Of a stretch of DNA of 64,000 bases, positions 1 through 64,000 are shown piece after piece; the stretch's first letter is position 1, and the number at the start of each line of letters is the position of its first letter. Source of the stretch: Porphyrobacter sp. CACIAM 03H1 (GTDB lineage: Bacteria > Pseudomonadota > Alphaproteobacteria > Sphingomonadales > Sphingomonadaceae); NCBI RefSeq assembly GCF_002215495.1, contig NZ_CP021378.1:3178659-3242658 (forward strand), read 5' to 3'. The position numbers and the translations under genes were made by a program. Under the pieces are notes generated by a model, which saw only the letters and a list, made by a program, of their open reading frames with translations, was not told where the DNA came from and made no database searches.

Positions 1-755
1 AGGATGGCGGTGGTCGCCTCGACATCAACGATCACCGCGTTCTGGAGATCGATAAGGTAGTTGGTGGCATAGGCGAAGAAGGCGCGCTCGCGGCTTGCCG
101 CAGTCCAGCGCGCGGCCGGATCGGCCACCGCCAACTGCTTGGGCGGGACTGGGGTTGCTCCGCCGAAGGCGGCATCATCAAGCACGGCCATGTACTCGCG
201 AACGGCATGGCTGGTGGCTGGATCGGGCAGTCCATCGGCCTTATCGACGGCATGCTGGCGGTTCACATCGGCGCGCACGAGGCTGCCATCGACCGCGAAG
301 CCTTCGCCGCCGACCAGCCCCTCGGCAATGCAGCGCGCCACGGTCGTCTCGAACAGCTGGCGCAGCAGATCACTGTCGCGGAAGCGCCCGTGCCGGTTCT
401 TCGAGAAGGTCGAGTGATCGGGCACATCCCCTTCCAGCCCAAGGCGGCAGAACCAGCGATAGGCGAGGTTGGCATGGACCTCCTCGCACAGCCGCCGCTC
501 GGAGCGGATGCCCATGCAATAGCCGATGATCAGCATCCGGATCATCAGCTCGGGATCGACCGAGGGCCGACCGGTCGCACTATAGAAAGGCCGCAAATGT
601 TCGCGAATGCCCGACAGGTCAACGAACCGGTCGATCGAGCGCAGCAGGTGATCCGCCGGCACATGCCGTTCCAGGTTGAAGCTGTAGAACAGCGCCTCCT
701 GCGCCACCGTCCGCTCGCCCATCATCCCGACATCTCCGCTTGCCTGCAGAGACAT
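1..755 (-). CDS. IS1182-like transposase, N-terminal part, runs off the left edge
   Basis: The minus strand is open from an ATG at 755 (alternatives at 725 and 722) to the window edge, about 251 codons. The translation contains MGERTVAQEALFYSFNLERH near its start, followed by PADHLLRSIDRFVDLS and PSVDPELMIRMLIIGYCMG. This is the typical opening of IS1182-type transposases with a DUF772 N-terminal domain. FAVDGSLVRADVN further on fits the start of the DDE catalytic core. The C-terminal half lies outside the window. No frameshift is visible in the part present, so the element may be intact. Confidence 0.85.
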   Translation of the reverse strand, partial: MSLQASGDVGMMGERTVAQEALFYSFNLERHVPADHLLRSIDRFVDLSGIREHLRPFYSATGRPSVDPELMIRMLIIGYCMGIRSERRLCEEVHANLAYRWFCRLGLEGDVPDHSTFSKNRHGRFRDSDLLRQLFETTVARCIAEGLVGGEGFAVDGSLVRADVNRQHAVDKADGLPDPATSHAVREYMAVLDDAAFGGATPVPPKQLAVADPAARWTAASRERAFFAYATNYLIDLQNAVIVDVEATTAI

Positions 756-801
756 AGAATCAATACTTTAGCGCCATTGCAAGGTCGAGTTTTTCAACAC
801 A
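1..801 (-). mobile_element. IS1182-like insertion sequence, right end
   Basis: The transposase gene is followed outward by about 45 bp of non-coding DNA with GAGTTTTTCAACACAAT at 787-803. This resembles the GAGTTTTTCAACA-type terminal inverted repeats common in this kind of element, so the end is placed near 801. The exact base cannot be fixed without the other end. Confidence 0.6.
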
Positions 802-849
802 ATCGGGTGGATTGCTGCCATTGACCCATTCGATGCAGGCGGGAAGTAT

Positions 850-1440
850 GTGCCGATGCTCGAAGCCAATCCGAAGGCCCGTGCCGACCTGAAGCCGGGC
901 ACCCTTTATGCCCTCCTCGGTGAACAGGAGTGGGTCTACTACGGCCAAGTCACGACGGACAAAGCCGTAGGCTTCTTCCGGCGCAGGGATCGTGAAGTCG
1001 CTGTCATTGAAACGATTGTCACCTCACCGATTATGTCGATCGTGTCAGTGCTTTATCCATCGATCACCCGAGCTCTTCGCTCCGGTCGATGGCAGAAGCT
1101 TGGACGTTGTGAGCTTGTGCCCGATCTCCAGAGAGGTCGGCGTGTGGTGCAATGGCCTGTAGGAACACTTACGGTTACGATCTGGGATCAGGGGGGCACG
1201 GGCACCGAAACCCGCGTAGATGATCCTGCTATTCAGGACCTGGAAGTCATGGCTGGCTGGGACGCCGAACAGCACATCCCTTCCCGACTAACAGCTGACT
1301 TCGGGCAAGAGGTGGCGGAATGGCACGTGGGCGGTTCCGTCTGGAGAGAGCGAAAGGTAAAGGAGGAACTGGCGAGGCGGAACCCTGAAGCGCCTTGGCA
1401 TCAGCTACCAACGGGTTGGGTGCCGACTGTCGCCTCCTAA
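850..1440 (+). CDS. Imm26-like hypothetical protein, possibly truncated by the IS
   Basis: A 196-aa reading frame starts at GTG 850, with GGGAAG just upstream as a possible ribosome binding site. The same frame stays open upstream to 772, that is, into the IS end, and reads IAAIDPFDAGKYVPML across 811-858, which looks like native protein. The gene may therefore have lost its original 5' end to the insertion. GTLYALLGEQEWVYYGQV followed by AVGFFRRR resembles the start of Imm26-type immunity proteins. No toxin gene is adjacent in this window. The function is unproven; the resemblance is a weak pattern match. Confidence 0.5.
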   Translation: MPMLEANPKARADLKPGTLYALLGEQEWVYYGQVTTDKAVGFFRRRDREVAVIETIVTSPIMSIVSVLYPSITRALRSGRWQKLGRCELVPDLQRGRRVVQWPVGTLTVTIWDQGGTGTETRVDDPAIQDLEVMAGWDAEQHIPSRLTADFGQEVAEWHVGGSVWRERKVKEELARRNPEAPWHQLPTGWVPTVAS

Positions 1441-1523
1441 GGGTTCGTGATCTGTCCACAATGGGGTCGTTTCCCGAATGTCTGCTTTCGTCCGCGAGAA
1501 GGCTCAAGCTTCCGTTCGCTTAC

Positions 1524-1554
1524 GCGTCTCCCCGGACTTGATCCGGGGAGACGC
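1524..1554. repeat. Perfect 13-bp inverted repeat, REP-like hairpin
   Basis: GCGTCTCCCCGGA at 1524-1536 and TCCGGGGAGACGC at 1542-1554 are perfect reverse complements around a 5-base loop. No T-run follows on either strand, so a palindromic repeat fits better than a terminator. A second palindrome lies about 40 bp downstream. Confidence 0.75.
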
Positions 1555-1590
1555 TGCCTTCTTCCCGGTCCGTAAGAAATGAAAGAGGGA

Positions 1591-1609
1591 TCCCGGGTTA
1601 GGCCCGGGA
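1591..1609. repeat. Short palindrome, partner of the preceding hairpin
   Basis: TCCCGGG and CCCGGGA pair around TTAGG. Together with the hairpin at 1524 it forms a two-hairpin intergenic unit of the REP/BIME kind. Similar sequences recur between genes in sphingomonads. Confidence 0.6.
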
Positions 1610-1889
1610 AGGCGGGGTGTCTGGCCAAGTTTCCTACACCCCTGCCCGCCGCTACAACGCGCCCGGCTCTTTCCCATTGTTCTGTCCGGCCTTCGAGGCC
1701 CTTGGGCGGCCGGGGCGCGAAGCAAGGCCCCGTTCCCCTGTCCGTCCGCTTCGGAAACCAGGGATAATCTGCCTGTAAATCATATCGAATAATGGAAGGC
1801 GCAAAGCGGACAGGGTGTCCGCTTTGTCCGCTTTGCAGGCCTTGTCCGCCCCTCCACCACTGCGTGGTCCCCTCCCCTTGAGGGGAGGG

Positions 1890-3968
1890 TCACTTCACCG
1901 GGATGAAGCGCACCGCGACGCCGCCCGAGGCCGCAAGCCGCACATCGAAGGTCTCGCCCCCGGTCACGACCTTCTCCTCGATCACGATGTCATAGGGATT
2001 GTAGTCCCAGTGGGCGTGCGCCCCGTCGCGGTAGACCTGCGCGCGGTACCGCTTGCCCTTTTCGAGGAAGGAGAGCGGCAGCGACAGGTCGCGCGGGTTC
2101 TCGTCCGTCACCGCGCCGAGGAACCATTCCTTCGACTTCTGGCCCTGCCGCGCCATCGCCACGAACTGCCCGACTTCGCCCTGGAGCGCGATCGACTGTT
2201 CCCAGTCGGCTTCGACATCCTTGATGAACTGGAAGGCGTCCATGCGCTTCTCGTAGTTCTCGGGAAGGTCGGCGGCCATCTGGAGCGGCGAGTAGATCGT
2301 CACATAGGTAGCGAGCTGCTTGGCGAGCGTCGTCTGCGGGCGGTTCTTGGGGTCGCCGCGCGGCATGTCGGGGCGCACCGGCGGGCGCTCGTTGGGCCTG
2401 AGGTCGAAAATCCCCGGCGTGTAGTCGAAGGGCCCCGCCAGCAGCGCGGTGAAGGCCAGCATCGCCTCGTGGCTCGGCGGGTTGGGCGGCGAGCCCCAGG
2501 CGTTGAACTCCATGCCGCGGGCGCCCTCGCGGGTCATCCAGTTGGGATAGGTGCGGCGCAGGCCCGTGTCCTTGACCGGCTCGTGCGTGTCCATCGCGAT
2601 CCGCCGTTCGGCCGCCGCCTTGATCACCGTCATGTGGTGGTCGATCATCCGCTGGCTGTCGTAGTATTCGTAGTGGCGGATGCCCTTGTCATCGACCCAC
2701 ACCGCATCGCCTGCGTCCGAGACATAGCCCGACTTCACGTAGTTCGAGCCGATCTTCCGGACGAGATCGAGCCCGGCTTCGAGCTGCTTCTCGTAGTTCG
2801 TGAGGTTGGCCGAGGTCTCGTGGTGGACGATGATCTGCACGCCCTTGGCGGCGGCATACTTGCTGAGGGCCTCGATATCGTAATCGGGATAGGGCTCGGT
2901 GAAGCTGAAGAGGTCGCCGTTGTTGAACCAGTCGCCGTCCCAGCCCTTGTTCCAGCCTTCGACCAGCACGCCGGAAAAGCCGTGCTTGGCCGCAAAGTCG
3001 ATATAGCGCTTCGTCTCCTCGGTCGTGGCGCCGTGATAGCGGTCGGACGCCCAGGTGCGGTCGTTGATGTGCATCGCCCACCAGATGCCGATATACTTGC
3101 CGGGCTTGGCATAGGAGACATCGCCGAGCGCGTTGGGCTCGTTCAGGTTGAGGATGATGTCGGAGTTGATCAGGCCGACCGCATCCCGCGCGACCTGGAT
3201 GGTGCGCCAGGGGGACTTGAAGGGGGCCTTGGTCTTCACCTTCGGCCCGCCCGCCCAGTTCCTCAGGTTCGCCTGGAAATTGCCCGGGCGCAGCTGGTCG
3301 AGCGACATCGAGGAATAGTCGATCAGCGCCGCCTCGTGGATCGCCATGTGAATGCCGTCGGGGGTGCGGAAGGTGGACGGCGTGTGCGCATCGTCGACCT
3401 CGCCGGCGGGGGCGATGCGGTAGATGTATTCGTTGCGGTTGAATTCGTCCGAGGGAGTGTACCACATGGTCGTCTTGTCGCCGACCGCGAACTGGGTCAG
3501 CTCCTCGACGATGGCGATATCCCCCTGCAAGGCGGGCTGTTCGGCCAGCTCGTAGCGGAAGCCGATGCCGGTATCGAAAGCGCGGAAGCGCACGGTGATG
3601 TCGCGCGCGGGGCCATCGGTTTCGGTGCGGAAGGTCACCGCGAGTTCGTTGTGCTGGTCGCGCACCAGACGGCGCTCGCCCCAGGGCTGCTCCCAGGTCG
3701 TGTCCTTGCTGGCGCGGGTCTGCCCGGCGATAGCGAGGCCGCGCTCGAACCCGTGGTGTTCGGCGAACAGCATCCCGAGCTTGGAAGGCGCGATCACCTG
3801 CTTGCCTTCGAAGGCGACGGCATAGGTCGCCTGGCCCCCGTCGTCGCTGACGGTGACGGTGATCTTCCCGTCGGGCGAGGCGAGCGTCAGGGTCTCGGCC
3901 TGTGCCGGGGCGGCCGCCGCCCAGGCGATGGCGGCCAGCGCCACGAGGGGTTTCCAGTGCTTCGTCAT
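1890..3968 (-). CDS. susB: Alpha-glucosidase, glycoside hydrolase family 97 (SusB-like)
   Basis: A 692-aa protein with an N-terminal signal peptide (hydrophobic core followed by APAQA at about 20-24), predicted exported to the periplasm. The beta-sandwich, barrel and C-terminal layout and the length fit GH97. Likely catalytic and calcium-site glutamates are E384 (HHETSAN), E463 (DTHEPVKDTGLRRTYPNW) and E487 (GMEFNAWG). The 24-residue gap between the last two matches that between E508 and E532 of Bacteroides SusB, an inverting alpha-glucosidase. It would release glucose from maltooligosaccharides arriving through the TonB receptor. It is the last gene of a minus-strand run with the GH13 enzyme and the MFS transporter, 28 bp after the GH13 stop. 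Confidence 0.93.
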   Translation of the reverse strand: MTKHWKPLVALAAIAWAAAAPAQAETLTLASPDGKITVTVSDDGGQATYAVAFEGKQVIAPSKLGMLFAEHHGFERGLAIAGQTRASKDTTWEQPWGERRLVRDQHNELAVTFRTETDGPARDITVRFRAFDTGIGFRYELAEQPALQGDIAIVEELTQFAVGDKTTMWYTPSDEFNRNEYIYRIAPAGEVDDAHTPSTFRTPDGIHMAIHEAALIDYSSMSLDQLRPGNFQANLRNWAGGPKVKTKAPFKSPWRTIQVARDAVGLINSDIILNLNEPNALGDVSYAKPGKYIGIWWAMHINDRTWASDRYHGATTEETKRYIDFAAKHGFSGVLVEGWNKGWDGDWFNNGDLFSFTEPYPDYDIEALSKYAAAKGVQIIVHHETSANLTNYEKQLEAGLDLVRKIGSNYVKSGYVSDAGDAVWVDDKGIRHYEYYDSQRMIDHHMTVIKAAAERRIAMDTHEPVKDTGLRRTYPNWMTREGARGMEFNAWGSPPNPPSHEAMLAFTALLAGPFDYTPGIFDLRPNERPPVRPDMPRGDPKNRPQTTLAKQLATYVTIYSPLQMAADLPENYEKRMDAFQFIKDVEADWEQSIALQGEVGQFVAMARQGQKSKEWFLGAVTDENPRDLSLPLSFLEKGKRYRAQVYRDGAHAHWDYNPYDIVIEEKVVTGGETFDVRLAASGGVAVRFIPVK

Positions 3969-3996
3969 GCGTCCTCTCCCGCGCCGTGGCGGCGCC

Positions 3997-5358
3997 TCAC
4001 TTGGTCTCGGTGTAGATGCGGTAGCCCCATGCGGGCAGATCGAGGCTCTCGCCGCCCGCGAAGCTCGCGGGCGCGCCGGTCAGCGCGTCGATGTAGCGGC
4101 CGTGGTGGCGCGCCTTGTCGAAGGTCAGAGTGTGGCCGCGCGGGCTGAGGTTGAAGACGGCGAACACCCGCTCGCCTGCCGCCCCGCGGGTGAAGGCGAA
4201 GACATCGGCGCTCGTGCTGGTCGGCACCTCGACGAGCGGCGCCCCGAAGCGCCCGTTATGGAGCGCCGGATGCGCGGTCTTGAGCGCGACGAGCTTGCGG
4301 AACAGGTCCGCGTGCCGGCCTTCCTTCCACACGATCGGATCACGCTCGAAGAACTCCAGCTGGCGGTCGTTGTCCGCCTCCTGCCCGTTGTAGATCAGCG
4401 GGAGGCCCGGGCCCACGAAGGAGAGCGCGATGGCGGCTTCATAGGCCGGGCCGTAGATCTGGGCCGCGACCCCGTCCCACGAATTCTGGTCGTGGTTCTC
4501 GGTATAGACCATGCGCATCGCGGCATGGGGCCACGTTTCGGACTTGCCCGCGTAGTAGCCGCGCATCGGCCCCGCGCCCTCGCCGCTTTTCACGAGGCGC
4601 TGCATCGCCTCCTTCCAGCCCCAGCCATAGGTCGCATCGAAGGCGCGGGCGTGGAGATCGCGCTGCTCCCATTCGGCGAGCATGAAGACGGGCTTCACCT
4701 TTTCGAGTTCGGCGCGGGCGGTTTCCCAGAAGTCGGTCGGGACATAGCCCGCAACGTCCGCCCGGTAGCCGTCGATCCCGAATTCGCGCACCCAGTGGAC
4801 GAGGCTCTCGGTCATGTAGCGGCGCAGGCCGGGCTGGCTGTAGTCGAAGTCCGCGACGTCCGACCAGTCGGTGCCCGCGGGGCTCATCAGCGCGCCTTCG
4901 GGGGTGCGGGTGTACCATTCGGGGTGGCTCACCGTGAGCGGATTGTCGTAGGCCGAATGGTTGGCGACCCAGTCGAGGATCACCTTGAGGCCCAGCCGGT
5001 GGGCTTCGGCGACAAAGGCGCGGAACTCGGCCTCGGTGCCGAGCTCGGGATTGACTGCGCGGTAGTCGCGCACCGCATAGGGGCTGCCGAGGCTGCCCTT
5101 GCGGTTGACCTCGCCGATCGGGTGGATCGGCATCAGCCAGATGATGTCGACCCCCATCGCGGCGAGACGCGGAAGCTGCTTTTGCGCCGCCTTGAAGGTC
5201 CCTTCCGTCGTGAACTGGCGGGTGTTCATCTGGTAGAGAACCGCATCGCGGGTCCACTCGGCGTTCTCCACCGCGACCACATCGCGGGGGGTGTAGTCCG
5301 GCTCGGCCAGCGCCGGGGCGGCCAGCGCGCAGGCCGCAAGAGCAAGAGCCAGCCGCAT
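3997..5358 (-). CDS. Exported alpha-amylase family (GH13) enzyme
   Basis: A 453-aa protein with signal peptide MRLALALAACALAAPALAE. The chosen ATG at 5358 shares one base with the stop of the MFS gene (TGATG), which implies translational coupling; the frame stays open far upstream but that part is a shadow of the transporter gene. GH13 catalytic residues are visible: nucleophile D201 in DGYRADVAG, acid/base E229 in LAEWEQ and the third acid D290 in TENHDQNSW. Hydrolysis of alpha-1,4-glucans in the periplasm is the likely role; whether it acts as amylase, cyclomaltodextrinase or glucosidase cannot be read from the sequence. Confidence 0.9.
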   Translation of the reverse strand: MRLALALAACALAAPALAEPDYTPRDVVAVENAEWTRDAVLYQMNTRQFTTEGTFKAAQKQLPRLAAMGVDIIWLMPIHPIGEVNRKGSLGSPYAVRDYRAVNPELGTEAEFRAFVAEAHRLGLKVILDWVANHSAYDNPLTVSHPEWYTRTPEGALMSPAGTDWSDVADFDYSQPGLRRYMTESLVHWVREFGIDGYRADVAGYVPTDFWETARAELEKVKPVFMLAEWEQRDLHARAFDATYGWGWKEAMQRLVKSGEGAGPMRGYYAGKSETWPHAAMRMVYTENHDQNSWDGVAAQIYGPAYEAAIALSFVGPGLPLIYNGQEADNDRQLEFFERDPIVWKEGRHADLFRKLVALKTAHPALHNGRFGAPLVEVPTSTSADVFAFTRGAAGERVFAVFNLSPRGHTLTFDKARHHGRYIDALTGAPASFAGGESLDLPAWGYRIYTETK

Positions 5359-6935
5359 CACGCCGCCTCCGCCTGCAGCGCCGGAGCGCCCGCCGCATCG
5401 CCATCGGCCACGAACAGCGTCGCCACCGCCGCCAGCACGAAGCTCGCCGCCGCGATTGCCATTGCGTAGATCGCTCCGCCGCCGAACAGGTTGATCAGCA
5501 GGAACCCGAGCAGCGTCGAGGCGAGCAGCTGCGGCACCACGATGAAGATGTTGAACACCCCCATGTAGATGCCCATTTTTTCTTGCGGCACGCAGCCTGC
5601 AAGGATCGCATAGGGCATCGACACGATCGAGGCCCAGGCGATGCCGATCCCGATCTGCGGGACCCACAGCAGCGCCGGCTCGCGCACCAGCAGCACCGCG
5701 GCAAACCCCGCCGCACCCAGCAGCAGGTTGATCGCGTGGAGGCGGCAGCGGTCGATCCGCGCGGCGATCAGCACGAAGCCGAGCGCTGCGGCGGCGGCAA
5801 GGCCGTTCCGCACCGATCCCATCAGGCTCCACCAGTCGGCCCCGTCCTGATAGGCGGCGCTCGCCGCGTCGGCCGCGCCGAAGTGATACTCGGTGACGCC
5901 CGGGGTCCCGTAGATCCACAGGGCGAACATCCCGAACCAGCTGAAGAACTGCACCACGGCAAGCTGGCGCATGGTGCGGGGCATGGCGAAAAGGTCGCTC
6001 ACCACCTCCATGAACCCGCTGCTCTCGCGCCCCTGACCGCGCAGCACGCTTGCGACCAGCTGGATCACGCCGAAGCCGGCGACCAGCGCGGCGAGAACGT
6101 AGATGTCCTTGGCGACCTCAATCGTGCCGAGGAAGGCCGGGCGCGGCTCCGAACGGGCGAAGGCAACCAGCGCGGCGAGGATCGCGCCCGCGATCACCCA
6201 CACGACCCCGCCGCGGGCGAACTGCGCGGCGCTGCGCTGCACCGCGTGATGCACTGCGCTGCGCCCGGCCCCGCGCGCCGCCTCGAACCGGGCGAGCTCC
6301 TCCGGTGAGTATTCCTTCGTCGTGAACACCGTCCAGCACACCGCCGCCAGCAGCGCCGCGCCGCCGATGTAGAAGGCCCATTGCACCGTCTCGGGGATCA
6401 TGCCCTCGGGCGCGGTGTTGGCGAGGCCCAGCCAGTTGGTCATCACCCACGGCAGCGCGCCTGCGATCACTGCGCCGGTACCGATGAAAAAGCTCTGCAT
6501 CGCATAGCCCATCGTCCGTTGCCGGTCGGGCAGGTTGTCGCCGACGAAGGCGCGGAACGGCTCCATCGTGATGTTGAGCGAGGCGTCCATCACCCACAGC
6601 ATTCCCGCCGCGACCCACAATGCGGGCGCGTTGGGCATGACGAAAAGCGCGAGACTGGCGAGGATCGCGCCGACGAGGAAATAGGGACGGCGGCGACCGA
6701 GCGGGCCCCAGGTCTTGTCCGAAAGGTGCCCGATGATCGGCTGCACGATCAGGCCCGTCATCGGCGCCGCGATCCACAGGATCGCAAGCTCGCCGACATC
6801 GGCTCCCAGGGTCTGGAAGATGCGGCTGACATTGCCGTTCTGGAGCTCGAATCCGATCTGGATCCCGAGGAATCCGAAGCTCATGTTCCAGATCTGGCCC
6901 GCGTTCAGCGCCGGCTTGTGACCGCTTTCGATCAT
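5358..6935 (-). CDS. MFS sugar transporter (maltose/sucrose type)
   Basis: A 525-aa protein with about 12 hydrophobic segments. The N-terminal GFLGIQIGFELQNGNVSRIF and the loop GHLSDKTWGPLGRRRPY resemble the SLC45/GPH-like sugar porters often found in Caulobacter and sphingomonad maltose loci. It would bring maltose or maltodextrin across the inner membrane for the cytoplasmic GH13 glucosidase. It is first gene of the minus-strand operon with the GH13 and GH97 genes, and is transcribed divergently from the amylase gene at 7246. Confidence 0.85.
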   Translation of the reverse strand: MIESGHKPALNAGQIWNMSFGFLGIQIGFELQNGNVSRIFQTLGADVGELAILWIAAPMTGLIVQPIIGHLSDKTWGPLGRRRPYFLVGAILASLALFVMPNAPALWVAAGMLWVMDASLNITMEPFRAFVGDNLPDRQRTMGYAMQSFFIGTGAVIAGALPWVMTNWLGLANTAPEGMIPETVQWAFYIGGAALLAAVCWTVFTTKEYSPEELARFEAARGAGRSAVHHAVQRSAAQFARGGVVWVIAGAILAALVAFARSEPRPAFLGTIEVAKDIYVLAALVAGFGVIQLVASVLRGQGRESSGFMEVVSDLFAMPRTMRQLAVVQFFSWFGMFALWIYGTPGVTEYHFGAADAASAAYQDGADWWSLMGSVRNGLAAAAALGFVLIAARIDRCRLHAINLLLGAAGFAAVLLVREPALLWVPQIGIGIAWASIVSMPYAILAGCVPQEKMGIYMGVFNIFIVVPQLLASTLLGFLLINLFGGGAIYAMAIAAASFVLAAVATLFVADGDAAGAPALQAEAA

Positions 6936-7060
6936 GGTCGTCCCATCCCTCTCCCCGCCGCTGCGGCCACTGGCGCGTGACGCGGCTTGCGACAGCGCCT
7001 ATGCTTCGCGGCTCTGCCGGCCGGTGATGCTGCGCGCTGTCGGTGACAGTCTGGACGCGC

Positions 7061-7074
7061 TGCAAAAATTTGCA
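7061..7074. promoter_or_regulatory. Candidate regulator operator, TGCAAAAATTTGCA
   Basis: The 14-mer has 6-bp inverted halves TGCAAA/TTTGCA around AA and can equally be read as two direct copies of an approximately TTTGCAAAAA unit spaced 10 bp. The identical 14-mer recurs at 16769-16782, near the TonB receptor promoter. The LacI-family regulator encoded at 10750 is the natural candidate to bind it; this is inference. Confidence 0.5.
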
Positions 7075-7193
7075 AGAAACTTTCCCTCAATTGGCCGCAA
7101 AAATCGTCTGAGGCAGCACACTGACGCACTTTTCCCGATAAATTAGAGGGCATTGTGTCACATTTCGGATGGTCGCAAAGCGCGTCACAAAGA

Positions 7194-7203
7194 TTTGCAA
7201 AAA
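7194..7203. promoter_or_regulatory. Additional TTTGCAAAAA half-site
   Basis: One copy of the 10-base unit, 43 bp before the start of the amylase gene at 7246. A repressor bound here would block transcription or early elongation. It is a single unit, so the support is weaker than for the paired site at 7061. Confidence 0.35.
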
Positions 7204-7245
7204 CTCTCCCGAGATGTCACAACCGCCGCGAGAGGGAGTTGGGTC

Positions 7246-9086
7246 ATGACGCGAATCTTCGTGAGCCTGGCGGCTGTGCTGTGTGCGCAGACCGCCCTAA
7301 CGGGCGCACCGGCACGGGCCGAGACACCGGCGGCACCGGCGCCGATCGCCGATCGCCAGCTGGAAGACGAGATCATCTATTTCGTCCTGCCCGACCGTTT
7401 CGCCAACGGCGATCCGGCGAATGACAAGGGCGGCCTTTCGGGCGGCCCCTTCCAGCACGGCTTCGATCCTACCCACAAGGGCTTCTACCACGGCGGCGAC
7501 CTCAAGGGCCTGACCGCCAAGCTCGACTACATCCAGGGCATGGGCGTCACCGCGATCTGGTTCGCGCCGATCTTCAAGAACAAGCCCGTGCAGGGCAAAC
7601 CGGGCGAGGAAAGCGCGGGCTATCACGGCTACTGGGTGACCGATTTCACCAGCGTCGACCCGCATTTCGGCACCAATGCCGAGTTCAAGGCCTTCGTCGA
7701 TGCCGCCCACGCGCGCGGGATGAAGGTCTACATGGACATCATCACCAACCACACCGCCGACGTGATCGGCTATGCCGAAGGCGAAGCGAACGGCTACCGC
7801 TATCGCAGCAAGGGCGAATACCCCTTCTCGCGCCGCGGCGGCCCCGATGGCGCGCCGATCAACGCAGGCTTCGCGGGCGACGACAACCCCGATCCGGCCA
7901 ACTGGGCCAAGCTCACCGATCCGACCTTCGCCTATACGCCGGTGGTGCCCGAGGCCGAGAAGAACGTGAAGGTCCCGGCGTGGCTCAATGACGTCACGCT
8001 CTACCACAACCGCGGCAATTCGCACTGGATCGGCGAGAGCAGCGTCTACGGCGATTTCTCGGGCCTCGACGATCTCGCCACCGAGCATCCCCGCGTCGTT
8101 GCGGGCATGATCGAGGTGTTCGGCGACTGGATCGACAATTACGGGATCGACGGTTTCCGCATCGACACCGCCAAGCACGTGAACCCCGGGTTCTGGCAGG
8201 CCTTCGTCCCCGCCATGCTGGCGCGCGCCAAGGCCAAGGGGATCGATCACTTCCACATCTTCGGCGAGATCGCCTACGAGGAGCCCACCGCCACCCTCGC
8301 CGCGCAGGTGATGGCCGAAAGCGGCCTGCCCTACGCGCTCGACATGGGCTTCGCCAAGGCGGCGCAGATGGTCGCCAGCGGCAAGAGCCCGCCGCGGCTG
8401 ATGGCCGAGTTCCTCCAGCAGGACGCGATCTATCCCGGCGGGGCGAAAACCGCGACCGGCCTGCCGACCTTCCTCGGCAACCACGATTTCGGGCGCTTTT
8501 CGATGTTCGTGCGGCAGATGAGCGGAGCGGACGATCCGGCAAAGCTCCTCGCCCGGGTCAGGCTCGGCCATGCGATGATGTTCCTGCTGCGCGGGGTGCC
8601 GACCGTCTATTACGGCGACGAGCAGGGTTTCATCTCCGACGGCAACGACCAGCTTGCGCGCGAGGACATGTTCCCGAGCAAGGTCGCGGTCTACAACGAC
8701 AACCGGCTGATCGGGACGAAGGCGACCACTGCCGAGGACAATTTCGATCCCGCCCATCCGCTCTACCGCCTGATCGCCGAGCTTTCCGCCGCCCGCACCG
8801 CCAGCCCGGCGCTGCGTCGGGGGCTGAGCGAGGTGCGCGCCTTCGCGGAGGAGGCCTCCGGCCTGCTCGCAGTCGAGCGCCACGATCCCGAAACCGGACA
8901 GCGTGTTCTGACGGTGTTCAACACCGGCGAAAGGCCACTTTCGCAAAGCATCGAGGTCAGCTACGCGGCGCGCGGCGTGACGCCGCTCGTCGGTCAGTGC
9001 CCCGCCGCGCTCGCCGCGCCGGGCGCGGTCAAGGTGACGCTGCCCCCCTTCGGCTTTGCCGCCTGCATTCTGGAGACCGACGACTG

Positions 9087-9087
<1 letters not shown>
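7246..9087 (+). CDS. Exported alpha-amylase (GH13), larger paralogue
   Basis: A 613-aa protein with a signal peptide ending at about APARAE. ATG 7246 is chosen over an upstream TTG because it starts directly with the signal peptide and is preceded by GAGAGGGAG. LPDRFANGDPAND and a calcium-type insertion after GGDLKGL are typical of amylases of the cyclomaltodextrinase/pullulanase side of GH13. Catalytic residues are D307 (DGFRIDTAKH), E341 (FGEIAYEE) and D414 (GNHDFGRFS). It lies in an operon with the cytoplasmic glucosidase, whose start shares a base with this stop. The likely role is periplasmic depolymerisation of starch fragments. Confidence 0.9.
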
Positions 9088-13298
<4,211 letters not shown>

Positions 13299-13398
13299 TT
13301 TCACCCCCCGAGCACGCGCGCATGCCGTGACAACGGCAGGGCGACGGCTGCGCGATGACCGTACGAAGACAGCGCCTCGCCCCTCCCCGAAAACGAAA

Positions 13399-13422
13399 GG
13401 GCCCGCCATTGCTGGCGGGCCC
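13399..13422 (-). terminator. Rho-independent terminator of the TonB receptor gene
   Basis: GGGCCCGCC and GGCGGGCCC pair around ATTGCT. Read on the minus strand the stem is followed by TTTCGTTTTC, and it sits 36 bp beyond the receptor stop codon. It may also limit transcription from the convergent halogenase gene. Confidence 0.8.
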
Positions 13423-13457
13423 TCCCTGAAACCCTCGTGCGACCCGAGGGGTTCGTA

Positions 13458-16235
13458 TCAGAAGTTCTTGCGTATCGTCAGGTTGAAGGTCCGCCCGTAG
13501 AGCTCGTGGCGGCTCGGGAAGGTGCCCACCTGCTGGCCGCCCGCGTTGAACAGGTCGTTCTCGGTCACGAAGGGCTCGTTGGTCAGGTTGAACACTTCCG
13601 CGAGGATCTGCACCCCGTTGAGGAAGCTGCCCTCGTTCGAGAAGGTGTAGCCGATCTGCGCATCGAGGATGGTTTCCGGCTGGGCCTGCGCACCCGAGAG
13701 CGAACCGTCGAAGTTCTGCACCTCGGACAGGAAGCCGTTGCGGTAGCGGGCCGCCAGCTTGGCGCGGAAGCCGTACTTTTCGTAGAACACGTCAGCCGAC
13801 CAGGTCACGTCCGAATAGCCGGGAATGGCGATCGGGTTGAAGTTCTGGTTCTGCACCTCGGCATCGGCATAGGTGACGCTGGCGAAGCCGCCGAACCCGT
13901 CGAGCGTGTCGCTGAAGTCGCCGAAGTTCAGGCGAACCGTGCCTTCCACGCCGGTGATCGTGCCGTCGGCGAAGTTGACCGGGCCGTTGAAGATCCCGGT
14001 CGCGACCTGCGGGTTGGCCTGCAGGAAGGCGCCCGCGCCGAAGTTCTGGATCGACTGGCTGAGATCGGTCAGCTCGCTGAAGTCGATGACCCAGTCCGAC
14101 AGGTCCTTGTGGAACGCCGCGAGGATGATCGCGGTGCCCGGCGAGAAGTACTTCTCGAAGGAGATGTCGTAGGAGGTCGACGAATAGGGCTGGAGCGCCG
14201 GGTTGCCGCCGCCGAGGTTGAAGCAGACCACCGAGGGCGGGTTGAAGGCGATCACCCGGTCGGGGCGCTGGTCGTTGTTGGTGTCGATGCAGCTCAGCGG
14301 GTTGAACCCGATGTTCTGGTTCGCCGTCATCTGGTCGAGCCGAGCGCGGGTGATAGTCTTGGCCGCGGCGAGACGGATGAAGGTGTCGGGCATGATCTCG
14401 AAGGCGAGGTTCATGCTCGGCAGCCAGTTGTCGTAGCTCGCCTCGACGGTGTTGATCCCGCCCGCGATCGTGCCGGTCGAACCCTGCTCGGTGTCGGCAT
14501 AGCGCAAGCCGATATTGCCGCGCACCGGAACCGAACCCAGATCGCCGTCGATGTTGGCTTGGATGTAGAAGTTGTGAATCTTCTCCTCGACCACCCACTG
14601 GGTGTCAAAGGTGGCCTTCTCGACGAGGTAGGTGCCGTCGGTCAGGAAGCTCGACGGGTCATAGGCAAGGATGTCCATGCCCAGGCTCTTGGTGTCGGTC
14701 GAGCCGACGATGGCGCCGGTCGGCACCCGCAGCCCGTTGCCGAAGGCGGGGGTGGGACGCAGGAAGCTCTCGTTCGAATCGAAGCTCTTCTGGCGGTCGG
14801 TGTAGAGCCAGCCGACGGTGATGCGGTCGATGAAGCCGCCGTCGAACTCCCAGTAGGTCTCGGCGCGCAGCTGGTGCAGCTCGTCCTCGATGATCGGCTG
14901 CTTGATGAAGCCGACCTGGCCCCAGCCGCCCGGATCGGTGAGCAGGACGTTGGCCGGGTTGGTGTAATCGACCTGGCTGGCGATGGTGTACTGGCCGTCA
15001 TCCGGGAAGGTGAAGGTCAGGCGATCCTGCAGGCCCGAACGCGCGCGGCCGGTGCCGGCATAGCTTTCGTAGTCGATGTCGTTGCGGTCGAGGGTCGAGT
15101 AGCCGTAGTCGAGCACGAAGCCGAGGTTGTCGGTCGCCTTCCACTCCATGTTGCCGCCCAGCGCGAAGATCTCGCTGTCGGCACCCTCGGTGTCGGTGCG
15201 CAGGATCGGCACGACCGCGCTGTAGGTGGCGCTGTCGGCGAAGGGCCCGCTGCCCTGCGCGCCGACGAAGCTCGCGCCGCTCCACGAGGCGATCGGGGTT
15301 TCGGTCCCGCGGAAGATGCCGCTGTCGGTGGTGTTGGTGTAGAAGCCGTCGAGGGTCAGCGAGAAGCTGTCGCTCGGCTCGAACTGCAGGCTGCCCGCGA
15401 CCGAGGTGCGTTCGAAGTTGCGGCTGACGACACCCTGACGCGGGTTGTCGGCGGGGTAGATCACGCCGCCCGGGGTGCGGGCGATCTGGAACTGGTTGGT
15501 CTTCAGCTCGCGGCTGATGAACTGGGTCGGGATCGACTGGATCGTGGCACCCAGCGACCAGCCGATGGTGCCGTCGGCGTTCTGGTCGATGTAGCTGCCG
15601 AAGAAGCGGTAGCCGTCCGAGGCGAAATCGGGGTTGAGCGAGCCGCTGTCGTTGATCGTGTAGGTGCCCGACACGGTGATCTGGCGCTTGTTCGAATCCA
15701 GCGGACGGATGGTGCGCAGGTCGACCGCGCCGGCGATGCCGATCGCGGCGAGCTGGGCGTCACCGGTCTTGTAGACCACGCCCTGGCCGATCAGTTCCGA
15801 GGGGAACTGGTCGAATTCGATGCCGCGGTTGTTGCCCGCCGAGACAATCTCGCGGCCGTTGAGAAGCGAGAGCGAGAAGTCCGGGCCGAGGCCGCGGATC
15901 GAGATCTGCTGCGAGCGGCCGCGCACGCGCTGGGCGGTCACGCCGGGCAGGCGGGCGAGGGTGTCGGCGATCGACTGGTCGGGTAGCAGGCCGATGTCTT
16001 CGGCCGCGATCACTTCGACGATCGAGGTGGCGTTGCGCTTGGCATCGAGCGAGGACTGGATCGACCCGCGGATACCGGTGACGACGATCGCGTCTTCACC
16101 CTGGCCCTCGGCGACGGCCGCCTTTTCCTCGTCGGTCTCCTGCGCCATCACCGGCGCACCGGTGGCGGTCAGCGCAAGAAAGGTCGCGGCCCCGCAAAGC
16201 AGGCGCGCGCTACGATTGATCCCGTTCATTCTCAT
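13458..16235 (-). CDS. TonB-dependent outer-membrane receptor (maltodextrin uptake)
   Basis: A 925-aa protein with a signal peptide ending at VMAQE, a TonB-box-like AIVVTG at about 50, a plug domain (IADTLARLPGVTAQRVRGR and SIRGLGPDFSLSLLNGREI) and a long beta-barrel ending in the terminal aromatic residue F expected for Bam recognition. The start is ATG 16235 or 16229. The position inside a starch locus between two glucan operons points to uptake of maltooligosaccharides, like MalA of Caulobacter. No SusD-like lipoprotein is present, as usual for proteobacterial systems. Confidence 0.92.
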   Translation of the reverse strand: MRMNGINRSARLLCGAATFLALTATGAPVMAQETDEEKAAVAEGQGEDAIVVTGIRGSIQSSLDAKRNATSIVEVIAAEDIGLLPDQSIADTLARLPGVTAQRVRGRSQQISIRGLGPDFSLSLLNGREIVSAGNNRGIEFDQFPSELIGQGVVYKTGDAQLAAIGIAGAVDLRTIRPLDSNKRQITVSGTYTINDSGSLNPDFASDGYRFFGSYIDQNADGTIGWSLGATIQSIPTQFISRELKTNQFQIARTPGGVIYPADNPRQGVVSRNFERTSVAGSLQFEPSDSFSLTLDGFYTNTTDSGIFRGTETPIASWSGASFVGAQGSGPFADSATYSAVVPILRTDTEGADSEIFALGGNMEWKATDNLGFVLDYGYSTLDRNDIDYESYAGTGRARSGLQDRLTFTFPDDGQYTIASQVDYTNPANVLLTDPGGWGQVGFIKQPIIEDELHQLRAETYWEFDGGFIDRITVGWLYTDRQKSFDSNESFLRPTPAFGNGLRVPTGAIVGSTDTKSLGMDILAYDPSSFLTDGTYLVEKATFDTQWVVEEKIHNFYIQANIDGDLGSVPVRGNIGLRYADTEQGSTGTIAGGINTVEASYDNWLPSMNLAFEIMPDTFIRLAAAKTITRARLDQMTANQNIGFNPLSCIDTNNDQRPDRVIAFNPPSVVCFNLGGGNPALQPYSSTSYDISFEKYFSPGTAIILAAFHKDLSDWVIDFSELTDLSQSIQNFGAGAFLQANPQVATGIFNGPVNFADGTITGVEGTVRLNFGDFSDTLDGFGGFASVTYADAEVQNQNFNPIAIPGYSDVTWSADVFYEKYGFRAKLAARYRNGFLSEVQNFDGSLSGAQAQPETILDAQIGYTFSNEGSFLNGVQILAEVFNLTNEPFVTENDLFNAGGQQVGTFPSRHELYGRTFNLTIRKNF

Positions 16236-16608
16236 CAGAAGTCCCCTCCCGCTAGCGCCGCTGTTCGTGCGCTTTTGCAGGTTTTTTCATAGCCCATGCC
16301 GGAGCGCAGGTAAATCGCCAAATGGCAGTAGTGTGACGCGGCCGTGGATTGGCCTATTTATAATTTTATTTCAAGTGCTTGTCTGCGCCTGCCCGCACGA
16401 CTTCTGGCCGTGGCCGCGTTTGAGCGAGCGCAAATGTTGCCCTATGGACACAGTTTTCGCATTTGCCGCATCGCAGCATGATTTCCGGAGCGCCCGCGCC
16501 AGGCGGCGGTGGAGGCACCTGCCTTCCGAACCCGCATTTTCCCTCACATTAACAGATGCTTGTGCAACAACCTTGGAGTGACGTCCCGACTTTGTTAGGC
16601 TCCGCGAC
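16236..16608. promoter_or_regulatory. Divergent region between TonB receptor and DUF6445-like gene
   Basis: A 373-bp gap without genes. An AT-rich patch (TTTATAATTTTATTTC around 16355-16371) and a TTTTGCAGG stretch near 16275 stand out from the GC-rich background and may belong to the receptor promoter. No firm -35/-10 assignment is possible by eye. Confidence 0.45.
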
Positions 16609-17364
16609 ATGGCCACACAGCCCGCCCCGCCCCGGCATAGACCTCCGCAAGGATGGGCAATCGCACCTGCCGTGCCGCAGGTCGGCGTTTTTGCATCCGG
16701 CAATCAACCACTTATCAGCGTCGAGAACTTTCTGGAGAACCCGGAGCACGCGATCTTGCAGGCCTGTTTGCAAAAATTTGCAAAAATCACGCCCCAGTAC
16801 CCGGGCGTGCGCGCCGCGCTCGATCCGGCGGTGTGCCGGGCTTGGCTCGGAGTGCTCTCTCCCCTGCTCGATCAGTGGTTTGGCGGCGACGGGCGGCCCT
16901 GGGCGATGCAGGCGTGGTATTCGCTGGTGACGACCCCGCCCGCCGCCCTCGCCCCGATCCAGCGCCTGCCCCATGTCGACGGCACCGATCCGCAGCAGAT
17001 CGCGATGATGCTCTACCTCCACCGCACCGGGCACGGGGGGACGGCCTTCTTCCGCCACCGGGCGACGGGCTTCGAGTCGCTCACCGCCGAAACCTATCTG
17101 CGCTATGCCGCCGCGGTGCAGGACGAGGTGGCGCGCGCGGGCCTGCCGTCCGCCGCCTACCCGACCGACGGTGCCCCCAATTTCGAGCGCATCCATGTCG
17201 CCGTGGGGACCTTCAACAGCGCGATCTTCTATCGCGGCAACATCCTCCACAGTGGGGTGATCGACAACTCCGCCCCCCTGAGCGCCGACCCCCGCGAGGG
17301 CCGGCTGACGATCAACGCCTTCTTCCGCCCTGTTCCGGGCCGAGAGGCACAAGCAACGGGATGA
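16609..17364 (+). CDS. DUF6445-like protein (putative 2-oxoglutarate/iron oxygenase fold)
   Basis: A 251-aa soluble protein. YPGVRA at about 64-69, HVDGTDPQQIAMMLYLH and a late H in LHSGVID resemble the DUF6445 family, which tends to accompany tryptophan-halogenase-like genes and TonB receptors; HVD plus a distal H suggests a 2-His-1-carboxylate site. The stop overlaps the next halogenase start (ATGA), so the two are co-translated. Codons 53-60 are strikingly AT-rich because they encode two copies of TTTGCAAAAA, probably an intragenic operator. The biochemical role is unknown. Confidence 0.7.
   Translation: MATQPAPPRHRPPQGWAIAPAVPQVGVFASGNQPLISVENFLENPEHAILQACLQKFAKITPQYPGVRAALDPAVCRAWLGVLSPLLDQWFGGDGRPWAMQAWYSLVTTPPAALAPIQRLPHVDGTDPQQIAMMLYLHRTGHGGTAFFRHRATGFESLTAETYLRYAAAVQDEVARAGLPSAAYPTDGAPNFERIHVAVGTFNSAIFYRGNILHSGVIDNSAPLSADPREGRLTINAFFRPVPGREAQATG
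16767..16786. promoter_or_regulatory. Tandem TTTGCAAAAA repeat inside a coding sequence
   Basis: Two exact 10-bp copies back to back (TTTGCAAAAA twice) lie about 158 bp inside the DUF6445-like gene. They contain the same 14-mer as the site at 7061. The codons used (TTG, CAA, AAA, TTT, GCA, AAA) are rare in this GC-rich window, which argues for selection on the DNA rather than on the protein. Confidence 0.5.
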
Positions 17365-18893
17365 ATGCCATGGACCGGCCCGAGGTGAGGAAACTGGTGA
17401 TCGTCGGCGGGGGCACCGCCGGGTGGATCACCGCGGCGGCCTTCGCGCGGCTGCTGGGCCAGCGTTTGCAGATCGAGCTGGTCGAGAGCGAGGCGATCGG
17501 CACGGTGGGCGTGGGCGAGGCGACGATCCCGCAGATCATCCGGCTGAACGCGATCCTCGGGCTCGACGAGAACGCCTTTCTCTCCGCCACATCGGGCACC
17601 TTCAAGCTCGGGATCGAGTTCGTCGACTGGGGCCGCAAGGGCAGCCGCTATCTCCACACCTTCGGCGACACGGGGATGACCCTCGCCAATGTCGCCTTCC
17701 ACCACCACTGGCGCCGCAGCGCCGGGACCGCCCCCGATCCGAAGGGGCTGTGGGACTTCTCGCTCCACCAGCTGGCGGCGGACCAGGCGCGCTTCGGGAA
17801 GCTCGACCGGGTCGGCAACACCGCGATGACCGGCCTTGCCTATGCCTACCACTTCGATGCCAGCCGCTATGCCCTGTTCCTGCGCGACTATGCCGAAGGG
17901 CGCGGCGTGACCCGCACCGAGAGCATCGTCGAGAGCGTCGCGCGCGACGGGGAGAGCGGCGACATCCGCTCGATCACGCTGAAGGGCGGCAAGGAGGTCG
18001 CGGGCGACTTCTTCATCGACTGCACCGGCTTCCGAGCGCTGCTCTTGGGCGAGACGCTGGGGGTGGGCTACCGCGACTGGTCGAAATGGCTCCCCTGCGA
18101 CCGCGCGCTCGCCGTGCCGTCAGAACGGTTGCCGGTGCTGGTGCCCTATACCCGCGCGACCGCGAGGGACGCGGGCTGGCAGTGGCGCATCCCCTTGCAG
18201 CACCGCACCGGCAACGGGCACGTTTATTCCTCGGGCTTCGCCACCGACGATGCGGCGGCCGACCTGCTGATGGCAGGGCTCGACACCCGGGCGCTCGGCG
18301 ATCCGCGCCCGATCCGCTTCACCACCGGACGGCGCGAGGCCTTCTGGGCGCACAACTGCGCCGCGATCGGCCTGTCGAGCGGCTTCCTCGAACCGCTCGA
18401 ATCGACCTCGATTCACCTGATCCAGTCGCATGTCAGCCGGCTGATCCAGCTCTTCCCCCGCGCCGGCGACCCGTCCGCGATGCGCGCCGAATACAACCGG
18501 CGCTGCGAGGAGGAATTCGCGCAGATCCGCGATTTCCTGATCCTGCACTACCACCGGACCGACCGCGAGGACACGGAGTTCTGGCGCTTTTGCAAGCACA
18601 TGGATGTGCCCGACAGCCTCACCCACAAGATCGCGCTGTTCGCCTCCTCGGGCCGGGTAGGGCGCGACGTGGACGATCTGTTCCGCGATGCGAGCTGGGT
18701 GCAGGTGATGCTCGGCCAGGGGATCGTGCCGGCGGATTACGATCCGATGGCCGACCAGCTGAGCGAAGCGCAGCTCGCTGAGTTCCTCGCCAACCTCAGG
18801 ATGCTGATCGCCCGCGCCGTCGGTACGCTGCCGACCCACGAGGAATATCTCGCGCGCCACTGCCCCGCCGACGCGAGCCTTCTGGCGGCGTGA
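17361..18893 (+). CDS. Tryptophan-halogenase-like flavoprotein 2
   Basis: A 510-aa paralogue of the protein at 11778; ATG 17361 overlaps the previous stop (ATGA). It has the same landmarks: GGGTAGW (16-22), K82 in [22 protein letters not shown] and FLEPLESTSIHLIQ. The pair flanks the TonB receptor gene on both sides. The shared motifs suggest both are active FAD enzymes. Halogenation is the family reaction; the true substrate is unknown. Confidence 0.85.
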   Translation: MNAMDRPEVRKLVIVGGGTAGWITAAAFARLLGQRLQIELVESEAIGTVGVGEATIPQIIRLNAILGLDENAFLSATSGTFKLGIEFVDWGRKGSRYLHTFGDTGMTLANVAFHHHWRRSAGTAPDPKGLWDFSLHQLAADQARFGKLDRVGNTAMTGLAYAYHFDASRYALFLRDYAEGRGVTRTESIVESVARDGESGDIRSITLKGGKEVAGDFFIDCTGFRALLLGETLGVGYRDWSKWLPCDRALAVPSERLPVLVPYTRATARDAGWQWRIPLQHRTGNGHVYSSGFATDDAAADLLMAGLDTRALGDPRPIRFTTGRREAFWAHNCAAIGLSSGFLEPLESTSIHLIQSHVSRLIQLFPRAGDPSAMRAEYNRRCEEEFAQIRDFLILHYHRTDREDTEFWRFCKHMDVPDSLTHKIALFASSGRVGRDVDDLFRDASWVQVMLGQGIVPADYDPMADQLSEAQLAEFLANLRMLIARAVGTLPTHEEYLARHCPADASLLAA

Positions 18894-18921
18894 CGCCGCG
18901 CACCGGGCAGGCAAAGAAAAA

Positions 18922-18947
18922 GGGCGGCGCAGACACCTGCACCGCCC
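18922..18947. terminator. Bidirectional terminator between convergent genes
   Basis: GGGCGG and CCGCCC flank GCAG/CTGC arms around ACAC. The stem is preceded by AAAGAAAAA and followed by GTTTTTCC, so it has a T-run in both directions. It serves the halogenase gene ending at 18893 and the cytochrome gene ending at 18978. Confidence 0.85.
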
Positions 18948-18977
18948 GTTTTTCCTGTGGCCGCGAGGGCCCGCCGA

Positions 18978-19487
18978 TTACTTCGACTGCTGCTCGAGGT
19001 AGGCGACGAGGTCCGCGCGCTTCTGGTCGTCCTTGACGCCCGGGAAGGCCATCTTGGTGCCCGGCACGTAGGCCTTCGGGTCCTTGAGGTAGTCGAACAG
19101 CACGTCCGGCGTCCAGGTGATGCCGCTGTTCTTGTTGGCGTCCGAGTAGGAGAAGCCGGCGACCGTGCCGGCCTTGCGGCCCACGACCTTGTGCAGCGAC
19201 GGGCCCACGCGGTTCACGCCTTCGTCGAACACGTGGCAGGTGCGGCACGCGGCGAAGACCTTCTCGCCCGAAGCCGGATCGCCGGTGAAGCTGGCATAGG
19301 TCACCGCGCCGCCGGCAGGCGCCGCAGCGGCGGCATCGGCCGGGGTTTCGGTCGCAGCCGGAGTCTCGGCCGGAGCCATCTCGGTCGCTGCCGGAGCTTC
19401 GGCTTCCTCGGCCTGCTTGCCGCCGCAAGCCGAAAGGGTGGCAAGGCTCGCCAGCGCGGCCGCGCCCATCAGGAAATTACGCTTCAT
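18978..19487 (-). CDS. Lipoprotein cytochrome c, class I
   Basis: A 169-aa protein. ATG 19487 is preceded by AGAGGA; a longer frame from TTG 19508 is less likely. A lipobox LSAC puts the lipid-modified cysteine at C21. An Ala/Pro/Glu/Thr-rich linker (25-60) tethers a mitochondrial-type cytochrome domain with heme site CRTCH (81-85) and distal ligand M146 in GTKMAFPGV. It is a membrane-anchored, periplasm-facing electron carrier similar to cytochrome c2/CycM types feeding terminal oxidases. It is a single-gene unit. Confidence 0.9.
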   Translation of the reverse strand: MKRNFLMGAAALASLATLSACGGKQAEEAEAPAATEMAPAETPAATETPADAAAAAPAGGAVTYASFTGDPASGEKVFAACRTCHVFDEGVNRVGPSLHKVVGRKAGTVAGFSYSDANKNSGITWTPDVLFDYLKDPKAYVPGTKMAFPGVKDDQKRADLVAYLEQQSK

Positions 19488-19680
19488 GGTCGTTTGTCCT
19501 CTGAACAAGATGTTCCTCCCGCATCCCAGCGGGGCTTAACCCAGAATTTCGGGCATGGAAAGCGGGACTTCACCTGCGCACAAGGCCCTCTCCCCAGACA
19601 CCGCAAAGACCCCAACGCACGGCCGGGCAAAGGGTTTCCCGCCGCGTTGCGGGAAAGTTGCCTTGGGCTCCGGGGGCGCT

Positions 19681-20505
19681 ATGTTCGCGCGCATGAAAAA
19701 CCTGCCCTGGCACACCAAGCTCGTCCTCGCCCTCATGGCGTTCGTCCCGCTCTATTTCATGATCGCCGCGCTCGGCACCAAGATCGGGATATGGGACTGG
19801 AAGCTCGGGCTGATGACCCTGACGCTGGGCGGCGGGATGATCCTCCTAGGGATCGCTGCGCTGGCGGCGCTGGTCTCGCTGGTCCTGGGCGTGCGCGCCA
19901 AGCCGCGGCGCAACGGGGTGCTGGCGGCGGCGATCATCGGCCTGCTGGTGCCCGCCGCCGCGCTGGCGGTGTTCCTCGGCATGGGCGGCAAGGCGGCCGG
20001 CAACCCGATCCACGACATTTCCACCGACACCGGCAACCCGCCGGCCTTTTCCGAAAGCACGATGGCCGCGCGCGAGGCGGCGGGGGCCAATCCGCTGAGC
20101 GACTACCAGGTGCCGCTCAGCCAGCTGCCGCTCTATGCCGAGCGCACCCCGCCCGAACTGGCGGTCAAGAGCCACGCGCAGATCATCACCGCCCGTCCCG
20201 ACCGCCCCGCCCCGCTGCCGCTGGGCGGCGCGAGCAAGGCGGAAGGCACGGCGGCGGTTGCGGCGGCGATGGCGGCGATGGGGCTGACCGAGATCCGCCA
20301 GGACGCCGCCACCGGCACGGTCGAGGGCGTGGCGGAAAGCTTCTGGTTCGGCTTCAAGGACGATGTCGTGGCGCGCGTGGGCGATGCGCAGATCGATTTC
20401 CGCTCGGTCAGCCGGGTCGGGATCAGCGATCTCGGCGCCAACACCGCGCGCATCGCCGAACTGCGCCAGCGCACCGAGGCGCTGCTGGGCGCGGCGAGCC
20501 GCTAA
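19681..20505 (+). CDS. DUF1499-like membrane protein
   Basis: A 274-aa protein, or 270 aa if ATG 19693 is used. Three or so hydrophobic segments lie at about 15-105 of the protein, followed by a soluble domain of about 110 residues with AESFWFGFKDDVVARV and IDFRSVSRVGISDLGANTARIAELR. The latter resembles the DUF1499 ending in which SRVG.SDLG.N..RI is conserved. The function is unknown. It converges with and overlaps the CDP-alcohol transferase gene by four bases. Confidence 0.7.
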   Translation: MFARMKNLPWHTKLVLALMAFVPLYFMIAALGTKIGIWDWKLGLMTLTLGGGMILLGIAALAALVSLVLGVRAKPRRNGVLAAAIIGLLVPAAALAVFLGMGGKAAGNPIHDISTDTGNPPAFSESTMAAREAAGANPLSDYQVPLSQLPLYAERTPPELAVKSHAQIITARPDRPAPLPLGGASKAEGTAAVAAAMAAMGLTEIRQDAATGTVEGVAESFWFGFKDDVVARVGDAQIDFRSVSRVGISDLGANTARIAELRQRTEALLGAASR

Positions 20506-21107
20506 CCCACGAAGGCCCGCACCGCCATCGCGCTGCGCTGCACGACGGTGAGGGCGCAAAGCCCCGCATAGCCGAGCGCCAGCACCGGGAACCACGCGGG
20601 CGCGAGGCACATGGCGATGAACACCGCGATGGTCTCGGCCCCTTCGGCAAGGCCGGTCGAATAGAAGAAGCTCTTCTTCCCGTGCGCCTCGGTCTCGGCC
20701 CCGCGCTTGGCGGCGATGACCGCAAAGGCGAGGAAGCTCACCCCCGTCAGCACGAAGCTTGCGACCAAGACCAGCGCGGGCACGGCATTGGCGGGCGCCA
20801 GCACCCCGAAGCCGACCGGCACGCTCACGTAGAAGGCGAAATCAGCGACGATGTCAAAATAGCCGCCGAGATCGCTCGGCCCGCGCGCCCGGGCCACCGC
20901 CCCGTCGAGCCCGTCGGCGAGGCGGTTGGCGAGGATCAGCGCAAGGCCCCAGCCGATCTGGCCGAAGGCGATGGCCGCCGCGCCCGCGAGCCCCAGCGCG
21001 AGACCGGTAAAGGTCAGCCCGTTGGCGGTGACGCCCGCCGCCGCCAGCGCACGCCCGGCGGCGTTGAGAGGAGGGTCGATCAGCGGGCGGAGCTTCGCGT
21101 CGAACAT
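20502..21107 (-). CDS. CDP-alcohol phosphatidyltransferase family protein
   Basis: A 201-aa membrane protein with about six hydrophobic helices. The signature DGLDGAVARARGPSDLGGYF followed by DIVAD provides the metal-binding aspartates of the family (DGx2ARx8Gx3Dx3D). It makes a phospholipid by transfer from a CDP-linked donor to an alcohol. The alcohol acceptor cannot be told; the short length resembles PgsA/PssA-like members. It lies 10 bp after the nucleoside transporter gene on the same strand. Confidence 0.88.
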   Translation of the reverse strand: MFDAKLRPLIDPPLNAAGRALAAAGVTANGLTFTGLALGLAGAAAIAFGQIGWGLALILANRLADGLDGAVARARGPSDLGGYFDIVADFAFYVSVPVGFGVLAPANAVPALVLVASFVLTGVSFLAFAVIAAKRGAETEAHGKKSFFYSTGLAEGAETIAVFIAMCLAPAWFPVLALGYAGLCALTVVQRSAMAVRAFVG

Positions 21108-21117
21108 CGCGTCCCCC

Positions 21118-22389
21118 TCACCACGTCACCAGCCCGATCCACGCGCCGGTCATGGCGGTGGCGAGGTTGCCGCCGATCCAGCTCTTCATGCCCAGCCCCG
21201 CCGCCTCGGCGCGGCGCTCCGGGCAGAGCGTGCCGATGGTCGAGACCAGCAGGCCGACGCTGGCGAGGTTGGCGACGCCGCACAGGGCATAGGTGACGAT
21301 CAGCTGACTGCGCGGCCCCAGCGTTCCTGCCGGCAGGGCCGCAAGTTCGAGATAGGCGACATATTCGTTGAGCACCGCCTTGGTCCCCATCAATGCGCCT
21401 GCCGCCTGCGCCTCGGCCCAGGGGACGCCGATCAGCCACATCAGCGGGGCCAGCGCCCAGCCGAAGATGCGCTTCAGCGTCAGAGCCTCGCCCTCGACCA
21501 GCGGCAGCAACGCCAGCGCCATGTCGACCAGCGCGACGAGGGCGAAGACGGTGATGATGACGGCGATCACCGCGAGGAACAGCTGCATCCCGTCCATCGT
21601 GCCCTTGATGACCGCATCGATGCTGCTCGCATAGCCGAGGTCCGAAGCCTCGCCGTCGACCTCGGTCGCGCTCTCATCGGGGGTGCCCGGCACCATCAGC
21701 CGGGCGACGAGCAGCGCCGCCGGCAGCGAGATCAGCGAGGCGGCGATCATGTGCCCGGTCGCATCGGGCACCACGGCGCGCAGGGTGGTGGCATAGAGCA
21801 CCAGGATCGCGCCCGAGATGGTCGCCATCGTCAGGGTCATGATCTGGAACAGCTCGGCGCGGCTGACCCTGCCGAACCACGCGCGGGTGACGAGCGGCGC
21901 CTCGACCACGCCGAGAAAGACGCTCGCCCCGCCCGACAGGCCGACCACGCCCGATACGCCGAGCGAGCGCCGCAGGAGGAAGGAGAGGCAGTTCACGATC
22001 CAGCGCAGCACCCCCCAGTGCCACAGCAGCGCGGCCAGCGCCGAGAAGACGATCACCAGCGGCAGGATCTGGAAGGCGATCACCAGCGGCGGCTGCGCGC
22101 CCTCCCTGAGGGCGAAGGGCAGCTCCGCCCCGCCGAGATAGCCGAACATGTAGGACGAACCCTTGAGCGTCGCCTGCTCCACCGCGGCGACCGCATCGTT
22201 GGCGAGGCCGACCGCCGCCCAGATCGCCGGCACGCGCACGATCAGCACCGCCAACACGCCCTGAAGCGCCAGCGCGCCCGCCATCCAGCGCCAGCCGGGC
22301 AGGCGCGCGCGGTTCTCGCTGAAAGCCCAGGCAAGGCCCATCAGCGCGGCAAGGCCGATGATCCCGCGCAGCTGGTCGAACAGTTCCAA
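21118..22389 (-). CDS. Concentrative nucleoside transporter (CNT/NupC family)
   Basis: A 423-aa polytopic protein with several hydrophobic segments. GVVEAPLVTRAW, LVASLISLPAAL-like and GTKAVLNEYVAYLEL are typical CNT motifs that form the nucleoside and sodium/proton sites. The start is read as TTG 22389, closely preceded by GAGGGGGA; the nearby ATG is out of frame. Nucleoside uptake is predicted. Confidence 0.88.
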   Translation of the reverse strand: MELFDQLRGIIGLAALMGLAWAFSENRARLPGWRWMAGALALQGVLAVLIVRVPAIWAAVGLANDAVAAVEQATLKGSSYMFGYLGGAELPFALREGAQPPLVIAFQILPLVIVFSALAALLWHWGVLRWIVNCLSFLLRRSLGVSGVVGLSGGASVFLGVVEAPLVTRAWFGRVSRAELFQIMTLTMATISGAILVLYATTLRAVVPDATGHMIAASLISLPAALLVARLMVPGTPDESATEVDGEASDLGYASSIDAVIKGTMDGMQLFLAVIAVIITVFALVALVDMALALLPLVEGEALTLKRIFGWALAPLMWLIGVPWAEAQAAGALMGTKAVLNEYVAYLELAALPAGTLGPRSQLIVTYALCGVANLASVGLLVSTIGTLCPERRAEAAGLGMKSWIGGNLATAMTGAWIGLVTW

Positions 22390-22470
22390 GACATCCCCCT
22401 CATGCGGTCAGCCCCGCCCTTCTTGCCGAAGACGCGGCCCAACGCCAGCCTGCCCGGCGCAGCCCGCCGG

Positions 22471-24612
22471 TCAGCCGCGCATCCAGGTGTGGTACTTCTC
22501 GACCCACCTCAGCAGGCCCTCGGGCTTGTTGGCGCGCTTCCAGTTGCCGGCGGCGAACTTGTTGGCCTCGGCCATGGTCGGGTAGGAGTGGATCGTGCCG
22601 AGGATCTTGTTGAGGCCGATACCGTGCTTCATCGCCAGGACGTATTCGGCCAGCAATTCGCCCGCGTGGGCGCCGACGATGGTGGCGCCGAGGATCTTGT
22701 CCTTGCCGCCTGCCGGGGTGAGCACCTTGACGAAGCCCTTGGTCTCGCTCTCGGCGATGGCGCGGTCGAGATCGTCGAGTTCGTAGCGCGTCACCTCGAC
22801 CGCGATGCCCTGCTCTGCCGCCTCGCGCTCGTTCAGCCCGACGCGCGCGACCTCGGGGTCGAGGAAGGTGACGGCGGGGACCACGCGGTAATCGGCCTTG
22901 AACTTGCGGAAGGTGCCGAACAGCGCGTTGACGCTGGCATACCATGCCTGGTGGCTGGCGGTGTGGGTGAACTGGTAGGGGCCCGCCACATCGCCGGCAG
23001 CGAAGATGTTGGGGAATTTGGTCGCGAGGAATTCGTCGGTGGTCACGGTCTTGCCCGTGTCGACGCCGATGTCCTCGAGCCCGAAGCCGGTCAGCCGCGC
23101 CTTTCTGCCGATGGCGACGATCAGCGCGTCGAAAGCGATCCGAACCTCGCCCCCGTCATGCTCCGCGACCAACTCCCGCTGCTCGATCCGCACCGCCTTG
23201 TGGCCGGTGAGGACGCGGACCCCGTCCGCCTCCAGCACCTCGCGCGCGAGCGCCGAAACGTCGGCATCCTCGCGCCCGAGCAGGCTGTCGGCCATCTCGA
23301 CCTGCGTCACCTCGGAGCCGAGCCGCGCCAGCGCCTGCGACAATTCGCACCCGATCGGCCCGCCGCCCAGCACCGCGACCCGCTGCGGTGCCGCGTCCAT
23401 TTGCGCGAAGGCCTGCCACATGGTCTCGCTGGTGAGGTATCCGCTCTCCTCGATCCCCGGGATCGGCGGCACGACCGGCTCGGCCCCGCTGGCGATGATG
23501 ATGCTGCGCGTCGTCAGCCTTTGCGTGCCGCCGTCATTGAGCGCGATCTCGACCGTCCACGGGTCTATGATCTTCGCATAGCCCTTGACCACGTCGACCC
23601 CGAGACCGGTGTAGCGTTCGACGCTGTCGTGCGGCTCGATCGCCTTGATGGTGTCCAGCACCCGCGCGATCACCGCCTTGAAGGGCACCTCCGGCTCCAC
23701 CGCCGCCAGCCCGTAGCGGTCGGCATGGCGCATCGTGGCGGCGACCTTGGCGCTCTTGATGATCGCCTTCGACGGCACGCATCCGGTGTTGAGGCAGTCC
23801 CCGCCCATTTCGTGCGCCTCGACCAGCGTCACCTTGGCCTTCACCGTCGCGGCGATATAGGCCGAGACGAGGCCCGCCGAACCCGCGCCGATCACCACCA
23901 GATTGCGGTCGAATTTCCTGGGGCGCCGGAACCCGGCATAGACCTTGCGCCGCTTGATCAGCCCGATGATCCCCTTGGCGATCCACGGCACGATGCCGAG
24001 CAACACGAAGCTCCCCAGCACCGCCGGCGAGGCGATGCCCGACAGGCTGTCGATCCGCGCCAGCTGGGTGCCCGCGTTGACGTAGACGATGGTGCCGAGC
24101 AGCATGCCGATCTGGCTCACCCACATGAAGGTAAGCGTGCGGATGCGGGTCAGGCCCATGACGAGGTTGACCATGAAGAAGGGGAAGACCGGGATCATCC
24201 GTAGCGAGAAAAGGTAGAACGCCCCGTCGCGCTCCAGCCCGGCGTTGATCGCCTTCAGCCGCTCGCCGAAGCGCGCCTCGATGCTGTCGCGCAGCACGTA
24301 GCGCGAGGACAGGAAGGCGAGCGTCGCCCCGATGGTCGAGGCGAAGGAGACGATCACCGTGCCCCACACCACGCCGAACAGGGCGCCCGCCGCCAGCGTC
24401 ATGATCGCCGCGCCGGGGAAGGACGCGGCGGTGACGACGACATAGGCGAGGAAGAACCCGGCGACCACCACCAGCGGATTGTCGCGCTGGAAGGCGGCCG
24501 TGCCGGCAGCAAGCGCCTTCACGCCCTCGAGCGTCAGGTATTGCCCGAGGTCGAAGGCGAAATAGGCGGCGGCAAGCGCGGCCAGAACGGCGATGATGGC
24601 AAGCTTCTTCAC
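22471..24612 (-). CDS. VTT-domain membrane protein fused to a flavin disulfide reductase
   Basis: A 713-aa protein starting at GTG 24612. Residues 1-220 carry a TVP38/TMEM64 (VTT/DedA-like) membrane domain, including FPGAAIMTLAAGALFG and FFMVNLVMGLT. Residues about 236-713 form a class I pyridine nucleotide-disulfide reductase: FAD motif GAGSAG, redox pair C273/C278 in GGDCLNTGCVPSK, NAD motif VLGGGPIGCE and a C-terminal HSYPTMAEA with the catalytic histidine. It resembles mercuric/dihydrolipoyl reductases tied to the membrane. The substrate is unknown. It is in the same strand and direction as the flavoprotein upstream. Confidence 0.88.
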   Translation of the reverse strand: MKKLAIIAVLAALAAAYFAFDLGQYLTLEGVKALAAGTAAFQRDNPLVVVAGFFLAYVVVTAASFPGAAIMTLAAGALFGVVWGTVIVSFASTIGATLAFLSSRYVLRDSIEARFGERLKAINAGLERDGAFYLFSLRMIPVFPFFMVNLVMGLTRIRTLTFMWVSQIGMLLGTIVYVNAGTQLARIDSLSGIASPAVLGSFVLLGIVPWIAKGIIGLIKRRKVYAGFRRPRKFDRNLVVIGAGSAGLVSAYIAATVKAKVTLVEAHEMGGDCLNTGCVPSKAIIKSAKVAATMRHADRYGLAAVEPEVPFKAVIARVLDTIKAIEPHDSVERYTGLGVDVVKGYAKIIDPWTVEIALNDGGTQRLTTRSIIIASGAEPVVPPIPGIEESGYLTSETMWQAFAQMDAAPQRVAVLGGGPIGCELSQALARLGSEVTQVEMADSLLGREDADVSALAREVLEADGVRVLTGHKAVRIEQRELVAEHDGGEVRIAFDALIVAIGRKARLTGFGLEDIGVDTGKTVTTDEFLATKFPNIFAAGDVAGPYQFTHTASHQAWYASVNALFGTFRKFKADYRVVPAVTFLDPEVARVGLNEREAAEQGIAVEVTRYELDDLDRAIAESETKGFVKVLTPAGGKDKILGATIVGAHAGELLAEYVLAMKHGIGLNKILGTIHSYPTMAEANKFAAGNWKRANKPEGLLRWVEKYHTWMRG

Positions 24613-24654
24613 TTGGTCCCCTTTCGGCCCGGTTCGCGGCCCTTCCCGCGCCGG

Positions 24655-25791
24655 TTACACGCCTCTTGCGAGGGCGGCGTATTCCGCGATCCAGCCTTTA
24701 TCTATCCTGTGCTTCCAGGCGAGCACCCAGCGCCCCTCGGCAACGAGAGGACCGTAGCTCGCAATCGCGCGCCCGTCGCCGGTGTTCATGAGGTAGAGGC
24801 TGTGGCGGCGCGGGCGGTAGGCGGCGCGCGGCGGCTCGCCTGCGAGGAGGCTTCGCAGGTTGGCGGCGATCACGGGTCCGGCGAAGACGGCATGGACGCC
24901 CGATCGGGCAAGCGGCCGGTCGGTGCGCGCGGCGGCGTCCCCGGCGGCGAGAATGTGCGAGTGCGAGGTTGATCGCTGGTGGGCGTCGACCGCGATGAAG
25001 CCGCTTCCATCTGTGGCGATACCGCTCGCGCGCACCCAGGCGGGCGCGGCGCTGCCGGTGGCAGCGATGACGAGCTGCGCTGGTTCGAGCGATTGCCCGT
25101 CCGCGACCAGCGCCCCGTCCGTAAAGCGCGCCTCGGCGGCGATCACCGTGATCCCCTGGCGTGCAAGGGCGGTGGCGACCCGCCTGCGGACCCTGTCGGC
25201 AAAGCCGGGGAGCAGCCCGCCCGCGCCGGTCACCAGCACCACGTCGGGCCGGAGGTCGGCGTCAGCCATGTTGCGCAGCCCGAAGGCGATCTCCACGCCC
25301 CCCGCCCCGCCACCCGCCACGATGATGCGGGCAGGGATCTGCCCCGAGGCGCGCAGGTCGGCGAGGCGCTGCACGAAGGCACCGATAGGGCGCACCTCCA
25401 GAAGGCGCGGGTCCGCGCCGAGCAGCGCCGCCCCCTGCCCCTCGCCGCCGGTGTCGAAGGAGGCGATATCGAAGGCGATCCGCCCGCCCGCCGCCGTGGT
25501 CACCACCCGCGCGTCGGGATCAAGCGCCGCGAAGCGATCGAGCACCAGCTCCGCCCCGGCGCGCGCCGCGAGCGCGCCAAGGTCGACCACCCCCTCGTCC
25601 TCCGCGTGCTGGCCCGCAAGCCAGCCGGGGACCATCCCCGAATAGCGCAAGGCCGGCTCCGGGGTGAGCAGCACCCGGCGCGCCGCGGCGGGCGGGCCGC
25701 GGCGGACCCAGTCGGCCAGCACCGCGACATGGGCATGGCCCCCGCCCACCAGCAGCACCGTGCCTGCCTCGCCTGCCTGTTTTCCTGCCAT
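24655..25791 (-). CDS. NDH-2/SelD-N-like FAD-dependent oxidoreductase
   Basis: A 378-aa protein; ATG 25791 (GTG 25794 possible). FAD motif VLLVGGGHAH at the start, second nucleotide motif IIVAGGGAGGVE near 160, and LAAGDAAA near 290. The organisation resembles type II NADH dehydrogenases and the oxidoreductase domain fused to SelD in some bacteria. No C-terminal membrane anchor is obvious. It probably works with the VTT-reductase fusion encoded 42 bp downstream. Confidence 0.75.
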   Translation of the reverse strand: MAGKQAGEAGTVLLVGGGHAHVAVLADWVRRGPPAAARRVLLTPEPALRYSGMVPGWLAGQHAEDEGVVDLGALAARAGAELVLDRFAALDPDARVVTTAAGGRIAFDIASFDTGGEGQGAALLGADPRLLEVRPIGAFVQRLADLRASGQIPARIIVAGGGAGGVEIAFGLRNMADADLRPDVVLVTGAGGLLPGFADRVRRRVATALARQGITVIAAEARFTDGALVADGQSLEPAQLVIAATGSAAPAWVRASGIATDGSGFIAVDAHQRSTSHSHILAAGDAAARTDRPLARSGVHAVFAGPVIAANLRSLLAGEPPRAAYRPRRHSLYLMNTGDGRAIASYGPLVAEGRWVLAWKHRIDKGWIAEYAALARGV

Positions 25792-26058
25792 CACCTGCGT
25801 ATCATTGCCCGTGGTTCAGCAACCCGCAAGCTTTGCGCGCTAACGGGCGTGACTGATACTTTATTACCTCTCATCGCTTCTTGCAGACATATATCTTCAG
25901 GAATTTGAACATTATCCCCGCAGCGGAACCGCGGGCGCGCTCGACGATTGATCGCTTGCGGCGCGGCGTGGTTGCAATAGATGCAAAATTGCTCCTGCAC
26001 GCGCCATCCGGCCGGGCATCGGATCGCTTGAACACAGGTTTCGGACGGAAAGGCTGCC

Positions 26059-27804
26059 ATGGCAGGTGAAGGCCAAAGTTACGGCTCCAAGCTATCGCTG
26101 GTGAAGTTCTTCAGGATCTTCCTCGATATCCTGAAGCCCGAGGCGAACTTCTACTGGCTCGCCGCCGTCTACGGGATTGGCATCAGCCTGCTTTCGCTGG
26201 CGACCCCGATCTCGGTGCAGATGCTGATCAACACCATCGCCAACACCGCCATGCGCGCGCCGCTGGTGGTGCTGACGCTGACGCTGTTCGGCCTGCTGCT
26301 GATCTCGAGCTTGCTCTATGCCCTGCGCGTCCACCTGATGGAGATCTTCGCCCGCCGCTTCTATGCGCGGATGGTGGCCGAGATCTCGCTGATCTCGGTC
26401 TATGCCCAGAACCCCTTCTTCTCCGACGTGAAGAAGGGCCCGCTGTTCAACCGCTATTTCGACGTGGTCTATGTCCAGACCGCGATCCCGATCCTGTTCA
26501 TCGGCGGCTTCACCACGCTGCTGCAGATCGCGGTCGGCTTCGTGCTGGTGAGCCTCTACCACCCCTATTTCCTCGGCTTCACGCTGGTGATGATCGCGCT
26601 GATCTGGATCGTCTGGCTGGCATGGGGTGCCCGCGCGCTGCGCACCGGGGTGGATGTCAGCCACGCCAAGCACGCCACCGCCGCCTGGCTGGAGAGCATC
26701 GGCGGCTCCAACGGCTTCTTCAAGTCGCAGCGCCGCATCGACTACGCGCTCGACAAGACCGACGATCACACCCGCGACTACATCGTCCAGCGCAAGCGCC
26801 ACTTCCGCCACCTGTTCTCGCAGACCATCGCCTTCCTGGTGATGTATGCCGCGGCGAGCGCGGCACTGCTCGGACTGGGCGGCTGGCTGGTGATCGAGAA
26901 CGAGCTGACCCTCGGCCAGCTGGTTGCCGCCGAGCTGGTGCTCTCGGCCGCCTTCCTGGGCGTCTCGCAGCTCGGCAGCTATCTCGGCTATTTCTACGAC
27001 CTCTTCGCCGCGGTCGAGGAAATCTCGCACTTCTACGATGTCGAGCAGGAACAGCCCAAGGGCGCCGATCCCTTCGACGGGCCGGACCACACCATCGTCA
27101 TGAACGGCGTGCGCGGAAAGGCGCGGCACGAGGAAGTGCAGTTCGACCTCGAGATTCCCTCGGGCGCGATCATCATGGCCTCGGCCAGCCATCACGGGGT
27201 GCAGCGGCTGTTCACCAACCTGCTGAAGATGCACGAACTGCCGAAGGGCGGGATCGCGACGCTCGGCGACATCGACATGAAGGCGATCGAGGCGCACCAC
27301 CTGCGCAAGAACGTCCACGTGCTTGACCGGCCCAGCATCGTCGAGATGACGATCCGCGAATATCTCGCCCTGTCCTGCCCCGACACCGCGCCGCAGCGGA
27401 TGCTCGGCGCGCTCGAGACGGTGGGTCTCGCCGGCACCATCGCGACGCTGGAAAAGGGCCTCGACACCCCGCTCGCGGCAACCGGCTTTCCGCTCTCGGC
27501 GGTCGAACTCCAGCAGCTGAAGCTCGCCAACGCCCTGCTCGAACGCCCGCGCATCCTTGTGCTTAGCCGGTTGTTCGACCTGCTCGAGCCCGAACCCATC
27601 GCCCGTGCCGTCGCCGAACTGCGGTCGCAGGCCTATTCGACCGTGATCTACTTCTCGGGCCGCCGCATCGATCTCGGTTTCGACCGCTTCCTCTATCTCG
27701 AGGCGAGGCAGCAGCGCTATTTCGGCAGCTTCGAGGAATTCACCGCGGCCAAGACCCGCTCCGCGCCGCCGCCGGGCGAGCCGCTCAGCAAGGGAGACGC
27801 GTGA
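26059..27804 (+). CDS. ABC-exporter-like protein with a catalytically degenerate ATPase domain
   Basis: A 581-aa protein with a six-helix exporter-type membrane domain (about 25-320) and an ABC-type nucleotide-binding fold (about 345-565). RBS ACGGAAAGG precedes ATG 26059. All catalytic motifs are changed: Walker A reads ASASHHGVQ (374-382) with no GKS/T; the Q-loop glutamine is D423; the signature reads LSAVELQQLKLAN (479-491); Walker B D/E are S503/R504; the H-loop histidine is G534. The surrounding fold (RPRILVLS, GLDTPLAATG) is retained and the frame is intact, so it looks like a functional pseudoATPase rather than a decayed gene. It is followed by HlyD-type and TolC-type genes as in type I secretion. 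Confidence 0.85.
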   Translation: MAGEGQSYGSKLSLVKFFRIFLDILKPEANFYWLAAVYGIGISLLSLATPISVQMLINTIANTAMRAPLVVLTLTLFGLLLISSLLYALRVHLMEIFARRFYARMVAEISLISVYAQNPFFSDVKKGPLFNRYFDVVYVQTAIPILFIGGFTTLLQIAVGFVLVSLYHPYFLGFTLVMIALIWIVWLAWGARALRTGVDVSHAKHATAAWLESIGGSNGFFKSQRRIDYALDKTDDHTRDYIVQRKRHFRHLFSQTIAFLVMYAAASAALLGLGGWLVIENELTLGQLVAAELVLSAAFLGVSQLGSYLGYFYDLFAAVEEISHFYDVEQEQPKGADPFDGPDHTIVMNGVRGKARHEEVQFDLEIPSGAIIMASASHHGVQRLFTNLLKMHELPKGGIATLGDIDMKAIEAHHLRKNVHVLDRPSIVEMTIREYLALSCPDTAPQRMLGALETVGLAGTIATLEKGLDTPLAATGFPLSAVELQQLKLANALLERPRILVLSRLFDLLEPEPIARAVAELRSQAYSTVIYFSGRRIDLGFDRFLYLEARQQRYFGSFEEFTAAKTRSAPPPGEPLSKGDA

Positions 27805-28841
27805 CCATGGCGACGCTCAAGGAGGACATGGCGCACTTCACCACGCTCGAATCGATCCGCACGCCGCGGGTCATGCGTGTGGTGTTCTTCATGCTGCTGG
27901 CGGCGCTGGTGATCACCGTCGCCTTCCTGATCTACGTCCCCTGGGTGCAGACCACCTCGGGCCGCGGGGTGGTGACGACGCTCAGCCCCAACGAGCGCAA
28001 GCAGGACATCAACGCCCTGGTGCCGGGCCGGATCGAGGAATGGTACGTGCGTGACGGCTCGTCGGTGAAGAAGGGCGATCCGATCGTCCGCATCGCCGAC
28101 ATCGACCCCAACCTGATCGAGCGCCTCCAGGCCGAACGCCGCCAGATCGAGCTGCAGCTGGCCGCCGCCCAGTCGGCGCTCGCGACCGCCCAGATCGACG
28201 AGCGGCGCTCGCGCGAGCTGTTCCAGGCCGGGCTTGCGGCGCGGCGCGATTACGAACTGGCGCAGATCAAGGTGGCCGACATGCAGGGCCGCGTCGCCGC
28301 CGCCCAGGCCGATCTCAACCGCGCCGATGTCAACATCTCGCGCCAGTCGGTGCAGATCGTGCGCGCACCGCGCGACGGCTTCATCCAGAGCCTCAACGCG
28401 GGCGATGCGGCGACGGTGGTGAAGGCGGGCGACGTGCTCGCCACCTTCGTGCCCGACGGCGCGGTGCGCGTAATCGAGATCTTCATCGACGGGCGCGACG
28501 TCGCGCTGGTGCGCCCGGGCGACAAGACCCGCATCCAGTTCGAAGGCTGGCCCGCGGTGCAGTTCTCCGGCTGGCCCTCGGTCGCGGTCGGCACCTTCGG
28601 GGGCCGCGTGATCACTGTCGACCAGTCGGCGCAGTCCAACGGCCGCTTCCGCGTGCTGATCGCCGAGGACAAGCTCGACGGCTATGGCTGGCCCGAGGAA
28701 CGCTACGTCCGCTTCGGCGCGGCGGTGCAGGCTTGGGTGCTGCTCGAGACCGTGCCGGTGGGCTACGAGATCTGGCGCCAGCTCAACAACTTCCCGCCCG
28801 AACTGACGGCACCGCCGTCAAGCGGGGGGTCGGCGAACTGA
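27801..28841 (+). CDS. HlyD-family periplasmic adaptor
   Basis: A 346-aa protein; GTG 27801 overlaps the previous stop (GTGA), with ATG 27807 as alternative. It has a single N-terminal membrane helix (about 25-50), a split biotinyl-lipoyl domain (VPGRIEEWYVRDGSSVKKGD and VRAPRDGFIQSL), a coiled-coil hairpin of about 85 residues between them, and a beta-barrel domain. It would connect the inner-membrane ABC-like protein to the TolC-type channel. Translational coupling to the ABC-like gene argues the two act together. Confidence 0.88.
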   Translation: MTMATLKEDMAHFTTLESIRTPRVMRVVFFMLLAALVITVAFLIYVPWVQTTSGRGVVTTLSPNERKQDINALVPGRIEEWYVRDGSSVKKGDPIVRIADIDPNLIERLQAERRQIELQLAAAQSALATAQIDERRSRELFQAGLAARRDYELAQIKVADMQGRVAAAQADLNRADVNISRQSVQIVRAPRDGFIQSLNAGDAATVVKAGDVLATFVPDGAVRVIEIFIDGRDVALVRPGDKTRIQFEGWPAVQFSGWPSVAVGTFGGRVITVDQSAQSNGRFRVLIAEDKLDGYGWPEERYVRFGAAVQAWVLLETVPVGYEIWRQLNNFPPELTAPPSSGGSAN

Positions 28842-28843
28842 CG

Positions 28844-30355
28844 ATGGTGCGAAGTCCCGCCTTGCCGCGGCCGGGCGCGCTGCCCGGCCCCCGATTGATC
28901 GGCGCGGCGGCGCTGGCGCTGGCGCTCGCGCTTGTCCCTGTGCCGGTTACCGCGCAGGATATCGCGCCCGTCGGCGATCCGATCGAGGTGGCGATCACCA
29001 CCGGACCGCTGCTGCCCGAGGAAGTGCTGCGCTCCTCCGCGCTGACCTTCCCGTCGATCCTCGAGGCCTTCGAGCGCGAGGCCGCGGCCCGCTCCGACCA
29101 GCTCGCCGCCGACGGGGCCTTCGACCTGATGCTGAAGGGCGAGTATTACGACCGCCTGACCGGCTTCTATTCCGGCGGCTTCGGCAAGGTCGAGGCGCGC
29201 CAGCCGCTCAGGCCCTATGGCGCGGAAGTCTACGGCTCGTACCGCGTCTCCAACGGCGATTTCCCGACCTACGAGAACTACAACTACACCAACGCTCTCG
29301 GCGAGGCGAAGGTCGGCGCGCTGTTCTCGCTGCTGCGCAACCGCGACATCGACAGCCGCCGCTTCGCGATCGAGGACACCCGCCTCGCCGCCGCCCAGGC
29401 GCAGATTGACGTGATGCTGGTGCGCCTCAACGTCCAGCACGAGGCGCTGCGCGCCTATTGGCGCTGGGTCGCAGCCGGCGAGGAGATCCGCGTCTTCGAG
29501 GAACTGCTCGAGATCGCCGAGGCGCGCCAGATCGGCCTCGCCCGCGAGGTCGGCGAAGGCGCGCGGGCGCGCATCGCCCTGACGGAGAACGAGCGCAACC
29601 TGCTCAACCGCCGCGCGCGGCTGGAGGAGGCCAAGCGCAACTTCGCGACCGCTGCCAACAGCCTTGCCTTCTATCTGCGCGGGTCGAACGGGCAGATGAT
29701 CGTTCCGACCCGCGAGCAGCTGCCGGACCTGTCGCGGATGAACGGTATCGCCCCGGTCGATACGCTGGTGGCCAATCCGATGAGCGAGGTGATCCAGAGC
29801 CGGCCCGAACTCACCGTCTTCAAGGTCGCGATCGAGCGCGCCAACAACCGCATCGCGCTGCGCCGCAACGACCTGCAACCCTCGCTCAATGCCAGCGTCG
29901 AGCTGTCGCGCGATTTCGGCCAGCTCGGGCCGGGCGGACCGGGGTTCGATTCGACCGACACGGTGGTCGGCCTGACCTTTTCGGTGCCGCTCCAGCGTCG
30001 CGAAGCGCGCGGTCGCCTCCAGCGCGCCGAGGCCGAACTGCGCGAGACCGAGCTGCGCCAGCGTCGCATCGCCGACCAGATCACGATGGAGCTCGGCAAT
30101 ATCATCGAGAACCTCACCGCCGCGCTCAAGATCGCCGATCTGGCCGAGGCCGAGGTCAAGCAGGCCAACGCGATGGTCCAGGCCGAGCGCACGCGCTTCC
30201 GGCTCGGGGCAGGCGAGTTCTTCCTGGTCAACCAGCGCGAGGAGGACGCCGCCAACGCCCAGGTGAGCGCCATCCGCGCCGACCTCGCCGGCCGCCTCGC
30301 CGAGGCCAGCTACAACGCGGCGACGATGAACCTGAAGGCGCTGGGACTGGAGTAG
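28844..30355 (+). CDS. TolC-family outer-membrane channel protein
   Basis: A 503-aa protein with a signal peptide ending near VTAQD. The start at ATG 28844 is two bases after the adaptor stop. Two OEP-type repeats with long coiled-coil helices are visible (about 190-290 and 400-500). It is the outer-membrane exit duct of the tripartite apparatus. No substrate gene with RTX repeats is found in the window. It ends the operon; the next gene is convergent and only 7 bp away. Confidence 0.85.
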   Translation: MVRSPALPRPGALPGPRLIGAAALALALALVPVPVTAQDIAPVGDPIEVAITTGPLLPEEVLRSSALTFPSILEAFEREAAARSDQLAADGAFDLMLKGEYYDRLTGFYSGGFGKVEARQPLRPYGAEVYGSYRVSNGDFPTYENYNYTNALGEAKVGALFSLLRNRDIDSRRFAIEDTRLAAAQAQIDVMLVRLNVQHEALRAYWRWVAAGEEIRVFEELLEIAEARQIGLAREVGEGARARIALTENERNLLNRRARLEEAKRNFATAANSLAFYLRGSNGQMIVPTREQLPDLSRMNGIAPVDTLVANPMSEVIQSRPELTVFKVAIERANNRIALRRNDLQPSLNASVELSRDFGQLGPGGPGFDSTDTVVGLTFSVPLQRREARGRLQRAEAELRETELRQRRIADQITMELGNIIENLTAALKIADLAEAEVKQANAMVQAERTRFRLGAGEFFLVNQREEDAANAQVSAIRADLAGRLAEASYNAATMNLKALGLE

Positions 30356-30362
30356 CGGGCAG

Positions 30363-30818
30363 TCAGATCCGACCGCGCAAAGCCTGATAGGCCGCCGCCG
30401 AGACGGTGTTGGCGAGATTCAGCGAGCGGATCACCTCGGAGCGCATCGGCAGCTTGAACAGCCGGTCGGGGTGGCGCTCGATGATCGCCTTGGGGATGCC
30501 CTTCGTCTCCTGCCCGAAGACGAGGAAGGCATCCTCCGGATAATCGGGCTCGTAGAAGGACCGCGCACCGAATTCCTCGAAGAGGAACAGCTGATCGGGG
30601 CGGGGCTCGCGGACTGCGAGGAAGGCATCCCAGCTCGCATATTCGGTCAGCCGCACGTGCGGCCAGTAATCGAGGCCCGACCGCTTCACCCGCTTGTCGC
30701 TGATCTCGAAGCCCAAGGGGTGGATCAGGATCAGCTCCATGTCGAGCGCGACGCAGGTGCGCCCCACCGCCCCGGTGTTGCCGGGGATCTCGGGCTGGAC
30801 GAGGACGATGGCGGTCAT
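30363..30818 (-). CDS. trmL: tRNA (cytidine(34)-2'-O)-methyltransferase TrmL
   Basis: A 151-aa SPOUT methyltransferase of the usual length. Motifs IPGNTGAVGRTC (motif 1), FGQETKGIP (motif 2) and IRSLNLANTVSAAAYQALR (motif 3, knot) match TrmL, which 2'-O-methylates the wobble base of tRNA-Leu. ATG 30818 gives the normal N terminus MTAIVLVQPEIPGN. It is last in a minus-strand run with gatB and a lipoprotein gene. Confidence 0.92.
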   Translation of the reverse strand: MTAIVLVQPEIPGNTGAVGRTCVALDMELILIHPLGFEISDKRVKRSGLDYWPHVRLTEYASWDAFLAVREPRPDQLFLFEEFGARSFYEPDYPEDAFLVFGQETKGIPKAIIERHPDRLFKLPMRSEVIRSLNLANTVSAAAYQALRGRI

Positions 30819-30831
30819 GGGCGATCGCGGC

Positions 30832-31533
30832 TCAGTAAATCGGCTCAAGGTCGAAGCCGGTCAGGCGGAGCATTGCGAGCCCCACCTCCCGGACTGCCCC
30901 TTTCTCCGGCGTCCAGCGGTCATAGAAGGCATAACGTCCGCCGTCGGCCAGTTCGACGATCCACTGCGCACCATCTGTGCCTAGCTCGCAGGTCCCCGCC
31001 GGTTCCGCTGCAAGGCTGAAGCGCTCCAGCGTATTCCGGATGGCTCGGATCTCTGCGGGGGAAAGCTCGCGGCGAAGGCTCCGGGCGACCTCGCCGACCT
31101 TGAACCCGCCTTCCCCTGACAGGAGCTTGGCTTCCAGCACCGCTTTCCCACTCGCCTCAGCTTCGATCCTCACGATCATCGGGTGGTGAAAGGTGCGAAG
31201 CCATAGGAGGCGGATGTGAAACCGCTCCGGCTCTGCCGCGGCAAGCTCCGCGAGCGGCCGCTCACCGGCTTGGGCGAGGGTGGAGGAATACCACTCGGTC
31301 TTCAGATCGTTTAGAACAGTCGAGGCTGGAGTATCCGGGAAGCCGCAGACCTCCTTCATTGTCGAGAGATAGGACGGGAAGTACTGGCCCGGCTCGACCG
31401 ACGCTTCACCGAGCGGAACGCCGAGCGCGGCATCCTCTTTGGGAGGCACCGCGCCGCACCCGGCGGCATGCAGAATGGCCAACGCCAGCGCCGCCCGGCG
31501 GACAAGCCCTTGCCGACGGACAGGTCTGGTCAC
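30832..31533 (-). CDS. Hypothetical lipoprotein
   Basis: About 233 aa starting at GTG 31533 (TTG 31548 also possible). The N terminus has arginines, a hydrophobic stretch and LHAAGC, a plausible lipobox. The rest has no motif I recognise: VCGFPDTPASTVLNDLKTEWYSS, a charged middle and GTDGAQWIVELADGGRYAFYDRW near the end. It lies between gatB and trmL on the same strand and may be cotranscribed. Confidence 0.65.
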   Translation of the reverse strand: MTRPVRRQGLVRRAALALAILHAAGCGAVPPKEDAALGVPLGEASVEPGQYFPSYLSTMKEVCGFPDTPASTVLNDLKTEWYSSTLAQAGERPLAELAAAEPERFHIRLLWLRTFHHPMIVRIEAEASGKAVLEAKLLSGEGGFKVGEVARSLRRELSPAEIRAIRNTLERFSLAAEPAGTCELGTDGAQWIVELADGGRYAFYDRWTPEKGAVREVGLAMLRLTGFDLEPIY

Positions 31534-31555
31534 CGGACCGGACGTCAAGCCGGAT

Positions 31556-33052
31556 TCACCCCAGCTTGCTCTTCAGAAGCTGGTTCACCAGCTGCGGATT
31601 GGCCTTGCCCTGCATCGCCTTCATCGTCTGGCCGACGAAGAAGCCGAACAGCGCTTCCTTGCCGGCGCGGTATTGTTCGACCTTGTCGGCATTGGCGGCG
31701 ATGATCGCGTCCACGGCAGCCTCGATGGCGCCGGTGTCGGAGACCTGCTTCAGCCCCTCGGCTTCAGCGATTTCAGCGGGATCGCGGCCGGTCTTGAGGA
31801 CGATCTCGAAGATTTCCTTGGCCTGCCCGCCGCTGATCTCGCCCTTGTCCTGCATGGCGAGGATGCTCGCCTGTGCGCTCGCCGTGGCGTTGGCGGGATC
31901 GGCCTCGTCGCCCAGCGCCTTCATCACCCCCGGCGCGACCGACAGCGACCAGTTGGCGACCTGCGTGGCGACCGCGGGTTCATCCTTGCCGATCGCCCGG
32001 GCGGTTTCGGCCAGCAGGGTTTCGAAGCGCGCGAAGGTCTCGACCTCGGCAGTCAGCTCGCGCGCGTTGTAGGGGGTGAGGCCCAGCACCTCGACATAAC
32101 GCTTGCGCTTGGCATCCGGCAGCTCGGGCAGCGAGGCGCGGCATTCGGCGAGGAAGTCGTCCTCCAGCACCAGCGGCAGCAGGTCGGGATCGGGGAAGTA
32201 GCGGTAATCGTGCGCGTCTTCCTTGCTGCGCATCGTGCGCGTGGTGCCGGTGCCGGGATCGAACAGGCGGGTTTCCTGCACGACCGTGCCGCCTGCTTCC
32301 AGCACATCGACCTGGCGCATCGCCTCGTGCTCGATCGCCTGCATGACGAAGCGCACGGAGTTGACGTTCTTGGTCTCGGTACGGGTGCCGAAGGGCTCGC
32401 CCACCTTGCGCACGCTGACGTTGACGTCGGCGCGCATCGAGCCTTCTTCCATGTTCCCGTCGCACGAGCCGACATAGCGCAGGATCGCCCGCAGCTTCCT
32501 GAGGTAAGCCCCTGCTTCGGCTGGCGAACGCATGTCGGGCTTGGAGACGATCTCCATCAGCGCCACGCCGCTGCGGTTCAAGTCGACATAGGACATGGTC
32601 GGGTGCTGGTCGTGCATCAGCTTGCCCGCATCCTGCTCGATGTGGATGCGCTCGATGCCGATGATCTTGTCTTCCGCAATACCGGCCTTCTCGTCCGCCT
32701 CGATCAGGAGTGAACCTTCGCCCACAATCGGATGATAAAGCTGGCTGATCTGGTAGCCCTGCGGGAGGTCGGCATAGAAGTAGTTCTTGCGGTCGAACCG
32801 GCTCCACGCGTTGATCTCAGCCTCGATCGCCATGCCGGTGCGCACCGCCTGCCGGATGCATTCCTTGTTGGGCACGGGCAGCATCCCCGGCATCGCCGCG
32901 TCAACGAGGGAGACCTGCGCATTCGGCTCCGCGCCGAAGGCGGTCGCGGCGCCGCTGAACAGCTTGGCGTTGGAGGTGACCTGCGCGTGGACCTCGAGGC
33001 CGATCACGACCTCCCATTCGCCGGTTGCGCCCTGAATGCGGTAGTTGCTCAT
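31556..33052 (-). CDS. gatB: Aspartyl/glutamyl-tRNA amidotransferase subunit B
   Basis: A 498-aa protein of full family length. The chosen ATG 33052 overlaps the stop of the small upstream gene (ATGA). Motifs [42 protein letters not shown] and [10 protein letters not shown] are diagnostic; the C-terminal GatB/YqeY tail ends with LLKSKL. With GatA and GatC it converts misacylated Glu-tRNA-Gln (and Asp-tRNA-Asn) to the correct amide form in bacteria that lack the matching synthetases. Confidence 0.97.
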
Positions 33053-33207
33053 TTCCTGTCCTCGTCCTCGATCACCTTGCCATCCGGCCCGAAGCGCATC
33101 TCGCCGTGATCGACGTTCTTTCTCACCCAGTTGGCGACCATGAACGTCACCGGCACCGCTAGGGCGATGCCGATCCCGGCAAGCCACAGCGGAAGGTCGG
33201 GGGTCAC
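33049..33207 (-). CDS. Small membrane protein between gatA and gatB
   Basis: A 52-aa protein from GTG 33207, whose start overlaps the gatA stop (GTGA) and whose stop overlaps the gatB start (ATGA). One hydrophobic helix (residues 7-27, [21 protein letters not shown]) is followed by a charged tail ending in IEDEDRK. Coupling on both sides and a well-formed protein suggest a real gene. The function is unknown. Confidence 0.65.
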
Positions 33208-34685
33208 CACCACTTCTCCGGCTTCGCAGTGAAGCCCGCGCGCTGCTGGATCGCGAGGCCGGCGTTCAGCACGCCCTGCTCGTCGAAGGGCTTGCCAACC
33301 AGCTGGAGGCCGAGCGGCAGGCCGTCGGCGTTGATCGTCGCGGGGACGCTCATCGCGGGCAGGCCGGCGAGGCTGGCGGGGACGGCGAAGACGTCGTTGA
33401 GATACATCGTCAGCGGGTCGTCGGTCATCGAACCCAGCGGGAAGCTCGCGGTCGGCGTGGTCGGCGCGAGGATCACGTCGCATTCGGCGAAGGCGCGCTC
33501 GAAGTCGCGGGCGACCAACGCGCGGACCTTCTGCGCCTGGGTGTAATAGGCGTCGTAGAAGCCGGCCGAGAGCACGTAGGTGCCGATCAGGATGCGGCGC
33601 TTGACCTCGTCGCCGAACCCGGCGGCGCGGGTGGCGGCGTACATGTCCTGAAGGCCCACGCCGTCCGGCAGGTCGCGCAACCCGTAGCGCACCCCGTCAT
33701 AGCGGGCGAGGTTGGAGGAGGCTTCGGCGGGGGCGACGATGTAATAGGCGGGCAGCGCATATTTGGTGTGCGGCAGCGAGACGTCGACGATCTCGGCGCC
33801 CGCGTCCTTCAGCCACGCCTTGCCCTGCTCCCAGCTGTCGAGGATCGCCTGATCGGTGCCCTCCATGCGGTATTCGCGCGGGATGCCGACCTTCTTGCCC
33901 CTGAGGTCGCTGTTCAGCGCCGCTTCCCAGTCGGGCACGTCCATCTGGAGGCTGGTCGCGTCCTTGGGATCGAAGCCGGCCATCGCGCCGAGCATGATCG
34001 CGCAATCCTCGACCGAGCGGGCCATCGGGCCGGCCTGATCGAGGCTCGAGGCGAAGGCGACGATGCCCCAGCGCGAGCAACGGCCATAGGTCGGCTTGAT
34101 CCCGCAGATGCCGGTGAAGGCGGCGGGCTGGCGGATAGAGCCGCCGGTGTCGGTGCCGGTCGCGGCAGGCGCGATGCGCGCGGCGACGGCGGCGGAGGAG
34201 CCGCCCGAGGAGCCGCCGGGGCTCATCGGCTGGTTCGACCCAGCCTTGCGCCACGGCGAGGACACGTTGCCGAAATAGGAGGTCTCGTTGGACGAGCCCA
34301 TCGCGAACTGGTCGAGATTGAGCTTGCCGAGCATCCCCGCGCCCGCGTCCCACAGCTTCTGCGAGACGGTGCTTTCGTAGCGAGGCGTGAAACCTTCGAG
34401 GATGTGGCTGGCAGCGGTGGTCTGCACACCGTGGGTGGCGAAGAGGTCCTTCATGCCGATCGGCACGCCGGCCATCTTGCCCAGTTCCTCGCCCGCGGCG
34501 CGCGCAGCATCGACCTTGTCGGCGGCGGCGAGCGCGTGGTCGGGAGTGGTGACGATGAAGGCGTTGAGGCTGGCGGCCTCGGCCACGGCGGCGTTGAAGG
34601 CTTCGGCCACTTCACGCGCGGTGAAGTCGCCATTTGCCACGCCGTCGCGGATGTCCTTTACGCCGAGAGAGGTGAGGTCAGTCAT
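33204..34685 (-). CDS. gatA: Aspartyl/glutamyl-tRNA amidotransferase subunit A
   Basis: A 493-aa amidase-signature enzyme. Catalytic Ser-cisSer-Lys elements are seen: K in [10 protein letters not shown], the Gly/Ser-rich [14 protein letters not shown] and [17 protein letters not shown] 34685 was chosen over the longer TTG frame. It supplies ammonia from glutamine to GatB. Upstream lies a palindromic repeat separating it from gatC. Confidence 0.97.
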
Positions 34686-34694
34686 TGTTTCCAA

Positions 34695-34785
34695 CCGTTC
34701 GCCCTGAGCCTGTCGAAGGGCTGTCCTTCTTGAGGCGCAGGGAATGAAAAGAAAAGCGGGGCTTCGACAAGCTCAGCCCGAACGG
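34695..34785. repeat. Palindromic repeat, copy 1 (between gatC and gatA)
   Basis: The arms are CCGTTCGCCCTGAGCCTGTC at 34695 and its imperfect reverse complement at 34758-34785 (CTTCGACAAGCTCAGCCCGA). The spacer is 37 bp. It sits in the gatC-gatA leader, where the transcript would form a long hairpin. Copies 2 and 3 are at 45297 and 62393. Confidence 0.85.
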
Positions 34786-34805
34786 AAATGGGCGTAACCC
34801 CTTCC

Positions 34806-35108
34806 CTACTCGATCACCTTCGGAACCCCGAAAAAGCCGTGCTCGGCCGCGGGCGCATTGGCGAGCACGTCGTCGCGCTTGCCGCCGCCGGTCAGCGGAT
34901 CGGCATCGACCACGTCCTCGCGCAGGCGCAGCGTGTTGGGGATCACCGCCGCCATCGGCTCGATTCCCGTGACATCCACCTCGCCGAGCTGTTCGACCCA
35001 CTGGAGGATGCCGTTGAGTTCCGGGACCATCCGCTCGAGCGCCGCGTCATCCATGCGGATGCGCGCGAGGCTGGCGATCTTGGCGACGGTTGCCTTGTCG
35101 ACCGACAT
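34806..35108 (-). CDS. gatC: Aspartyl/glutamyl-tRNA amidotransferase subunit C
   Basis: A 100-aa protein of normal GatC length. It opens [19 protein letters not shown], with [16 protein letters not shown] and the C-terminal LREDVV...FFGVPKVIE typical of the family. It is a small scaffold that wraps around GatA in the GatCAB complex. It lies 14 bp after the FKBP gene and upstream of gatA. Confidence 0.95.
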
Positions 35109-35122
35109 GCGCGCCCCCGCCC

Positions 35123-35722
35123 TTACTGGCCCGGAGTGCCCTGGGGCGCACCCTGCGGCGCCCCGCCCGGACCGCCCGGAGCCGCGCCGCCCATCTGCTG
35201 CTGCATGGTCTGCTGCAGGATCTGGAGATTGCGGTCGAAGGTCGCGCGGCTCATGATGTCGATCACCTCGATCTCGAAGATCAGGTCGGCGTTCGGCGGG
35301 ATCGGGGCGCCCGGGGGCGGGGTCGCGCCATAAGCCAGGTCGGCGGGGATGAAGAGCGTGTACTTGCCCCCCTTCTGCATCTGCTGGAGGCCCTGGAAGA
35401 AGCCCGGAACGGTCGCCCCGTCCTCGAGCGGGAAGGGCGTGCCCTCGGGGAACAGGCCCTGCACCGGGAGGGGGATGTCCTGCGATTCGTCGAACACCGT
35501 GCCGTCCGAGGCGAGCTTGCCCTTGTACTTGACCCACACGACCTCGCCGACCTTGGGATTGGGGCCGGTGCCCGCCACCTCGGTGTCGACGTTGAGGCCG
35601 CGCGGCACGGCGGCCCAAGCGAGGCCTGCGCCCACCAGCACCGCAAGGATCACCCCGATCCACAGCTTGGTCAGCGAGCCCTTGGCGAGCGGCTTGATCG
35701 GAACGCGCGTAATCTCGGTCAT
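35123..35722 (-). CDS. Membrane-anchored FKBP-type peptidyl-prolyl isomerase
   Basis: A 199-aa protein with an N-terminal membrane anchor (about 20-38) and an FKBP domain at about 50-160 showing [32 protein letters not shown] and [17 protein letters not shown] Gln-rich helix and a Gly/Pro/Gln tail follow. It would act as a proline isomerase/chaperone in the periplasm. It sits between rpsU and gatC on the same strand. Confidence 0.9.
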
Positions 35723-35772
35723 TGTAACGATCCTGATGAGCGGCACCTTCGCGCCGCGTGACGACGGCAAAA

Positions 35773-35795
35773 GGGCGCGGGGATAAGCCGCGCCC
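35773..35795 (-). terminator. Rho-independent terminator downstream of rpsU
   Basis: GGGCGCGG and CCGCGCCC pair around a 7-base loop. On the minus strand the stem is followed by TTTTGCC. It lies 65 bp past the rpsU stop and separates it from the FKBP gene. Confidence 0.75.
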
Positions 35796-35860
35796 TGATG
35801 GCTGATCGGAAAGGGGGTTTCAAGCGGTTCCGGTTGCCGAAGCGCGCCTGACGACGGGAA

Positions 35861-36067
35861 TTACTTGCTCCCGTCGCGCTCCATCCGCTTGCGCTCCATC
35901 TTGCGAGCGCGGCGCACGGCGGCGGCCTTTTCGCGGGCGCGCTTTTCCGACGGCTTCTCGTAGTGGCGACGCAGCTTCATTTCGCGATAAACGCCTTCGC
36001 GCTGCAGCTTCTTCTTGAGCGCGCGCAGGGCCTGATCGACATTGTTATCGCGAACCATGATTTGCAT
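35861..36067 (-). CDS. rpsU: 30S ribosomal protein S21
   Basis: A 68-aa basic protein. [20 protein letters not shown] and [20 protein letters not shown] are diagnostic for bS21. The start ATG 36067 matches the alphaproteobacterial form; ATG 36058 is possible. It binds the 30S platform near the anti-Shine-Dalgarno region. Confidence 0.97.
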
Positions 36068-36287
36068 AAACGACGACTACCTCATGTCCAAACGCCCAGA
36101 GCCCCGCATGTGATTCTGCGCGGGGTTGCGCGGTGAATTTCCAATGAAATGCGGACGATTCCCAAGGGGAGCCGCCCTCCAAACCGCGCCCCGATAGTCC
36201 AACACCGGCAAAATGGCAAGCCGCCAGAACGGATTCGCGTGCCGAGCCGAGCTAGGCAGAGCGCCAGTCGCCCGCTAAAGGCTCCCC

Positions 36288-36701
36288 ATGGACGGTGTCA
36301 TCTCCCCTCTCAAGGCCAGCCTGTTCGTCGCCGCCGGCGGCGCGGCGGGCTCGGTGCTGCGCTATCATGCGGGGCGCTGGGTCCGCGATCTTGCCGGAGC
36401 GGGCAACGCCTTCCCGTGGGGGACGCTGGCGGTCAATATCCTCGGCAGCCTTGCGATGGGCGCGCTGGTCGGGTGGTTCGCCCGCTCGGCTCCCGGCGAG
36501 CAAACCGCCGAGGTCGCGCGCCTGCTGCTGGGTGTCGGCCTGCTGGGCGGCTTCACCACCTTCAGCGCCTTTTCGTCCGAGCTGGTCACCATGGTCCATC
36601 GCGGACAGGCCGGGCTTGCGGCAGGCTATGCCGCCGCCTCGCTTATCGCCGGAATGGCGGCGATGATCGTCGGCCTCGTCGCAGCGCAGAACGTCCGATG
36701 A
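36288..36701 (+). CDS. crcB: Fluoride ion channel CrcB/Fluc
   Basis: A 137-aa protein with four membrane helices. GGAAGSVLRYHAGRW, WGTLAVNILGSLAMG and GFTTFSAFSSE are the family motifs that line the dual-topology fluoride pore. First gene of an operon in which nearly every stop overlaps the next start. No fluoride riboswitch was recognised in the 220 bp upstream. Confidence 0.95.
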   Translation: MDGVISPLKASLFVAAGGAAGSVLRYHAGRWVRDLAGAGNAFPWGTLAVNILGSLAMGALVGWFARSAPGEQTAEVARLLLGVGLLGGFTTFSAFSSELVTMVHRGQAGLAAGYAAASLIAGMAAMIVGLVAAQNVR

Positions 36702-37909
36702 CCGCTGCCCCCACCAACGACAACGTCCGCCAGTTCACCGTCGGCCCGGACGACGACGGCATCCGGCTCGACCGCTGGTTCAAGCGCAACCTGCCGCAGG
36801 TCGGCTTCGCCACGGTGTCGCGCTGGGCGCGGACCGGGCAGATCCGGGTCGACGGCAAGCGCGCCAAGCCCGAGGATCGCCTCACGGCAGGGCAGGTCCT
36901 GCGCGTGCCGCCGGGCGGGGAAGAACCCGCGCGCGAGGCAGCCAAGCCCCGCGCCCGCCCGCTCAGCCCCGAACAGATCGCCGAGGCGCGCGAGATGGTG
37001 ATCCGCGAGACACCCACCGCGATCGTCCTCAACAAGCCTCCCGGCCTCGCCACGCAGGGCGGGAGCAAGACGACCAAGCATGTCGACGGGCTGCTCGATG
37101 CCTTCGTGGAAGGGAACGCGCCGCGCCCGCGCCTCGTCCACCGGCTCGACAAGGACACCTCGGGCGTCCTCCTGATCGCCCGCACCCCGGGCAGCGCCGC
37201 GAGCTTCTCCAAGCGGTTCGCCAGCCGCTCGGCGCGCAAGGTCTACTGGGCGCTGGTGGTCGGCGTGCCGCAGCTTGCCGAAGGCGTGATCGACGCCCCG
37301 CTCGGCAAGCAGCCGGGCACGGGCGGCGAGAAGATGCATATCGACGAGGAGAACGGCGCGGCGGCCAAGACCCGTTACCGCGTGGTCGACCGGGCGGGCC
37401 AGCGCGCGGCGTGGGTCGAGCTCGAACCGCTCACCGGCCGCACCCACCAGCTGCGCGTCCACATGGCCGCGATCGGGCACCCGATCGTGGGCGATGGCAA
37501 GTATGGCGGGCAGGACGCCTTCCTGACCGGCGCGGTGAGCCGCAAGATGCACCTCCACGCCCGCCGCCTCATCATCACCGAGCCCAAAGCGGGTGAAGGC
37601 AGCGGCGGCAAGCTCGACGTCACCGCCGAACTACCCCCGCACTTCGCCGCCAGCATGGAGGTGCTCGGCTTCGACCCGGCCCTTTCCGATGCCGCCCCCT
37701 TGCGCGAGGAGGTGCCCGAGAAGACGCCTGAGGAAAAGAAGCAGGCCGCCCGCCGCCACTTCAAGCAGGCGCGCAAGGAAGAGCGCGCCCCCCGCCGTGC
37801 GCGCGGGAGCGCCAACGCCAAGGCGAAACCCAAGCCCAAGGGCAAGGGCAAGGGCAAGCCCGCCAGACCGGCCAAGCCCAAGGGGCCCGGCAAGAGCCCG
37901 CGCCGCTGA
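36698..37909 (+). CDS. RluC/RluD-family 23S rRNA pseudouridine synthase
   Basis: A 403-aa protein starting at ATG 36698, overlapping crcB (ATGA). The N-terminal S4-like domain (RLDRWFKRNLPQ, VSRWARTGQIRVDGKR) is followed by the catalytic core with HRLDKDTSGVLLIAR, where the D is the catalytic aspartate, and GRTHQLRVHM. A Lys/Pro/Arg-rich low-complexity tail of about 60 residues extends the C terminus and may aid RNA binding. Likely target: 23S rRNA U955/2504/2580-type sites; not provable here. Confidence 0.9.
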   Translation: MTAAPTNDNVRQFTVGPDDDGIRLDRWFKRNLPQVGFATVSRWARTGQIRVDGKRAKPEDRLTAGQVLRVPPGGEEPAREAAKPRARPLSPEQIAEAREMVIRETPTAIVLNKPPGLATQGGSKTTKHVDGLLDAFVEGNAPRPRLVHRLDKDTSGVLLIARTPGSAASFSKRFASRSARKVYWALVVGVPQLAEGVIDAPLGKQPGTGGEKMHIDEENGAAAKTRYRVVDRAGQRAAWVELEPLTGRTHQLRVHMAAIGHPIVGDGKYGGQDAFLTGAVSRKMHLHARRLIITEPKAGEGSGGKLDVTAELPPHFAASMEVLGFDPALSDAAPLREEVPEKTPEEKKQAARRHFKQARKEERAPRRARGSANAKAKPKPKGKGKGKPARPAKPKGPGKSPRR

Positions 37910-38508
37910 TGCACCCAAACCCGCTTTTCCGCAGCGACGACCATGCGCTCCTCGAAAGCCTAATCGCCGAGATCGGCTTCGGCATGGTCTTCGCCCAGAC
38001 CCCCGACGGGCCGCGCGTGGCGCACACGCCGCTGCTCTCGACCGCGGACGGCGCAGTGCAGTTCCACCTCGCCCGGGGCAACGCCCTGACGCGGCACCTC
38101 GACGGCGGAACGGCACTGATCGTGGTCAACGGGCCCGACGCCTATGTCTCCCCCCGCTGGTACGACAACCGCGACACGGTGCCGACCTGGAACTACGTCG
38201 CGCTCGAGCTCGAGGGCCGGGTGCGGCGCATGGCGGACGAGGGGCTGGAGGCTTTCCTTCACGCCGCCATCGCCAAACACGAAGGGCGGCTGGAGGGCGA
38301 GCCGTGGCGCGCGGAGGAATCGTCCGAGAAGGTCTGGTCCGGCCTGTTCCGGGGGATCACAGGCTTCGAGATGGAGGTGCTGGCCTGGCGCCCCACACTC
38401 AAGCTCTCGCAGAACAAGTCGGCAAATGAACGCGCCCGGATCGCCGAGGGGCTGGAGGCTGCCGGCCATGCCGCCCTCGCCCATCTCGTGCGGGAGCTGC
38501 CCGAATGA
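37909..38508 (+). CDS. PaiB-family FMN-binding protein
   Basis: A 199-aa protein. The start shares a base with the previous stop (TGATG). HPNPLFRSDD, VAHTPLL, DAYVSPRWYDNRDTVPTWNY and LKLSQNKSANERARIAEGL match the PaiB/negative transcriptional regulator family (FMN-binding split barrel). The true activity of the family is poorly established. Confidence 0.88.
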   Translation: MHPNPLFRSDDHALLESLIAEIGFGMVFAQTPDGPRVAHTPLLSTADGAVQFHLARGNALTRHLDGGTALIVVNGPDAYVSPRWYDNRDTVPTWNYVALELEGRVRRMADEGLEAFLHAAIAKHEGRLEGEPWRAEESSEKVWSGLFRGITGFEMEVLAWRPTLKLSQNKSANERARIAEGLEAAGHAALAHLVRELPE

Positions 38509-39179
38509 CCCGGCTCCCCAAGCGCTTGGCCGTGTTCGATTGCGACGGCACGCTGGTCGACGGGCAGGCGGACGTGTGCTGGGCAATGGAGCGCGCCTTC
38601 ACTCGCGCCGGCCTTGAAGCGCCCGACAATCACGCCGTGCGCCGCATCGTCGGCCTGAGCCTGCCCGCCGCTGTCCGCGCCCTCGCACCGGCCCTGAGCG
38701 AGGACGAGAACCGCGCCGTCACCGAATTCTACCGATCAAGCTTTCGCGCCCGGCGCGAGGAAGGCCTGCTCGACGAACCGCTCTACGAGGGCATCGCCGA
38801 CCTGCTGCGCGATCTGCACGCGGGCGGCTGGCAGCTCGCCGTCGCCACCGGCAAGTCCGACCGCGGGCTTGCCGCCTGCCTTGCGGGCCACGGCATCGCC
38901 GACCTCTTCATCTCGCTCCAGACCGCCGACCGCCACCCCTCCAAGCCCCATCCGGCGATGCTCGAGGCCGCCCTGTTCGAGGCCGGCGCGGCGCGCGAGG
39001 AGACAGTGATGATCGGCGACACCAGCTTCGACATGGTCATGGCGCGCAGCATCGGGGTCGCCGCGATCGGGGTTGGCTGGGGCTATCACGGCGCTGCCGA
39101 ACTGCTCGCGAGCGGGGCTGCGCAGGTGGTCGAGACCGCCGCCGCGCTTGCCGTCGCACTGGAGGAGACCCTGCCATGA
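38505..39179 (+). CDS. HAD-family hydrolase (phosphoglycolate phosphatase-like)
   Basis: A 224-aa protein of HAD subfamily IA. Motif I VFDCDGTLVD (nucleophile and acid/base aspartates), motif II ATGKSDRG, motif III lysine in SKPHPAM and motif IV MIGDTSFDMVMA are in order, with a helical cap after motif I. It dephosphorylates a small metabolite; phosphoglycolate or a sugar phosphate is likely. It overlaps both neighbours by four bases. Confidence 0.9.
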   Translation: MTRLPKRLAVFDCDGTLVDGQADVCWAMERAFTRAGLEAPDNHAVRRIVGLSLPAAVRALAPALSEDENRAVTEFYRSSFRARREEGLLDEPLYEGIADLLRDLHAGGWQLAVATGKSDRGLAACLAGHGIADLFISLQTADRHPSKPHPAMLEAALFEAGAAREETVMIGDTSFDMVMARSIGVAAIGVGWGYHGAAELLASGAAQVVETAAALAVALEETLP

Positions 39180-39415
39180 GCCGTTCGCAGCGGGAACTGG
39201 AGCACGCACGCGCGCGCACCGGCTTCATCATCATCACCGCCGTCCGGTTCGGCGGGGTGGCAATGGTGATGCTCGGCTTTGCCATCGTGCGCGGCATCAT
39301 CGACCTGCCCTATGCGGTGGGCGCGGTGATCGCCGTGGCGGGCTTCATCGAGATGTTCTTCCTGCCGCGCTTCATCGCTCGCCGCTTCAAGGCCGGAGAC
39401 GGACGCGAGAGATGA
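39176..39415 (+). CDS. Small two-helix membrane protein
   Basis: A 79-aa protein with two hydrophobic helices (about 17-38 and 45-63) and basic ends. It overlaps the HAD gene and the ATP12 gene by four bases each, so it is co-translated within the operon. I know no named family; its regular place before ATP12-type genes would be worth checking. Confidence 0.75.
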   Translation: MSRSQRELEHARARTGFIIITAVRFGGVAMVMLGFAIVRGIIDLPYAVGAVIAVAGFIEMFFLPRFIARRFKAGDGRER

Positions 39416-40119
39416 TCCGGCGCTTCTACAAGGATGTCACGCTCGCGCAGCAACCGGGCGGGTCGCAGGTCATGCTCGACGCGCGCGGGGTGAAGACCGT
39501 GGGCGGCGCGCCCCAGATCGTGCCGACCGAGGCGCTCGGCGAGGCGCTGGCGGCGGAATGGGCGCGGCAGGGCGAGCGGATCGATCCCGCCAGCCTCCCT
39601 CTTCGCGACATGGCCGATTACGCGATCGACGTGGTCGCCGCCGATCCGGCCGCCGTGGCGCAGGGTCTCCTCGCCTATGCCGAGACCGACACCCTGTGCT
39701 ACCGCGCCGACCCGGACGAGCCGCTCCATGCGCGCCAGCAGGCCGAATGGGAGCCGCTGCTCGCCGCCTTCGAGGCCGCGCATGGCATCACCTTCACAAG
39801 GGTGAGCGGCGTGCTCCACCGCCCGCAACCGCCCGAGACGCTCGCCGTGCTGAAGGCGCGGCTGCTCTCGCTCGATCCCTTCACTCTCGCCGGGGTGGAG
39901 GCGATGACGAAGCTCGCCGCCTCGCTCGTCACCGCCCTCGCCGCACTCGATGCGGCGCATGAGGACGAGCCGCTCGCGCTGTGGCGGGCGGTGTGTCTGG
40001 AGGAGGAATGGCAGGCGGAACTATGGGGCCGCGACGAGGAGGCCGAGGAGCGCCGGGCGCGGCGTGAGGCGGATTTCCTGCGCGCCTGTGCTTTCGCGCG
40101 GCTGGCGCGGGGCGCCTAG
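39412..40119 (+). CDS. ATP12-family F1-ATPase assembly chaperone
   Basis: A 235-aa protein starting at ATG 39412 (ATGA overlap). RRFYKDVTLAQ, LDARGVKTV, LPLRDMADYAID, DTLCYRADPDEPL and the AxWEPLL-like segment match ATP12, which binds the F1 alpha subunit during ATP synthase assembly. This family is shared by alphaproteobacteria and mitochondria. Last gene of the crcB operon; its stop overlaps that of the convergent lipoprotein gene (CTAG). Confidence 0.93.
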   Translation: MIRRFYKDVTLAQQPGGSQVMLDARGVKTVGGAPQIVPTEALGEALAAEWARQGERIDPASLPLRDMADYAIDVVAADPAAVAQGLLAYAETDTLCYRADPDEPLHARQQAEWEPLLAAFEAAHGITFTRVSGVLHRPQPPETLAVLKARLLSLDPFTLAGVEAMTKLAASLVTALAALDAAHEDEPLALWRAVCLEEEWQAELWGRDEEAEERRARREADFLRACAFARLARGA

Positions 40120-40718
40120 CCCCCCGTCACCCACGCGGCGACATCCGCCGCCACCCGGTTCGCCGCCGTGTTGAGCCCTGCGCCGACCGCGCGGGCCTCT
40201 GCCGGGATGCCTTCCTCGCGCGCCTCGAAGCGGCGGGTCGTGACCTTGCCCTCGCGGTCGATCCGCACCGCATCGAAGCGCACCACCGCCGACCTCGTCG
40301 CGACTTCGTAGCCCATGTCGATCAGCGTCCCGCGCATCGTCACCGTGGCGAGGGTTGCGGTGTCGTCACCGTCGACCACCATGGCGCCGCCGCGCGCGCG
40401 GATCGTCTCGCCCACCAGCCGCCGGAACAGGCGCGCGGGCTTTTCGACCCAGAAGGCTTCCTGAAGATAGGCCAGTTCGGTGTTCGACACCGCCACCGGC
40501 ACGCGCAGCACGTCGAGCTTGGCGGGGGTGTCGAAACTCAGCACCGCGATCACCGGCTGTTCGCTGCCGCCCCCGCCGGCTCCGGGGCCTGCCGGGGCGC
40601 GCGCTTCGGCGCTCAGGGTCAGCAGGCTCTCGGGCGGCTCGCCGCCCAGGCTGATGCAGCCGGGGAGCGCCAGCAGGAGCGGCGCGGCGACAAGGAGGGG
40701 CCTGAGGCGGAGGGTCAT
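40116..40718 (-). CDS. ABC-type transport auxiliary lipoprotein
   Basis: A 200-aa lipoprotein with lipobox LPGC at about 18-21. The body (VIAVLSFDTPAKLDVLRVPV, LAYLQEAFWVEKPARLFRRL) matches the ABC_trans_aux/PqiC-type family. In lipid transport systems with MCE proteins it acts at the outer membrane. It is the last gene of the mla-like operon, 27 bp after the MlaD-like gene. Confidence 0.85.
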   Translation of the reverse strand: MTLRLRPLLVAAPLLLALPGCISLGGEPPESLLTLSAEARAPAGPGAGGGGSEQPVIAVLSFDTPAKLDVLRVPVAVSNTELAYLQEAFWVEKPARLFRRLVGETIRARGGAMVVDGDDTATLATVTMRGTLIDMGYEVATRSAVVRFDAVRIDREGKVTTRRFEAREEGIPAEARAVGAGLNTAANRVAADVAAWVTGG

Positions 40719-40745
40719 GGCATGGGTCCTTCTACGCGGGCCGGA

Positions 40746-41696
40746 TCATTCGGGCTTGTAATCGGGCAGCGACTTGCCGCCCACCAGCGCGCCCGCGCCC
40801 TCGCTTTCGAGCTTCTCGGTGACCGAGCGCAGCGCGCGGCTCGTGGCGCGCAGGTCCTCAAGCGTGGCTTCGGCGTTGGGCAGCGTGGTGGTACGCAGCT
40901 GGCGCGCGGCCGGGCGCGTGTCCTCGAGCGTGGCAGCGAGCGAGGCGAGCGCGGCATTGGCGCTCTTGAGCGTCGCGCGCAGTTCCTGCGCCAGCGGCTC
41001 GCCCTGCTTGTTGAGGAGACCGTCGGTGCTCAGCGCCAGCTTCTCGACCGCATCGAGGGTCTGGTTGAATTCCTGCATCGTGGTGCGGAATTCCTTGAGG
41101 TTCTGGGTCAGTTCGGGGGTCGCGTCGGCGAGCCCGCCCGTCAGGCGGTTGGAGTTCCTGAGGATGCCCGCCAGCTCCTCCTGGTTCTCCGGCCCGAGGA
41201 TCTGGTTCAACTGTTCGGTAAGCGTCGCCAGCCGCTCCAGCAGCAGCGGCGCGTTGGCGACGATTTCGCCGAAGCCGCCGCGCCCCGGGGGGATCACCGG
41301 GCGGCCTTCGGGGCAGGCCGTGGTCTCGCAGGTGATCGGCGGGTTGTCCTTGCGCGCACCGTCAAGGAGGATCGTCGACACGCCCGTGAAGCTCGCCTGG
41401 ATGGTCGCCTGGGTGCCCACTAGGATCGGCACGTCGTCCTTCACCTTGACGCGCACCCGCACGAATTCGGGATTGTCCTTGGCGAGCGCGATCTCGGTCA
41501 CCTGGCCGACTGGCACGCCCGCGAAGGTAACCTGGCTGCCCTGCGCGAGACCCGAGACCGACTGGTTGTAGAAGATGTCGTATTCGTCCTGCGCGCCCTC
41601 GTTGAGCCGCGCGATCCAGACGATGAACGCCGCCAGCGCCGCCAGCAGCACCAGCGTCACCGCACCGACCCACAGATGATTGGCTCTGGTTTCCAT
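40746..41696 (-). CDS. mlaD: MlaD-like MCE-domain protein
   Basis: A 316-aa protein with an N-terminal anchor (about 8-30), an MCE domain (about 38-118; GLAQGSQVTFAGVPVGQVTEI, STILLDG) and a long helical C-terminal region. Such proteins form hexameric rings that shuttle phospholipids across the periplasm. The helical tail (about 170-300) is longer than in E. coli MlaD and could form a needle or tube. Confidence 0.9.
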   Translation of the reverse strand: METRANHLWVGAVTLVLLAALAAFIVWIARLNEGAQDEYDIFYNQSVSGLAQGSQVTFAGVPVGQVTEIALAKDNPEFVRVRVKVKDDVPILVGTQATIQASFTGVSTILLDGARKDNPPITCETTACPEGRPVIPPGRGGFGEIVANAPLLLERLATLTEQLNQILGPENQEELAGILRNSNRLTGGLADATPELTQNLKEFRTTMQEFNQTLDAVEKLALSTDGLLNKQGEPLAQELRATLKSANAALASLAATLEDTRPAARQLRTTTLPNAEATLEDLRATSRALRSVTEKLESEGAGALVGGKSLPDYKPE

Positions 41697-41746
41697 GCGC
41701 GTTCCCTATGCGGCCCGTGCGGGCGGCTTGTCCAATATTCTCTCGC

Positions 41747-42556
41747 TCATGCCGGCTCACCCCTGAGGTGGGCGTCATGGGCGCTGCGGCCGCGCGGGCC
41801 GTTGAAATATTCCTCGATCCACGGATGCCCCGTCGCGATCAGTTCGGGGATGGTGCCGACCGCGATGATCTTCTTGTCGGCGATCACCGCCACGCGGTCG
41901 CAGATCTCGTAGAGCGTATCGAGATCATGGGTTATGAGAAACACCGTAAGGCCCAGCGTTTCCTGCAATTCGCGGGTCAGCCGGTCGAACTTGGCCGCGC
42001 CGATCGGGTCGAGCCCGGCGGTGGGCTCGTCGAGGAACAGCAGCTCCGGATCGAGCGCCAGCGCCCGCGCGAGCCCGGCGCGCTTCTTCATCCCGCCCGA
42101 CAATTCGCTGGGATATTTCTGCACCGCATCCTCGGGCAGGCCGGTGAGCATCACCTTGTAGCGCGCGATCTCGGCGCGGAAGGCGGGATCGAGATCGGGG
42201 AAGAACTGCTTGATCGGCACCTCGACGTTCTCGCCCACCGTCAGGGTCGAGAACAGCGCGCCGCCCTGGAACAGCACCCCCCAGCGGCTGCGCACGGCAA
42301 GGTCGTTCTCGGCATCCTCGCCGCACAGGTTGTGGCCGAGCACCCGGATCCGCCCCTTGGCGGGGGACTGGAGCCCGATGATCGAGCGCATCAGCACCGA
42401 CTTGCCCGTGCCCGACCCGCCGACCATACCGAGGATCTCGCCCCGCCGCACCGTCAGGTCGAGCCCGTCGTGAACGGCGAAGTCGCCGAACCGGTTGACC
42501 AGACCCTCGACCACGATCACCGGCTGGCCGTCATCGGGATGCGCGTTCATCTTCAT
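41747..42556 (-). CDS. mlaF: MlaF-like ABC transporter ATP-binding protein
   Basis: A 269-aa ATPase starting at ATG 42556. Intact motifs: Walker A GGSGTGKS, signature LSGGMKKRAGLARAL, Walker B LLFLDEPTAGLD and H-loop THD. This contrasts sharply with the degenerate ABC domain at 26059. The partner permease is encoded immediately upstream, 4 bp away. Confidence 0.95.
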   Translation of the reverse strand: MKMNAHPDDGQPVIVVEGLVNRFGDFAVHDGLDLTVRRGEILGMVGGSGTGKSVLMRSIIGLQSPAKGRIRVLGHNLCGEDAENDLAVRSRWGVLFQGGALFSTLTVGENVEVPIKQFFPDLDPAFRAEIARYKVMLTGLPEDAVQKYPSELSGGMKKRAGLARALALDPELLFLDEPTAGLDPIGAAKFDRLTRELQETLGLTVFLITHDLDTLYEICDRVAVIADKKIIAVGTIPELIATGHPWIEEYFNGPRGRSAHDAHLRGEPA

Positions 42557-42560
42557 CGCC

Positions 42561-43673
42561 TCATCCCCATCCGATCTCGGTGAAGAACACCGCGAAGAAG
42601 GCATCGAGCACGATCACCGCGAAGATCGCCGAGACCACCGCCATCGTGGTGCGGCGGCCGACTTCCTCGGAATTCCCGTGCACCTGCATCCCGTGATAGC
42701 ACCCGGCGAGCGCGACGATCAGGCCGAACACCGGCGCCTTGATCAGGCCCACCCACAGGTCGTGCGTGGGGACCACCTCCTGGATGCGCAGCAGGAAGGT
42801 GAAGAACGGGATGCCGAGCGCGAACTGCCCGACCACCGCCCCGCCGATGATCGCCATCAGCGCGGCGAAGAATCCGAGCAGGATCATCATGAAGGTCGCC
42901 GCGACGATCCGGGGGATCACCAGCACCTCGATCGGCGAGATGCCGATGGTGCGCATCGCGTCGATCTCCTCGGTCAGCTTCATCGTGCCGAGCTGTGCGG
43001 CGAAGGCGCTGCCAGATCGGCCCGCCACCATGATCGCGGTCATCAGCACGCCCAGTTCGCGCAGGGTGATGCGCCCGACGAGGTTCACCGTCAGCGCCTC
43101 GGCCCCGAACTGTTCGAGCTGCACCGAGCCCTGCTGGGCGATGACGATGCCGATGAGAAAGCTCATCAGCCCGATGATCGGCAGGGCCGATACGCCCACC
43201 AGCTCCATCTGGTGCACCAGCGCGCGGATCGGGAAGCGGGTGGGATGGCGCAGCAGGCTGGCGATGCCGATCAGGATCTGCCCGAAGAAGCCGACCACGC
43301 CGTAGATGCCGCCGCGCGCGCCGAACACCTTCTCGCCCACCGCCAGCGGCACGCGCTCCCACACCGGCAGGCGGTGAGCATGGATGTGGCCGCCGGCGTC
43401 GATGTCGCGCATCGCCGCCAGCAGGCGCTGGGCCTCGGGGCTGGCGCCGGTGATCTCGCTGCCGTGCTCGCGCGCGAAGCGGCACACCACCCAGGCGCCG
43501 ACGGTGTCGATTTCGTCCACCCCCGCCAGATCGACGCTGCCGACCGGGCCGGCGATGTGCTTGAGCTCGCGTTCGAGCGGGCCGATTTTGGAAAGGATGA
43601 GCTGCCCCGAAAGCACCAGCCGGGTGCCATCCGCGCCTGCTTCCTCCAGCGAATGTTGGGCGGCGCTCTGCAT
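42561..43673 (-). CDS. mlaE: MlaE-like permease with an N-terminal STAS domain
   Basis: A 370-aa protein. Residues about 1-105 form a STAS-like domain (GPVGSVDLAGVDEIDTVGAW), replacing a separate MlaB. The rest is the MlaE permease with MSFLIGIVIAQQG, AGRSGSAFAAQLGTMK and EEIDAMRTIGISP. The fused arrangement is common in alphaproteobacteria. It is first gene of the operon and divergent from valS. Confidence 0.93.
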   Translation of the reverse strand: MQSAAQHSLEEAGADGTRLVLSGQLILSKIGPLERELKHIAGPVGSVDLAGVDEIDTVGAWVVCRFAREHGSEITGASPEAQRLLAAMRDIDAGGHIHAHRLPVWERVPLAVGEKVFGARGGIYGVVGFFGQILIGIASLLRHPTRFPIRALVHQMELVGVSALPIIGLMSFLIGIVIAQQGSVQLEQFGAEALTVNLVGRITLRELGVLMTAIMVAGRSGSAFAAQLGTMKLTEEIDAMRTIGISPIEVLVIPRIVAATFMMILLGFFAALMAIIGGAVVGQFALGIPFFTFLLRIQEVVPTHDLWVGLIKAPVFGLIVALAGCYHGMQVHGNSEEVGRRTTMAVVSAIFAVIVLDAFFAVFFTEIGWG

Positions 43674-43783
43674 CGGCCTAGGCTATGGGGCGAATTTTCC
43701 CGCCTCGCAAGGCTCTCGCGGCGAAGCGCGGGTGCCTTGCATCATTGCATCGCAACATAGGTGCTGGCATGGCGCGCTGCATC

Positions 43784-46597
43784 ATGAGCGAGACTTTGCC
43801 CACCACTTTCGACCCCGCCGACATCGAGGCGCGCTGGTATCAGCATTGGGAAGCGAACGGCTGCTTCCGCCCGGAGCGCCCCGACGCCGAGGCCTTCACC
43901 ATCGTCAACCCGCCGCCGAACGTGACGGGGAGCCTCCACATCGGCCACGCGCTCGACAACACGCTGCAGGACGTGGTGATCCGGTATGAACGGCTACGCG
44001 GCAAGGACGCCTTGTGGGTGGTCGGCACCGACCATGCCGGGATCGCGACTCAGATGGTGGTCGAGCGCCAGATGGAGGCGCGGCAGGACAAGCGCACCAA
44101 CTACTCGCGCGAGGATTTCGTGGCGAAGGTGTGGGAGTGGAAGGCCGAAAGCGGCGGCACCATCACCCACCAGCTGCGCCGCCTCGGCTGTTCGATGGAC
44201 TGGAGCCGCGAGCAGTTCACGATGGACCCGCACTTCACCAAGGCGGTGATCAAGACCTTCGTCGATCTCTACAACGACGGGTTGATCTACCGCGACAAGC
44301 GGCTGGTGAACTGGGATCCCAAGCTCAAGACCGCGATTTCCGATCTCGAAGTCGAGACGCAGACGATTGCGGGGAGCTTCTGGCACCTCAAATATCCGCT
44401 CGCGGACGGTGTGACCCTGCCGGATGGCCGCGACTATCTCGAAGTCGCCACCACCCGTCCCGAAACCATGCTCGCGGATATGGCCGTAGCGGTGAACCCG
44501 GCGGACGAACGCTATGCCAGCGTGGTCGGCAAGCACGTGATCCTGCCGATCACCGGCCGCCGCATCCCCGTGATCGCCGACGAACACGCCGATCCCGAAC
44601 TGGGGAGCGGCTGCGTCAAGATCACGCCGGGGCATGATTTCAACGACTTCGAGGTCGGCAAGCGCGCAGGCTTCGCTGCGGGCGAGATGCTCAACATGCT
44701 CGATGCCGAGGCGAACGTGTGCCAGACGGCGGACGGGCTGGTGCCGGAGGAGTTCCTCGGCCTCCACCGCTTCCGCCGCGACGGCGCGGACGGCGCCCGC
44801 GAGTTGGTCGTCAAGCGGATGAAGGAGCTCGGGCTGCTCATCCCGCACGTGACCAAGGACAAGGACGGCAACGAGATCGAACACGACGCCGAACCGCGCC
44901 AGATCGCCACCCCCTTCGGCGACCGCGGCGGCGTGGTGATCGAGCCGTGGCTGACCGACCAGTGGTATGTGAACGCCGCGGAACTGGCGAAGAAGCCGAT
45001 CGAAGCCGTGCGTTCGGGCGACATCCAGATCGTGCCCAAGACCTGGGAAAAGACCTTCTTCAACTGGATGGAGAACATCCAGCCGTGGTGCGTCTCGCGC
45101 CAGCTGTGGTGGGGGCACCGCATTCCGGCGTGGTTTGCGGACGATGGCCGCTGCTTCGTGGCGGAAACCGCCGAGGCCGCGCAGGCGATGGCGGGAGAGG
45201 GCGTTGCCCTGACGCAGGACGAGGACGTGCTCGACACGTGGTTCTCCTCCGCCCTGTGGCCTTTCGCCACGCTGGGGTGGCCGGATGAAACCACCTCCGT
45301 TCGCCCTGAGCCTGTCGAAGGGCCGCACTTCTCTTCGGAAGTGAAGGACGGGGCTTCGACAAGCTCAGCCCGAACGGGTCTTTTGCAAAAGCACTTCCCC
45401 AACAGCCTCCTCATCTCCGGCTTCGACATCCTGTTCTTCTGGGATGCGCGGATGATGATGATGGGCTTCTACAACATGGGCCAGAAGCCCTGGGACAGGC
45501 TCTACCTCCACGGCCTCGTGCGCGCCGCGGACGGGGCGAAGATGTCGAAGTCCAAGGGCAACGTCGTCGATCCGCTCGGCCTGATCGACCAGTACGGTGC
45601 GGATGCGCTGCGCTTCTTCATGGCGGCGATGGAAAGCCAGGGCCGCGACATCAAGATGGACGAGAAGCGGGTGGAGGGATACCGCAACTTCGCCACGAAG
45701 CTGTGGAACGCCGCGCGCTTCTGCCAGTCGAACGGGATTGGCGCGTCGGACACGATCAAGGCCCCGATTGCGCGGCTTGCGGCCAACCAGTGGATCATCG
45801 GCGAGGTGCAGCAATGCGTTGCCGAGATCGACAAGGCGATGGCGGACCTGCGCTTCGACGCGGCCGCGAACGCGATCTACCAGTTCACCTGGTCGAAGTT
45901 CTGCGACTGGTATCTGGAGCTGATCAAGCCGGTCTTCGCCGGTGACGCCGACAGCCCGCCCGCGGTCGAGACCCGCGCCGTTGCCGGCTGGGCGCTCGAC
46001 CAGATCCTCGTCATGCTCCACCCCTTCATGCCCTTCATCACCGAAGAGCTGTGGCACAAGCTGGGTGAGCGTCCCTACGAGCTGATCCTCGCGCAGTGGC
46101 CGAACCCGGAAGCCGAGGTCAGCAAGGAAGCGACCGACGCCATCGACTGGGTGATCGACCTCACCACCAACACCCGCAGCGCGAAGAACGAACTCGGCAT
46201 CGCGCCCGGCGCAAAGCTGGCGGCGTGGCTGGCGGCCCCGTCTGACGTTGCCGCGCGCACCATCGAGCGCTCCAGCGCCGCGATCGAACGCCTCGCGCGG
46301 CTCACCCCTGTCACCATCGGCAAGGCACCCGCAGGCCCGGCGATGCAGGTGACCGCGGGCGAGGACGTATTCGTCATCCCGCTCGAAGGGATCGTCGACA
46401 TCGCGGCGGAGAAAGCCCGGCTCGAAAAGGCGCTGGCGACCAGCACCAAGGAAGCCAAGAGCCTCGAAGGCCGCCTCGCCAACCCCGCCTTTGCCGAGAA
46501 GGCCAAGCCCGAAGCGGTCGAGAAGGCCCGCGCCGATCTCGCCCACCACGCGGGTGAGGTCGAGCGGCTGACGGCGGCGCTGGCGCGGCTCGGCTAG
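43784..46597 (+). CDS. valS: Valyl-tRNA synthetase with an in-frame repeat insertion
   Basis: A 937-aa class Ia synthetase. ATG 43784 starts [19 protein letters not shown]; the longer frame from 43685 is not supported. HIGH motif in [10 protein letters not shown], editing domain with [13 protein letters not shown] at 586-590, anticodon-binding domain and C-terminal coiled-coil arm are all present. Between LGWPDET and [16 protein letters not shown] about 28 extra residues (505-532, including VRPEPVEG and STSSART) are encoded by an 81-bp palindromic repeat. The reading frame is kept because 81 is divisible by three. Removing it restores the usual ValRS spacing. Confidence 0.95.
45297..45377. 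repeat. Palindromic repeat, copy 2, inside valS
   Basis: The arms CCGTTCGCCCTGAGCCTGTC (45297-45316) and CTTCGACAAGCTCAGCCCGA (from 45354) are identical to those of copy 1. The element is 81 bp and has a shorter spacer than copy 1. It supplies codons for about 28 residues of ValRS. Confidence 0.9.
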
Positions 46598-46708
46598 GCT
46601 CTGCACGGAGGGGCGAAGCGGCGAAGCGTGGCTCCGGGGCCGCGAGCGGTTGCCGACCTGCCCTTCCGGAACATTGCCGAAAGAAGCGAAGTCCCTAAGG
46701 TCTGATCG

Positions 46709-47335
46709 ATGAACCACCCCGCCAATGCCGCAACCGCCTCCCGCAGATCACGCAAGGCGGCCACCGGCTTCGCCCGTGCCGCTGCCGTCTTCTTCCGGGG
46801 GTTCCTCGATCACCCGCGCATGGTGGCCTCGATCGTCCCGTCCTCGCGCAGCACGATCAATGCCCTGCTCGAACGGCTCGACTGGGACAGCTGCCGCCTT
46901 TTCGTCGAATATGGCCCGGGCGTCGGCACCTTCTCGGCTGCCATTCTCGAGCGGCTGCACCCCGAGGGGACGTACCTCGCGATCGACACCAATCCCCGCT
47001 TCATCGACTTCCTCGAGCAATCGATCGACGACAAGCGGTTCCAGGCGGTGCTCGGCTCGGCCGCCGATGTCGATGTCTTCATCCGTGCGGCCGGGCACGA
47101 GAAGGCCGACTACATCCTGTCGGGTCTGCCCTTTTCCGCCTTGCCGGACGAACAGGGCCGACAGATCGTCGATGCCTCCTACCGGATGCTGCGCGAAGGC
47201 GGGGCCTTCCTCACCTACCAGTTCCGCGCGACCGCACGCCGACTGACAGCGCAGCGTTTCGGAACGGTGGATACGGGCCTTGCGCTCCTGAACGTCCCGC
47301 CCTGCCTGCTGACCTGGGGCTGGAAGGTGGCCTAA
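46709..47335 (+). CDS. Class I SAM-dependent methyltransferase (phospholipid N-methyltransferase-like)
   Basis: A 208-aa protein. VEYGPGVGTFSAAIL is the SAM-binding motif I; AIDTNPRFIDFL and DYILSGLPFSAL are motifs II and IV of the rRNA-dimethylase/PmtA-like branch. The N-terminal FFRGFLDHPRMVASIVPSSR resembles bacterial phospholipid N-methyltransferases. The substrate is not certain. Confidence 0.78.
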   Translation: MNHPANAATASRRSRKAATGFARAAAVFFRGFLDHPRMVASIVPSSRSTINALLERLDWDSCRLFVEYGPGVGTFSAAILERLHPEGTYLAIDTNPRFIDFLEQSIDDKRFQAVLGSAADVDVFIRAAGHEKADYILSGLPFSALPDEQGRQIVDASYRMLREGGAFLTYQFRATARRLTAQRFGTVDTGLALLNVPPCLLTWGWKVA

Positions 47336-47381
47336 GGCAGGTTGCATTTGCGAGGGGCCGCATTCGTGGCATAGGCGCGCC

Positions 47382-48116
47382 ATGAACCTCACCCTCGCCA
47401 CCGACGACACCGGCGGGCCCGAGATCTTCGCCTCGCTTCAGGGCGAAGGGCCTTCCGCCGGAATGCCGGTCGCCTTCGTGCGCCTGTCGCGTTGCAATCT
47501 TGCCTGCCAGTGGTGCGACACGGCCTATACGTGGCGGTTCGAGGGCGACAACCGGCCCCACCGTGACGGCATTGCCTTCAAGCGCAAGGCCAATCAGGTG
47601 ACGCTCTCGCCGGCCGACACGGCGGAGCGGATCGCGGCGCTGGGCCAGAAGCGCCTCGTCATCACCGGCGGCGAGCCATTGCTTCAGGCTCCTGCGCTCG
47701 CCGAGATGCTGGGGCATCTGCCCGACATCGCGGTCGAGATCGAGACCAACGGCACCGTCGCGCCCCTCGTGCGGCTCGATGTCCGGGTCGATCAGTACAA
47801 TGTCAGCCCCAAGCTCGCGCACAGTGGCAACCCGGCCGACCGCGCGCTGATCCCCGAACGGCTCGACGCATGGGCGAGCGACCCGCGCGCCTTCCTCAAG
47901 TTCGTGGTGGCCTCACCCGAGGATGTGGACGAGGTGCTGGCGCTCCACGGCCGCCACCGCTTCCGCCCCGAGCGGGTATTCCTGATGGCCGAAGGCACCG
48001 ACAGCGCGACCCTGCGCGCGCGGCAGGTGTGGCTGTCTGAGCTGTGCCTGAAGCACGGCTTCCGGATGAGCGACCGGATGCACATCCATCTCTATGGGGA
48101 TACGCGGGGTACGTAG
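47382..48116 (+). CDS. queE: 7-carboxy-7-deazaguanine synthase QueE
   Basis: A 244-aa radical SAM enzyme. The cluster motif is C-x3-C-x2-C in SRCNLACQWCDTAYTW. EIFASLQGEGPSAGMP at the start and ITGGEPLLQ are characteristic. It converts carboxytetrahydropterin to CDG in queuosine biosynthesis. No other que genes are in the window. Confidence 0.94.
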   Translation: MNLTLATDDTGGPEIFASLQGEGPSAGMPVAFVRLSRCNLACQWCDTAYTWRFEGDNRPHRDGIAFKRKANQVTLSPADTAERIAALGQKRLVITGGEPLLQAPALAEMLGHLPDIAVEIETNGTVAPLVRLDVRVDQYNVSPKLAHSGNPADRALIPERLDAWASDPRAFLKFVVASPEDVDEVLALHGRHRFRPERVFLMAEGTDSATLRARQVWLSELCLKHGFRMSDRMHIHLYGDTRGT

Positions 48117-48120
48117 CTTC

Positions 48121-48226
48121 TCGTCATTGCGAGGAGCCGAAGGCGACGCGACAATCCATGGTGTGCCGCCGCGTCCTCCGCTAGCTCTGTTCACGGATTG
48201 CTTCGCTTCGCTCGCGATGACGAAGC
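48121..48226. repeat. Second repeat family: CGTCATTGCGAGGAGC-type element
   Basis: The left end CGTCATTGCGAGGAGCCGAA and right end GCTTCGCTCGCGATGACG are imperfect reverse complements about 70 bp apart, with ACAATCCAT and GGATTG inside. Similar elements are widespread between genes in many bacteria. It lies between convergent queE and the HerA-like gene and partly covers the non-coding gap. Confidence 0.7.
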
Positions 48227-48233
48227 CGAACTT

Positions 48234-49931
48234 CTATCCTTGGCTCCGCCAGCGCATCACCACGCGCTCGACCAGTTCTTCCTCGCCGCCGTCCGTGTTC
48301 CACAGTTCGACGAAGCTCGGGTCTTCCGAGGCCGGGCGCTTGTGTTCCTCGAGCGCGTCGAAGCAGACGCGGATCGGGATCGCTACGCCCTCGCCGCAGA
48401 TGATGCATTCGCGGTTGCGCAGCGCCGGGATCGAATCGAGGAACCCGCGCGCCCCTTCGGGCATGGCCGCCTTGACGAAGGCCTGGTCGCGGTCGTTGTT
48501 GAGGCGCATTGAGATGATCGTGCCGCACTGCGACAGCACGCCTTCGGCAAGGTCCGAGGGGCGCTGGGTGATGAGGCCGAGCGAAATGCCGTACTTGCGG
48601 CCTTCCTTGGCGATGCGGCTCAGGATCTTGCCCACCGACGAGCCATCGGCGTTCTTCTCGTTGGGCACGTAGCGGTGGGCTTCCTCGCACACCAGCAGCA
48701 CGGGCCGGGTCTTTTCCTCGCGGCCCCAGATTGCGAAGTCGAACACGAGCCGGCTCAGCACCGCGACCACGGTCGAGGTGATGTCGGACGGCACGCCCGA
48801 GACGTCGATGATCGAGATTGGCTTGCCGTTGCCCGGCATGCGGAAGATCTTGCCGATGAAGTCGGCCATCGTGTCGCCGACCAGCATTCCCGAGAACATG
48901 AACTGGTAGCGCGGATCGGCCTTGATCTCGTCGAGCTTGCCCTTGATGCGCATGTAGGGCGCGCTCGAGGTTGCCTTGTCGAGCTTGCCCATCTCGTCCT
49001 GGAGTATGTTGCCGAAGTCCGACAGCAGATAGGGGATGGGCGAATCCACCGTGATCTTGCCCATCGTCTGGGCCAGCCGGTTCTTCTGACGCGCGCCCAG
49101 CAGGCACTTGGCGAGAATGTCGGCATCGACCTGGCGTTCGTTGCCGCTGCTGGTGAGCAGAACCTCGCAATGTTCCTCGAAGTTCATCAGCCAGTAGGGC
49201 ATCTGCAGGTTCGAGACGTCGAGGATCTGCCCCGTGGTGCGGAAGGCGGCGGAATATTCGCCGTGCGGGTCGATCATCACGATGTGACCCTTGGGCGCGG
49301 CCTCGCAGATGCGGTGGAGGATCAGCGCGGCGCTGGTCGACTTGCCGGTACCGGTCGAGCCGAGCAGCGCAAAGTGCTTGCCGAGCATGGCGTCGATGTA
49401 GAGGCCGGCACGGATGTCCTTGGTGGGGAAAACCTTGCCGATGGTGATGCTGGCCCGGCCGTCGCTGGCGTAGATCTGTTCGAGGTCGCGGGTGGTAGCG
49501 GGATAGATCATCGCGCCGGGGATCGGATAGCGGGTGACGCCGCGCTTGAAGCCGTGGATGCGGCCCGTCAGCTTCTCCTCGCCGCTCTCGCCGAGAAAGT
49601 CGATATGGGAGATGATCCCGCCTTCGGTGCGGCGGTCCTTGCGTTGGTCGCGGACGTTGGCGAGCAGCCAGGCATCGCCGACGCGGATCTTGATCTGGCT
49701 GCCGACCTGCCCTGCCATCTGCACCGAAGGATCGGCGTCCTTCATGCATTCGTTGATGCGTTGCAGGTCGAGCGCGATCTGCGAGCCCGAGCCCGAGATT
49801 TCCAGCACCACGCCGATCGGCAGGCGCGAATTCTCGTGCGTGCCGCGGGCATAGACGGTCGCCACTTCCTCGGCGCCGACCGGGTCGGGCCCGGTGAAAC
49901 GCTCGAAATCCTGTCTCGGGTGATCGGTCAT
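48234..49931 (-). CDS. HerA-like hexameric ATPase (DUF87)
   Basis: A 565-aa protein. A HAS-barrel-like N-terminal domain is followed by Walker A GSTGTGKST (191-199), Walker B VLLVCEEAHRY and the late arginine/TQRPSDL segment of the HerA/FtsK superfamily. HerA proteins usually pair with the NurA nuclease in DNA end processing or with antiphage effectors (Sir2, DUF4297). No such partner is encoded next to it, so it appears solitary. A long overlapping frame is a shadow. Confidence 0.9.
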   Translation of the reverse strand: MTDHPRQDFERFTGPDPVGAEEVATVYARGTHENSRLPIGVVLEISGSGSQIALDLQRINECMKDADPSVQMAGQVGSQIKIRVGDAWLLANVRDQRKDRRTEGGIISHIDFLGESGEEKLTGRIHGFKRGVTRYPIPGAMIYPATTRDLEQIYASDGRASITIGKVFPTKDIRAGLYIDAMLGKHFALLGSTGTGKSTSAALILHRICEAAPKGHIVMIDPHGEYSAAFRTTGQILDVSNLQMPYWLMNFEEHCEVLLTSSGNERQVDADILAKCLLGARQKNRLAQTMGKITVDSPIPYLLSDFGNILQDEMGKLDKATSSAPYMRIKGKLDEIKADPRYQFMFSGMLVGDTMADFIGKIFRMPGNGKPISIIDVSGVPSDITSTVVAVLSRLVFDFAIWGREEKTRPVLLVCEEAHRYVPNEKNADGSSVGKILSRIAKEGRKYGISLGLITQRPSDLAEGVLSQCGTIISMRLNNDRDQAFVKAAMPEGARGFLDSIPALRNRECIICGEGVAIPIRVCFDALEEHKRPASEDPSFVELWNTDGGEEELVERVVMRWRSQG

Positions 49932-50024
49932 TGGCGCCCTTCCCTCGCGCGGCCCTAAGCCATGGGGAAATAGGGCCGACGAGGTTAAGATCGCGTCAAC
50001 GCAAACCTTTTCGGGCCGCGGGCT

Positions 50025-50807
50025 TCAGGCCCGCGCGAACAGCCGTCCGGCGAGCCAGCCCATGCCGAGCGAGAGCGCGATCGCGCCGAGGCCGTAGAAG
50101 AACGACCATCGCTGGGCGGCGGTGACCACCTGCCCCTCGAGGCCTGCCTTGACCACCTCGATCCGCGCGGTCGCGCTCGCCAGCACCCGGCCGCGGGCGA
50201 TGGCGAAGGTCTCGGCGGTGTAACGCCCGGTGGTGACGTTGGAGGGCAGGTCGATGCGCGCCTGGTAGAGCACTTTCTCGGCGATCCGCACCCCGCGCGG
50301 GTTCTCCTGATAGAGCCCCTGCCCGCGGCGCAGCGCAACCAGCCCCTGCGCGAAACGGGCCTGTTCCTCGGGATCGATCTGGCCCGAGGGGGAGAGCTGG
50401 ATGAAGTCCGTGCCTAGTTCGTAGATGGCCGCCGTCCGCTCGTCGACGATATCGGCTACGGGGCGCGAGGAGGCGACCGCAAAGAAGGCCGGGGCGGAGC
50501 GGAAGTCGCTCGATCCGGCGTTCATCCAGATGCCGGCGATGCGCTCCTTCTCGCGGATCCGCACCGGCTCGGTCGGGCCCTTGAGCACCACCACGATATC
50601 GTAATCGGTGCCGCGCCCGCCCGTGCCCTCGGGGTCGATCACCGCGCCGTAGAGCAGCAGCCGCGCCCCGGTGAAGCCCTGCCGCACCTCGATCCGCGAC
50701 TGGCTGACGGCGGGCACGAGGACGGGTTCGCGCTGGGCGAGCGCGGGGGTGGCTGTCAGCGCCCCCCACACGAGCAGCAGGCAGGCGAGTCGCCCGGCGA
50801 GCCTCAA
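50025..50807 (-). CDS. TIGR02186-family (Alpha_TMR) membrane-anchored protein
   Basis: A 260-aa protein starting at TTG 50807, overlapping the tauE-like stop (TTGA). It has a signal peptide (ending near PALAQ), a periplasmic beta-rich domain and a C-terminal membrane helix with WSFFYGLGAIALSLGMGWLA. FTGARLLLYGA and GIWMNAG are conserved in TIGR02186, which in alphaproteobacteria almost always neighbours a TauE/SafE permease, as here. The role is unknown, possibly in sulfite export. Confidence 0.85.
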   Translation of the reverse strand: MRLAGRLACLLLVWGALTATPALAQREPVLVPAVSQSRIEVRQGFTGARLLLYGAVIDPEGTGGRGTDYDIVVVLKGPTEPVRIREKERIAGIWMNAGSSDFRSAPAFFAVASSRPVADIVDERTAAIYELGTDFIQLSPSGQIDPEEQARFAQGLVALRRGQGLYQENPRGVRIAEKVLYQARIDLPSNVTTGRYTAETFAIARGRVLASATARIEVVKAGLEGQVVTAAQRWSFFYGLGAIALSLGMGWLAGRLFARA

Positions 50808-51721
50808 AGCGGCACCACGGTGTAGATCTCGTCGGGCTGGACGCCGAGGCCGTAGAGCATCCGGAGCGCGATCACGAGCACCAGCGCGGCGAGAGCGAGG
50901 CGCAGGTATTCGGGCCGCGCCTTGAGGGCGATCTGCGTTCCGAACTGCGCTCCCAGCACCGATCCCAGCAGCAGCAGCGCCGCCAGCACCAGATCGACCG
51001 CCTTGGTCGTGAGCGCGTGGGTCATGGTCGTCACCATCGTCACGAACAGGATCTGGAACAGTGAGGTGCCGACCACCACGTTGCCGCTCATGCCGAGGAT
51101 GTAGAGCATCGCCGGCACGAGGAGGAACCCGCCGCCCACCCCCATCAGCATGGTCAGCACGCCCACCGCCATGCCGAGGATCATCGGCGCGAGCGGCGAG
51201 ATATAGAGCCCCGAGGCGTAGAAGCGCCAGCGGTAGGGCAGGCTGGCGACGAGCGGATGGTGGCGGCGCTTTCTGACCTGCGGCCCGCTCTTGCCGAACA
51301 GGCCGGGGCGCAGCGCCTCGATCGCCTCGCGCATCATCAGCGTCCCGATCGAGCCGAGCATCACCACGTAGAGGATCGAGATCACCACATCGATCTGGCC
51401 GACCGCCTGAAGCGCGCTGAACAGCGCCGCGCCGATCAGCGCGCCGATCATCCCGCCGCCGACCATCACCGCACCCATGCGGTAGTCCACCCCCTTGCGC
51501 CGCGAATGGGCGAGCACGCCCGAAACGCTCGCGCCCGTCACCTGCGTGGCGGCAGAGGCGGCGGCGACCGTGGGCGGGATGCCGTAGAAGATCAGCAGCG
51601 GGGTCGTCAGGAACCCGCCGCCCACGCCGAACAGCCCCGACAGGATGCCCGTCAGCCCGCCCAGAAGGACGATGTAGAGCCCGTTGACCGACAGATTCGC
51701 GATGGGCAGGTAGACGTCCAT
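50804..51721 (-). CDS. TauE/SafE-family sulfite/organosulfur exporter
   Basis: A 305-aa protein from ATG 51721 with about eight membrane helices. The duplicated motif GLFGVGGGFLTTPLL and MLMGVGGGFLLVPAM is diagnostic. The upstream DNA is in frame and open for another 110 codons because the decaying nfrA-like gene has lost its stop, so longer starts may be predicted; they are not supported. Confidence 0.88.
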   Translation of the reverse strand: MDVYLPIANLSVNGLYIVLLGGLTGILSGLFGVGGGFLTTPLLIFYGIPPTVAAASAATQVTGASVSGVLAHSRRKGVDYRMGAVMVGGGMIGALIGAALFSALQAVGQIDVVISILYVVMLGSIGTLMMREAIEALRPGLFGKSGPQVRKRRHHPLVASLPYRWRFYASGLYISPLAPMILGMAVGVLTMLMGVGGGFLLVPAMLYILGMSGNVVVGTSLFQILFVTMVTTMTHALTTKAVDLVLAALLLLGSVLGAQFGTQIALKARPEYLRLALAALVLVIALRMLYGLGVQPDEIYTVVPL

Positions 51722-51820
51722 GCGCGGCAGGCTAGCCGAGGCCGCGGGGCGTTGAAAGCCGCGCCGGGCACTTGTTCCATGATCGCGCCGACGTCTTGTT
51801 GAAGACCGGCCGCCCGGCCT

Positions 51821-52907
51821 TCGGAAACCCGCCGAAAGCGTCGCTGCGACGCCCGACCCGGGGGAGGCATCCCCTGCCACCCGCGCGCGCCAGTCGACCG
51901 TGAGGCGCGCCGGCACCTCGCCGATGCGGTTGTCGAGCCTGGGGGTCGGGCCCATGTCGAGCCGCTCCGCATCGCGCTGCGCCCCGCCCCATGCGGCAAG
52001 GCCGAGGCTGACGCGCAGGGCCGTGTCGCCGAGCCGCGCCGTCTTGGGCACCTCGCGGGTGATGGCGGCGAAGCCGTCGGCAATGGGGTCGCGCCCCGAC
52101 CGCCGACCCAGCCCACCTGCCCGCAGGCCTCGAGCCGCGCGCCGAGCGGCAGGGGCAGCGGGGGGAACTCGGTCACGGCATAGGCGGCCGGCGCAGATCC
52201 TCGAAAAAGGCGGAGTCGGTGTAGCGCAGCTCGCCCGCCACCCGTACCGGCACGCGCGGCCGCGGGCGAAGCGAGGCGCCGGCCGCGACTTCGCTCTCCC
52301 CCCGCCGCACCCGCGTGCGGTAGGCGCGGGTCGCGCGGGCTGGATGGGGCGAGGCGGTATTGCAGCACCGCGCCCGTCTGGCTCGCACGGTAGATCGGCA
52401 CGCGCCCCTGGCTGACCGGAGCCGCGTCGGAGCCCTGCCGCCAGAAGGTTCAGGCATCGAGCGACCAGCGTCCCGGCCTTGCGGCGGTGGGGCGGCGACG
52501 GCGCCTCGGCGCGCGGGCGGGGGAAGAAAGGGCGCGGATGCAGGCGCGGGCAGCGGGGCGGATCCGGGCGGTCGCAGGCCTGCCGCCGCGGCGTTTGGCG
52601 GGCCCCCGGCGGCAGCGGGTGCGCGCGGGGTGGAGTGCGCGGGCGCGGCGACGGCGCGGGGCTCCCGCCGCTCGCGGGGCGGGTCTCCGGCTCCCGGGAT
52701 GCCGGTCTAGGTCTCCCGCGACGTCAGGGGCGACACCAAGCCGTCCCATGCCGCCGCAGGGCGCCGCCTCGCGACCGGGATGGCAACCGCGCCTGCGTCC
52801 GGCACGAAGGGGTGCTCCCACCACATCACGCGCGCCGCGCCCCAGCCGCCGATCAGCAGCGTGAGCATCACCAGCGGCCCGGAGCGCGGCGGGCCGCCCC
52901 CGGTCAT
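51821..52907 (-). pseudogene. NfrA-like outer-membrane protein gene, degraded
   Basis: Minus strand. A start at 52907 (overlapping the nfrB-like stop, ATGA) gives MTGGGPPRSGPLVMLTLLIG and a stop at 52707. After that, homologous segments appear in different frames: VSQGRVPIYRASQTGAVLQY at about 52400, RVPVRVAGELRYTDSAFFED near 52200, PLGARLEACGQVGWVGG near 52120 and DTALRVSLGLAAWGGAQRDA near 52010. At least two frameshifts and a large internal deletion are needed. The pieces resemble the C-terminal barrel of NfrA/BcsC-like exopolysaccharide secretion proteins. The last expected codon, F, is followed by CGA (51821-51823), one change from TGA. Confidence 0.65.
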
Positions 52908-53505
52908 CGACGGACCGGGCCGATCAGCCGCGCCTCGGTCGGGTGATAGTCGTGCTCGGTTTTGTCCGAGGCCGCCGCCGCTCCGCGCAGCGTGCGGATG
53001 TAGGCCATCACCGCGCGCCGCCCGGCGATGATCGAAATGACGTTGACGAGCGGCAGGCGCAGCACCGCCCGCAGCCCCTCGCCGAACCCGTATTCGCGCG
53101 CGGTGAAGGCAAAGCGCATCGCGAGCCGCCAGCCGAAGGCGAGCCCGTTGGCGACCAGCACCGTCGCCAGCAGCGGGATCAGCGGCAGCGGCTCGGCAAG
53201 GCCCGTCACCACCATCAGCCCCATCGCGCCGGTGAGCACCACCATCGCATAGCCCACCAGCAGCACCAGCGCCGTCATCGGCCCGCGCCGGTCTCGCGCG
53301 CGCATCCAGTATTCGCTCACCCCCCATCTCAGCCGACGCAGTCCCAGCCCTGCAAGGCGATGCCGAGCACCCAGCGGCTCTTTTGCCGCACCACGGTGTC
53401 GAAGCAGTGGGGAAAGAAGGCGCGGGTGGCGATCAGCCGCCCGTCATCGCCGCGCCCAGGGCATCGCGCACCACCAGCGCCTTTCCATGCGCCTCATCGC
53501 ACTCG
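52904..53505 (-). pseudogene. NfrB-like glycosyltransferase gene, C-terminal fragment
   Basis: Minus strand. The segments are EAHGKALVVRDALGAA near 53490, then GDDGRLIATRAFFPHCFDTV and RQKSRWVLGIALQGWD (to about 53345), then in another frame RLRWGVSEYWMRARDRRGP to a stop at 52904. Between the first two about 45 residues of a normal NfrB are missing; five extra bases at about 53340 cause a frameshift. Membrane helices follow at 53050-53290. The N-terminal part is at 54541-55199, so the gene was split by a roughly 1-kb insertion. Confidence 0.7.
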
Positions 53506-53558
53506 CCATTACCGCACCGAGAGCGGTAGCCGAGTTTTTGGCTGCGTAGGATCAGTCG

Positions 53559-53792
53559 TCAGTTTAATCTGAAGATTTTGCGCGTAACACGACCTGGAGA
53601 CGTCGAGCGCGCGTCAGGCAGCGTCCCGCAGCGGTTGGTCAGATCCTCCTTGACGGCCTCGAGAGCCAGAGAGAGATGAGCGCCCGCTATGGAACTTCCG
53701 CACGTGTCGAGGGCAGCGAGCTGCTCGCGGAGCACCGCTTCGATCTTCTGCAAGCGCCGGCAATCGCCATTGTCGTTGGTGCCCCGTCCCAT
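53559..53792 (-). CDS. Small helical hypothetical protein
   Basis: A 77-aa protein. RLQKIEAVLREQLAALDTCG and SIAGAHLSLALEAVKEDLTN form two amphipathic helices, a pattern I associate with small conserved sphingomonad proteins. It is divergent from the winged-helix gene and lies inside the segment inserted into the nfrB-like gene. The function is unknown. Confidence 0.5.
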   Translation of the reverse strand: MGRGTNDNGDCRRLQKIEAVLREQLAALDTCGSSIAGAHLSLALEAVKEDLTNRCGTLPDARSTSPGRVTRKIFRLN

Positions 53793-53965
53793 AGATCCTG
53801 ATCCCTCAGATCCCTAAGATTAGTCGCTGCCAACGCTTTGCGGAGGCAACCGTTCCGCGACAACGAGCGAAAACGCGTCGAGTCGTGTTTTCCTATCATA
53901 CTTTAGTATTGCACAGGGGGAGGTTCACGCTACGAACTTGGTGCTCAAAATGGGGGAGACCTAGC

Positions 53966-54445
53966 ATGGGACACCAGGAAAGGGCATCCGAAAATCATGA
54001 TCTCTCTGCAGGTATGATCAACGATCTGCACCGGGCAGCACAAAGCTCTGGCTCCTACGCGGCCGTAAACGATTCTAGCTACGCCGACGACGCCTGCCTC
54101 GAGGCGGCCAAAATGCTACAGGCGCAGCGGCAGAAGCGGTTCAGCTACTTCTCGAATAGAGCGATGTTCACCGATCTATGTTGGGACATCCTGCTGTGCC
54201 TGTTCATCGGTGATGCCGAAGCTCGCTCCGCATCTCTCGGCGAGCTGTCCGGCGCGGCGAACTGCTCGCCGAGCACAGCGCTGCGATGGCTGAACGTCCT
54301 TGTCGAAGAAGGCATCGTCAGGATTGTCAATCACAGTGAACACGTTCCGGAAATCGGCGTTGCCTTGTCTGCACAAGGACACTCCACGATGCGTCGGTAT
54401 CTCATCGATGTGGCCACCGATTCAGCGCCTGCGATGCAGCCATAG
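53966..54445 (+). CDS. Winged-helix transcriptional regulator
   Basis: A 159-aa protein. ATG 53966 has GGGGAGA upstream; a longer frame from 53885 is less likely. The C-terminal half has a helix-turn-helix, SLGELSGAANCSPSTALRWL, then NVLVEEGIVRI and a wing, of MarR/wHTH type. The N-terminal 60 residues are polar and of unknown role. The base composition of this module (53560-54480) is lower in GC than its surroundings, which suggests transfer. Confidence 0.7.
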   Translation: MGHQERASENHDLSAGMINDLHRAAQSSGSYAAVNDSSYADDACLEAAKMLQAQRQKRFSYFSNRAMFTDLCWDILLCLFIGDAEARSASLGELSGAANCSPSTALRWLNVLVEEGIVRIVNHSEHVPEIGVALSAQGHSTMRRYLIDVATDSAPAMQP

Positions 54446-54503
54446 CGTGTTTGGCGGAGGAGACAGGATGTCCACTCCCGTTACTTGGGCGGAGCTGCCT
54501 CCA

Positions 54504-55199
54504 TCATTGTGACGGGCGGTCTGGCTGGTAAGCAGATCGCGGCGCTTCGGCGAATTCTTCGCAGTAATGCGCGCCGATGTGCCGCGCGAGCCACGGGCGA
54601 TGGCGCGGCACCAGCGGCTCGACCGGGAGCTGCACGAGATCCGCGCCCGCCGCCACGCTCTCGTCAAGCAGGCCGAGCGCGCCGGGGTCGACCATGTCCT
54701 CGGCATCGTGCAAGACGACCATCGCGAAGCTGCGGCCGCTGCGCGCCTCGTCGAGCGCCATCGCGGCGTGAAGGCGGTTGAGGCAATCGGCCTTGGTGGT
54801 CGGCCCGTCATGCCCGTGGATCACGAGCCGCAGGCGCACGTCGCCGCGCGCGCCGGCGATCGCCGCGCCGAGTGTGGCGGGATCGTTGCGGTAGCAGCCG
54901 ACGAAGAGGCGCAGCTCGGGCTGCGGCCAAGTTTCGAGCAGATGGCGGATGGTCTGGCCGATCACCGCGGATTCCTGCCAGGCCGGGATCAGCACCGCGA
55001 CCGGCCCCGACAGCGGGCGGCGCAGCAACGCCCCGTGACTGCGGCGCGGCGTCACCGCACGTACCGTCATTCTGAGCCAGAGGTAAGCGGCATCGACCGC
55101 CAGATCGTCGAGCGCCCCGATCAGGAAGAACAGGCCTGCGAAAAGCAGAAGTTCGTGCTGCAGCAGGGCAAGCCCCTGCCACAGACCAGGCTCTGTGAT
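54504..55199 (-). pseudogene. NfrB-like glycosyltransferase gene, N-terminal fragment
   Basis: Minus strand. The frame opens after TAG near 55200 and reads LLQHELLLFAGLFFLIGALD (membrane helix), then GPVAVLIPAWQESAVIGQTI, the GT2 fold, GHDGPTTKADCLNRLHAAM and HDAEDMVDPGALGLLDE with the DxD-like acidic motif, ending YCEEFAEA before foreign sequence and a stop at 54504. No start codon is found in the expected place, so the 5' end is also lost near 55200. NfrB-like proteins work in surface polysaccharide export and phage N4 adsorption. Confidence 0.75.
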
Positions 55200-55347
55200 G
55201 GACTAGGCGACCCCTTTCCCCAGGTAAGGCGTCAACCTACGTTCACACGGCGTTTAGTCCAATACTCTTGATTCTTTTAGTGGTTTAAATCGTTTTAATT
55301 GCGGGCGCCCAGTAAAGCTGATGGGGTGGACGCCCCCGACGGCATCG

Positions 55348-56427
55348 ATGTGCCATAGTGGAGGTGTTGTAACACCTCTGAGGGAGGCGTCCGTCTCGAA
55401 GGTTATCACGATTGGTCTGGATATCGCAAAGAACGTTTTTCATGCGCACGGCGCTGATGAGCGCGGCGCGATGGTGTTCAGTCGCAAGCTGACCAGGGGC
55501 AAGTTGCTCGAGTTCTTCGCCGGTCAGCCGCCGTGCACGGTGGCACTCGAAGCCTGCGGCGGCGCGCATCACTGGGCACGCCAGCTGCAGGCATTGGGGC
55601 ATGATGTCCGGCTGATCCCGCCAGCTTACGTGAAGCCGTTCGTGAAGCGGAACAAGAATGATGCGGTCGATGCCGAGGCGATCTGCGAGGCAGCACAGCG
55701 CCCCGGCATGCGCTTCGTTGCGGTAAAGACCGAGGAGCAGCAGGCTGCAGGCCTCGTGTTCCGCACCCGCGATCTGGTGGTGCGCCAGCGCACCCAGCTG
55801 ATCAATGCGATCCGTGGGCACCTCGCCGAGTATGGCTGGGTCGCGCCGCGAGGCACCGCGTCCATGGCGATGCTGGCGGATCTTCTGGAAGACGGCGACA
55901 TGGCATCAAGCTTGCCGGAAGCTGCGCGGCCGATGTTCAAGCTGATGATCGACCTGCTGGCTGAGCTCGACGAGCAGATCGCCACGCTCGACCGCGAGAT
56001 CGCGCGGCGGGCCAAGGAAGACGAGGCTGCCCGGCGGTTGATGGCGATCCCCGGCATCGGTCCGATCGCAGCCACTGCCATCATCGCCTTGGCGCCGCCG
56101 ATCGAGACGTTCCGCAAAGGCCGCGACTTCGCTGCATGGCTTGGCCTTGCGCCGCGCCAGCACTCAACCGGCGGCAAGCAGCGGCTCGGCAGCATCACCA
56201 AGATGGGCGAGCGGACCATCAGGCGGCTGCTCATCATGGGGGCAAGCTCGGTGGTGCTGCAGGCCAGCAGGCGCGGCGCTCCGGGTGGCTCATGGCTGGA
56301 GCGGATGCTGGCGAGGAAGCCGCGAATACTCGTCTCGGTCGCGCTCGCCAACAAGATGGCACGGATGGTCTGGGCGCTGCTGACCAAGAGAGAAGATTAC
56401 AGAGCTCCGGCCGCGGTCTCGGCGTAA
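55348..56427 (+). CDS. IS110-superfamily transposase 1 (DEDD, IS1111-like)
   Basis: About 359 aa; the start is uncertain (ATG 55348, or a non-standard start near 55396 after GAGGGAGG). The DEDD RuvC-like domain shows D in TIGLDIAKNVF, E in VALEACGGAHHWA, and D residues in KNDAVDAEAICEA. The Tnp20-type C-terminal part has IPGIGPIAATAI, FAAWLGLAPRQHSTGGKQRLG and the reactive serine region GASSVVLQA. IS110-type recombinases use an element-encoded bridge RNA to choose target and donor. The frame is intact. Confidence 0.9.
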   Translation: MCHSGGVVTPLREASVSKVITIGLDIAKNVFHAHGADERGAMVFSRKLTRGKLLEFFAGQPPCTVALEACGGAHHWARQLQALGHDVRLIPPAYVKPFVKRNKNDAVDAEAICEAAQRPGMRFVAVKTEEQQAAGLVFRTRDLVVRQRTQLINAIRGHLAEYGWVAPRGTASMAMLADLLEDGDMASSLPEAARPMFKLMIDLLAELDEQIATLDREIARRAKEDEAARRLMAIPGIGPIAATAIIALAPPIETFRKGRDFAAWLGLAPRQHSTGGKQRLGSITKMGERTIRRLLIMGASSVVLQASRRGAPGGSWLERMLARKPRILVSVALANKMARMVWALLTKREDYRAPAAVSA

Positions 56428-56912
56428 GCTGAGAAAGCGGTCAGAGGCGTCGGGGATGTAGGCGGTCGAAGGAGGGTATGGCACAACAGTCGGCGAGACG
56501 GGGTCGGAAGAACCAGGGAACGTCTGAGCGCTAGCCAAGCGCGCAAAGCTGAAATGAATCCGATCCGCGAACTCCCATACTGGCCCGCAGCTATGGCGCT
56601 GCTCATCGAGGCCGGACAGATGACAGCATCCGACTACGTGCCAAAATATCCGAAATTACCGCTTGCATCCAAAGAGGCGTTCTCTAATCGCGCCTCCCTC
56701 GTCAAGCCTGCTTCTTCGTCGCTTTCCGGGTCATGGTTCTCTCCGCGGTCGGCAAGAGCCGCCGCAACATCTGGTCCGGTTGGAAAAGCGCGAGTGCTGC
56801 AAGGTCCACAACGGGCTGACATCACAAGACATGCCCATGGCCCCTAGCGCGCAGTCACCCGCACCTCGCCCGAGGCGACGAGTTCATCCGTCTGGTGGGA
56901 TGATCTGATAAA
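56428..56912. other. Interval between two IS110 transposases
   Basis: 485 bp. The first about 130 bp after the transposase stop are probably the non-coding end of that element, a possible site of its bridge RNA. An open frame at 56554-56847 (97 aa) opens MNPIRELPYWPAAMALLIEA, resembling the start of small AlpA/excisionase-type HTH proteins, but the rest (SLVKPASSSLSGSW) does not look like one. It may be a remnant. Nothing else was recognised. Confidence 0.4.
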
Positions 56913-57944
56913 CTACTGCGCGGCGGTCTCAGGTGCCCAGCGGAACGGCTCGCCCGATCGCCAAATGCTGTGCAGGATCACCGATAGCTTGCGTGCGAGA
57001 GCTATGCGCGCCTTGCCTGACCCCGAGCGCTCGGCGATCGCCAGTGCCCAGTCCTTCAACGGCAACGATCGCTTGACCCGGTGCAGGATCACGACCGCTG
57101 CCTCATACATGAGCGTTCGCGCCAGAGCATCGCCGCAGCCGGAGATCCGCCCACTGCGGTCGATCTCTCCCGACTGGTAACGTCTGGGCGTCAGTCCGAG
57201 GTGAGCACCGACAGCCCGAGAACGCGAGAACCGTGCCGGGTCTTCGATGGTGCTGACGAAGGCGAGCGCCGACAGGGGCCCGATGCCCGGAACGCTCATC
57301 AGCAGTCGGCAGGTCGGGTCTGCCTTGACGCGGCGCTGGATCGCGACGTCGAAGCCGGCAATCTGCTCACGTATATGCCTCCACGTCACAAGCAACGGAT
57401 GCACGATCGCCGCTACATCGGGAGAATCTACCATGGCGCGTTCAACGCGCCGATCGAACCGCATGCCTCGCTCACTCCCGGGCAAGATGCCGAAGGTCTT
57501 CAGAACGCCGCGTATCATGTTGGCAAGCCGCGTTCGCATCCCGACCAGTTGCGCTCTGGCGCCGAGCAACGATCGAGCCTGATGAGCCTCGAGTGACTTG
57601 ACGTGCACCGCCCGATACCAGCCCGTTCGCACCACCTGCGCCAGGCCTTCGGCATCGTTGTGGTCTGTCTTGTTCAAGCGCATCTGCAGCGCTGACTTCA
57701 CTCGGCGCGCATCAAGGCACTCGACCCGGAGACCCGCGGCTTGCAGGCCATGCACGAGCCAGGGCGTCATCGCACCGGTCTCCACACCCACCTTCGCATC
57801 AGACCCGGCGTGCCTCGAAACCAGCGCAGCGATCTTGTCCGGCTGCGTCGGGCAATCGCCCCTCCAGATGCGCCTGCCTTCAGCGTTCACCACGCAAATG
57901 GCGGTCGACTTCTGCGAAACGTCCAATCCTACAGAATGCGGCAT
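56913..57944 (-). CDS. IS110-superfamily transposase 2 (DEDD)
   Basis: A 343-aa protein with GGAGG 5 bases before ATG 57944. DEDD motifs: D8 in VGLDVSQKS, E in VGVETGAMTPW, D in KTDHNDAEGLAQVV. The C-terminal part carries VPGIGPLSALAFVSTI, HLGLTPRRYQSGEIDRSGRI and the reactive region YEAAVVILHRV. It is clearly a different subgroup from the first transposase. The frame is intact. Inserted about 100 bp from the gloA stop. Confidence 0.92.
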   Translation of the reverse strand: MPHSVGLDVSQKSTAICVVNAEGRRIWRGDCPTQPDKIAALVSRHAGSDAKVGVETGAMTPWLVHGLQAAGLRVECLDARRVKSALQMRLNKTDHNDAEGLAQVVRTGWYRAVHVKSLEAHQARSLLGARAQLVGMRTRLANMIRGVLKTFGILPGSERGMRFDRRVERAMVDSPDVAAIVHPLLVTWRHIREQIAGFDVAIQRRVKADPTCRLLMSVPGIGPLSALAFVSTIEDPARFSRSRAVGAHLGLTPRRYQSGEIDRSGRISGCGDALARTLMYEAAVVILHRVKRSLPLKDWALAIAERSGSGKARIALARKLSVILHSIWRSGEPFRWAPETAAQ

Positions 57945-58046
57945 CGGAACCTCCAATGTTGCTCACCACCGGGCAAAAAGCCCGGATCGCAACACTAGCG
58001 GTAATCCGACTCGATGCCGCGATTACCCGAGGTCCACAGATGACGC

Positions 58047-58484
58047 CTACCAGCTGCCGACATTGGGCATGCTGGTCCACGGCTCGGCCGGTTCGAGATA
58101 GCCTTCCTGGAGCAGTTCGATCGAAATGCCGTCAGGTGACTTGACGAAAGCCATGTGACCGTCGCGCGGGGGGCGATGGATCGTGTGGCCGGCGTCCATC
58201 AGCCGCTGGCAGGTCTCGTAGACATTGGCGACACGGTAGGCGAGGTGGCCGAAATTGCGCCCGCCGGTGTATTCCTCGGGCGCGCTGCCATCGGCAGGGG
58301 GCCAGTTGTAGGTGAGTTCGACCTCGGCGAGGCCCTCCTGCCCCGGTGCAGCGAGGAAGATCAGCGTGAAGCGCCCCTGCTCGCTGTCAAAGCGGCGCAC
58401 CTCCTCCAGCCCGATGAGCTTGAAGAAGGCGACCGTTGCCTCCGAATCGGCGACGCGGATCATGCTGTGCAGATACTTGACCAT
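58047..58484 (-). CDS. gloA: Lactoylglutathione lyase (glyoxalase I)
   Basis: A 145-aa protein (ATG 58484; ATG 58496 possible). Metal ligands of the glyoxalase/VOC fold are seen as H in LHSMIRV, E in EVELTYNW, H in GHLAYRV and E in GISIELLQ. KYLHSMIRVADSEATVAFF is typical of GloA. It isomerises the hemithioacetal of methylglyoxal and glutathione to S-lactoylglutathione. The accessory island ends just behind its stop. Confidence 0.93.
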   Translation of the reverse strand: MVKYLHSMIRVADSEATVAFFKLIGLEEVRRFDSEQGRFTLIFLAAPGQEGLAEVELTYNWPPADGSAPEEYTGGRNFGHLAYRVANVYETCQRLMDAGHTIHRPPRDGHMAFVKSPDGISIELLQEGYLEPAEPWTSMPNVGSW

Positions 58485-58560
58485 CGGGCTTTCCATCCAA
58501 AAACGGTTCATCGACGCTGGCGCACAACTCGCTGCACCAACTCGAACGGGGGACAATGGG

Positions 58561-59313
58561 ATGAGCGGTGACGAGATGCAACCTGCGACTGCGCCAGGCG
58601 GTGCCCTTGGCTGGCCGGCCAACCAGCGCTGGTTCGGCACGGCGGCTATCCTCGCGGTCGGAATGGTCGCGGGCGGATACCTGCTGGGCGACGGGCTGCT
58701 GCGCGCCAAGGATGCCGAGCGCGCAGTCACCGTGCGCGGGCTGGCCGAACGCGACGTGACCGCCGATCTCGCGACCTGGACGATCTCCTACTCCGCCACC
58801 TCCACCAGCCTCGCCGAGGCGCAGGACAAGGTGCGGCGCGACACCGCCAGCATCGAGGCCTTCTTCCGGGAGCTCGGCTTCCCCGCCGATGCGCTCCAGC
58901 CGACCGGGGCCAACGTCACCAGCTACACCAGCGAAGGGATCACCACCTACACCGTCCGCCAGCGCCTTGCGCTGCGCACCACCGACATCGCCCGCGCGCA
59001 GAAGGCGGTTGCCCGCCAGTTCGATCTGGTCGAGCGCGGGGTGTTCCTCGAGGAAGGCTCGGGCATGGCCTACACCTTCACCAAATTGAACGACATCAAG
59101 CCCGAGATGGTCGCCGCCGCCACCCGCGACGCGCGCGCTGCCGCCGAGCAGTTCGCCAAGGATTCGGATTCGGGCGTCGGCAAGATCCGCGACGCCACGC
59201 AGGGCTATTTCGCAATCGAGGCGCGCGACGGCGAGGCGGGCGGCTGGGGTTCGGCAGACAGCCCCTACAAGAAGGTGCGGGTTGTCACGACGGTCAGTTT
59301 CACGCTCGATTGA
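58561..59313 (+). CDS. SIMPL-domain (DUF541) protein
   Basis: A 250-aa protein with an N-terminal membrane anchor (about 25-45) and a SIMPL domain: AVTVRGLAERDVTADLATW, TGANVTSYT, YTVRQRLALRT and VVTTVSFTLD at the end. ATG 58561 is preceded by GGGGGAC. It is a periplasmic anchored oligomer of unclear function in the stress-related family. It is divergent from gloA. Confidence 0.85.
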   Translation: MSGDEMQPATAPGGALGWPANQRWFGTAAILAVGMVAGGYLLGDGLLRAKDAERAVTVRGLAERDVTADLATWTISYSATSTSLAEAQDKVRRDTASIEAFFRELGFPADALQPTGANVTSYTSEGITTYTVRQRLALRTTDIARAQKAVARQFDLVERGVFLEEGSGMAYTFTKLNDIKPEMVAAATRDARAAAEQFAKDSDSGVGKIRDATQGYFAIEARDGEAGGWGSADSPYKKVRVVTTVSFTLD

Positions 59314-59491
59314 CGCCTGGCGTGCGATGACTGTTGGACGCCAATTTCGCACCGTCCATCGCGCACGCCGGAGGGCCAGTTGCGCACCCGCGTCGTGCGG
59401 AGTATGCGCGCCCCTCTGCCGAAGCGGCGCGCGCTTCCCCGCCCCCCGGCAGAACCGGCCGGGGTCGCACAACCGGACAGCCTGATCGATC

Positions 59492-60298
59492 ATGCTTCAG
59501 AAACTGCGCGAGTTTTTCCGTCCCCCGCCGCCGGCCAAGCTGCCGGAAGTGCCGGCGGGCACGCGCTATTACGCGGTCGGCGACATCCACGGGCGGCTTG
59601 ATCTGTTCAACGCGATGATCGCCGCGATCGAGGAGGAGATCGTCGCTGCGCCGGGGCTCGACCACCGCATCATCCTGCTCGGCGACCTCGTCGACCGCGG
59701 GCCGGACAGCGCAGGCGTGGTCGAGCGCGCCCGCGCCTGGCAACAGACCCGCAAGGTGCGCATTCTCGCCGGCAATCACGAGGAGATGTTCCTCGCCGCC
59801 TTCACCAAGCCCGAAGCGCTGCGCCACTTCCTCAAGCACGGCGGGCACGAGACGGTGCTGAGCTACGGCTTTTCCAGCAAGCAGCTGGCCAAGCTCGAGC
59901 TCGAGGAAATTTTCGAGCGCCTGCCGCAGGTCGTTTCGCAGGAGACGCGCGATTACATCGCCTCCTTCGAGACGATGATCCGGGCAGGCGACTATGTCTT
60001 CGTCCATGCCGGGATCGACCCAACGCGCCCGCTGGCCGAACAGAAGCGCAGCGACCTCCTCTGGATCCGCGAGCGTTTCCTCAACCATGAAGGTCCGCTC
60101 GAGAAGGTGGTGGTCCACGGGCACACGATCTTCGACCAGGTGATGGACTGCGGCAACCGCATCGGCATCGACACTGGCGCTTTCCGCTCCGGTGTGCTTA
60201 CAGCCCTCGTGCTTGAGGGCGACCAGCGGCGGATCCTCCAGGCCTGCACGGACGAAGCAGGATCCATCGCGATTTTCCATGGCGAGCGCCCGCATTAA
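59492..60298 (+). CDS. PPP-family metallophosphoesterase (serine/threonine phosphatase)
   Basis: A 268-aa protein with the three metal-binding signatures in order: GDIHGRLD, GDLVDRGPDS and GNHEE, then VHAG and VHGHT for the remaining histidines. This is the bacterial PPP family including PrpA/diadenosine-tetraphosphatase-like enzymes. Substrate not decided. Upstream of ugd on the same strand with 54 bp between. Confidence 0.9.
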   Translation: MLQKLREFFRPPPPAKLPEVPAGTRYYAVGDIHGRLDLFNAMIAAIEEEIVAAPGLDHRIILLGDLVDRGPDSAGVVERARAWQQTRKVRILAGNHEEMFLAAFTKPEALRHFLKHGGHETVLSYGFSSKQLAKLELEEIFERLPQVVSQETRDYIASFETMIRAGDYVFVHAGIDPTRPLAEQKRSDLLWIRERFLNHEGPLEKVVVHGHTIFDQVMDCGNRIGIDTGAFRSGVLTALVLEGDQRRILQACTDEAGSIAIFHGERPH

Positions 60299-60352
60299 TC
60301 GCGGTGCGGCGCGCGAGCCGGTTCACAGACAGCGTATCAGGGAAAGCCGGAA

Positions 60353-61663
60353 ATGAAGATTGCGATGGTGGGTTCGGGCTATGTCGGGCTCGTGTCGGGC
60401 GCGTGTTTTGCCGATTTCGGGCACGACGTGGTCTGCATCGACAAGGATCAGGGCAAGATCGACCGGTTGCACGCCGGGATCATGCCGATCTACGAGCCGG
60501 GCCTCGATGCACTGGTCGAAAGCAACGTGAAGGCCGGGCGCCTCAGCTTCACCACCGATCTGGGCGAAGGCATTGCCGGGGCCGACGCGATCTTCATCGC
60601 GGTTGGCACGCCCAGCCGCCGGGGTGACGGCCATGCCGACCTCACCTTCGTCTACGAGGTCGCGCGCGAAGTGGGCGAGAAGCTGTCGGGCGATGCGGTG
60701 GTCGTGACCAAGTCGACCGTCCCGGTCGGCACCGGCGACGAGGTGGAGCGGATCATCCGCGAGACCGGCACGGCACACAAGGTTGCGGTCGTTTCCAACC
60801 CCGAATTCCTGCGCGAGGGCGCGGCGATCGGCGATTTCAAGCGCCCGGACCGCATCGTCATCGGCGCCGAGGACGATTTCGGCCGCGAGGTGATGCGCGA
60901 GGTCTACCGCCCGCTGTTCCTCAACGAAAGCCCGATTCTGTTCACCTCGCGCCGCACAAGCGAGCTGATCAAGTATGCGGCGAACGCATTCCTCGCAACG
61001 AAGATCACCTTCATTAACGAGATGGCGGACCTGTGTGAGAAGGTCGGCGCGAATGTGCAGGACGTCTCCCGCGGGATCGGGATGGACAACCGCATCGGCT
61101 CCAAGTTCCTACACGCCGGCCCCGGCTATGGCGGGAGCTGCTTCCCCAAGGACACGCTCGCCCTGCTCAAGACCGCCGAGGATTACGACAGCCCGACGCG
61201 GATCGTGGAGGCCGTGGTCAAGGTCAACGACACCCGCAAGCGCGCGATGGGCCGCAAGGTCGTCGATGCGCTGGGCGGGCTCGAGGAAGCGCGCGGCAAG
61301 AAGGCGGCGCTGCTCGGCCTGACCTTCAAGCCCAACACCGACGACATGCGCGACAGCCCGGCGATTGCGGTGGCGCAGACGCTGATGGACGCGGGGGTGG
61401 CGGTGGCCGCCTACGACCCGGAGGGGATGGAACAGGCCCGCCCGCTGCTCCCCAAGGTGACGATGTGCGGCAACCCCTACGAGGCGATCGAGGGCGCCGA
61501 CGTGGTGGTGATCGTGACCGAATGGGACGCTTTCCGCGCGCTCGATTTCCGCCGCATCAAGCAGATCGCCAAGGCGCCGGTGCTGGTGGACCTCAGGAAC
61601 ATCTACAAGCCCGAGGACATGCGCGCCGCCGGCTTCACCTATGTGAGCGTAGGCCGGGGGTAG
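60353..61663 (+). CDS. ugd: UDP-glucose 6-dehydrogenase
   Basis: A 436-aa protein of normal length. NAD motif GSGYVGLVSGACFADFGHDV, TKSTVPVGT, EFLREGAAIGDF and the catalytic C263 in GYGGSCFPKDT are all present. It oxidises UDP-glucose to UDP-glucuronate for surface polysaccharides. No polysaccharide cluster is directly attached, though decayed nfrAB-like genes lie 6 kb away. Confidence 0.95.
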   Translation: MKIAMVGSGYVGLVSGACFADFGHDVVCIDKDQGKIDRLHAGIMPIYEPGLDALVESNVKAGRLSFTTDLGEGIAGADAIFIAVGTPSRRGDGHADLTFVYEVAREVGEKLSGDAVVVTKSTVPVGTGDEVERIIRETGTAHKVAVVSNPEFLREGAAIGDFKRPDRIVIGAEDDFGREVMREVYRPLFLNESPILFTSRRTSELIKYAANAFLATKITFINEMADLCEKVGANVQDVSRGIGMDNRIGSKFLHAGPGYGGSCFPKDTLALLKTAEDYDSPTRIVEAVVKVNDTRKRAMGRKVVDALGGLEEARGKKAALLGLTFKPNTDDMRDSPAIAVAQTLMDAGVAVAAYDPEGMEQARPLLPKVTMCGNPYEAIEGADVVVIVTEWDAFRALDFRRIKQIAKAPVLVDLRNIYKPEDMRAAGFTYVSVGRG

Positions 61664-61921
61664 TTTGTCTGCGTGCCCGCCTCCGTGGGCACATCCTCGG
61701 CGCTATTCCTTCGCTGCGCTCAGGGCGCCTGCGGCTCGCACGCTTGCGCTCGCGGCCCGTTCTTCGGGGGGCCGGATTGTCTTCAACCCGCAAGTTTCGC
61801 CATGATTTCGGTCGCGCAGCGACCGGGAGGCCAAGCGGCCGAACCGCAGGCGCTCGAACCCGCCGGGCTCGAAACCGCGCCGAGCACGAACCCGCGGAGG
61901 CGGGTTCGCAACGAAAACAAC
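61664..61921. other. Non-coding spacer between ugd and rnpB
   Basis: A 258-bp GC-rich spacer. A hairpin CGAACCCGC/GCGGGTTCG at about 61890-61912 lies just downstream of the 3' end of the RNase P RNA gene; it lacks a clear T-run on the minus strand, so it is not a standard terminator but may mark the transcript end. Overlapping short frames look random. Confidence 0.5.
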
Positions 61922-62351
61922 GTCAGGAGGCCGTCATAAGCCGGGTTCTGTCTCCGCGGGCGGTATCCTGACGGACCGGCCCCGCGGCGGCAGCCATTCA
62001 TCTGGGCCGACGATCGCTCGACGGCTCTAGCAGCCAACCCGGGTCTCTCGGCGCGAAACACGCCTGCCTCCTTGCGGAAGGCGCGAGACCCCTATTCGGC
62101 CTTGCTCCGGGTGGGGTTTGCCATGCGGTTGCCGTTGCCGGCCCCCCGGTGCGCTCTTGCCGCACCCTTTCACCCTTGCCTGTGCCCGCGCTCCCGAAGG
62201 ATGGCGGGCCATCGGCGGTCTGCTCTCTGTGGCACTTTCCCTTGCCCCGCCCGAAGGCGGGACCGGCGGGCGTTACCCGCCACCCTCGTTTCGTGGAGCC
62301 CGGACTTTCCTCGCGACCCGAAGGTCACGCGGCTGCCTCAGGCCCCCTGAC
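61922..62351 (-). ncRNA. rnpB: RNase P RNA, bacterial type A
   Basis: Read on the minus strand. The 5' part holds GAGGAAAGTCCGGGCTCCAC (CR-I region) and the 3' part ACAGAACCCGGCTTATGACG (CR-V), the most conserved RNase P RNA sequences. The ends GTCAGGGGGCC (62351-62341) and GGCCTCCTGAC (61932-61922) pair to form an 11-bp P1 stem, fixing the borders at about 430 nt. It matures tRNA 5' ends together with RnpA. Confidence 0.96.
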
Positions 62352-62392
62352 GGGTCGGCCTATAGGGTCGGGACGGCGCAAATGCAAAAATC

Positions 62393-62484
62393 CCTTTCGT
62401 GCTGAGCTTGTCGAAGCACTGCACTTTTTCGGAACCGACATCGAAAAAGAAAGACAGCCCTTCAACAAGCTCAGGGCGAACGGG
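62393..62484. repeat. Palindromic repeat, copy 3 (between rnpB and the amidase gene)
   Basis: The arms CGTGCTGAGCTTGTCGAAG (from 62398) and CTTCAACAAGCTCAGGGCGA (to 62479) belong to the same family as copies 1 and 2 but have diverged. The spacer contains an inner palindrome CTTTTTCG/CGAAAAAG. It ends 8 bp after the stop of the amidase gene. Confidence 0.8.
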
Positions 62485-62491
62485 GAATCTG

Positions 62492-63211
62492 CTAGCGCGT
62501 GCGCCCCTGGTCGCGGTCGAGCAGCAGCTGCCACAATATCGCCGCCACCTCCCCGTCGGGCACGCCGGTGATCCGCTCGGGCCGCCAACGGCGCTCGAAG
62601 GCCTCGACCGCCTTGGCAGGGTCGGTGATGTCGTAGCCGAAGCGCTCCAGCGCGAGGAAGAAGCTGCCCTCGTTGTGGAACGGGTTGCCCGCCGCAAGGC
62701 ATTGCGGACGCGGCAGGCAGAGCTTGTATTGGGCAAGGCGCTCCCACGGGAACAGCTCGCCCGGATCGGTCTTGCGCATTGGCGCGACATCGGAATGGCC
62801 CACCACATTGGCGCGCGGGATGTCGTAGTGCTTCACGATCCGCGCGAGCAGCGGGATCAGCGCGTCAATCTGCGCCTCGGCAAAGCCGCGATAGCCGCCG
62901 TTTTCGGGCAGGTGGCCGGGGTGGTCCAGTTCGATGCCGATACTCGCCGAATTGACGTCCGGAATGCCGCGCCAATAACTCGCCCCGGCGTGCCAGGCGC
63001 GGCGGTGTTCGGGCACCAGCCGGATCACCTCGCCCTCCTCGGTGATGCAGTAATGCGCGCTGACCGAGGCGGCGGGGTCACACATGCGCTGCAATGCCGT
63101 CTCGACGGGCTTCATCTCGGTGTAGTGCAGCACCACCATGCTGATCGGCAGCGTCCGTTCGCCGTGATTGGGCGAGGGCACCTCGCGATGGACCAGCTCG
63201 TCGTCTTCCAT
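62492..63211 (-). CDS. N-acetylmuramoyl-L-alanine amidase (AmpD/Amidase_2 family)
   Basis: A 239-aa protein from ATG 63211. The amidase_2 fold shows the zinc histidine in VVLHYTEM, a second histidine/acid site in GHSDVAPMRKTDPG and GIELDHPGH. A C-terminal peptidoglycan-binding-like helical domain (about 180-235) follows. There is no signal peptide, so cytoplasmic recycling of muropeptides (AmpD-like) is likely. It lies 21 bp after chpT on the same strand. Confidence 0.9.
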   Translation of the reverse strand: MEDDELVHREVPSPNHGERTLPISMVVLHYTEMKPVETALQRMCDPAASVSAHYCITEEGEVIRLVPEHRRAWHAGASYWRGIPDVNSASIGIELDHPGHLPENGGYRGFAEAQIDALIPLLARIVKHYDIPRANVVGHSDVAPMRKTDPGELFPWERLAQYKLCLPRPQCLAAGNPFHNEGSFFLALERFGYDITDPAKAVEAFERRWRPERITGVPDGEVAAILWQLLLDRDQGRTR

Positions 63212-63232
63212 GCCCCCCAAACCCCGGACGCC

Positions 63233-63886
63233 CTATCCGATCATGCCTTCGGGCTCGGGCAGCACCGCGCCCAGCACCAGCGCGCCGTCGCCGAGCTTGT
63301 ACTGGAGGCCGCCCTCCATCTCCTCGGCGAGCACCGCGATCATGTGCGCCGCCGCCGTGCGGCTGGTGATCTCGCCCTCGTCGAGATCGCCCTGCAGCGC
63401 GCGGCCGATTGTCTCGTCGAAGGCGATCCTGTCGCCCCGCGCGCGGGCGACGATCTCCACCGCCCCGTCGCGCCGCTCCGCCCCGATGTCGAGCGATCCG
63501 CCACGCACCAGCGCTTCCAGCGCAATCTGGGCAAGGTTGAGCAGCACCTTGACCGCAGGCTTGGGCAGGCTCGGTTCGGCAATCGCCCAGTTGACCTCGA
63601 CCCGCTTGGCATCGGCGGCAAGCGCATCGATCACGGCGCGCGCCTCGTCCACCGGGATCGCCTCGCCGAAGCCCCCCGCCGCCCCGAAGGCGAGGCGGAA
63701 GAACTTGAGCTTGTCGGTGCTGATCCGCGCCGACTGCTCGAGCAGCTCGACCACCTTGGCCCGCATCTGGGGGTCCTGCTCGTCGGCGAGCAGCTCCAGC
63801 CCGTTGGCGAGCGCGCCGACCGGCGAGAGCATGTCGTGGCACAGGCGCGAGCACAGCATCGCGGCTAGATCGGTCCGGGAAATCAT
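63233..63886 (-). CDS. chpT: Histidine phosphotransferase ChpT
   Basis: A 217-aa protein. The dimerisation/phosphotransfer helix contains H17 in LCSRLCHDMLSPVGALANGL, diagnostic of ChpT, which passes phosphate from CckA to CtrA and CpdR. The C-terminal part is a degenerate HATPase-like fold without ATP motifs, as expected. It controls the alphaproteobacterial cell-cycle/motility CtrA pathway. Confidence 0.93.
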   Translation of the reverse strand: MISRTDLAAMLCSRLCHDMLSPVGALANGLELLADEQDPQMRAKVVELLEQSARISTDKLKFFRLAFGAAGGFGEAIPVDEARAVIDALAADAKRVEVNWAIAEPSLPKPAVKVLLNLAQIALEALVRGGSLDIGAERRDGAVEIVARARGDRIAFDETIGRALQGDLDEGEITSRTAAAHMIAVLAEEMEGGLQYKLGDGALVLGAVLPEPEGMIG

Positions 63887-63895
63887 GCGCCTTTC

Positions 63896-64000
63896 CTAAC
63901 CATCGATCATGGTAAAGGAAAGAGCGGTGAAACCCGCTTCCCCGTCCCGCCAGAACCTTACGTCCTCTCCCGCAAGGATCGCCCAGATCCGGCCGTCCCC
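63896..64000 (-). CDS. C-terminal end of an unidentified protein, partial
   Basis: The last 34 codons of a minus-strand frame ending at TAG 63896-63898 read GDGRIWAILAGEDVRFWRDG then EAGFTALSFTMIDG. The protein-like composition suggests a real gene upstream of chpT whose start is outside the window. The family cannot be told from this tail. Confidence 0.45.
   Translation of the reverse strand, partial: GDGRIWAILAGEDVRFWRDGEAGFTALSFTMIDG

Follow-up and report, generated by a model that had tools for sequence, protein, structure and literature searches.

ABC-exporter-type proteins without ATPase motifs in tripartite export operons: a candidate case of proton-driven transport

How could a tripartite export operon function if its ABC-type component has lost the residues for ATP hydrolysis? 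The question is raised by three genes in the window, i.e. the whole stretch of 64,000 nucleotides of Porphyrobacter sp. CACIAM 03H1 that was analyzed. The earlier note on this DNA described a type I secretion-like operon of an ABC-like protein (here psABC), a HlyD-type adaptor, and a TolC-type channel; all three genes are found where it placed them, co-oriented on one strand, and the coupling it noticed holds as well, with the adaptor GTG overlapping the psABC stop and a ribosome-binding GGAAAG preceding the psABC ATG (Table 1). An alternative in-frame ATG at 27807 is the likely start of the adaptor. The region upstream of psABC is probably the promoter of the operon, and the conserved stretches that ten close relatives have in common with the window include GATTGATCGCTTGCGGCGCGG...GTTGCAATAGATGCA. 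A LysR-type box (TTGCA N5 TGCAA) was sought in 39 upstream regions and occurs in its perfect form in the window only, so no argument rests on it.

Table 1. Positions of the psABC operon and of the residues discussed (window coordinates)
Feature	Coordinates	Strand	Remarks
Intergenic region, shared with divergent gene	25795..26058	+	Conserved blocks, window and ten close relatives
psABC, ABC-exporter-type protein, 581 aa	26059..27804	+	ATG start, GGAAAG upstream
psABC domains			Transmembrane, residues ~20-335; pseudo-ATPase, ~345-545
E292 codon, transmembrane helix 6 (GQLVAAE)	26932..26934	+	Glu in 487/487 listed family sequences
Former Walker A, residues 373-385, MASASHHGVQRLF	27175..27213	+	Lys place is Q382, Ser/Thr place is R383
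D423 codon, Q-loop place	27325..27327	+	Asp in 217/241, Glu in 18/241 listed clade A sequences
Former signature, LSGGQ to LSAVE, residues 479-483	27493..27507	+	
S503 and R504 codons, places of Walker B aspartate and catalytic glutamate	27565..27570	+	
D507 codon	27577..27579	+	Asp in 486/487 listed family sequences, gap in the remaining one
G534 codon, H-loop histidine place	27658..27660	+	
HlyD-type periplasmic adaptor, 346 aa	27801..28841	+	Length counted from GTG 27801
TolC/OEP-type outer-membrane channel, 503 aa	28844..30355	+	ATG 28844

The Pfam model of the ABC transmembrane domain (PF00664) gives psABC 47.1 bits, above the cut-off of 28, and that of the ABC ATPase (PF00005) gives 18.8 bits; as the latter lies below the cut-off of 25, psABC does not qualify as carrying an ABC ATPase domain. 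The Walker A lysine, the Q-loop, the glycine pair of the signature, the Walker B aspartate, the catalytic glutamate, and the H-loop are all absent from the window protein, and the replacements recorded in the earlier note (residues 373-382, D423, 479-491, S503/R504, and G534) agree with the alignment. At the place of D507, canonical exporters carry Ser or Gly (n=32). Judging from its sequence, psABC is thus a protein without hydrolysis motifs, and the view that a normal exporter cannot work in this state is borne out to the extent that ordinary ATP-driven export by psABC is excluded.

Homologue searches (best 120 of 2473, 1603, and 2054 matches, with approximately 8000 candidates scored in each) and a search for related loci (best 80 of 567) supplied sequences of three clades, of which clade A includes close relatives of the window protein; the window itself (L001), an antisense frame (L005), and a 220-aa fragment (L164) were dropped before motifs were counted. 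Aligning the motifs of homologues, as the earlier note had proposed, finds the degenerate form kept across genomes: among the 241 clade A sequences listed (database proteins and loci mixed, 231 distinct), 208 have none of the seven core catalytic residues, 32 have one, and one has two. All seven are present in 31 of 32 canonical exporters. Since 120 of the 241 listed clade A sequences are at least 84% identical to the window protein, these counts are weighted toward near relatives. The substitutes are themselves nearly fixed among the same 241 (R383 in 233, D/E423 in 235, R424 in 237, E483 in 230, and D507 in all), and substitutions of this kind are seen again in relatives as distant as ~35-36% identity, which argues that the motif loss is not a matter of chance. 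Median dN/dS (NG86; 280 usable of 351 pairs, with 71 left out as saturated) is 0.15 for the transmembrane domain and 0.19 for the pseudo-ATPase domain, values that indicate purifying selection on the altered domain.

The loss of all five motifs from a protein whose family normally requires them could suggest that the gene has lately become a pseudogene or that its sequence is in error, but the chance of this is practically negligible: the frames are open, identical substitutions occur in many sequences of different genomes, dN/dS is far under 1, and relatives are found on plasmids in 15 records. A close homologue with intact motifs, which the earlier note had named as a sign of recent decay, does not occur among the 241 clade A sequences listed. 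Recent decay is ruled out by the conservation and dN/dS, and sequencing error by the same letters in many genomes.

The order in which ATP use might have been lost can be read from the sister clades B and C (121 listed sequences each), whose labels are based on the names of some of the listed proteins, many entries being nameless. The Walker A lysine is kept in 121 and 119 of them, respectively, and the Walker B aspartate in 114 and 119; the catalytic glutamate is found in 6 and 8, and the Q-loop glutamine in none of either. Judged by these residues, clades B and C retain the means of ATP binding and have lost nearly all those of hydrolysis; they could bind ATP yet hardly hydrolyze it, and clade A would have no nucleotide site. 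Trees of the transmembrane domain, built without the E292 column, and of the pseudo-ATPase domain, built without the motif columns, both split the family from canonical exporters with SH-aLRT values of 99 and 96.6, respectively; both are quick trees without bootstrap, the former with long outgroup branches. Clade B is not a single clade in the pseudo-ATPase tree.

The most conspicuous residue of the membrane domain is E292. An acidic residue at its place was found in none of 32 canonical exporters and in none of 39 intact ABC reading frames, a set that shares most of its members with the 32; seven of the 32 carry a polar Asn. E292 aligns with residue 331 (Phe) of ABCB1 (chain 6ujw_A), a helix 6 position that lines the drug cavity. 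It is the only acidic residue of the transmembrane domain common to all clades, and no ladder of several conserved membrane acids as in SbmA was seen in the family, both by a 95% single-letter criterion that overlooks columns in which Asp and Glu are mixed. Apart from proton coupling, the residue may serve in substrate binding, gating, or contact with the adaptor.

As the degenerate form is kept by selection in many bacteria, the export machine probably draws its energy from something other than ATP, for instance the proton gradient. A secondary-active, proton-driven exporter was absent from the options of the earlier note; it is the leading idea because of the invariant membrane glutamate and published precedents. 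SbmA, a transporter of ABC descent, is driven by protons and has a glutamate ladder; it is an importer that has lost the nucleotide-binding domain (NBD) and the coupling helices (PMC13316013). LmrA without its NBD is presented as a proton-coupled transporter whose helix 6 residue E314 is required for delta-pH dependence (PMC2704374), and MsbA without its NBD as exporting a dye with a pH gradient (PMC4979069). With these precedents, psABC may well be the ABC-derived inner-membrane part of a tripartite exporter that works without ATP hydrolysis and is driven by protons through E292, a reading evenly poised between right and wrong.

The analogies are partial. Like SbmA/BacA (SLiPT), psABC would be an ABC-exporter-derived membrane protein without ATPase function, with a membrane glutamate as candidate proton site; SbmA, however, imports, has several glutamates, and is devoid of both NBD and coupling helices, whereas psABC keeps a pseudo-NBD, one invariant membrane glutamate, and export partners. 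Its ABC-like domain of ~200 residues can be aligned by profile to solved NBDs, so the lack of an NBD typical of SbmA is not shared; this retention, like the missing ladder of membrane acids, counts against the proton-driven reading. Pfam includes an SbmA/BacA family; psABC has no match to it, PF00664 and PF00005 being its only matches at E <= 1. The truncated LmrA-MD and MsbA-MD also show an ABC-exporter membrane domain at work without ATP, and a helix 6 glutamate matters in LmrA, with no residue equivalence to E292 implied; these are laboratory truncations of intact transporters, whereas psABC changed in nature and has kept its altered domain.

Energy could also come from a separate ATPase, as the earlier note proposed: psABC would be the inactive half of a heterodimer, or would be energized by an ATPase encoded at another place, either a housekeeping ABC exporter or an NBD that is soluble and acts in trans. 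Degenerate sites are frequent in heterodimeric ABC exporters (PMC7756269), which favors this possibility. In Xanthomonas, all 12 loci (among the best 80 of 567) have an intact ABC exporter gene upstream, with a LysR gene between, and the one scanned is of the TIGR02204 type; conservation also extends to the pseudo-ATPase domain and to charged residues in the loops presumed to face it. Outside Xanthomonas, however, a motif search with a simple gene caller found no intact ABC exporter gene within ~8 kb in loci L046-L125 (L076 excepted, and the stretches L126-L135 and L180-L184 lying outside the screen). Other ABC reading frames near the loci are a 269-aa one in L073 and UvrA-sized ones (~980 aa) in L087, L088, and L093; in L130, a GPNGAGK ATPase gene lies ~7 kb away. 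Nor, among 28 genomes of the genus, does an extra intact ABC exporter gene track psABC: the 17 with psABC hold 3-6 PF00664 genes (psABC counted) and the 11 without it 2-6, and five psABC genomes have just two others, the count of three psABC-free genomes. These numbers are compatible with a housekeeping or soluble ATPase. Heterodimer halves usually retain ATP-binding residues, whereas clade A has lost Walker A. In TAP, the ABCC family, and CFTR, catalytic residues of an NBD are replaced as in psABC, but one consensus site is retained; in a psABC homodimer neither site could work, and outside Xanthomonas no partner gene is linked in the loci screened. The proposal of another ATPase is therefore weakened to something quite unlikely. 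A dedicated linked ABC partner as the general explanation is rejected on the locus screen and the 28 genomes, Xanthomonas excepted.

The partner genes point to export. The earlier note asked whether HlyD and TolC genes of the same kind always accompany that of the ABC-like protein; the order psABC>HlyD>TolC on one strand was found in 86 of 86 loci in which all three are covered (93 examined), and distances co-vary (r 0.93; none of 500 permutations as high). The label "type I secretion-like" holds for the adjoining HlyD-type adaptor and TolC-type channel, and less so for the rest. With type I secretion models, psABC reaches ~75 bits as opposed to 693 (LssB) and 726 (HlyB), the adaptor 70 versus 209, and the channel 17 versus 225, all below cut-off; the adaptor gets a better score from the RND adaptor model than from the HlyD model of type I systems, falling short of both cut-offs. 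In agreement with the earlier note, no RTX-like substrate is nearby: no frame of the window (stop-to-stop, at least 80 codons) has two or more RTX nonapeptides. Since the adaptor is short and fits the RND model better, and no cargo was recognized, a small molecule or peptide seems a likelier cargo than a large protein; the best solved match of the adaptor by E-value, a chain of HlyD type from the HlyB complex 8dck with MacA and MexJ behind, speaks against this.

That match, together with a transmembrane profile fitting solved BmrA, ComA, HlyB, and PCAT1-type transporters, would suit type I secretion of a protein or bacteriocin with ATP still used via an unrecognized site, as would the ~150 extra N-terminal residues of clade C, called "peptidase domain-containing" in some sources. 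Such secretion is nevertheless very improbable, given the window without RTX repeats, the short adaptor favoring the RND model, the absence of a Pfam C39 peptidase from the five clade C proteins scanned, and the loss of hydrolysis residues in nearly all clade C sequences. That the operon mainly serves classical protein secretion is rejected on model scores, adaptor length, and lack of RTX repeats. The operon shares with the HlyB, LapB/LssB, PCAT1, and ComA systems an ABC-exporter transmembrane domain (by sequence) and HlyD-type and TolC-type genes, and differs from them in the missing hydrolysis motifs, E292, the short adaptor, and the absence of a recognized cargo gene or peptidase domain. 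Its adaptor and channel are also of the kinds found in MacAB-TolC and AcrAB-TolC type pumps, but its inner-membrane part is not an RND, MFS, or working ABC protein.

Another possibility is that the complex does not pump actively and serves as a conduit, passive or regulated, or else as a sensor or scaffold, with psABC gating the adaptor-TolC channel on ligand binding. This is unlikely, and the same holds for the ligand being bound in the psABC cavity or the pseudo-nucleotide pocket. A conserved charged set (R383, D423, R424, E483, K488, and D507) has replaced the old nucleotide-site residues and could hold an anion or other ligand, and LysR regulators of different subfamilies adjoin the operon in several groups, which suggests a response to a signal. 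Against this, the operon-fixed adaptor and channel indicate export, selection constrains the membrane domain somewhat more than it does the pseudo-ATPase domain, and an open passage through two membranes would be costly for the cell.

Under the preferred reading of a proton-driven exporter, psABC would descend from an ABC half-exporter in which hydrolysis of ATP was lost first and its binding second, the membrane domain and a recognizable cytoplasmic domain being retained. Together with the HlyD-type adaptor and the TolC-type channel, it would form a tripartite exporter. A psABC homodimer might operate by alternating access, with the proton gradient powering efflux through E292 and the pseudo-ATPase domains acting as a fixed dimer or gate scaffold; the cargo would more likely be a small molecule or peptide than a large protein. 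Tentatively, and somewhat short of an even chance, the family may constitute a widespread class of Pseudomonadota tripartite exporters, derived from ABC proteins, that abandoned ATP: the helix 6 glutamate would couple protons, the hydrolysis motifs would have been lost first and ATP binding later, and the old ATPase domain would be a gate or scaffold. That ATP-binding but dead forms persist in methylotrophs and methanotrophs, giving a series from primary to secondary transport, is put forward with the same reserve.

No description of the family was recognized in searches of a library of open-licence papers. The conversion of a primary (ATP-driven) into a secondary (ion-driven) transporter is an open question that has been approached via SbmA and truncated LmrA and MsbA. 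The psABC family potentially offers living stages, clades B and C with ATP binding possible and scant hydrolysis by sequence and clade A with no nucleotide site; all of them have an adaptor and a channel as partners and share a single conserved glutamate in the membrane, which opens the question to simple mutants. For annotators there is a warning in the label "ABC transporter ATP-binding protein", which several sources give to members of this family in spite of the missing ATPase motifs.

The three genes, which overlap or almost touch, constitute one operon. In its first product, psABC (an ABC-exporter-type protein of 581 aa), the ABC transmembrane domain is accepted by Pfam (47.1 bits, cut-off 28); the score of the ABC ATPase domain lies below the cut-off (18.8, cut-off 25). 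The earlier note had read the catalytic motifs of psABC as replaced, and alignment with relatives finds every one of them substituted, at the same positions. Among the matches listed, the closest named relatives come from Porphyrobacter and Erythrobacter, which places the window in an Erythrobacteraceae-type genome. For the short HlyD-type adaptor, the RND adaptor model gives the higher score (89 bits, cut-off 95), against 70 bits (cut-off 209) for the type I HlyD model, and neither cut-off is reached. Among solved structures, the best match by E-value is nevertheless the HlyD-type chain 8dck_C (residues 174-255); MacA and MexJ come next. In Novosphingobium sp. ST904 (L107:9643-10730), the adaptor gene is apparently broken into two frames. 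Genes of one cluster, similar to the divergent TIGR03169-type gene, are present in 19 of 80 loci (e.g., L046, L048, and L049; best 80 of 567 loci).

The psABC operon and neighboring genes in the window
Feature	Position	Strand	Description
VTT-oxidoreductase fusion	22471-24612	-	Single 713-aa frame; VTT (TVP38-like membrane) domain fused to MerA/lipoamide-dehydrogenase-like oxidoreductase
TIGR03169-type gene	24655-25794	-	Oxidoreductase of the 'N-terminal to SelD' type (271 bits, under cut-off 310); divergent from the operon
psABC	26059-27804	+	First operon gene; Pfam-supported ABC transmembrane domain
HlyD-type adaptor	27801-28841	+	Second operon gene
OEP/TolC-type protein	28844-30355	+	Third operon gene

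The psABC-type proteins almost certainly represent a conserved non-hydrolysing family. Clade A, which includes the window protein, comprises 241 aligned rows (231 distinct sequences), of which 120 are close relatives with at least 84% identity (best 120 of 2473 matches) and the remainder, taken from loci, reach down to about 35-36%. Seven core residues were scored: the Walker A Lys, Q-loop Gln, two signature Gly, Walker B Asp, catalytic Glu, and H-loop His. None is kept in 208/241 rows, which answers in the affirmative whether the degenerate form is conserved across genomes; one is kept in 32 rows and two in a single row. Canonical exporters keep seven (31/32) or six (1/32). The replacements are themselves conserved: Arg383 (233/241), Asp or Glu423 (235/241), Arg424 (237/241), Glu483 (230/241), and Asp507 (241/241). 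Among 27 coding sequences from Erythrobacteraceae-type loci (280 usable pairs out of 351), the transmembrane part has a median dN/dS of 0.15; in the pseudo-ATPase part the values span 0.03 to 0.58, with a median of 0.19. The conserved replacements and these ratios imply that the altered domain is selected for in its present form. Decay of psABC was rejected due to the motif loss common to all clade A rows, the conserved replacements, and the low dN/dS.

The sister groups illustrate how this state might have arisen. Clade B (121 rows, with the best 120 of 1603 matches among them; e.g., Methylobacillus, Methylotenera, and Nitrosomonas) and clade C (121 rows, with the best 120 of 2054; e.g., Methylotuvimicrobium, Methylobacter, and Methylomonas) retain the Walker A lysine (121/121 and 119/121, respectively) and the Walker B aspartate (114/121 and 119/121). 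The Q-loop Gln (0/121 in both), catalytic Glu (6/121 and 8/121), first signature Gly (0/121 and 3/121), and H-loop His (0/121 and 1/121) are lost in all or nearly all rows, and the best single protein retains four of the seven. Read by established ABC biochemistry, this pattern suggests that clade B and C proteins could bind ATP and hardly hydrolyse it. Clade D (3 rows) keeps 0/7 core residues, and the related locus L045 keeps 2/7. In both domain trees, all family clades lie on one side of a branch opposite 15 canonical rows (SH-aLRT 99 for the transmembrane domain, computed without the E292 column, and 96.6 for the pseudo-ATPase domain, computed without motif columns). A transmembrane-only profile (E <= 1e-20) detects 11/323 genomes in one class and 3/241 in another; no intact ATPase domain was found in the proteins of these 14 genomes, all of which are among the rows aligned. 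From the residue patterns we infer that hydrolysis was probably lost first and ATP binding later. The clade C proteins looked at (P0241-P0360) carry about 150 extra N-terminal residues, for which no Pfam domain was found in five proteins scanned; some sources name them peptidase domain-containing.

Glu292, located in TM6 within the motif GQLVAAE (GQLIAAE in some), is present in 487/487 family rows and is the one transmembrane-domain acidic residue conserved across all clades (95% single-letter criterion). At this position, Val (23), Asn (7), Ser (1), or Leu (1) is found in canonical exporters, BmrA has Ile, and none of 39 intact-motif ABC ORFs (a set largely equal to the canonical exporters) has an acidic residue. 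In the printed alignment, Glu292 corresponds to Phe331 of ABCB1 (6ujw_A), presumably a position lining the drug cavity. His168, near the TM3-TM4 turn, is invariant in clades A, C, and D and in L045; clade B has Ser (120) or Asn (1).

In the favored model, protonation of Glu292 would take over from ATP as the driver of psABC, with the pseudo-ATPase domains retained as a dimer clamp or gate. Such proton drive is a tentative proposal, with odds slightly against it. Precedents for ABC-derived transport without ATP are SbmA (PMC13316013), MsbA without its NBD (PMC4979069), and LmrA without its NBD, in which Glu314 in TM6 is required for delta-pH dependence (PMC2704374); Glu292 and Glu314 share a helix and may share a position. 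The ingredients of the psABC system are individually known. For their union in a natural ATP-dead ABC exporter with a retained pseudo-NBD, a family-wide TM6 glutamate, and HlyD and TolC partners, no description was found in an open-access full-text library.

Tripartite export by psABC, HlyD, and TolC is likely. Coverage above 70% for each gene was reached in 86 of 93 loci examined, and the order psABC, HlyD, TolC on a single strand is identical in 86/86, so the HlyD and TolC partners are constant there. Five of the other seven loci end at contig edges; in L126 (clade B) and L180 (clade C) the channel is too diverged for the window query; the L126 channel is recognised as TolC-type, and that of L180 is 54% identical to the L126 one. 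Pairwise distances between sequences are correlated among the three proteins (r 0.93). In two clade D stretches listed outside the 93, the adaptor adjoins psABC and no channel match was found next door. Presence of psABC (E <= 1e-30) is patchy, with 60/297 genomes drawn from the order and 17/397 from the phylum (the draws overlap); its own genus has it in 17/28 genomes of the order draw. Named hosts include Sphingobium, Sphingomonas, Novosphingobium, Parvularcula, Halieaceae, Woeseiaceae, and Xanthomonas (best 80 of 567 loci). As a Xanthomonas protein branches amid sphingomonad ones in the transmembrane tree and relatives occur on 15 sphingomonad plasmid records, horizontal transfer is suggested.

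A separate ATPase acting in trans might, less probably, energise psABC instead. In 12/12 Xanthomonas loci an intact ABC exporter gene lies upstream of the operon, with a LysR gene in between (L104:5031-6845, the sole one scanned, is TIGR02204-type; the other 11 occupy like places). The idea fares worse within the genus, where ABC-exporter genes (PF00664, E <= 1e-5) number 3-6 in the 17 genomes with psABC and 2-6 in the 11 without. Exactly two accompany psABC in G185, G224, G236, G258, and G275, and exactly two occur in the psABC-less G108, G182, and G212. This leaves three candidate partners in the genus: a housekeeping exporter, an ABC gene that PF00664 fails to detect, and a soluble ATPase encoded away from the operon. 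An LssB-type match (TIGR03375, E <= 1e-100) was not found in the whole genome G000; 75/120 genomes searched have one.

Alternatively, the complex may be a passive conduit or sensor, which fits the charged pocket in place of the old ATPase site and the varied LysR neighbors. LysR genes of one cluster lie at most 1.6 kb upstream in 22/74 loci with upstream sequence (12 of them the related Xanthomonas loci), and 9 others occur in 1102 kb. For the single LysR proteins scanned, the best models, each under its cut-off, are OxyR (L085, L134, and L104, whose OxyR-like gene precedes the operon), LrhA (L127), and NhaR (L128). In L128, L129, and L135 (family f48) a LysR gene adjoins the operon, that of L128, the one scanned, scoring 190 bits to NhaR (cut-off 219). 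NhaR is a sodium/pH regulator, and such a neighbor may point to stress from ions or pH.
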